Virus record (IMG/VR): IMGVR_UViG_3300009408_000102
Coordinates: 1 to 27,234 of that record
Reading direction: 5' to 3' (one strand)
Length of the DNA: 27,234 nucleotides
From: a virus
Shown here: piece by piece, positions 1 to 27,234 of the stretch
Layout: the number at the start of each line of letters is the position of its first letter
Numbering within the stretch: the first letter of the stretch is position 1
Notes under the pieces: generated by a model
Seen by the model: the letters and a program-made list of their open reading frames with translations, nothing else
Database searches by the model: none
What the model was told of the DNA's origin: nothing
Program-made: the position numbers and the translations under genes

Positions 1-1
1 G

Positions 2-844
2 CTTGAAGATTCTATGTTGATTTATCGTATCACCCGGTCACCAGATAGACGTATTTTTTATGTTGATGTGGGTGAACTACCTCCGCAAAAAGCAGAAAAA
101 TATTTGAATGATATTCGAACTAAATTTATACGAAAGAATTTCTTCGATCCTCAGACCGGCGATGTAAATAATGAATACAATCCGTTATCAATGCAGGAAG
201 ATTTATATATTCCTCGTCGTCCCGGAGGAGCTGAAACCCAAGTTGAAACAATGCCGGGGTTGTCTATTCCTGATCATACAGATGTTTTATATTTTCGTGA
301 TCAAATTATACTTGGTTTAAAAATTCCCCCTTCTTATGTAAGTGCAACTGAAAATGCTCAATATAATGATGGTCGAGTTGGCATTGCTTATATTAATGAA
401 ATTCGTTTTGCTAATTATGTTGAAACTTTACAACGTTCTTTTGTAGAACAATTTGAACGATATTTTCGTAAATATTTAAAACGAAATGGAGTTGAAACAA
501 AATTGCGTTTTACTTTGGAGATGTTTCCTCCTTCTTCATATAAAGAATACCAGGAAAATGAACTGAAGCTTTCAAATATTTCCAATTATTCTCAACTAGC
601 CGGAAATGAAGAATTAGCTATGGAATTTTTACAAGAGAAATATCTCGGTTTAACTCCGGAAGAAATTCAACGAAATAAGGATTTATTAAAAATTCAAAAG
701 GAAAATGAACCTGAAGAAGATTCAGATGAATTGGATCACGGAGAAGAGCAAAAAGATTCTGATGCTGAAGAAAATGAACCTACTGTTGACCATGAAGATA
801 ATTCTATAAATACAAATAATACGGCTGGAGGTTCTGAACAATGA
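2..844 (+). CDS. 20: Portal protein, gp20-like (5' end outside window)
   Basis: C-terminal part of the dodecameric portal that sits at the capsid vertex and through which DNA is packaged. The reading frame is open from base 2, so the true start lies upstream; the ATG at 14 is internal. The opening residues LEDSMLIYRITRSPDRRIFY and the following FYVDVGELPP, SMQEDLYIPRR and the GLKIPPSYV stretch match the pattern of T4 gp20. The last 60 residues are very acidic, as in many portals. The stop overlaps the next start by ATGA. It is the first gene of the T4-order head cluster 20-core-21-22-23. Identity is secure from motif pattern and gene order. Confidence 0.95.
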   Translation, partial: LEDSMLIYRITRSPDRRIFYVDVGELPPQKAEKYLNDIRTKFIRKNFFDPQTGDVNNEYNPLSMQEDLYIPRRPGGAETQVETMPGLSIPDHTDVLYFRDQIILGLKIPPSYVSATENAQYNDGRVGIAYINEIRFANYVETLQRSFVEQFERYFRKYLKRNGVETKLRFTLEMFPPSSYKEYQENELKLSNISNYSQLAGNEELAMEFLQEKYLGLTPEEIQRNKDLLKIQKENEPEEDSDELDHGEEQKDSDAEENEPTVDHEDNSINTNNTAGGSEQ

Positions 845-1557
845 GTTTACAAAAATTAATAGATAGCTTCATTTTAGAAAATACCGATGCATCAAAAGAA
901 ATTTTGAGGACGGTGATTCTTTCGAGAACTCCTAAGTCTATACAATTTAATAAAAGAATGAATGAATCGGTTGATTCTGATTTTGATAAACTTTGGGATA
1001 AATATGTTCCTAAACAAGGAAACGCTGATACAAGTTTCGGTGAGGCTGTTAGAGCTGTAGGTCGTTTTGAATATGAGGCAAATAATAATGGCTTTCAAAA
1101 TGCTTACGAATCAGGATACGCGGATAAATTAGATCCTTTTTATGCAAAATTACTTCATAAATTAGATCGTGAAGTAGGTTCCGAAGGTGATAAATATATT
1201 AATATTTTGAGAAATGCAACATCAAGAGATTTTGAAATTAGAAGGTCTGATCCTACTCGTACAGGCTCAAGAGCAAAGAAATTTAATGAAGCAATTAAAT
1301 GGCTCAAAGAATATCTTGTCAAACATGCTCCAGAAGAAAAAATGAATGAATCATCCGGAACTGGAAATTTTAATGAAAAAGATAAAGTACGATACGTAGG
1401 CAATAAAGAAGATATATTTAAATCTGGTTTTCCACAACATATTCCATTTATAAAAGTTGGAGATTTGTGGTATATGGTTGATAAAGAAACTGCAAAAGAA
1501 TTAGATAAAGCAGGATTTAAGACAACTCCTGAATTTGGTAGTCGTTTGAAAAAATAA
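841..1557 (+). CDS. Head-cluster protein of unknown function, candidate core protein
   Basis: 238 residues, translationally coupled to the portal by an ATGA overlap. I do not recognise the family. The N-terminus (MSLQKLIDSFILEN) is a short amphipathic stretch containing ILE, which fits the T4 prohead protease cleavage pattern [L/I/A]-x-E. The middle is helical and charged; the C-terminal 50 residues (KDKVRYVGNKEDIF onward) look like a small beta-rich domain. T4 has the small core genes 67 and 68 between portal and protease, so a prohead core or internal head protein is the likeliest role, but this rests on position and the leader only. Confidence 0.7.
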   Translation: MSLQKLIDSFILENTDASKEILRTVILSRTPKSIQFNKRMNESVDSDFDKLWDKYVPKQGNADTSFGEAVRAVGRFEYEANNNGFQNAYESGYADKLDPFYAKLLHKLDREVGSEGDKYINILRNATSRDFEIRRSDPTRTGSRAKKFNEAIKWLKEYLVKHAPEEKMNESSGTGNFNEKDKVRYVGNKEDIFKSGFPQHIPFIKVGDLWYMVDKETAKELDKAGFKTTPEFGSRLKK

Positions 1558-1573
1558 AACAGAAATAAAATTT

Positions 1574-1581
1574 TATAAATA
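1574..1581 (+). promoter_or_regulatory. T4-type late promoter
   Basis: TATAAATA is the T4 late consensus read by a gp55-type sigma factor. It continues as CAAGTAATAGGAG, so the Shine-Dalgarno sequence comes only about 10 bases after the promoter box and the leader is very short. It drives the core-protease group that starts at 1601. Confidence 0.85.
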
Positions 1582-1600
1582 CAAGTAATAGGAGTTAAAA

Positions 1601-2179
1601 ATGCAGATCATTGAACAAATCAAGAAGATTCAGGAAGCAGCAAAACGACAAGGAATTGTTGTTACAGATATTCTAAGTAATGGAACAGTTGTTTCCGATC
1701 TTCCGGCATATCACCGTACTTATCATCTGAATGAATCCATCAATGAAGCAGATGAGGAAAAGGAAGATCGTCTAGAAATGGATGATGAAAAAATGAAAAC
1801 CAAGTATGACAACAAAGAAGCATCTGCAACTGCTATTGTAGATAATATTATCAAAGGTGATTTTGAATCTGCTCTTGAAGCGTTAAATGATTACAAGAAA
1901 CTTCATCAAACAGATAAGGAAGATAAAGATTCCGATGATGATTCCGATGATGATTCTGAAGATGATGCTGAAGATGATGGAGAAATGAGCGGAATAGATA
2001 AGGATTATATGATGCCTGCCTCTTCTGATGACGAAAATGATAAGGATATGAAGAAGGAATCATTGAAAGAAATGGATATATCTGATTATGACAATTACAA
2101 TGATTATGAAATGGATATGAAGAAAAAAGATAAGAAATGTATGTCTAAAGCAGAATACTACAAGATGGGCAAGAAATAA
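1601..2179 (+). CDS. Acidic prohead core protein, gp67-like candidate
   Basis: 192 residues with an extremely acidic central run of Asp, Glu and Ser at about 105-135 and a lysine-rich C-terminus. Position between portal and protease, and the acidity, match T4 gp67 (PIP), an internal scaffold-core protein degraded by gp21, though this protein is more than twice as long as T4 gp67. Several potential gp21 sites are visible: LNE before Ser and INE before Ala near residues 43-49. It starts directly behind a late promoter with a good GGAG. The gp67 assignment is inference from place and composition. Confidence 0.75.
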   Translation: MQIIEQIKKIQEAAKRQGIVVTDILSNGTVVSDLPAYHRTYHLNESINEADEEKEDRLEMDDEKMKTKYDNKEASATAIVDNIIKGDFESALEALNDYKKLHQTDKEDKDSDDDSDDDSEDDAEDDGEMSGIDKDYMMPASSDDENDKDMKKESLKEMDISDYDNYNDYEMDMKKKDKKCMSKAEYYKMGKK

Positions 2180-2181
2180 TT

Positions 2182-2775
2182 ATGATGTTACTTGAATCCA
2201 CAACAATTATTAAGGAACCGATTGTTGAATCCACTAAAGATGGATTCCTTCGTTTGCGTGGTGTTGTGATGCAAGCCGAAGCCACCAATCGTAATGGTAG
2301 AGTTTATCCCAAAGCGTTGATGCAAGAAACGGTTCGTAAGTTTTGTGAAAAAGGAACACCTTGCATGGGCGAATTAGAGCATCCTTCGTCCCTTACAATT
2401 AATTTGGACCGTGTTTCCCATCTACTTGAATCATTGGAAATGGAAGGAAATGATGTAATTGGAACAATGAAGATTCTGAACACTCCGTGCGGAAACATTG
2501 TAAAAGGTTTGGTAGAGGGCGGTGCTGAAATTGGAGCGAGTTCCAGAGGTGGCGGAGATACACGTAAGACTGGACAAATTGATGAAGTTACAAATTTCGA
2601 GTTTGTTACTTTGGATTTAGTTGGAAGTCCGTCAGCTTATGGTGCATATCCAAAAGCAGTTACAGAATCTGTTGAGGATGCACATGAATCATTTATTCAA
2701 TCTATTCATACAAAAGAAAATCAAGCAATGCTGCGTGAGATGATTATCAAAGGAATCACAGGAATTTTTAAATGA
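2182..2775 (+). CDS. 21: Prohead core maturation protease, gp21-like
   Basis: Serine protease that digests the scaffold and trims capsid proteins during head maturation. The fold signature NRNGRVYP (36-43) is followed by GELEHP with the candidate catalytic His67 and by GASSRGGG with the candidate catalytic Ser120 or Ser121; FEFVTLDLVGSPSA follows, as in T4 gp21 and other herpes-type prohead proteases. At 197 residues it is close to T4 gp21. A likely self-cleavage site, IVE before Ser17, lies near the N-terminus. No clear Shine-Dalgarno is seen; it starts 2 bases after the previous stop and is probably coupled. A second ATG follows at 2185. Confidence 0.93.
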   Translation: MMLLESTTIIKEPIVESTKDGFLRLRGVVMQAEATNRNGRVYPKALMQETVRKFCEKGTPCMGELEHPSSLTINLDRVSHLLESLEMEGNDVIGTMKILNTPCGNIVKGLVEGGAEIGASSRGGGDTRKTGQIDEVTNFEFVTLDLVGSPSAYGAYPKAVTESVEDAHESFIQSIHTKENQAMLREMIIKGITGIFK

Positions 2776-3212
2776 AATTATTAGAAGAAATGCAGATGGT
2801 TGAGGAGATGGAGAAGTCTCTTTCTGCTGGAAATCGAGATAAACGAACGTCTAATAAATCAGGTAATCGATTGAAGAAATCAATCATTCGTGGAGGAAAG
2901 AAATTACAGGATGAAATGCGGGCAAAAGAAAACGCTGAGATCAAATCAAAAGTGTTCGCAGCTCTTAAAAATTCACATGTAGGGGTTGGCCCAGAAGGAA
3001 AGATTAGTGGTTCATTTGTTGGAAATCATCAAGATGATACAGAATATAAAATTACAATATATGAAGATGATTTTCATGTTAATATAAAGTTAATTCCTCA
3101 TGGAAAGATTGTTTTACATAAAAAATATATAATCCCTGCTTTTGAAAAACAAGGATTTATTAACGTGATGGTAGGTCCGCAATTCTCATATGAAATAGAT
3201 GCAGAATATTAA
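2772..3212 (+). CDS. Small protein between protease and scaffold, candidate head protein
   Basis: 146 residues overlapping the protease stop by ATGA. The N-terminal half is highly charged and helical (MKLLEEMQMVEEMEKSL, then a lysine and arginine rich stretch), the C-terminal half from about residue 85 looks like a compact beta domain (YKITIYEDDFHVNIKLIP). I do not recognise the family. The LLE near the start fits a gp21-type cleavage site, which together with position suggests a core or internal head protein. T4 has no gene at exactly this place. Confidence 0.7.
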   Translation: MKLLEEMQMVEEMEKSLSAGNRDKRTSNKSGNRLKKSIIRGGKKLQDEMRAKENAEIKSKVFAALKNSHVGVGPEGKISGSFVGNHQDDTEYKITIYEDDFHVNIKLIPHGKIVLHKKYIIPAFEKQGFINVMVGPQFSYEIDAEY

Positions 3213-3237
3213 TAAAAAGAAATAAATTTTAGTTCTA

Positions 3238-3245
3238 TATAAATA
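3238..3245 (+). promoter_or_regulatory. T4-type late promoter
   Basis: TATAAATA followed by CAAGTAACAGGAG, almost the same downstream sequence as the promoter at 1574. It drives the scaffold and capsid genes, giving them an extra strong late start inside the head operon. Confidence 0.85.
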
Positions 3246-3265
3246 CAAGTAACAGGAGATAAAAA

Positions 3266-4090
3266 ATGAAGGAAATCTTAGCTAAACTCGTAGAATCTGA
3301 AGTTTTAACTGAAGATACTCGTAACGAAGTAACAGAAAAATTAAACGAGGCAATTGAAACTCAGGTTAATGAGAAGGTTGAAAATATTGTCTCCGTTAAG
3401 AAGGCTGAATTAGAAGAGTCTTTCAAGGAAAATTTTGAGTCCGAGCGCGAAAAGCTCGTTGAGGCAATTGACACTTTCCTGGATAAGGAAATGGAAGGAG
3501 CTTTATCAGAATCAATTCGAAATGAATACAAGGAAAAGTTCCTCAAGGAACGTACCAATTTGATTGAGAATATTTCAATTTTTCTTGAATTGGAATTTGA
3601 TAAGTTAAATGAATCTAAGATTGATCATGACCATGCTGCTGAATTAGCATTTTATGAATCAGTCAAAAGTTTAATGCTGGGTGAACAGGATGTGCCTTCA
3701 GAGGCAGAAAATGTCATCAAGGGTTTGCAAGAATCGCTGCAAAAGAAAGAAGCACGAGTCAAGCAGTTGTTTGCACGACTGGTTGAATCAAACAGGAAGG
3801 AAGAGTCAACACAGCTTGAGTCTAAGATCGAAGATTTTGTCCGCATGTTACCACAGGATAAAAAATCAATCGGTCGCAAACTTGTAGAAGGTGTTGCACT
3901 TGAGGACTTCGACAAACGAGTCAAGGATATTACACCTGAACTCATTACGGAAAGTGATGATGGCGATAACGTGAGACACGGTACATCAAATGAGGTGATC
4001 GTAGAATCCCACACGGAAGAAGTTGATGCAGATGCGGAAACAATTCGAATTCGACAATTATCAGGTGTAAATCAACATAAAGTGTATTAA
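3266..4090 (+). CDS. 22: Prohead core scaffold protein, gp22-like
   Basis: 274 residues (T4 gp22 is 269), almost entirely charged alpha-helix with heptad-like stretches, rich in Glu and Lys. It sits immediately before the major capsid protein, as in T4. It forms the internal core around which the shell assembles and is cut up by gp21 during maturation; many [L/I]-x-E sites are present (for example VLTE and LNEA near residues 13-29). The strong late promoter just upstream fits the high dose a scaffold needs. Called from position, length and composition. Confidence 0.88.
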   Translation: MKEILAKLVESEVLTEDTRNEVTEKLNEAIETQVNEKVENIVSVKKAELEESFKENFESEREKLVEAIDTFLDKEMEGALSESIRNEYKEKFLKERTNLIENISIFLELEFDKLNESKIDHDHAAELAFYESVKSLMLGEQDVPSEAENVIKGLQESLQKKEARVKQLFARLVESNRKEESTQLESKIEDFVRMLPQDKKSIGRKLVEGVALEDFDKRVKDITPELITESDDGDNVRHGTSNEVIVESHTEEVDADAETIRIRQLSGVNQHKVY

Positions 4091-4097
4091 GTACACT
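4081..4097 (+). promoter_or_regulatory. Hairpin between scaffold and capsid genes
   Basis: AGTGTA and TACACT form a perfect 6-bp stem with a 5-base loop that contains the scaffold stop codon. There is no U-tract behind it, so it is more likely an mRNA processing or stability element upstream of the capsid cistron than a terminator. No TATAAATA lies between scaffold and capsid genes. Confidence 0.4.
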
Positions 4098-4123
4098 AAA
4101 AATAAAAACAAGGAGAAAATAAG

Positions 4124-5530
4124 ATGGATGCATTAACAAAATATCAGGATCATGCTAAGCATATGCAGCAGATCACTGAAAAGTGGGGTGAAGCTGGTCT
4201 GCTAGAGGGCGTTGACGCTCGTAAGCAGGTTATGACTGCTACTCTACTGGAAAATCAGCAGAAGGAAGTAAATCGTTTGAACGAAAATACAACTACTGCT
4301 GCTGTTTCCACATACAATAAACTGTTGATTCCAATTGCACGGCGTGTAATTCCAAATCTGATCGCTACTGATCTATTTGGTGTTCAGCCAATGTTGGGTC
4401 CAACAACTCAGGTGTTCAGCCTACAGATGGCAATGTCAAATGCAGTTGCTGTTGATATGGGTTCACAGGCTGCAGTTGTAACTGCTAAGGCTGATTTCGA
4501 TTCGAAGGCTGCTCTTTCTGCTAACGCCGGAATCACAGGATCATTAACTGCCGTAACAGGAACATCTGGTACATTCGTTGCAGGTGCCGGTACAGATATT
4601 GATAACTTCGGTAATCTGGGTACCTTTACAGCGGGTTCTTTAGCTGGAGACCATTATTTGCAGCTACCAGCCGGAACAGAAATTGGTTACTTGAATTTGC
4701 TTCAAGAAGCCGGTGTTGCAGTAACAGCAGCATTTGAACAAGAGAAGTTCTATTCAGATGGCGGAGCTGTTTCAGAAATCGAAGCTAAGATCGGAACTGC
4801 TACAGTAACTGCACAGACTCGTAAGTTACGCGCTCGTTGGACTTTTGAAGCTGCACAAGATGCTAACAATCTTCATGGTATTGATTTACAGGAAGAATTA
4901 GTATCTGCTCTAGCTACAGAAATCAAACGTGAAATTGATATTGAATTGATCAATAACTCTCGTGCTGCGGCTGCGGCTGTTGTCGTAGAACTTGATGATG
5001 GTGCTGGTGGTGGTATTGCCAACAACAACACATGGCAGGCTGAAAAATATCGTGCCATTTATCAACAGATCGTATTCGCTTCACAGCAGATTGCTCAGAA
5101 TACTCGTCGTGGTGCTGCTAACTGGATGGTTACTTCTCCTCGCACTGTAGCTGCTTTGGCTTCTATTAGCAATTTCAGCTTCAACCAGGTGTCTGGCAAT
5201 TTGAATCAGTTCGCAGATGGTGGTGTAACATTTGTTGGTACATTGGATGGTCGTTTGAAGGTTTATCAGAACCCAATGGCTGTTAATGACAACATTCTGC
5301 TTGGTTTCAAGGGCGCAAGCGTATTGGATGCTGGACAAGTATATGCTCCTTACGTTCCTCTGTCAATCAGTGAAACCATTCTTAACCCAACTGATATGAC
5401 ACCGCGTGTTGGCGTTATGACTCGATATGGCGTTGTTAAGCCAAGTCAGATTTTATCTGGTGGTAGTTATTATCGGGAATTGACCTTTGTCAATACTGCA
5501 GCTTCTACAACTGGGCAACTTGACATCTAA
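4124..5530 (+). CDS. 23: Major capsid protein, gp23-like
   Basis: 468 residues; T4 gp23 is 521. Features of the T4 capsid family: a helical N-terminal propeptide, then RRVIPNLIATDLFGVQPM and TQVFSLQ, and a C-terminal half with TRRGAANWMVTSPRTVAAL and the YAPYVPL stretch. The expected gp21 cleavage is after Glu54 (RLNE before Asn55), a good [L/I]-x-E site equivalent to the T4 site. The glycine- and threonine-rich segment at about residues 130-185 is likely an insertion in the capsid fold. It has an excellent Shine-Dalgarno (AAGGAG) and is followed by a strong terminator. Confidence 0.96.
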   Translation: MDALTKYQDHAKHMQQITEKWGEAGLLEGVDARKQVMTATLLENQQKEVNRLNENTTTAAVSTYNKLLIPIARRVIPNLIATDLFGVQPMLGPTTQVFSLQMAMSNAVAVDMGSQAAVVTAKADFDSKAALSANAGITGSLTAVTGTSGTFVAGAGTDIDNFGNLGTFTAGSLAGDHYLQLPAGTEIGYLNLLQEAGVAVTAAFEQEKFYSDGGAVSEIEAKIGTATVTAQTRKLRARWTFEAAQDANNLHGIDLQEELVSALATEIKREIDIELINNSRAAAAAVVVELDDGAGGGIANNNTWQAEKYRAIYQQIVFASQQIAQNTRRGAANWMVTSPRTVAALASISNFSFNQVSGNLNQFADGGVTFVGTLDGRLKVYQNPMAVNDNILLGFKGASVLDAGQVYAPYVPLSISETILNPTDMTPRVGVMTRYGVVKPSQILSGGSYYRELTFVNTAASTTGQLDI

Positions 5531-5540
5531 ATGTACTTCT

Positions 5541-5557
5541 GGTAACATTACGTTACC
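5541..5557 (+). promoter_or_regulatory. Small hairpin after the capsid gene
   Basis: GGTAAC and GTTACC form a 6-bp stem around a 5-base loop, 12 bases before the rho-independent terminator. It may protect the 3' end of the capsid mRNA or mark a processing site. Confidence 0.35.
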
Positions 5558-5568
5558 ATACAAATCTG

Positions 5569-5600
5569 AAAAGGCCGCTAGAAATAGCGGCCTTTTCTTT
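5569..5600. terminator. Two-way rho-independent terminator
   Basis: A 12-bp perfect stem (AAAAGGCCGCTA with TAGCGGCCTTTT) and a GAAA tetraloop, ended by T-rich sequence on the plus strand and, because the stem begins with AAAA, by T-rich sequence on the minus strand too. It lies between the capsid gene and the convergent minus-strand gene at 5637 and should stop transcription from both. Confidence 0.95.
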
Positions 5601-5636
5601 TATACGCGAAATTTACAATTTGACTTAGGAAATTTT

Positions 5637-5828
5637 TCACCAAAACAATCCCAATATAGCACCAATAGGAAATACAAATACTCCCACAACACGCATTGCC
5701 ATCAATCCTGTTAATGGGTCAAAGCCTACATGAATAATATCTAAAATATTCATAATCCATCCGGGAATAGAAATGACAGCAACAATTAAATAAAATACAA
5801 ATATCCTTCGAGCAATTTTATAATTCAT
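5637..5828 (-). CDS. Small two-helix membrane protein, early gene
   Basis: 63 residues with two predicted membrane segments (about 8-31 and 42-61, the latter MAMRVVGVFVFPIGAILG). It has its own sigma70-type promoter, a strong AAGGAG and the two-way terminator just behind its stop, so it is a complete single-gene early unit lying in reverse between late genes. I cannot name the family. Small early inner-membrane proteins in T4 relatives often alter superinfection or host envelope functions, but nothing in the sequence settles this. Confidence 0.8.
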   Translation of the reverse strand: MNYKIARRIFVFYLIVAVISIPGWIMNILDIIHVGFDPLTGLMAMRVVGVFVFPIGAILGLFW

Positions 5829-5851
5829 TTTTCTCTCCTTTATTGGCTAAA

Positions 5852-5879
5852 AGTATAATGAATTGAAATAAAAAGTCAA
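5852..5879 (-). promoter_or_regulatory. Early sigma70-type promoter, minus strand
   Basis: On the minus strand TTGACT (5874-5879), a 16-base spacer and TATACT (5852-5857), 24 bases before the start codon of the membrane-protein gene. It has the same TTGACTTTTTA core as the other early promoters of the window. Confidence 0.85.
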
Positions 5880-5890
5880 GAATTATTTTA

Positions 5891-5898
5891 TATAAATA
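5891..5898 (+). promoter_or_regulatory. T4-type late promoter, divergent from the early promoter
   Basis: TATAAATACAA on the plus strand, separated by 11 bases from the minus-strand early -35 box. It reads into the gene at 5972 and the neck operon. Confidence 0.8.
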
Positions 5899-5971
5899 CA
5901 ATAGAAGGCAATCAATAAGATTGTCTGCTCTTTCATAAGAAAGGGACAATTCAAAAATAACAGGAGTTGTT
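5899..5971 (+). promoter_or_regulatory. Structured leader before the gene at 5972
   Basis: Unlike the other late leaders of about 20 bases, this one is about 70 bases long. It can fold: CAATC/GATTG at 5909-5923 or, alternatively, GATTGTC (5919) with GACAATT (5947) enclosing CTTTC/GAAAG. The two foldings are mutually exclusive because they share GATTG. The Shine-Dalgarno CAGGAG follows. It may be a translational control element; this is inference. Confidence 0.35.
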
Positions 5972-6178
5972 ATGAAATATAAATACAAAGCATTAGTAAA
6001 GAAAGTCACATTGTTACCAGTCGGTGGAGTGACATTAATTCCAGGTGTTGAATTTGAAACAAATACCGATCTTAGTGGATATGTTAAAGTTGGATATGTT
6101 AAGGATTTAACACCAGCAAAAGTTGTCGAACCTGTTGTTGAACACAAAGGACCTGGTCGTCCAAAGAAAAGTTCATAA
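5972..6178 (+). CDS. Small basic protein with GRPKK tail
   Basis: 68 residues: a beta-rich body with glycines (LLPVGGVTLIPGVEFETN) and a C-terminal tail GPGRPKKSS that resembles an AT-hook-like DNA-binding tail. It starts with a good AGGAG and ends 4 bases before the neck gene. Proteins of this type are common between capsid and neck genes in tailed phages; the role is not known to me. Late expression and position suggest a virion or head-completion function. Confidence 0.7.
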   Translation: MKYKYKALVKKVTLLPVGGVTLIPGVEFETNTDLSGYVKVGYVKDLTPAKVVEPVVEHKGPGRPKKSS

Positions 6179-6182
6179 TTAA

Positions 6183-6899
6183 ATGGCTTTTCCAGCATCA
6201 ACAACAAGAACTAACCTAATTGGGTATGTTCGCCGAAATCTTGGCGAACCTACCCTGAAGGTTGAGTTAGATGATTCTCAAATCAATGATGCCATTGATG
6301 ATGCTATGATATTATACCAGGAATGGTCGGGTGATGGTACGCATTTTGGAATTTATGTTTTTGATGGGGTAAAAAATACATCTCAGTATGCTCTACCTTC
6401 TAATATTCAAGAAGTTACGAAAGCCGCTACAGTTTCATTTTCCCGCGCATTGACAACTAATATTATTGATCCATATTTAAATATTTTTGGTCCTGCAAAT
6501 GAGGGATATTCACTCGTTGAAATTGGAACGGAATATTTAAGTGATGTACAGAGAATGTTTGAAACAATACGGGCTTTTTCTACATGGAGAGATGTCACTG
6601 GAATTTTACAGATTGAATTTACTCCACCTCCTCGTGTAACAGAAAAGATTGGATTGGAAGTCAGACAATATATTGATGAAAATCAGTTATTGTCTACAAT
6701 CTGGATTCGGCAATATGTTCTTGCACGCAGCAAATTAATATTAGGGGAAACAAGAGAAAAATATGCTCAATTAGCAGGTCCAAATGGCCCGCAATTGAAT
6801 GGTGCTGCATTGAAATCTGAAGCTCAGATAGAAATCGATAAATTGAAAGATAATTTGATGACACAACACATGCGCCCTATAGCATTTATTGTTGGTTAA
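6183..6899 (+). CDS. 13: Neck protein, gp13-like
   Basis: 238 residues (T4 gp13 is 309). The N-terminal pattern VRRNLGEPTLKVELDDSQINDAIDDAMILYQEWSGDG is cut short here, but RRNLG, LDDSQINDAIDDA and LYQEWSGDGT are the hallmark of the T4 gp13 / myovirus neck family. The C-terminal half has the IWIRQYVLARSKLILGETR helix typical of this fold. It binds the portal side of the completed head and prepares it for tail joining. The next gene of the T4 neck pair, gp14, comes only after 2.2 kb of accessory genes. Confidence 0.88.
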   Translation: MAFPASTTRTNLIGYVRRNLGEPTLKVELDDSQINDAIDDAMILYQEWSGDGTHFGIYVFDGVKNTSQYALPSNIQEVTKAATVSFSRALTTNIIDPYLNIFGPANEGYSLVEIGTEYLSDVQRMFETIRAFSTWRDVTGILQIEFTPPPRVTEKIGLEVRQYIDENQLLSTIWIRQYVLARSKLILGETREKYAQLAGPNGPQLNGAALKSEAQIEIDKLKDNLMTQHMRPIAFIVG

Positions 6900-6900
6900 T

Positions 6901-7281
6901 ATGAAACCAGTTGAAATTCCAGAAGACATTGCATTGTTGGCAGTAAAACAGTATGGATATGCAATCGAATACATCAAAAATCCATCCGAGGCAGTCCAGT
7001 TAGCAGCAGTGAATAAATGGGGAAATGTAATCCGGTACATCGTTAATCCATCTGAGGTAGTCCAGTTAGCAGCAGTAAAACAGTATGGATATGCAATCAA
7101 TTACATCAAAAATCCATCCGTGGCAGTCCAGTTAGCAGTAGTGAAACGGAATAAATATGCAATCGATTACATCAAAGATCCATCCGAAGCAGTCCAGTTA
7201 GCAGCAGTGAAACGGAATGGACTTGCAATCGAATACATAAAGAACCCATCTGAAAAAGTGAAGAGAGCGGCTGGAAGATGA
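6901..7281 (+). CDS. Alpha-solenoid repeat protein (DUF4116-like), copy A
   Basis: 126 residues: a 26-residue leader (MKPVEIPEDIALLAVKQ...), four 22-residue repeats of the form NPSEAVQLAAVKxxGxAIxYIK, and a basic cap ending VKRAAGR. The repeat resembles DUF4116 / HEAT-like two-helix units found in bacteria and large phages. The start at 6901 is chosen because the paralogues at 9792, 15843 and 16438 also begin MKPVE or MKLVE; an ATG at 6889 would add three residues. It begins one base after the neck gene stop, so it is read as a passenger of the neck operon. Function unknown; solenoids usually bind proteins. Confidence 0.85.
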   Translation: MKPVEIPEDIALLAVKQYGYAIEYIKNPSEAVQLAAVNKWGNVIRYIVNPSEVVQLAAVKQYGYAINYIKNPSVAVQLAVVKRNKYAIDYIKDPSEAVQLAAVKRNGLAIEYIKNPSEKVKRAAGR

Positions 7282-7285
7282 AATT

Positions 7286-7293
7286 TATAAATA
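7286..7293 (+). promoter_or_regulatory. T4-type late promoter with tandem downstream repeat
   Basis: TATAAATA at 7286 is followed by a 10-base unit (AAATACAAAT) repeated directly, ending at AATAGGAG. The duplication lengthens the leader by 10 bases relative to the promoters at 1574 and 3238. It serves the gene at 7326. Confidence 0.8.
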
Positions 7294-7325
7294 CAAATAA
7301 ATACAAATAAATAGGAGAAAAAAAA

Positions 7326-8099
7326 ATGAAATTTAAAGATTGTTATCAATTACTAGAAAAATATCTATTCGAGGGATACAAGGAAGCTATTACCGATTTC
7401 TCAACTGATGCAGAGATTCAGGATGTAAGGAAAACTGTAGAGATTTATAAAGATCTTGTAAAACGAAATCAGGTAAAAGGGCAAGAACGTAATATTGATT
7501 ATTGGAGAAAACAAGGCTGGAATAAGTTTGATGCTTTTGTAAAAGATTTAAAAGATCAACCATCCAAAACAAAAATCAAGAGAAAAATGGTTGCCGGTAA
7601 AGCAATTAACTTGAGGGAAGATGATAGATGGTTGATTGTGATACCTCTTGATAAACATGCTTCTTGTTTTCATGGACGTAAAACAGATTGGTGTACAGCA
7701 AAACCGAATCAATCCTATTTTGAGCAATATTTTTATGATAAAGAAGTTACTTTAATTTATTGTCTTGAAAAAGAAACTGGTAAATTGTGGGCTATTGCAG
7801 CACATAAAGATATAGATAAGATTGAAATGTTTACACAAAATGATTCTTCAATTACTAAAAATCAATTTAAATCTCAAACAGGACTGGATGCACAAAAAAT
7901 TGTTGATTTGGCATTCAAAAATGAAGAAGTGGATAAATCAGTCAAAGAAACTCGCAGTAAATGGAAAGAAGCAGTTGCTTCTATTAAACAGATGATTTCT
8001 GATAAATCTGAGGATTATAAGACATTTGAACAATTACTTCGATATACAAAAGATGGAAAATCCGCGGTTGCTTATGTGAAATACCGAGCTAATGCATAA
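7326..8099 (+). CDS. Phage protein with TDWCTA-type domain and a capsid-targeting-like leader
   Basis: 257 residues. The leader MKFKDCYQLLEKYLFEG resembles T4 capsid-targeting sequences (MKTYQEFI...E), with a fitting gp21 site LFE before Gly17. The core has DRWLIVIPLDKHASCFHG and RKTDWCTA (about 100-122), then LIYCLEKETGKLWAIA; this set of motifs recurs in uncharacterised proteins of many large phages. The C-terminus is helical and lysine-rich. It has its own late promoter. A packaged head protein is the favoured reading, but neither packaging nor an activity is shown by the sequence. Confidence 0.8.
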   Translation: MKFKDCYQLLEKYLFEGYKEAITDFSTDAEIQDVRKTVEIYKDLVKRNQVKGQERNIDYWRKQGWNKFDAFVKDLKDQPSKTKIKRKMVAGKAINLREDDRWLIVIPLDKHASCFHGRKTDWCTAKPNQSYFEQYFYDKEVTLIYCLEKETGKLWAIAAHKDIDKIEMFTQNDSSITKNQFKSQTGLDAQKIVDLAFKNEEVDKSVKETRSKWKEAVASIKQMISDKSEDYKTFEQLLRYTKDGKSAVAYVKYRANA

Positions 8100-8568
8100 G
8101 GTTGAGATTCCAGAAGATATTGCATTGTTGGCAGTAAAACAGTATGGATATGCAATCGATTACATCAAAGATCCCTCCGAGGCAGTCCAGTTAGCAGCAG
8201 TGAAGGGGCAGGAAGATGCAATCTATTACATCAAGAATCCATCCGAGGCAGTCCAGCTAGCAGTAGTGAAGCAGGATGGATCGGCAATTTCCTACATCAT
8301 AAAGAAACTTGGTCATGATCCATCCGAGGCAGTCCAGTTAGCAGCAGTGAAGCAGTATGGACTTGCAATCGATTACATCAAAGATCCATCTGAAGCAGTC
8401 CAGTTAGTAGCAGTGAAGCAGTATGTACTTGCAATCGATTACATCATCAAGAATCTTGGTCATGATCCATCTGAGGTAGTCCAGTTAGCAGCAGTGAAGC
8501 AGTATGGACTTGCAATCGAATACATAAAGAACCCATCGGAAGCAGTGAAGAGGGCGGCTAAAAGATGA
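8092..8568 (+). CDS. Alpha-solenoid repeat protein (DUF4116-like), copy B
   Basis: 158 residues: leader MHKVEIPEDIALLAVKQ, then units of 22, 27, 22, 27 and 22 residues, then the basic cap NPSEAVKRAAKR. The 27-residue units carry the extra linker IIKKLGH or IIKNLGH before the next DPSE. The start overlaps the previous stop by 8 bases and the stop overlaps the next start (ATGA), so it is embedded in a coupled chain. At the DNA level the framework is nearly identical to the other copies, which implies recent duplication or gene conversion. Confidence 0.85.
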   Translation: MHKVEIPEDIALLAVKQYGYAIDYIKDPSEAVQLAAVKGQEDAIYYIKNPSEAVQLAVVKQDGSAISYIIKKLGHDPSEAVQLAAVKQYGLAIDYIKDPSEAVQLVAVKQYVLAIDYIIKNLGHDPSEVVQLAAVKQYGLAIEYIKNPSEAVKRAAKR

Positions 8569-9149
8569 ACTTTAAAGAATATCTCATAGAAAGCAGAAGA
8601 GATATTATACTAGTTGATTTTCAACCGGCATATAGTACTTCTTATGGATATAAAGATGCCTTCACTTCTGCTATAAATGAATTGAATAAGAATAATTTTG
8701 GGAAAGCATTAATATTTTTCAATGGGGAGGATCTTGGCTTAGATTCAAAACAAGATGTTATTAATCATTATGTTGAATATGGATTGAATGAAGATATAGT
8801 TCATAGATTATCATTTCGTGACAAAGGATATGGTTTTTTGAGAGACTGGATGGATACTAAGGTTGATGAATCTATTATAATTAAAACTATTCGATATTTG
8901 CTCTTGAATAAATTATCAGATGCTAGAGATATTACAGATAAAAAGTTCATAAATTATTTAGTTAATAATGATATTAATGTAGAAGATCTTCTCCTTTATT
9001 TACCAGACGTATCAATATCAGAATTAAAATCATTGTCAGGGGCAAGAATTGGTGGAGGATCTAAATGTGCATGTTTGAGGGAAATTGAATTGCTTATGAA
9101 TGCTTTAAATATTCGTTATAAAGAAGTTAGGGATTGGATTTACGAATGA
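8565..9149 (+). CDS. Hydrolase-like phage protein with a capsid-targeting-like leader
   Basis: 194 residues. The leader MNFKEYLIES fits the T4 capsid-targeting pattern with gp21 cleavage LIE before Ser10. The body opens RRDIILVDFQPAYS, resembling the first strand and catalytic Asp (here Asp18) of isochorismatase-like cysteine hydrolases, and ends GGGSKCACLREIELLMNALN, a Cys-containing motif seen in related phage proteins. The hydrolase assignment is tentative because the middle is not diagnostic. Late, coupled on both sides by ATGA overlaps to the repeat protein and to gp14. Confidence 0.75.
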   Translation: MNFKEYLIESRRDIILVDFQPAYSTSYGYKDAFTSAINELNKNNFGKALIFFNGEDLGLDSKQDVINHYVEYGLNEDIVHRLSFRDKGYGFLRDWMDTKVDESIIIKTIRYLLLNKLSDARDITDKKFINYLVNNDINVEDLLLYLPDVSISELKSLSGARIGGGSKCACLREIELLMNALNIRYKEVRDWIYE

Positions 9150-9790
9150 CTCTACTCAGAACTTACGATCCAAGTAATCAAGCTGATGTAAGTTATATTC
9201 ACGGTGTCATTGAAGAATTCATTCAAATTTCCGGATTTCAAATTACCGTGCACATGCTATCAAATCGAACTGTCGATAACTCAATAGGCGGCAATACTCC
9301 AGATGAATATTCTGTTGGGGCTCCCACAGAAGATCCAAATCAAGCAGATCCAATTTTTGCCGAGATGAGAAAACGAAATTATTTAGCTGCTAGGACAATT
9401 TGGTGTTTACCTGATGCTCTGGAACGAAATAATTTTCTTGAAAAATTTGGATTAGTTAGTCAAGATACAATGAATCTCCATTTTCCTTTATTTGCTATGG
9501 AAAGAGATTTATCTAGAAAATTAGCACCAGGTGATTTGATTCAATTGCCTTCTTCAATTGAGAGTAGATTTTATGAAGTGACGGATGTTGCTAGAAGTGA
9601 TTATGAATTATATGCTAGTTATCTTTGGAAAGTTGAATGTAAACCCGCAATGACTTCTCAGGATGTTGCACCTATTCCTGTTGCAGATTTGTCTTATGGT
9701 TCAGAAATTTTGTCTAATACCCAGGTTGAAGATGATTCTACTGTAATTGCTCCAAATTCAGGAATTGACTACCTGGATCAAGTGAACTGA
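9146..9790 (+). CDS. 14: Neck protein, gp14-like
   Basis: 214 residues (T4 gp14 is 256). Similar layout to T4 gp14: an N-terminal segment about a ligand-like VIEEFIQISGFQITVHMLSN, then NNFLEKFGLVSQDTMNL (compare FFSKFGMQVQDEVTL in T4), then LAPGDLIQLPSSIESRFYEV (compare EGDLIYFPMDNSLFEI). With gp13 it completes the neck and the tail-joining surface. The start at 9146 overlaps the upstream stop (ATGA); an upstream ATG at 9134 in frame is less likely. Good family match plus a neighbouring gp15. Confidence 0.85.
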   Translation: MTLLRTYDPSNQADVSYIHGVIEEFIQISGFQITVHMLSNRTVDNSIGGNTPDEYSVGAPTEDPNQADPIFAEMRKRNYLAARTIWCLPDALERNNFLEKFGLVSQDTMNLHFPLFAMERDLSRKLAPGDLIQLPSSIESRFYEVTDVARSDYELYASYLWKVECKPAMTSQDVAPIPVADLSYGSEILSNTQVEDDSTVIAPNSGIDYLDQVN

Positions 9791-9791
9791 T

Positions 9792-9989
9792 ATGAAACCA
9801 GTTGAGATTCCAGAAGACATAGCAAGAGAAGCTGCTGTTCAATTAGGATATATGAATTTTAATAAAGTGATAAATTATTTAGAAGAGTTACTAAAGTTAA
9901 AGTATGCCTCAAACAAAAAAGATTGGGAACAATATGCTGAATCATATACTACGGACTCATCTGGTAAGATTAAAGAATGGAGAAAATAA
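9792..9989 (+). CDS. Short protein with the repeat-family leader but no repeats
   Basis: 65 residues. The first 11 residues, MKPVEIPEDIA, are those of the solenoid repeat genes and the DNA is nearly identical there, but the rest (REAAVQLGYMNFNKVINYL onward) is a different charged helical sequence without PSEAVQ units. It looks like a leader fused to an unrelated or heavily diverged body. It starts one base after the gp14 stop and ends one base before the next gene. Real gene by packing and shared leader; function unknown. Confidence 0.65.
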   Translation: MKPVEIPEDIAREAAVQLGYMNFNKVINYLEELLKLKYASNKKDWEQYAESYTTDSSGKIKEWRK

Positions 9990-9990
9990 A

Positions 9991-10374
9991 ATGCCTATAG
10001 CTTATATAAATACTTTACATAAGAAGGGATATGGCTCTATTAAAACTTTAGAAAAGAAGTGGGCCAAAGCGAAACATATTGCTAAAAGTAGAAATTATGC
10101 GGTAATAACAGCGGTATTTAAAAATTTAGTAGGAATCAAGGAGAATAGGATGAGCAGCTTTAGAGATATGATAGAAGCGGTAGAGAAGATGGAGGATGAT
10201 AAAAAATATTATAGATTAGCTCATTCTGTAATTGGTAATAATCTCTATTCTGTTAAAAATAATTTGAACACGTTATATCTTTCTCTCGAGATTGGCAATG
10301 ATGTCGATATTAAAGCATTCGATGCTATTATTAAAGAATTGAAATTTATACGTTCACAAGTTTATTCTAATTAA
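9991..10374 (+). CDS. Two-part small protein with an internal start at 10150
   Basis: 127 residues from ATG 9991, preceded by GGAG. The first 53 residues (MPIAYINTLHKKGYGS, then KKWAKAKHIAKSR and ITAVFKNLVGI) match a short motif common in phage head-region proteins. An in-frame ATG at 10150 with a strong AAGGAG begins MSSFRDMIEAVEKM, identical in protein and DNA to the start of the gene at 11558. So a 74-residue second product is likely. The C-terminal part is helical. Whether the long form or two separate products are made cannot be told from sequence. Larger in-frame starts exist but lack a ribosome site. Confidence 0.65.
   Translation: MPIAYINTLHKKGYGSIKTLEKKWAKAKHIAKSRNYAVITAVFKNLVGIKENRMSSFRDMIEAVEKMEDDKKYYRLAHSVIGNNLYSVKNNLNTLYLSLEIGNDVDIKAFDAIIKELKFIRSQVYSN
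10150..10191 (+). repeat. 42-bp direct repeat encoding MSSFRDMIEAVEKM, copy 1
   Basis: Identical over 42 bases to 11558-11599. In this copy it lies inside a longer open frame and carries its own ribosome binding site (AAGGAG, 7 bases before the ATG). It encodes a 14-residue leader, a candidate head-targeting peptide. Confidence 0.9.
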
Positions 10375-10390
10375 TAAATGGAGCTACAAG

Positions 10391-10735
10391 ATGAAATTTA
10401 AAGATTTTTATGAAGGCAAGGTTATTCATGCTAATTTTTCAAGAAAAAGTCCTTATCGAAAAAATTCTGATATTAAAGTTCCTAGATATAATCCAAAAAC
10501 ACAACTTGTAGCAGTTGATGATTTATCGAATGATAAAACCAAAGCATTTGATCATTTTAATGTAGAGGAAAGGGGTAATAATATTGCTAAGATTTGGGGT
10601 TATATAGATAACAAACGGATAAATGTTGGTACAACAAATTCAGAAGTAGCTAATGCATTAGCAGATGCCTACAACCGAAACGGTTTTACTGATAAAGATA
10701 TTAGAAAAATCCCTTTATCATATTTTGATAAATAA
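10391..10735 (+). CDS. Small candidate cargo protein with MKFKDFYEG leader
   Basis: 114 residues. The first residues MKFKDFYEG are close to MKFKDCYQL of the gene at 7326 and to MNFKEYLIES at 8565, all of the T4 capsid-targeting shape; FYE before Gly9 would be the cut, although Phe is not the standard residue at that position. The body is basic then mixed, ending in a beta-alpha segment (KIWGYIDNKRINVGTTN). I do not recognise it. It is transcribed with gp14 and gp15. Confidence 0.7.
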   Translation: MKFKDFYEGKVIHANFSRKSPYRKNSDIKVPRYNPKTQLVAVDDLSNDKTKAFDHFNVEERGNNIAKIWGYIDNKRINVGTTNSEVANALADAYNRNGFTDKDIRKIPLSYFDK

Positions 10736-10740
10736 TTAAA

Positions 10741-11547
10741 ATGGCAATTCAAGCAGTAATTGATACGACAAGAACCAGATTTTTCACAGATATAACATCA
10801 GAATTTGATGCTACGGGAAGTACAACTGATGATCCAAATGGAATCACAGATTATTCATGGGATTTTGGAGATGGGTCAACACAATCGGGAACGGATAAAT
10901 ATGGCTGGCATAAATATGCTGCAATAAGCCCATTACTTACTGTAATTTTAACAGTAACAAATTCCTTAAATGAACAATCAATAACAAATTTTAATATTTC
11001 AGTAGAATCATCTGTGATTGATACAGGAAAGCAAATAAGACGATATATCACTCAATTTTTAGATGTGTTTAATGGTCTGATAATTAAGAATAAAGATGAT
11101 GTGGATATAACAGTTCCAATTGTTTGGGGTAATCCAGATCGAGTAGTCGCCTTCATTCGCGGAGAAGTTTCTCCAGGAGAACAAAAACGAGCAATTTCTT
11201 TACCTATTCTTTCTGGTCGTCTTGCTGGATTGACTCCTGATTATAATCGTTCAAAATATAATTATCAACACCGTTTTGCTATTGATCCAAATTTAAACCA
11301 GCATCAAACAATTTATACTCCTACTCCTGTATCTTTAGAATTGGAACTTGGGATATGGGCATATGATTATGGGCAGGCGTTCACGCTTTTAGAAACGATA
11401 GTACCATGGTTCAACAGCGCACTTGTAATCAATATTGGCGATAAAGATTATACATCAATGAACAATCTTGAATTGGAAAGTGTGAGTGATGAGAACACCA
11501 TTGATATAGGTACGGATCAACGTCTTGTTAGATATGATTTGAAATAG
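10741..11547 (+). CDS. 15: Tail sheath terminator, gp15-like, with N-terminal PKD domain
   Basis: 268 residues. Residues 1-90 are a PKD (Ig-like) domain: FDATGSTTDDPNGI, then DYSWDFGDGSTQSG and LTVILTVTNSLNE. Residues 100-268 match T4 gp15: RRYITQFLDVFNGLIIKN, ITVPIVWGNPDRV, LPILSGRLAGL, then TPTPVSLELELGIWAYDY and TIVPWFNSALVINI. gp15 forms a hexameric cap on the finished tail and joins it to the neck. T4 gp15 begins directly with the second part, so the PKD domain is an addition at the N-terminus. Start 3 bases after the preceding stop. Confidence 0.87.
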   Translation: MAIQAVIDTTRTRFFTDITSEFDATGSTTDDPNGITDYSWDFGDGSTQSGTDKYGWHKYAAISPLLTVILTVTNSLNEQSITNFNISVESSVIDTGKQIRRYITQFLDVFNGLIIKNKDDVDITVPIVWGNPDRVVAFIRGEVSPGEQKRAISLPILSGRLAGLTPDYNRSKYNYQHRFAIDPNLNQHQTIYTPTPVSLELELGIWAYDYGQAFTLLETIVPWFNSALVINIGDKDYTSMNNLELESVSDENTIDIGTDQRLVRYDLK

Positions 11548-11557
11548 GAGAATTAAA

Positions 11558-11599
11558 ATGAGCAGCTTTAGAGATATGATAGAAGCGGTAGAGAAGATG
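11558..11599 (+). repeat. 42-bp direct repeat encoding MSSFRDMIEAVEKM, copy 2
   Basis: Identical to 10150-10191 with no synonymous difference in 14 codons, although the flanking sequences differ. This suggests recent copying of the leader module. Confidence 0.9.
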
Positions 11600-11800
11600 A
11601 ATCAGTTGACTGAAGGAACAGAGATGTCATTTAATTGTAAAATTGATTTAGTTAGTACTAATAAAGAAGAATATTCTTTTGAATTTTCCAGCGATGAAAA
11701 CTCAATAACAGGAACAGATGATGTAATTTATGATTCTATTCCAAATGCCGTTCGTGGAGCAGCGAAATATTTAACTGCCGTCGCAAAAGAGTATGAATAA
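11558..11800 (+). CDS. Small candidate cargo protein with MSSFRDMIEAVEKM leader
   Basis: 80 residues. Leader identical to the one beginning at 10150; LTE before Gly20 is a good gp21 cleavage site of the kind used in the T4 capsid protein. The body from about residue 23 is a small alpha-beta domain (MSFNCKIDLVSTNKEEYSFEF ... AVRGAAKYLTAVAKEYE, two separate stretches). AGGAG lies 7 bases before the ATG. I do not recognise the family. The shared leader on unrelated bodies is the best evidence for a common destination. Confidence 0.7.
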   Translation: MSSFRDMIEAVEKMNQLTEGTEMSFNCKIDLVSTNKEEYSFEFSSDENSITGTDDVIYDSIPNAVRGAAKYLTAVAKEYE

Positions 11801-12047
11801 AATGAAAAGCTCAATTGAAATGATTCACCAAGTGATAGCAATGCAAGAAAAAGAAGCTGAAAAGAAAAATTTTATTATTGAAGGGAGTAATTATTATACA
11901 TCGGAATTGAAGCGCCTTGGAAAATCAAAATTTTACCGGCTTCTTTTAAGTACAGATGAAGGTACGAAAACAAAATATATGAATATTTCTCCTGATACTT
12001 TTTATAAGATAATGGATATCTTAAAAGATATAGATACGAAATATTAA
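11793..12047 (+). CDS. Small candidate cargo protein
   Basis: 84 residues. Start at 11793 overlaps the preceding stop; ATG 11802 (three codons later) is an alternative. The N-terminal third is helical (MKSSIEMIHQVIAMQEKEAEKK) and leads to NFIIEGSNYY, where IIE before Gly is a good gp21 site. The remaining 50 residues (YYTSELKRLGKSKFYRLLLS) form a small mixed domain that I cannot name. Last gene before the late promoter of the sheath operon. Confidence 0.65.
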   Translation: MNKMKSSIEMIHQVIAMQEKEAEKKNFIIEGSNYYTSELKRLGKSKFYRLLLSTDEGTKTKYMNISPDTFYKIMDILKDIDTKY

Positions 12048-12066
12048 TTCAACGAAATTATTTTTA

Positions 12067-12074
12067 TATAAATA
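12067..12074 (+). promoter_or_regulatory. T4-type late promoter
   Basis: TATAAATACAAGTAA upstream of the tail sheath gene, with AGGAG about 18 bases further on. It carries the same downstream extension as the promoters at 1574 and 3238. Confidence 0.85.
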
Positions 12075-12103
12075 CAAGTAAGAGATTAAATTAGGAGAAG
12101 AAT

Positions 12104-13843
12104 ATGCCACAATTACAACATCCATCATCAATTTCATTTGTGGTGAATAAATCACAATATGTACCTGCTGCTTCCGGGCAGTCTACAACAATTTTTACTA
12201 CAGCTTCTCGTGGTCCAGTCAACGTACCCGTTTCAATTACAAATGGAAATGAATTAGATACAGTTTTTGGTTTACCGGATTACGCAAAACATACATATGG
12301 TCTATATGCAGCCAAACAGGTTTTAACTGAAACGAATCAGCTTTGGGTTGTTCGAGTAGAAGCAACATCAGTAAATGGGGGTATTGTTGTACCAACAAAA
12401 GGTATCATTTCGGTTGAAGATGTTACTGCTGGAACAGCTAAACAAATTTTTGTTGCAACTGCCAAATCAGAAGGTGAATGGATTAATACAGCCGATATTA
12501 ATTTAACAGCGTTTTCAACGCAGTATAATGCGTCTAAAGGGGATTGGACAGCTACAACATCATATACAAAAGGAAATACAGTTACACCTACCGTTGCAAA
12601 TGGTTTAACAATGCAGGCAATTACAACAGGAACTTCCGCATCCGCAGAACCAACATGGCCAACTGTTGCAAATGGAACTGTTATTGATGGAGGAATTACT
12701 TGGAAGGCTATTACACCTATTACAAAAGCATCTTTTACGGTTTCTCTAGATGGTATTACTGTATTGGAGTCTTTTAGTAATATTGATATCTCTCAAATTG
12801 CTGCTGTGAAATCTGATTATTTTGATTTTACGATTGGAACCGGAAGCGGCTTGTGGGCAGCACCTGGTTTACCGAAACAATATCTGACATCTAGTGCTAA
12901 TAGTTCCCTCGGAGCAGATAATATTAATGAAGCAACAAATCCTTATATTACAGATGCAATTGTAGCAGGATGGATTTCATTATCCATTAACGCCGGGACA
13001 TTCAATGATGAAAATTTATATCCAACTGCCATATTAATAGCACCTGGTTATTGCAATTCCGGAACAGTTGAAACGAGAGCAGTTTGGAATGATTTGGTTG
13101 CTCTTGCACGCAAACGTGGTGATTGTATTGTAATTCCTGAAATATCAAAAGGATTAAATGCTGCCGCAGCTATTACAGAGAGAGCAACAATCGGAACACC
13201 TGATGATGAACAATTTTCCGCTGATCCATATTATCCATGGTTAAAGGAATCAGATCCAACATTGCGTCAACCTATTGAATTGCCTCCATCAGGTTATGTA
13301 GCAGCAGTTTATCATTATAATGATCGTGTTGGTGAAATTTGGACGGCTCCTGCTGGATTAGAACGAGGGGTAGTTAGAGGGCCAGAAGGAATTGAAACAG
13401 GCGCACAAATTGATTCTGGATCACAAGATATTTTATTTCCCGGTGGAATTAATGTAATTACATTTGATCCAGCTTTGAGAGTGTTATATATCAATGGTCA
13501 ACTGACCGCTACTTTCCTGCCTTCAAAAATGGATCGTGTTCATGTTGCAAGGTTGGTAACATCATTACAGAAATCGATTAATAGATATGTACAATCTTTC
13601 CGATTCCGACCAAATGATGCAGAAACATGGAATGAAATTGCGGGCGGAGTTAGAGCATTTTTAGCAGACTATCAGGCGCGTCGTGGATTAGAAGCTTTTA
13701 AAGTTGTTTGTGATGCTACAACTAATACACCTGCTCGTCGTGATCGCAACGAATTGTGGTTAGAATTACATATTGTGCCAACAGGAGATGCGGAATTTAT
13801 CTACGTTCCAATTGTTGTACATCGTTCTGGACAATTACAGTAA
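12104..13843 (+). CDS. 18: Tail sheath protein, gp18-like, with inserted surface domain
   Basis: 579 residues. The N-terminus (ISFVVNKSQYVP, TIFTTASRGPVNVPVSITN) and the C-terminus (VHVARLVTSLQKSINRY, FRFRPNDAETWNEI, FLADYQARRGLEAFKVVCD, ELHIVPTGDAEFIYVPI) are classic contractile sheath. Residues about 147-204 form an insert of the W..TTSY..G..V....NG......TGTSASAEPTWP.....V.DGGITW type, a small beta domain used as decoration in many phage virion proteins. It contracts around the tube during injection. Own late promoter and AGGAG. Confidence 0.95.
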   Translation: MPQLQHPSSISFVVNKSQYVPAASGQSTTIFTTASRGPVNVPVSITNGNELDTVFGLPDYAKHTYGLYAAKQVLTETNQLWVVRVEATSVNGGIVVPTKGIISVEDVTAGTAKQIFVATAKSEGEWINTADINLTAFSTQYNASKGDWTATTSYTKGNTVTPTVANGLTMQAITTGTSASAEPTWPTVANGTVIDGGITWKAITPITKASFTVSLDGITVLESFSNIDISQIAAVKSDYFDFTIGTGSGLWAAPGLPKQYLTSSANSSLGADNINEATNPYITDAIVAGWISLSINAGTFNDENLYPTAILIAPGYCNSGTVETRAVWNDLVALARKRGDCIVIPEISKGLNAAAAITERATIGTPDDEQFSADPYYPWLKESDPTLRQPIELPPSGYVAAVYHYNDRVGEIWTAPAGLERGVVRGPEGIETGAQIDSGSQDILFPGGINVITFDPALRVLYINGQLTATFLPSKMDRVHVARLVTSLQKSINRYVQSFRFRPNDAETWNEIAGGVRAFLADYQARRGLEAFKVVCDATTNTPARRDRNELWLELHIVPTGDAEFIYVPIVVHRSGQLQ

Positions 13844-13867
13844 AGAAAATATTAATAGGAGAATAAA

Positions 13868-14206
13868 ATGGCAGGTTATAGTACAGGATTTGGCGCAAGC
13901 CCAGTAAGTTTAAATGTAGGTGCTGTGAAGGTAGAACCTAAACATCATAATAGATTTAAAGTATCGTTTTCAGGCGGTTTACTTGATGGAAATGTAACGG
14001 CGAACGTTGTTAATGTCTCACGACCAAATGAAACATTTGATGAAATTCAAGTTCATCGTGGTGAAAGTATAACATATTTTGCTGGTAAACCCCATTTTGA
14101 TGATGTTACCATTCAATTTGATGATAGTTTAGATAATTCATTAGCAGATGCCTTATATGCTCAAAGATCCACACAATTTGATACATCAACATTAGCAGTT
14201 CTGTAA
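13868..14206 (+). CDS. 19: Tail tube protein, gp19-like, apparently C-terminally truncated
   Basis: 112 residues against about 163 in T4. HHNRFKVSFSGG, VVNVSRPNETFDEIQVHRGE, TYFAGKPHFDDVTIQFDD and the helix SLADALYAQRSTQFD are the N-terminal part of the tube fold, in the usual place after the sheath. The frame stops after DTSTLAVL, where the family normally continues with the second beta sheet. Just past the stop, the -1 frame reads VTLRYDLPVRT and then stops, which looks like the last strand of a tube protein. So the gene may have lost an internal segment with a frame change, or this is a reduced variant. AGGAG precedes the start. Confidence 0.75.
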   Translation: MAGYSTGFGASPVSLNVGAVKVEPKHHNRFKVSFSGGLLDGNVTANVVNVSRPNETFDEIQVHRGESITYFAGKPHFDDVTIQFDDSLDNSLADALYAQRSTQFDTSTLAVL

Positions 14207-14244
14207 CATTACGCTATGATCTACCTGTAAGAACATAATAATGA

Positions 14245-15054
14245 ATGGCAAATATATTAGAAGACGCAATATCATCGGCATTTGATTCTGTAGCACAACA
14301 ACCCAGCAGAGCAATTCAAGAAATCAATGCTTCTGTTGGGACTCGCACCAAAATACTTCAAGGCACTGGAGCAATAGGAGGAGCAATAGGATCCTTTGCA
14401 GGTGCCGTTTCAGAACCAAGAAAAAAATATAATTTTGGAATTTCAATAAATGTTCCTGGCAGTATTGGACATGGGATTGAAGCAAATGTAAAATCCATTA
14501 CTCGTCCTAAAATCCACATGGACTATAGGCACATTCGGTATTATAATACAATTCGCCGTCAATTAAATGCTATTCATTTTGATCCTATAACAATCGTAAT
14601 ATATGATGATCTAGCTAGTCATGTTCAACAAGATTTTCAAGCTTTAATATCATCAAAATTAACTTCATCAAGTAACGAATTACTTGGTAGATCGATTAAT
14701 ATAGCAGATTTTGATCGTTCTGTGATTGAAGAAGTCGTAATACATAGTTCAGCTAGCCCTGTTACTTCATTAATTGCAGGAGGATTTGATGCAATTGGTC
14801 AATCCCTACAAGGACAAGGGATTTCTTCCCTTCAGGGTGCATTATCCAATGCTGGTGTTCGTCATATGAAATTAAAATATTGTACTATAGAAGCAATTGA
14901 TTTTGGTGAATTTGATTTTTCAAATTCAGAAGCTAATTTAATTACATTGACTCTTTCATTTCAATCATTAATTTTTGGTTCTTCCACCGTAGGAGAAAAA
15001 GCATTGGAAGTGATAGGGGGTATCGGAGCAAGAATTTTAACAAACGGATTATGA
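14245..15054 (+). CDS. Tail-tube-fold protein, gp54-like candidate
   Basis: 269 residues. After about 60 low-complexity residues (small, Gly and Ala rich), KKYNFGISINVPG, VKSITRPKIHMDYRHIRYYN, LNAIHFDPITIVIYDDL and the C-terminal MKLKYCTIEAIDFGEFDFSN and LITLTLSFQSL make a complete tube-type beta fold with both halves. The N- and C-terminal extensions resemble T4 gp54, which starts tube polymerisation on the baseplate. It could instead act as the working tube subunit given the truncated neighbour. No clear Shine-Dalgarno. Stop overlaps the next start (ATGA). Confidence 0.75.
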   Translation: MANILEDAISSAFDSVAQQPSRAIQEINASVGTRTKILQGTGAIGGAIGSFAGAVSEPRKKYNFGISINVPGSIGHGIEANVKSITRPKIHMDYRHIRYYNTIRRQLNAIHFDPITIVIYDDLASHVQQDFQALISSKLTSSSNELLGRSINIADFDRSVIEEVVIHSSASPVTSLIAGGFDAIGQSLQGQGISSLQGALSNAGVRHMKLKYCTIEAIDFGEFDFSNSEANLITLTLSFQSLIFGSSTVGEKALEVIGGIGARILTNGL

Positions 15055-15512
15055 AGTACAAGAAGTATCCTGATCCTAGACCATTTGTTCCAATACATCC
15101 CGAAAAATATCGTGGGACACTTCCCATCATAGCTCGTTCATCCTATGAAATTGCAGTATTTCAAGCTATTGATAAAAATCCAAATATAATTTATTGGTCT
15201 AGTGAAAGTATAATTGTTCCTTATATTTCACCAGTTGATCAGAAGAAGCATCGTTATTTTCCAGATGTTTTCATTGAAGCAAAAGGAAAAAATGGAGAAA
15301 TTCTTTCAGAAATGATTGAAATAAAACCTTTTTCGCAGACAAAGCCTCCTTCTTTTGGACCACGTTCTTCTGATACAACAAAAAGAAAGATGACTGAAAC
15401 ATATGCAATCAATTGTGCTAAATGGGAAGCTGCCACAGCTTTTTGTAATTCTAAAGGATGGAAATTTAAAATTTTAGATGAACGTCATATATTCGGGAAA
15501 GTCTTTCGTTAA
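15051..15512 (+). CDS. 4: Head completion nuclease, gp4-like
   Basis: 153 residues (T4 gp4 is 150). SSYEIAVFQ, PNIIYWSSESIIVPYISPVD, KKHRYFPDVFIEA, EMIEIKPFSQTKPP and AKWEAATAFCNSKGWKFKIL follow the T4 gp4 pattern closely. It is a PD-(D/E)xK type fold; Glu33, Asp72 and Glu90-x-Lys92 are the likely metal and catalytic residues. gp4 stabilises or finishes the DNA-filled head before neck attachment. It ends the sheath operon; no terminator hairpin is seen behind it. Confidence 0.92.
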   Translation: MKYKKYPDPRPFVPIHPEKYRGTLPIIARSSYEIAVFQAIDKNPNIIYWSSESIIVPYISPVDQKKHRYFPDVFIEAKGKNGEILSEMIEIKPFSQTKPPSFGPRSSDTTKRKMTETYAINCAKWEAATAFCNSKGWKFKILDERHIFGKVFR

Positions 15513-15528
15513 AACATAGTCTAGATGG

Positions 15529-15575
15529 CCGTACAATCGGTTGTAACAGGTTTTTATTCGAAATATATACTAGGA
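15529..15575 (+). repeat. 47-bp intergenic element, copy 1 (forward)
   Basis: Matches the reverse complement of 22893-22939 at 40 of 47 positions. It contains a near-perfect palindrome TACAATCGGTTGTA (15532-15545, one mismatched pair) and a TATACT at 15566 followed by AGGA. It lies in the 121-base gap between the gp4 nuclease and the gene at 15634. It may be an activator-dependent promoter or operator; see findings. Confidence 0.85.
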
Positions 15576-15606
15576 CAAACATAATTGATTTGGATTAAAT
15601 TATGTG

Positions 15607-15614
15607 AATAAATA
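15607..15614 (+). promoter_or_regulatory. Variant late promoter
   Basis: AATAAATACAAGTAATAGGAG is too long to give as one motif, but AATAAATA here is followed by exactly the same CAAGTAATAGGAG as at 1574. One base of the TATAAATA core differs (A for T at the first position), so activity may be lower. Confidence 0.6.
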
Positions 15615-15633
15615 CAAGTAATAGGAGACTGCA

Positions 15634-15846
15634 ATGAAAATAAAAGATACAAGATATGCATTACTAGATGCAAATATGGATGTAACAGTAATTGCAAAGG
15701 ATAGGGATACCGGAAAGGAAAAAGAAATGAAAGTTGAAGATATTTATCATGATCTAGCTTCAGATACTGGGCCAATTAAAATTACTGAATTATTGTATGG
15801 TTATAAAATTCGTTCATCTAAATATGAATACCATTTAAAGAAATGA
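15634..15846 (+). CDS. Small protein of unknown function before the repeat genes
   Basis: 70 residues, mixed alpha-beta and charged: MKIKDTRYALLDANMDVTVI and a C-terminal DLASDTGPIKITELLYGYKI. Good AGGAG. Stop overlaps the start of the repeat gene (ATGA). The last 95 bases of the gene and the junction are copied at 16363-16451, so it is the donor of a tandem duplication. I do not recognise the family. Confidence 0.7.
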   Translation: MKIKDTRYALLDANMDVTVIAKDRDTGKEKEMKVEDIYHDLASDTGPIKITELLYGYKIRSSKYEYHLKK

Positions 15847-16349
15847 AACTAGTTGAGATCCCAGAAGACATAGCTTTGTTGGCAGTGAAACAGGATGGTC
15901 GGGCAATCCAATACATCGATAATCCATCGGAAGCAGTCCAGTTAGCAGCAGTGAAGCAGTATGGACTTGCAATCGAATTCATCATAAAGAAACTTGGTCA
16001 TGATCCATCTGAGGTAGTCCAGTTAGCAGCAGTGAAGGAGCATGGATATGCAATCCGGTACATCATCAAGAATCTTGGTCATGATCCATCCGAGGCAGTC
16101 CAGTTAGCAGCAGTGAAGCAGAATGGATGGGCAATCCGGTACATCATAAAGAAACTTGGTCATGATCCATCCGAAGCAGTCCAGTTAGCAGCAGTGAAGC
16201 AGAATGGATATGCAATCGAATTCATCATAAAGAAACTTGGTCATGATCCATCTGAAGCAGTCCAGTTAGCAGCAGTGAAGGAGCATGGATATGCAATCCG
16301 GCACATAAAGAACCCATCGGAAGCAGTGAAGAGAACGGCAAGAAGATGA
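15843..16349 (+). CDS. Alpha-solenoid repeat protein (DUF4116-like), copy C
   Basis: 168 residues: leader MKLVEIPEDIALLAVKQDG, then four 27-residue units with IIKKLGH or IIKNLGH linkers, one 22-residue unit and the cap NPSEAVKRTARR. It is the copy with the highest share of long units. Overlaps the previous and the next open frame by ATGA. The invariant DNA of the framework (for example the GCAGTCCAGTTAGCAGCAGT stretch) recurs in each unit, while the residues after AVK and around GxAI vary. Confidence 0.87.
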   Translation: MKLVEIPEDIALLAVKQDGRAIQYIDNPSEAVQLAAVKQYGLAIEFIIKKLGHDPSEVVQLAAVKEHGYAIRYIIKNLGHDPSEAVQLAAVKQNGWAIRYIIKKLGHDPSEAVQLAAVKQNGYAIEFIIKKLGHDPSEAVQLAAVKEHGYAIRHIKNPSEAVKRTARR

Positions 16350-16441
16350 ATCTAACAAAACGAGATACTGGGCCAATTAAAATTACTGAATTATTGTATG
16401 GTTATAAAATTCATTCATATGAATACCATTTAAAGAAATGA
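16346..16441 (+). pseudogene. Duplicated 3' fragment of the 15634 gene, still an open 31-codon frame
   Basis: MNLTKR followed by DTGPIKITELLYGYKI and HSYEYHLKK, a copy of the end of the protein at 15634 with a two-codon deletion. It keeps the ATGA overlaps on both sides, so it can still pass ribosomes from repeat copy C to copy D. Probably a duplication scar rather than a functional protein. Confidence 0.75.
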
Positions 16442-16935
16442 AACCAGTTGAACATGATCCATCCGAAGAAGTCCAGTTAGCAGCAGTGAAACGGAATGGA
16501 TGGGCAATCCGGTACATCATCAAGAATCTTGGTCATGATCCATCTGAGGCAGTCCAGTTAGCAGCAGTGAAGCAGGATGGAGAGGCAATCGATTACATAA
16601 AGAACCCATCGGAGGCAGTTCAGTTAGCAGCAGTGAAACGGAATGGACTCTCAATTTCCTACATCATAAAGAAACTTGGTCATGATCCATCCGAGGCAGT
16701 CCAGTTAGCAGCAGTGAATCAGGATGGATATGCAATCAAATACATCAAAGATCCATCCGAAGCAGTCCAGTTAGCAGCAGTGAATCAGGATGGATATGCG
16801 ATCGAATTCATCATAAAGAATCTTGGACATGATCCATCCGAAGCAGTCCAGCTAGCAGCAGTGAATCAAGATGGAGAGGCAATTGGAGATATTATGAAGC
16901 CATCCGAGGCAGTGAAGAGAGCGGCGAGAAGATAA
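16438..16935 (+). CDS. Alpha-solenoid repeat protein (DUF4116-like), copy D, leader deleted
   Basis: 165 residues: only MKPVEH remains of the leader, fused directly to DPSEEVQLAAVKRNG. Units of 27, 22, 27, 22, 27 and 22 residues follow, then the cap KPSEAVKRAARR. Here several units have AVNQDG in place of AVKQ. The direct join of leader start to a repeat at HDPSE indicates an in-frame recombination between repeats. Ends 7 bases before the early promoter of the next block. Function unknown. Confidence 0.85.
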   Translation: MKPVEHDPSEEVQLAAVKRNGWAIRYIIKNLGHDPSEAVQLAAVKQDGEAIDYIKNPSEAVQLAAVKRNGLSISYIIKKLGHDPSEAVQLAAVNQDGYAIKYIKDPSEAVQLAAVNQDGYAIEFIIKNLGHDPSEAVQLAAVNQDGEAIGDIMKPSEAVKRAARR

Positions 16936-16942
16936 TTTTATC

Positions 16943-16970
16943 TTGACATTTTAACAAATATCATTATACT
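16943..16970 (+). promoter_or_regulatory. Early sigma70-type promoter
   Basis: TTGACA (16943-16948), 16-base spacer, TATACT (16965-16970), then AAAGGAG before the start at 16990. It begins the early/middle gene block. Confidence 0.88.
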
Positions 16971-16989
16971 TCATAGAAAGGAGAAAGAT

Positions 16990-17166
16990 ATGGCACGAGG
17001 AAAATTCAAATCCGGTCGCAAAAAGAGACCCTGTAAAGCAAATTATAATGCTGCACACCGATGGGCTATCAACAAAGTAAAAAAATTGGTTCGACATATC
17101 AAGAAACAGCCTAATGATGAAGTAGCAAAGCCTGCATTGGAAAAAGCTAAAAAGGCAGTTATATGA
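16990..17166 (+). CDS. Small, very basic protein
   Basis: 58 residues with about 19 Lys or Arg (MARGKFKSGRKKRPCKANYN, then AAHRWAINKVKKLVRHIKKQ). It is helical and looks like a nucleic-acid-binding or ribosomal-protein-like peptide (comparable in type to S20), without a specific match that I can defend. It is the first gene after a strong early promoter and has an excellent Shine-Dalgarno, so it should be made early and in quantity. Stop overlaps the next start (ATGA). Confidence 0.8.
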   Translation: MARGKFKSGRKKRPCKANYNAAHRWAINKVKKLVRHIKKQPNDEVAKPALEKAKKAVI

Positions 17167-17408
17167 TTCCATCTGAGGGCATTGATGATCTTCTTCTTGA
17201 TCATTTCGTTGAAGGAAACGAGGAAGAAATGGAAGAAATTGTTGAAATTATTTTAAAGACGTATGGATCTTTACCTATTGAAGAACTTACCTGTAAACAA
17301 GAAACATCGGAAATAATTACAAGTAAAGATAATGAGTTTATGTCGGAATTGGAATGCTATTTAAATGAAGAAGGATATTATTTGGAGATTCTCGAAGAAT
17401 GTATTTAA
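17163..17408 (+). CDS. Small acidic protein of unknown function
   Basis: 81 residues with a strongly negative charge (EGNEEEMEEIVEII, ELECYLNEEGYYLEILEE). Coupled to the basic protein upstream by ATGA and to the lipoprotein-like gene downstream by an 10-base overlap. The pairing of a very basic and a very acidic small early protein is suggestive of a complex but proves nothing. Not recognised. Confidence 0.7.
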   Translation: MIPSEGIDDLLLDHFVEGNEEEMEEIVEIILKTYGSLPIEELTCKQETSEIITSKDNEFMSELECYLNEEGYYLEILEECI

Positions 17409-17617
17409 TAATTTTAATTCCATTATTACTTACTGGTTGCACTAATGAAGATGTTGTTTGGGCTCAAGTATTTACTGCATATCTAAGAGAAACAATCCCT
17501 CATTGGATATGGTATATTATTGCCTGTTATTTTGTACTAGAAATAATATATAAAGTTTCAATGATTACTTATTCATATGTGAAGTTCAAAAGGAGAAAGT
17601 TGGAACATGGCTGTTAA
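17399..17617 (+). CDS. Small lipobox and membrane-anchor protein
   Basis: 72 residues. MYLIILIPLLLTGC is a short lipoprotein signal with a good lipobox ending in Cys14; a second hydrophobic segment WIWYIIACYFVLEIIY (about 37-52) is followed by a basic tail KFKRRKLEHGC. This order (lipid anchor, short periplasmic part, membrane helix, basic cytoplasmic tail) is that of unimolecular spanins, but about 22 residues between the anchors is too short to span the periplasm, and the early position also speaks against lysis. Overlaps the next gene by 11 bases. Confidence 0.65.
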   Translation: MYLIILIPLLLTGCTNEDVVWAQVFTAYLRETIPHWIWYIIACYFVLEIIYKVSMITYSYVKFKRRKLEHGC

Positions 17618-18662
17618 TAAACAATATGACATTTTATCAGTTTTCATGAAAAATTTCCCTGAAATGATTCAGGCAATGAAAAATTCAAATCATAACGGAA
17701 ATACTCCTAATCCTTATCATTTAGAAGGAGATGTTTTTACACACACGATGATGGTATATGCGATTACTCAATTAGGGGATTGTCCTGACGTAGTTCATTA
17801 CTCTACTTTATTACATGATATTGGGAAACCTTTTTGTAGGGAAACAAAGGAAGAAAAAGTCACTTTTTACGGTCACGAAGGAATGAGTTTTTACATGGCT
17901 ATCGATGTGTTAAATTCCTCATTTCCTGAATTGTCACAAATAGATAAAGAATGGATATTGCAAATCATCGCGTTACATGATCTTATGTTCAAATGGAAGA
18001 ATGGACAACCTTCGAAACATCCATTAGCAGAACAATTAAAATTATTTAAACCGGATTTTATTACTTATTTATATTATCAACATTATTGTGATATGTGCGG
18101 AAGGATTAGTATTACTAAACCTAATCGTGATGCATTGAAAGCAACATATATTAAATCTTTCCATAAAGCTAATAAAGAATCCACTGTTAGTAATTCTCCT
18201 CATTTAATTTTAATGATTGGACCTCCAGGTTCAGGAAAAACAACATGGATAAAAGAACACAATAATAATTATGATGTAGTTTCGAGAGATGAAATCATGA
18301 TGTCACTTGCGTATGATATTGATCCTGAACTATCTTATAATGATGCTTGGAAAACAATTGATCAAAAGATTGTGGATAAAACATTACAAAAGAGATTTAC
18401 CACACTTCTTCGTAGTGGTGAAAATATTATTGTTGATATGACTTGTATGTCTTCAAAATCACGGCGCAAATGGATTAATCCGGCAAAACAGAAAGGATAT
18501 CATATTATCGGAAATGTAATGATGACAGGTTACGAAGAACTCTTAAAAAGAAATGCTGAACGGACTGAAAAAAATATTGATAAATCGATTATTCAGCGTA
18601 TGTGTCGTAATTTTCGTTTTCCTCTCGGACATGAAGTAGATGAATTCAATATGATATGGTGA
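17607..18662 (+). CDS. HD-Pnk type end-healing enzyme (HD phosphohydrolase + polynucleotide 5'-kinase)
   Basis: 351 residues in two domains. Residues about 35-185 are an HD metal-dependent phosphohydrolase: GDVFTHT (His46), LLHDIGKP (His70, Asp71), FYGHEG (His90). Residues 198-351 are a T4 Pnk-like kinase: Walker A GPPGSGKT (205-212), SRDEI with candidate general base Asp228, and VDMTCMSSKSRR (277-287). T4 Pnk has kinase plus HAD-type phosphatase; here an HD domain sits in front instead, the arrangement of bacterial HD-Pnk (for example from Runella) that removes 2',3' phosphates and phosphorylates 5'-OH ends. Likely role: repair of RNA or DNA breaks, possibly against host tRNA-cleaving defences. 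No RNA ligase lies in the window. Confidence 0.88.
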   Translation: MAVNKQYDILSVFMKNFPEMIQAMKNSNHNGNTPNPYHLEGDVFTHTMMVYAITQLGDCPDVVHYSTLLHDIGKPFCRETKEEKVTFYGHEGMSFYMAIDVLNSSFPELSQIDKEWILQIIALHDLMFKWKNGQPSKHPLAEQLKLFKPDFITYLYYQHYCDMCGRISITKPNRDALKATYIKSFHKANKESTVSNSPHLILMIGPPGSGKTTWIKEHNNNYDVVSRDEIMMSLAYDIDPELSYNDAWKTIDQKIVDKTLQKRFTTLLRSGENIIVDMTCMSSKSRRKWINPAKQKGYHIIGNVMMTGYEELLKRNAERTEKNIDKSIIQRMCRNFRFPLGHEVDEFNMIW

Positions 18663-18841
18663 TTATATGGCCTGAATTTAAATTTCCTCCAATAAATCTA
18701 TGGGTATTATCCACTTTATCTTTTAATAATGTGCAAGAGAAAGAATCTGAGAAATTAAGCACTAAGACAACAGATGATAAACAATTAATAATCAAATCAA
18801 TTTTAAGAAATCGAAATTCATCATATAATAATTTCTCTTGA
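18656..18841 (+). CDS. Possible small protein with FPPINLWVL motif
   Basis: 61 residues starting inside the end of the HD-Pnk gene. WPEFKFPPINLWVLSTL resembles short phage proteins that begin with a PPxNL motif, and the rest is a charged helix. There is no good ribosome site, so it would depend on coupling. The 3' end runs into the next early promoter (the stop lies within TTGACT). Moderate support only. Confidence 0.45.
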   Translation: MVIIWPEFKFPPINLWVLSTLSFNNVQEKESEKLSTKTTDDKQLIIKSILRNRNSSYNNFS

Positions 18842-18866
18842 CTTTGTAATTTGACTTCTTTATAAT
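18838..18866 (+). promoter_or_regulatory. Early sigma70-type promoter
   Basis: TTGACT (18838-18843), 17-base spacer, TATAAT (18861-18866). From 18835 to 18866 it matches 21261-21292 at 30 of 32 positions, so the two are copies of one promoter cassette. It drives 18903, rIIA and 21057. Confidence 0.92.
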
Positions 18867-18902
18867 CCGGGACAGGAGATAGAAAAGTCAAAGGAGAGAA
18901 AG

Positions 18903-19073
18903 ATGACTATTGAACAATACAGGATCCAACGTTTTTTCATTTTATCAAATATCCAACAAATGCGATTGTCATTGAAGAGTCGGCGATATAATATGTTCTA
19001 TGGTAGTGAAGCGCGAAGGATTATAAAGGATAAACAAATAGCTCTTGTTCGCATTCGTAGTTTGGTAGCTTAA
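18903..19073 (+). CDS. Small basic early protein
   Basis: 56 residues (MTIEQYRIQRFFILSNIQQM, then RLSLKSRRYNMFYGSEARRI), rich in Arg and Lys and mostly helical. Excellent AAAGGAG and first gene behind an early promoter; ends 2 bases before rIIA. Not recognised. Confidence 0.75.
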   Translation: MTIEQYRIQRFFILSNIQQMRLSLKSRRYNMFYGSEARRIIKDKQIALVRIRSLVA

Positions 19074-19075
19074 AT

Positions 19076-21067
19076 ATGAAACCGAATCAATCATATGATA
19101 CACATACTGTAGGTATTCAATCCGACCAGCTTCAGATTAATGCGACTGCAGAAATGTTTGAATTGCTTAGTGCTAAAATTTATTCTCATCCAATCATGGC
19201 TGTTGTTAGGGAATTAACTATCAATGCTATCGATGAAGTAATTGAAGCCAATGAAGAAAATCCAGAGAAATATCCAATTGTTCCTCCTAGTATTCATCTT
19301 CCAACTCAATTGGAGCCTTGGTTTGAAATCACAGATTTCGGAAGAGGAATGGATGAAGAAAAAGTAAGAGATGTATATCTTACTTATGGTGCATCTTCAA
19401 AACTTCATACGAATAAACTAACTGGATATCTCGGAGTTGGATCAAAGAGCCCATTGGCGATTGATGATCAATTTACTACTGCAACACGACATGAGGGAAT
19501 TCAACGTCAGTATTTAATTTTCAAAGGTTCTGACCGTCGTCCTCAAGTTACATTATTAGAAGAAAAGAAAACTGATGAGAAGTCAGGCACAACTATTCGC
19601 ATTTCTATTAAATCCCATCAATTTTATGATTTTGCAATGGCTGCGAGAAAAGTAGCTCGCACATTACCACAACAGCCGATCTGGACAGGAAACAAAATAG
19701 AATCTATTCCTTTTAATAAACTTTATGAAAATGAATATGGTTTTGTTTATTCTGATTCTTATGCTTCAGATAATTACGCGGTGATGGGTCATGTACAATA
19801 CTCAATTTCATCTGAATATGTATTTTTGACGAAAGGAACTGTGTTGGAATTTGATATGGGAGAGTTGGATTTTGCCGCCAGCCGTGAACATCTTGAGTAT
19901 ACCGAAAAAACGAAAACTTCAATAACTAATCGTCTGGAACAGTATAATGAACAAGTAAAAAAGGATAGGGAGATAGAATTAAATAAGATACCTTCTCTTT
20001 TTGAACGATTTGAAGTAGCAAATAAAATGAATTCTTTTTACAGAACTCACATAAATGAAGTAAATTATAAAGGAAGAACATTTAATATTAAAAATGGGTT
20101 TCCTTTCATAAAAAGAAAACATATTATTGTAGAATGGAATGGAAACATTTCTACTACAACAATACCAACACTTCGTATAGATATCTATCGTTTTCAAAAA
20201 GGGAGAATGAGGCAAGTAACGAACGTTTCTTTTGCAAGTGTGCTTCCTTATGCTATCTATGTTTTCCGAGATACTAATAATCTTCCTATAAAGCGCATTC
20301 GAACTTTACTTGAAAACAATCAAAATAAATTTGTTGTTTATATTACTCCAAAAGTGAAGAGTTTAACTAAAGAGAGATGCGACAGATTTTATGGACATAC
20401 AACAATTTCTCTTAAATCAATCGAAGCTAAAAGAGAGGCACGTAAAACACAACCAAAAACTGAAATACATAATATTTATAAAATGTTAGCTTATCCTACC
20501 GGTGATAATAAATCATCCGGATTCAAAAGATATGATTTGAAAGATGTCAAAAAAGATAACTATTATGTAAAACTTTCCAGATGGAGCGTTGTAAATGTTG
20601 ATAACTATTCTATCATGCAAACCTTACGGTGGATACATAGAAATCAATTGCCTATTGAAATTTATGCTATTCGCGGCGATCTAACAGATGAATTAAAGGA
20701 TATTCTTAAACCTTATTCAGTTCTTCATGACAGGATTTATAATAATAGTTTGGCATATACAAGAAGAGTGAAGCATGCCGCTTTTATTCAATCGAATAGG
20801 ATTTTTAAAAATAAGAAAGCGTTAAAATTAATGAGTGATCCATTATTGCATGCTAATAATATTGTAGATGAATTGGAGCGAAGAGGTATGTTTAATGATC
20901 ATATTTTTAATGCGCATGTGGGAGAAAATAGAATATATGAATCATTTTTGCATAACCAATTACATGAATTTTTTAGAAAATATCCATTGCTTAAATTAGC
21001 TCCGGAAGAAATGCAAGATGAAGTTATTGAATTTATAAAATGGAAGGAGGGTAAAAATGGAAATTAA
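19076..21067 (+). CDS. rIIA: rIIA-like GHKL ATPase-fold protein
   Basis: 663 residues (T4 rIIA is 725). The N-terminal GHKL fold is clear: N-box VVRELTINAIDE (Glu46, Asn50), G1 DFGRGMD (87-93), G2 TGYLGVGSKSPLA (116-128), GTTIRISI further on. In T4 rIIA is a membrane-associated early protein needed for growth on lambda rex lysogens and for proper lysis behaviour. The partner rIIB, usually next to it, is not here. It starts 2 bases after a small early gene, probably by coupling, and overlaps the next gene by 11 bases. Confidence 0.92.
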   Translation: MKPNQSYDTHTVGIQSDQLQINATAEMFELLSAKIYSHPIMAVVRELTINAIDEVIEANEENPEKYPIVPPSIHLPTQLEPWFEITDFGRGMDEEKVRDVYLTYGASSKLHTNKLTGYLGVGSKSPLAIDDQFTTATRHEGIQRQYLIFKGSDRRPQVTLLEEKKTDEKSGTTIRISIKSHQFYDFAMAARKVARTLPQQPIWTGNKIESIPFNKLYENEYGFVYSDSYASDNYAVMGHVQYSISSEYVFLTKGTVLEFDMGELDFAASREHLEYTEKTKTSITNRLEQYNEQVKKDREIELNKIPSLFERFEVANKMNSFYRTHINEVNYKGRTFNIKNGFPFIKRKHIIVEWNGNISTTTIPTLRIDIYRFQKGRMRQVTNVSFASVLPYAIYVFRDTNNLPIKRIRTLLENNQNKFVVYITPKVKSLTKERCDRFYGHTTISLKSIEAKREARKTQPKTEIHNIYKMLAYPTGDNKSSGFKRYDLKDVKKDNYYVKLSRWSVVNVDNYSIMQTLRWIHRNQLPIEIYAIRGDLTDELKDILKPYSVLHDRIYNNSLAYTRRVKHAAFIQSNRIFKNKKALKLMSDPLLHANNIVDELERRGMFNDHIFNAHVGENRIYESFLHNQLHEFFRKYPLLKLAPEEMQDEVIEFIKWKEGKNGN

Positions 21068-21257
21068 AGAAATTGAAGAGATTTCTATTGCCATCAAATT
21101 AAAAAATGGAAAACTGGGTGGCGTTATACTTTCTCATGATGAAAAATTTAAATTGATGGATATAGCGGCTTCTTTTAGCGGAGATGGTAAACTAAAATGT
21201 TTTGAATTTCCGGAAGGGTATAAAATGGTTTCCATTTATGATACGCTTGATAAATAA
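21057..21257 (+). CDS. Small protein after rIIA
   Basis: 66 residues: MEIKEIEEISIAIKLKNGKL and KLKCFEFPEGYKMVSIYDTL, alternating beta strands with one helix. Strong AAGGAGG inside the end of rIIA. Too short and unlike rIIB. Followed by the next early promoter. Not recognised. Confidence 0.7.
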   Translation: MEIKEIEEISIAIKLKNGKLGGVILSHDEKFKLMDIAASFSGDGKLKCFEFPEGYKMVSIYDTLDK

Positions 21258-21263
21258 ATTCTC

Positions 21264-21292
21264 TTGACTTTTTAATTTGATTTCTTTATAAT
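21264..21292 (+). promoter_or_regulatory. Early sigma70-type promoter
   Basis: TTGACT (21264-21269), 17-base spacer, TATAAT (21287-21292), nearly the same sequence as the promoter at 18838. It drives the small membrane protein and DNA ligase. Confidence 0.92.
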
Positions 21293-21323
21293 CTGATGCA
21301 GAAAATATGTCAAAGGAGTTTAC

Positions 21324-21488
21324 ATGTATTCATATTTATTACTTGCGGTAGAGGCGATATTAATTTTCATGATAGTTTGTCACGTTGTCGTTGACGTGGT
21401 AAACATGATGCAAAAAAAGTACAAGATATATCCTATGGTCTATGGATTCTTAATTTCAGCTATATTCTTACTTGAAAAAATTAATTAG
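21324..21488 (+). CDS. Small two-helix membrane protein
   Basis: 54 residues: MYSYLLLAVEAILIFMIVCH forms a first membrane helix, a charged turn MMQKKYKIYP follows, then MVYGFLISAIFLLEKIN as a second helix. Strong CAAAGGAG behind the early promoter. Ends 9 bases before the ligase start. Not recognised. Confidence 0.75.
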   Translation: MYSYLLLAVEAILIFMIVCHVVVDVVNMMQKKYKIYPMVYGFLISAIFLLEKIN

Positions 21489-21497
21489 GAGAAAGAA

Positions 21498-22898
21498 ATG
21501 ATTCTGAACATTTTAAATGAGATAGCGGCAACTGCCAAATCAACAGAAAAGTTGGCCATACTTAAGAAGAATAAGGATAATGAACTTTTGAAGGATGTTG
21601 TTTATAGGGCTTTGAGTCCACGAATTAAGTTCTACATTAAACAAATTCCAAGTTATGATGAATCTTCTTATGATGGTTACGATTATAATCTTCAATATGA
21701 ATTAAAGCAATTAGATGCTCTTTATTTCCGACGAGTGACAGGATTTAATGCAATTAGTTTATTAACTCTATTACTTGAATCTGTTGATGAGAATGATGCT
21801 GAAGTTATCAAACGTATTATTCGAAAGGATCTGCGTATTGGCTGCAATGCAAAAACAATCAACAAAGTGTGGCCCAAACTTATTGAAGTAACTCCTTATA
21901 TGGGAGCGATCACATTCGACGCGAAAAAAGCTAAGAAATTATTCAACACAAATTATCATTGTTTTTCACAGACAAAAATGGATGGGCGTTATGCCAACTT
22001 GCTTGTAGATGAAGAAGGAGAAGTAAGACTCGAATCGAGGCAAGGGGAAGAAACATTTCTTTTTGGAATATTTGATAATATTCCATCAGCAGCAAAGGGG
22101 TACGTCTTCAATGGCGAACTAACCATTCCCGGCGTTAATCGTTATACTTCAAATGGGATGATTGCCAGTATTGTTTCGATTGGTAAGAAGAAAGCGAATG
22201 GTAAAGATATTGGAAAGGAACTGACAGCATTTGAGAAGAAACATGGTTCCTTTGCACATGCTCTAAATTCAATCCGTTATACAGCATGGGACATGATTCC
22301 ACTGGATAGTTATTATGATGGTGTATATGATCATTGTTACAACATTCGTCTTGTGGATCTTAATATGATGTATGATAAATTGATTGAAAACGGATATAAT
22401 TCTATCAATTTAGTAGAATCGAAACAGATTGCAACTTATGAAGAAGCCATTGAAGATTTTCAGGAACATCTTAAAAAAGGTGAAGAAGGAACGATATTAA
22501 AAGGAGGAGACGGTTTTTGGAAAAATGGAAAGCCTAACTGGCAGATCAAGATGAAATTGGAATTTGATTGTGATTTGGAAATTATCGGATTCAATCGAGG
22601 AAAGGAAGTTACACGATTTGAGAATACACTAGGTTCATTGAAATGTGAGTCTTCCGATGGGAAATTAAAAACAGATCCTGCCGCGTTCACGGATGAAATG
22701 CGAGATGAGATATGGAACAATAAGGATAAATATATAAATACAATCGTTGAGGTTACATGTTCAGGTGTATCTCATGATTCAGAAGGAAATTACTCATTGC
22801 TCCATCCAAGATTTAAAAAATTGAGAGACGATAAGCAGGAGGCAGATTCTCTAAAAACTATTTTAAATATAGAAAAAATGATTATGGGACTATCCTAG
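21498..22898 (+). CDS. 30: ATP-dependent DNA ligase, gp30-like
   Basis: 466 residues (T4 gp30 is 487). Nucleotidyl-transfer motif I TKMDGRY with adenylated Lys160; VFNGELTI (motif III, Glu207); EGTILKGGDGFW (motif IV) and NWQIKMKLEFDCDLEIIGF (motif V), then an OB-fold region ending LLHPRFKKLRDD. The first 150 residues are the helical DNA-binding domain of the T4 type. It seals nicks in replicating DNA. Good TTAGGAG; stop codon lies within the 47-bp inverted element. Confidence 0.95.
   Translation: MILNILNEIAATAKSTEKLAILKKNKDNELLKDVVYRALSPRIKFYIKQIPSYDESSYDGYDYNLQYELKQLDALYFRRVTGFNAISLLTLLLESVDENDAEVIKRIIRKDLRIGCNAKTINKVWPKLIEVTPYMGAITFDAKKAKKLFNTNYHCFSQTKMDGRYANLLVDEEGEVRLESRQGEETFLFGIFDNIPSAAKGYVFNGELTIPGVNRYTSNGMIASIVSIGKKKANGKDIGKELTAFEKKHGSFAHALNSIRYTAWDMIPLDSYYDGVYDHCYNIRLVDLNMMYDKLIENGYNSINLVESKQIATYEEAIEDFQEHLKKGEEGTILKGGDGFWKNGKPNWQIKMKLEFDCDLEIIGFNRGKEVTRFENTLGSLKCESSDGKLKTDPAAFTDEMRDEIWNNKDKYINTIVEVTCSGVSHDSEGNYSLLHPRFKKLRDDKQEADSLKTILNIEKMIMGLS
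22733..22740 (+). promoter_or_regulatory. Possible late promoter inside the ligase gene
   Basis: A perfect TATAAATACAA inside the coding sequence, 230 bases before the next gene. It is the only exact TATAAATA between the sheath operon and the PAAR gene on this strand, so it could supply late transcripts for the virion genes at 23570 and 23881. It could also be a chance match in AT-rich DNA. Confidence 0.35.
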
Positions 22899-22939
22899 TA
22901 TATATTTTAAATAAAAATGGCTTACAATCGATTGTACGG
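22893..22939 (-). repeat. 47-bp intergenic element, copy 2 (inverted)
   Basis: Reverse-complement match to 15529-15575 (40 of 47). It contains a perfect 14-bp palindrome TACAATCGATTGTA (22923-22936). Its left end overlaps the ligase stop codon. On the plus strand a TATATT (22950-22955) lies 13 bases after the palindrome, ahead of the gene at 22972. Confidence 0.85.
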
Positions 22940-22971
22940 TGTTCTAAGCTATATTAGAAAGGAGAAAGAAG

Positions 22972-23163
22972 ATGACTGAACGATTTGTAATGATACCTTT
23001 GAAAGATGTTGAAGCATTACGTTCTGATTATGAAAAATTATGTGCATTTTTAACCGAAGGAATTGAACATAATATATGTTATACTGATGCTGAAGACTTC
23101 TCTAACATTATTCATGTATTATGGAAAATTTGTTTTAAAAATTATGAAGAAGTGGTAAAGTAA
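22972..23163 (+). CDS. Small protein of unknown function
   Basis: 63 residues: MTERFVMIPLKDVEALRSDY, then KLCAFLTEGIEHNICYTDAE, helical with three cysteines. Strong AAAGGAG. It lies directly after the 47-bp element, which may control it. Not recognised. Confidence 0.7.
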   Translation: MTERFVMIPLKDVEALRSDYEKLCAFLTEGIEHNICYTDAEDFSNIIHVLWKICFKNYEEVVK

Positions 23164-23165
23164 AT

Positions 23166-23303
23166 ATGTTTGTAGATTTGTTTGATAGAATAAAAAAATT
23201 TTTTAAAAAATGTTGGCGAAAAAATCAACCTGATGAATACGAAGAAATGTTTGGAGTTGGTGCGCCGATGATTAACGTTTGGAAAGGAGAAACAGATGAA
23301 TGA
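23166..23303 (+). CDS. Small amphipathic-helix protein
   Basis: 45 residues. The first 20 (MFVDLFDRIKKFFKKCWRKN) form an amphipathic basic helix of the kind that lies on membranes; the rest is acidic. Starts 2 bases after the previous stop with only a weak ribosome site and overlaps the next gene by 8 bases. Supported mainly by tight packing. Confidence 0.5.
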   Translation: MFVDLFDRIKKFFKKCWRKNQPDEYEEMFGVGAPMINVWKGETDE

Positions 23304-23568
23304 AAATCAATTATATCTAAAAGATGGAAGACGGGCATATGATCTTGGAGTAGAAGGATTGAATCCGGGTTATATAAAATGTTTAGTTCCTTATACAGAA
23401 CAAGAATTTAAGAAGGTTCAATATACAGATCGGAATGGGGTTTATTCATATGATGCTGAAAAAAAGATTCATAACCATTCTCCGAGGACCTCTGCCATAT
23501 TTCCAAAAAATAAAGGGCATATAATGATAGTAGCAAAACGTAATCTCATCAAAAAATCTATTAATTAG
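23296..23568 (+). CDS. Small protein of unknown function
   Basis: 90 residues, mixed and basic at the C-terminus: LYLKDGRRAYDLGVEGLNPG, YIKCLVPYTEQEFKKVQYTD, HIMIVAKRNLIKKSIN. Strong AAAGGAG inside the previous gene. Ends one base before the PAAR gene. Not recognised. Confidence 0.65.
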   Translation: MNENQLYLKDGRRAYDLGVEGLNPGYIKCLVPYTEQEFKKVQYTDRNGVYSYDAEKKIHNHSPRTSAIFPKNKGHIMIVAKRNLIKKSIN

Positions 23569-23569
23569 A

Positions 23570-23866
23570 ATGCCTAGACATTCACGAGTCGGTGACATTG
23601 GAATTGGTATTTGTCCATGTCACCAATCTCCTGTTCAATATACAACAGTATTTGTCACCGGTGCGGAGACTGTAAAAACAAATGAATTAACGACCACCAT
23701 TATTTCAACAATAGGGATGGCATCGTGTGGACATCCAACTGTAGCACTCACCGGAAGTCCATCTGTTTTAATGGAAAATAAACCCGTTCATAGAATTGGT
23801 GATACAGGAACGAATTGTGGGCCTTATACATCTATCACCGGAAGTTCTGATTCAATATCTAATTAA
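23570..23866 (+). CDS. PAAR-motif tail spike tip, gp5.4-like
   Basis: 98 residues. Repeated glycine-rich beta turns with the metal-site residues of PAAR proteins: VGDIGIGICPCHQSP, MASCGHPTVALTGSPSV and KPVHRIGDTGTNCGPYT. PAAR proteins form a small metal-holding cone that sharpens the central tail spike (gp5.4 on gp5 in T4). The spike itself is not in the window. No ribosome site of its own, one base after the preceding stop. Confidence 0.9.
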   Translation: MPRHSRVGDIGIGICPCHQSPVQYTTVFVTGAETVKTNELTTTIISTIGMASCGHPTVALTGSPSVLMENKPVHRIGDTGTNCGPYTSITGSSDSISN

Positions 23867-23880
23867 AGGAGTAAATATAG

Positions 23881-24534
23881 ATGACTGTTCATGCTAATAG
23901 CGTAATAGATGTATCAATACAAAATTATGATTCTGCATTATATGCGGCATTAACCGATAAGGAAAACAATAGCTACATATCAACAAATTCAAATATTATT
24001 TCTGGACAAGAAGTAGCAACTTATCAACCTCAATATCAATTAATAAATGATGCGATTATAGCTTATCTTGCTTCTTCCAGATCAATTGAAATTCATGATT
24101 TATTTGCGGTTGCTTATGGATATAAAATGATGAATGTTTTATATGGAACGGATTTTTCATTAGAGTCGAATCTTAAAGCTACAACCGTATATAACATGAA
24201 TGGAGAAACACCTGCTATAAAAACTTCGGCTGTAAGTGCATTTAGTGATTATGATGGAACATCATTTGCAGCATTAACGGCTTCAATATCAACAATTACA
24301 GGATCTGCAGCAATTGAAAAAACAAATATAACTACTTCTCTAATTCCTTCTATGACATCTATTGTTAAATCGCAAACTATTAAATTGATGGTTGAAGATT
24401 TAGTTTCTTCTCCTCCTCCATCTAAACAATCTATCGGCCAATGGTTATATGGTTCAGGAATAAACGATCTAGGATATGCTAGCTTGAATACACCATTGAA
24501 TCTTGGATTTTCAGTTCCATCTTATGTAACATGA
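23881..24534 (+). CDS. Probable virion protein after PAAR
   Basis: 217 residues, rich in Ser, Thr, Ala and Ile, with helical stretches (QLINDAIIAYLASSRSIEIH, HDLFAVAYGYKMMNVLYGTD) and a low-complexity middle. Composition and the place after PAAR suggest a baseplate or tail protein, but I do not recognise the family. AAAGGAG precedes the ATG. Stop overlaps the next start (ATGA). Confidence 0.65.
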   Translation: MTVHANSVIDVSIQNYDSALYAALTDKENNSYISTNSNIISGQEVATYQPQYQLINDAIIAYLASSRSIEIHDLFAVAYGYKMMNVLYGTDFSLESNLKATTVYNMNGETPAIKTSAVSAFSDYDGTSFAALTASISTITGSAAIEKTNITTSLIPSMTSIVKSQTIKLMVEDLVSSPPPSKQSIGQWLYGSGINDLGYASLNTPLNLGFSVPSYVT

Positions 24535-24713
24535 AACTTAAATTAGAAGGATTGTATGATAATCGATCTACTAGGAAAAGAGAATGGTATTCAAAAGGAA
24601 AATTAATTTATTCAATTGATAGTATGGTTATTTATCAATGTCCAGAATATAAAATGAAAAGTAAACCTTGTTGGGGAGCTTATCCAGATCTACCTAATAA
24701 TTCAACGGTTTGA
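24531..24713 (+). CDS. Small basic protein
   Basis: 60 residues (MKLKLEGLYDNRSTRKREWY, YSKGKLIYSIDSMVIYQC), beta-rich, with two cysteines. Coupled to the previous gene by ATGA and overlapping the convergent minus-strand gene by 12 bases at the 3' end; no terminator hairpin is visible between them. Not recognised. Confidence 0.6.
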   Translation: MKLKLEGLYDNRSTRKREWYSKGKLIYSIDSMVIYQCPEYKMKSKPCWGAYPDLPNNSTV

Positions 24714-25232
24714 TATTTTATTTGTTTTATTGCTTATTTCATCTACTTTAAGTTGTTTATTTATTTGTTTTAAAAGGTTTGTCCATCGTTTTTCTCTCAT
24801 AATTAAAATATTATAATTATTTACAAGATTGCGATAATTTGATTCAGTCAAACCAATATATAAATTACTTCCATTATCAATAGCTGGAGTAGAACATTTT
24901 ATTGCTAAATCCTCAGGATTGTATAAAATCCCTCTTTTACCTAATTTGAGACATTTAGTTGAATTTTTCACTACGACTTTATTAGCTAAACGCGGAAAAT
25001 TCCATTTAACTGATGCCAAAATTTGCTTTGGAGGAGCTTGCCATTGAATTGTCGGAGTTTTAAGTGCTTTAGAATCCGTTGCGATGTGCAAGGGAAGTTG
25101 AGAACAACCTACTAATAACATAAATCCTACTGTTAATAGAAACCAAAAAAATAAAAATACTACTCCTTTCCAAGTTGTTTTTACTTCAAATTCATATACT
25201 AATTCTTTACAAAACTTCTTTAGATATTTCAT
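24702..25232 (-). CDS. Lipobox membrane protein, possible outer spanin
   Basis: 176 residues. A 20-residue charged N-terminus, then a hydrophobic segment GVVFLFFWFLLTVGFMLL ending in the lipobox LLVGC (Cys43), then SQLPLH and a proline-containing periplasmic part (TPTIQWQAPPKQI) and a long helical tail. If processed it would be an outer-membrane lipoprotein like an o-spanin, though the N-terminal region is longer than usual and it might instead remain as a single-pass inner-membrane protein. Last gene of the minus-strand late group; ATGA overlap with the gene before. Confidence 0.65.
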   Translation of the reverse strand: MKYLKKFCKELVYEFEVKTTWKGVVFLFFWFLLTVGFMLLVGCSQLPLHIATDSKALKTPTIQWQAPPKQILASVKWNFPRLANKVVVKNSTKCLKLGKRGILYNPEDLAIKCSTPAIDNGSNLYIGLTESNYRNLVNNYNILIMREKRWTNLLKQINKQLKVDEISNKTNKISNR

Positions 25233-25534
25233 AAATGATTCCTGTTATTGTATAATTTCAATCTTCGCTCTGCGCGCATAGATTGTTCTATTTCTTTTCT
25301 ATTTTTATCTTCTTTTTGTAAATCAACTTGACATAGCGCCATTATACCATCGTGGTAGTATAATTTATGTATGAGATGTGAGCACCAAATCGTATAATGA
25401 TAAAAAGGATGCTTATATGGTTTGTAGAATGGACAAGACTTTTTGCAATAAGCTATTTGTTCAGGATCGTCATCCGGTAATCTATTATCCCATTCCCATT
25501 CTGCATTTTTATGATCGAATTTTATTGCATCCAC
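25229..25534 (-). CDS. Cysteine-containing protein inside the lysis-like group
   Basis: 101 residues from a GTG start at 25534 that overlaps the preceding stop by 13 bases; there is no earlier ATG. Cys30, Cys34, Cys51 and Cys68 with several His (CKKSCPFYKPYKHPFYHY) could bind a metal. The C-terminus is highly charged. I do not recognise it. Position between an i-spanin-like and a lipobox gene suggests a late function. Confidence 0.6.
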   Translation of the reverse strand: MDAIKFDHKNAEWEWDNRLPDDDPEQIAYCKKSCPFYKPYKHPFYHYTIWCSHLIHKLYYHDGIMALCQVDLQKEDKNRKEIEQSMRAERRLKLYNNRNHL

Positions 25535-25902
25535 TCTCTATTCATTCTTGCTACTGATTTATTGATTGTCTTTAATACTAATTCTGAATGGGCTGAATTG
25601 CGAAGCTTCAGTAGATTATGTTTTGCCATCTTGGACTGCATAGTCTGCAGTTTCTGATTCAGTTTCGTGTTATCGGTTGCCATGTCTGATAATGCGCTGA
25701 CATATTCATCAACCTTTTTGCTGACCTTGGCAATATGACTTTTAAGTGCAACAGATTCACTTTTCAATACTTCCACTTTAGCTGATAAAGTATTTATTTT
25801 CGCTTGAGCATCGGCTGCTTTTGCTTTATAATAAAATAAACCAGATACAAGCCCTAGCATAATAATTGCTATTCCTGCCGCAGCAATTAATTTTGCTTGC
25901 AT
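25522..25902 (-). CDS. Inner-membrane spanin subunit, Rz-like candidate
   Basis: 126 residues: one N-terminal membrane helix (LIAAAGIAIIMLGLVSGLFY, about 5-24), a long periplasmic coiled coil (about 30-93), and an end HSELVLKTINKSVARMNREW that has the shape of i-spanin C-termini. This is the topology of lambda Rz, which with an outer-membrane lipoprotein fuses the two membranes at lysis. Start overlaps the upstream stop (TAATG). Family inferred from topology. Confidence 0.72.
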   Translation of the reverse strand: MQAKLIAAAGIAIIMLGLVSGLFYYKAKAADAQAKINTLSAKVEVLKSESVALKSHIAKVSKKVDEYVSALSDMATDNTKLNQKLQTMQSKMAKHNLLKLRNSAHSELVLKTINKSVARMNREWMQ

Positions 25903-26270
25903 TATTGAATGTCCATTTCTACATTGACTGGAATATAGTTACCGACAGAATGATTACGAGTTCCATTTGTATTCAATAATCTGTTCCATTTCAACATTCT
26001 TACAATTCCTGCCGCATTTCGAGCTCCAATAGCCATTGCCATTCCAATCAATATTGGGTCTCCGATAGCTATAATGAAATCTTCTGATGTATAATGAAGT
26101 AAACCTTGCTCCATTTTTCCCACAGCATCAGTTGTGTCTAAAAGAGTATTATAACGTGAAGAAAAAATAGGCTCTTGTAATTTACCGAATTTCGCAGCAT
26201 CCGTTATATCAAGCGGAACGCCTTTACGGGATGGATGTTGTATCACATATATATCAGGTATTTTAGTCAT
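25902..26270 (-). CDS. Conserved phage protein with GDPILIGMAMAIGARN motif
   Basis: 122 residues from ATG 26270, which has AAGGA 9 bases before it; the ATG at 26279 would add three residues but has its AAAGG directly against the codon. YVIQHPSRKGVPLDITDAAKFG, then DFIIAIGDPILIGMAMAIGA and GIVRMLKWNRLL. I believe I have seen the GDPxxIGMAxAI...RMLKW pattern in other large phages, without a known function. First gene of the minus-strand late group. Confidence 0.7.
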   Translation of the reverse strand: MTKIPDIYVIQHPSRKGVPLDITDAAKFGKLQEPIFSSRYNTLLDTTDAVGKMEQGLLHYTSEDFIIAIGDPILIGMAMAIGARNAAGIVRMLKWNRLLNTNGTRNHSVGNYIPVNVEMDIQ

Positions 26271-26311
26271 TTCTTTCATCCTTTCATTTTTGAATTTATT
26301 TCCTATATTTG

Positions 26312-26319
26312 TATTTATA
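26312..26319 (-). promoter_or_regulatory. T4-type late promoter, minus strand
   Basis: TATAAATACAAAT on the minus strand, 41 bases before the start codon at 26270. It drives the four minus-strand genes and identifies them as late, in agreement with a lysis role. It lies 11 bases from a divergent early promoter. Confidence 0.85.
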
Positions 26320-26330
26320 AAAAATAAATC

Positions 26331-26358
26331 TTGACTTTTTATTTTACTTCTATATACT
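26331..26358 (+). promoter_or_regulatory. Early sigma70-type promoter
   Basis: TTGACT (26331-26336), 16-base spacer, TATACT (26353-26358), then GCAGGAG before the start at 26387. Divergent from the late promoter at 26312. Confidence 0.87.
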
Positions 26359-26386
26359 AATGATATCTTAAATTGCAGGAGATAAG

Positions 26387-26563
26387 ATGGGTGATTTTGT
26401 TAAAATGTTTCTTGGTTTAATACTTCTTATTTTCGGTATTCCATTATTACTAGGATCTGTGTATATTTTTGTAATGATTTTTTCAATATTGCTTGTTAAT
26501 ATTGGAGGAATATGGTTATTTATCTTTGGCTCAATAGCATTAGTTGCTTTTCTTTTAAGATAA
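26387..26563 (+). CDS. Small membrane protein, early
   Basis: 58 residues, almost entirely hydrophobic: two segments (about 7-36 and 36-57, with IGGIWLFIFGSIALVAFLL). Strong AGGAG after the early promoter. Overlaps the next start (TAATG). Not recognised. Confidence 0.75.
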   Translation: MGDFVKMFLGLILLIFGIPLLLGSVYIFVMIFSILLVNIGGIWLFIFGSIALVAFLLR

Positions 26564-26664
26564 TGGTTATTTTATTTTCAATCTTCTTAATTATTCATTA
26601 TAATTTGTCATGGTGGGTATTGGTAGGAATGATTATTTCTCTTTCAATGGATGTTTCTGAATGA
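26563..26664 (+). CDS. Very small membrane peptide
   Basis: 33 residues (MVILFSIFLIIHYNLSWWVL and VGMIISLSMDVSE), hydrophobic. It is linked by TAATG to the gene before and by ATGA to the gene after, which is the main reason to accept it. No ribosome site of its own. Confidence 0.5.
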   Translation: MVILFSIFLIIHYNLSWWVLVGMIISLSMDVSE

Positions 26665-26867
26665 AATTAATTATTGACAATCGTACAAATATCACTATAC
26701 TTAAAGCAATTGAATACTGCAAAGCTGTTATCAAACAAGGAAAGATTAGTGAAACAAAACGCGGAAAACAATACTGCTTTGCAACATCATTTGGAGATGA
26801 TGGTATAGTTGTTGTTGCAACAAAAAATAAAAAATCTGATCGCTTGATCATAATAGAGGACGAATAA
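26661..26867 (+). CDS. Small protein of unknown function
   Basis: 68 residues with a helical first half (ITILKAIEYCKAVIKQGKIS) and a beta second half (QYCFATSFGDDGIVVVATKN). Member of the coupled early operon. Not recognised. Confidence 0.65.
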   Translation: MKLIIDNRTNITILKAIEYCKAVIKQGKISETKRGKQYCFATSFGDDGIVVVATKNKKSDRLIIIEDE

Positions 26868-26869
26868 AA

Positions 26870-27234
26870 ATGAATAATTATCAAAAACATGCAATGAAGG
26901 AATACAAGGCAGCAGGTTGGATTGATGAAAAAGGAAAATATAATGATGAAATGCAGGAAGCGATTTGTAATCATGTGTTAAAATTATTGGATGTTTTCGG
27001 AGGAGAAGGACACAGCGGAACATCTGCGCCTTATGCTGTGAATTTATTCAAGAAGCTTGCTTTATTCAAGACTATTGTTCCCCTTACGGGTGAAGATTAT
27101 GAATGGGGAACGGTTGCAGATCCTTTACGACAGAACAATCGAGATAGTCGTATATTTAAAGGAGAAAACGGATATCCTTATTTCATTGATGCAGTCGTTT
27201 TTAGAGGAGATAATGGTTGCTTTACTTCCGGTTC
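26870..27234 (+). CDS. Conserved phage protein (3' end outside window)
   Basis: The first 121 residues are present and the frame is still open at the window end. Motifs EGHSGTSAPYAVNLFKKLA, VPLTGEDYEWGTV, RQNNRDSRIFKGENGYPYF and DNGCFTSG form a pattern I associate with an uncharacterised protein widespread in large and T4-like phages. It follows the small gene by two bases in the same early operon. Function unknown. Confidence 0.8.
   Translation, partial: MNNYQKHAMKEYKAAGWIDEKGKYNDEMQEAICNHVLKLLDVFGGEGHSGTSAPYAVNLFKKLALFKTIVPLTGEDYEWGTVADPLRQNNRDSRIFKGENGYPYFIDAVVFRGDNGCFTSG

Follow-up and report, generated by a model that had tools for sequence, protein, structure and literature searches.

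Based on the anatomy of two sites in an uncultured T4-like phage, the membership of both halves of each site in promoter sets of its phage group and an equivalent layout in other T4-like phages, we propose that these sites are compact divergent promoter regions composed of ordinary early and late promoters, a reading that we regard as very probable. At each site an early promoter on one strand and a late promoter on the other stand back to back, separated by 11 bases. Both promoters are presumably used in the infected cell, where the two transcription complexes would be unable to share the DNA simultaneously.

Source sequence and related contigs

The window analysed here is the whole IMG/VR virus record of 27,234 bases, a piece of a T4-like phage genome that is AT-rich (34% G+C) and encodes a partial portal protein, the head protease, scaffold, major capsid protein gp23, sheath, tail tube and rIIA. 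The best-ranked cultured relative of its gp23 is that of Stenotrophomonas phage CM1/RAS14, at ~33% identity; no match of the window to phage records was found at the DNA level, and a search of bacterial genomes for gp23 homologues gave no match. Two short contigs from one other sample, L003 and L129, represent near-identical strains of the same phage, L129 being the sole match in a search for sheath homologues. A related replication-gene contig, G001 (L131, 43.6 kb), has promoters in common with the window, while none of the window genes could be aligned to it in the 14.8 kb compared. Among its genes are those for a gp55-like late sigma factor (phrog_234, E 4e-25) and a gp47-like subunit of a nuclease; the window, being a fragment, contains no gp55, gp33 or gp45 gene. 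The gp55-like gene (L132 1916-2308, contig G001) adjoins the gp47-like gene and encodes only 130 aa, compared with a family profile of 181 positions.

Several differences between the strains were observed. L003 lacks ~150 bases at 2971-3117, with a 99.9% match on either side, and L129 differs from the window in length within genes at 9134-9790 (218 vs 204 aa), 10741-11547 (268 vs 299 aa) and 13868-14206 (where the tail-tube reading frame is shortened); either genuine indels or faults of assembly may underlie these differences. Amid the structural genes lie four paralogous repeat proteins (6889-7281, 8092-8568, 15843-16349 and 16438-16935) with the DUF4116-like repeat unit AAVKQxGxAIxYIKDPSEAVQL, and L129 breaks off inside these repeat genes.

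Two divergent promoter pairs at the sole divergent junctions

At the first site (5852-5898), the late box TATAAATA, extended as TATAAATACAA, occupies 5891-5898 on the plus strand and would serve the genes from 5972 on, with a predicted start at ~5904. The early promoter, TTGACT-16-TATACT, lies on the minus strand at 5852-5879 (-35 hexamer TTGACT at 5879-5874, a spacer of 16, -10 hexamer TATACT at 5857-5852) and belongs to a 63-aa gene read from 5828 to 5637, for which a start at ~5845 is predicted. The 11 bases in between (5880-5890) are A/T-rich and form the common edge of both promoters. At the second site (26312-26358) the arrangement is inverted: the late box TATAAATA, again extended as TATAAATACAA, occupies 26319-26312 on the minus strand and would serve the genes at 26279-24702 (predicted start ~26306), followed by an A/T-rich spacer of 11 bases (26320-26330) and, on the plus strand, an early promoter TTGACT-16-TATACT at 26331-26358 (TTGACT at 26331-26336, a spacer of 16, TATACT at 26353-26358) for a 58-aa gene at 26387-26563, with a start expected at ~26365. 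The 47-base blocks, TATTTATA-11-TTGACT-16-TATACT, are identical at 41 of 47 positions, with 9 of 11 in the spacer and 24 of 28 in the early half. The first-pass annotation had described the arrangement correctly: sequence, coordinates and spacing of both pairs, as well as the inversion of the second and the spacer agreement, are confirmed.

Both pairs were also rightly placed at changes of gene direction, and these are the sole two divergent junctions in the window, with 107-143 bp of intergenic DNA. Junction 1 (5829-5971) separates the 63-aa gene on the minus strand from the late cluster on the plus strand, and junction 2 (26280-26386) separates a minus-strand unit with a spanin candidate from the 58-aa gene on the plus strand. 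At either junction late genes lie in the direction of the late box, and the early promoter points toward a small gene of early type. The 63-aa product (5637-5828, minus strand; phrog_6006) is a membrane-type protein encoded antisense within the late cluster, directly after gp23, and the 58-aa product is likewise of membrane type; both genes are presumably expressed early. The first gene behind the late box of site 1 encodes 68 aa (5972-6178, plus strand), for which a family search returned nothing. At site 2, the first gene behind the late box encodes a 125-aa protein (25902-26279, minus strand; phrog_5888, Pfam Pam3_gp32), for which no homologues were found in viral contigs, and the second an Rz-like spanin candidate (25522-25902, minus strand; phrog_739, E 2e-6), lysis being a late function.

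Between gp23 and the antisense gene, a perfect, GC-rich 13-bp hairpin bordered by A/T on either side (5568-5597; -23.2 kcal/mol, z -8.0) is the strongest terminator candidate in the window and a candidate for termination in both directions; no terminator-like site was found near 26331. Folding of the predicted late 5' leader of site 1 (5904-5975, plus strand) gives a series of three hairpins (-20.7 kcal/mol, z -4.2), the pairing of the third spanning the 68-aa gene's ribosome-binding region; the late leader of site 2 (26306-26280) is unstructured. No Rfam match was obtained.

The search proposed in the first-pass annotation, for AGTCAA, 11 bases and the late box, recovered the pattern (box-11-TTGACT on the other strand) in the record only at these two sites, and a longer, 33-base pattern searched in all of IMG/VR was present only in the near-identical strain contig L003. 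The window holds 12 late boxes against 4.6 expected, and of 500 block shuffles of the window, 6 contained a single early/late divergent pair and not one contained two. Base composition therefore does not account for the pairs. Spacer agreement of 9/11 occurs for 0.2% of random intergenic 11-mers, rising to ~3% if both must end in TC, an ending frequent among the early promoters of this phage group.

Both halves belong to promoter families of the phage group

The late halves conform to a T4-type late promoter, with the exact box, the extension used across the window and late genes behind. The common form in the window, TATAAATACAA(G/A)TAA, is present at 805, 1574, 3238, 7286, 12067 and 15607, the last differing in that its first base is A; the solo boxes at 3238 and 12067 precede the scaffold and sheath genes, respectively. 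The TATAAATACAA extension also recurs in G001. Two solo late boxes, 12067 and G001:24917, are preceded by the same A/T-rich AATTATTTT as the box at 5891. In T4, the DNA upstream of late promoters is not conserved (PMC7892883).

The early halves likewise show the features of sigma70-type early promoters, with hexamers 16 bases apart in both copies (16-18 being typical), an A/T-rich upstream region and, presumably, early genes downstream. The corresponding form, (T)CTTGACTTTTTAWTT...TATAMT, occurs in solo copies at 18838, 21264 and at least 6 places in G001, none of them against a late box. One solo promoter, G001:11594, shares 25 of 28 bases with copy 1, another, G001:14120, shares 24 of 28 with copy 2, and the 11 bases upstream of a third, G001:32993, match both spacers at 9/11 without a late box. 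The existence of these solo promoters, and of the spacer match where no late box is present, indicates that the likeness of the two sites is that of two promoter families rather than that of a copied cassette.

Equivalent junctions in other T4-like phages

Comparison pairs were sought in complete T4-like genomes, where we looked for early and late promoters standing back to back within ~30 bp and facing opposite genes, as they do at both sites here. Such pairs are present in T4 at rnh|34 (gap 4; TTTACT-17-TATAAT, with a perfect -10) and segD|24 (gap 6), in RB69 at ORF189c|24 (gap 7) and rnh|34 (gap 16), in Acinetobacter phage 133 at Acj133p160|gene 9 (gap 7) and, in weaker form, in KVP40 at 0339|25 (gap 8). 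The -10 hexamers match at 5-6 of 6 positions in T4 and phage 133, but at only 4 of 6 in RB69, including the weak -10 of ORF189c|24, and in KVP40.

The closest parallels to site 1 are T4 segD|24 and RB69 ORF189c|24, in which one or more antisense genes directly follow gene 23 and an early promoter together with TATAAATA stands before the next late gene. They differ in gap length (6 and 7 vs 11) and in a -35 of the TTTAC type, as in T4 early promoters generally; moreover, segD of T4 is a homing endonuclease, whereas its counterpart here is the 63-aa membrane-type protein. A bioinformatic search for a segD-specific promoter in T4 found none (PMC2988022); we note TTTACA-17-TATTAT directly upstream of segD and back to back with the gene 24 late box (NC_000866, 107215-107330). 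At T4 rnh|34, too, an early gene and a late gene are separated by a strong early promoter standing back to back with a late box, though at gap 4 rather than 11 (16 at the equivalent RB69 junction). In phage 133, two late baseplate genes flank a small antisense ORF that has a divergent early/late pair, though with gap 7 and other genes.

The layout is hence precedented, variable in spacing and ordinary for T4-like phages. It is not general around gp23, since 80 distant gp23 neighbourhoods (700 kb) yielded 1 divergent pair, compared with 0-3 in shuffles. In a scan of IMG/VR for AGTCAA-N{0,30}-TATAAATACAA, the matches listed had spacings across 0-30 with no peak at 11, but their contexts resembled chance matches and so carry no information on spacing. 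Recurrent pairs at irregular distances, the observation that the first-pass annotation had named as refuting its own interpretation, are what T4-like genomes contain, with gaps of 4, 6, 7, 7, 8 and 16.

Discussion

The two sites could in principle be fortuitous, an early promoter's A/T-rich, UP-like upstream element happening to read TATTTATA and the late box being non-functional. The AT-richness of the window and of regions upstream of early promoters is compatible with this, but both boxes carry the same TATAAATACAA extension as the window's other late promoters and face late-type genes, and two pairs never arose on shuffling; of all readings we consider this one the least probable. The first-pass annotation had instead suggested a movable cassette; movement or duplication of one promoter unit into both junctions would be in keeping with the 41 of 47 identical bases, equal spacing, inverted orientation and location of both copies at divergent junctions. 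In either case the likeness should reach past the functional motifs and cover a clearly delimited unit. However, identity drops to 24/60 and 21/60 (35-40%) immediately outside the 47 bases, no terminal repeats were found, and the exact element was not found in other viral contigs apart from L003. In addition, each half also occurs alone, solo early promoters of G001 match each copy no less closely than one copy matches the other, the spacer identity recurs upstream of one of them, and spacings vary elsewhere. We therefore reject the cassette, chiefly on flank identity and the solo promoters of G001, and rate it only slightly above coincidence.

PeSL elements, mobile regulatory cassettes of T4-type phages, were reportedly described by Arbiol in 2010 and Comeau in 2014. 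By the account in PMC4503421, they resemble our sites in that small early genes, each under an early promoter of its own, stand among other genes, and site 1 does have a terminator hairpin in its vicinity. They differ from our sites, where no hairpin adjoins either early promoter and none is near site 2. The hallmark of PeSL, a stem-loop terminator directly linked to an early promoter, is absent here, as the hairpin at 5568-5597 lies beyond the gene, ~255 nt away from its promoter.

T4 late promoters have no -35 element, their box being positioned at -13 to -6, and a sigma70 open complex covers about -55 to +20. With predicted early and late starts ~59 bp apart, the footprints of the two polymerases likely overlap: a sigma70 open complex would extend over the late box, and the early -35 would lie under the late complex. 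The gp45 sliding clamp at the upstream end of the T4 late complex extends its footprint by 13 bp (PMC2988020). Mutual exclusion at any one moment is thus plausible, and the first-pass annotation had taken it further, to a strand switch in which one occupied promoter blocks the other and the 11-base gap is tuned for a sharp early-to-late change. The gap is indeed the same at both sites, which on a uniform 0-30 range would be a coincidence of ~1 in 30. Nevertheless, the gaps in T4, RB69, phage 133 and KVP40 vary, and the window's promoter types also occur alone. T4 early promoters are shut off genome-wide within minutes of infection (PMC2988021) and T4 late promoters, whose activation is likewise genome-wide, require gp55, gp33 and gp45 (PMC2988020), making a local switch unnecessary. 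The proposal is consequently unsupported, and we deem it unlikely, although less so than the other alternatives. A more specific version appears more doubtful still, ranking between the switch and the cassette. In it, the fixed gap of 11 bases, one helical turn, would be under selection in this phage group because it lets the clamp-bound late polymerase directly evict sigma70 polymerase from the neighbouring early promoter, or keep it away, so that the antisense early gene falls silent while late genes are transcribed.

According to the divergent promoter reading that we favor, host sigma70 polymerase would transcribe the small gene from the early promoter at once. Later, a gp55-type late sigma, together with gp33 and the sliding clamp, would fire TATAAATA on the other strand, toward structural or lysis genes. 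At site 1 the early transcript would end at the hairpin at 5568-5597, where gp23 transcripts would end from the opposite side; the gene following gp23 thus comes with a promoter of its own and a shared terminator, the equipment required of an early gene inside a late cluster. Gap length would be determined by packing two promoters into the short intergenic DNA.

In conclusion, an uncultured T4-like phage, distant from cultured ones, retains separate early and late promoter classes, and antisense early genes inside its late clusters are served by a compact back-to-back pair, as in T4, RB69 and phage 133. The position of the pair at site 1, after gene 23, equals that in T4 and RB69. The extended consensus sequences of the early (TCTTGACTTTTTAWTT) and late (TATAAATACAAGTAA) promoters are usable to bin fragments of this phage group.
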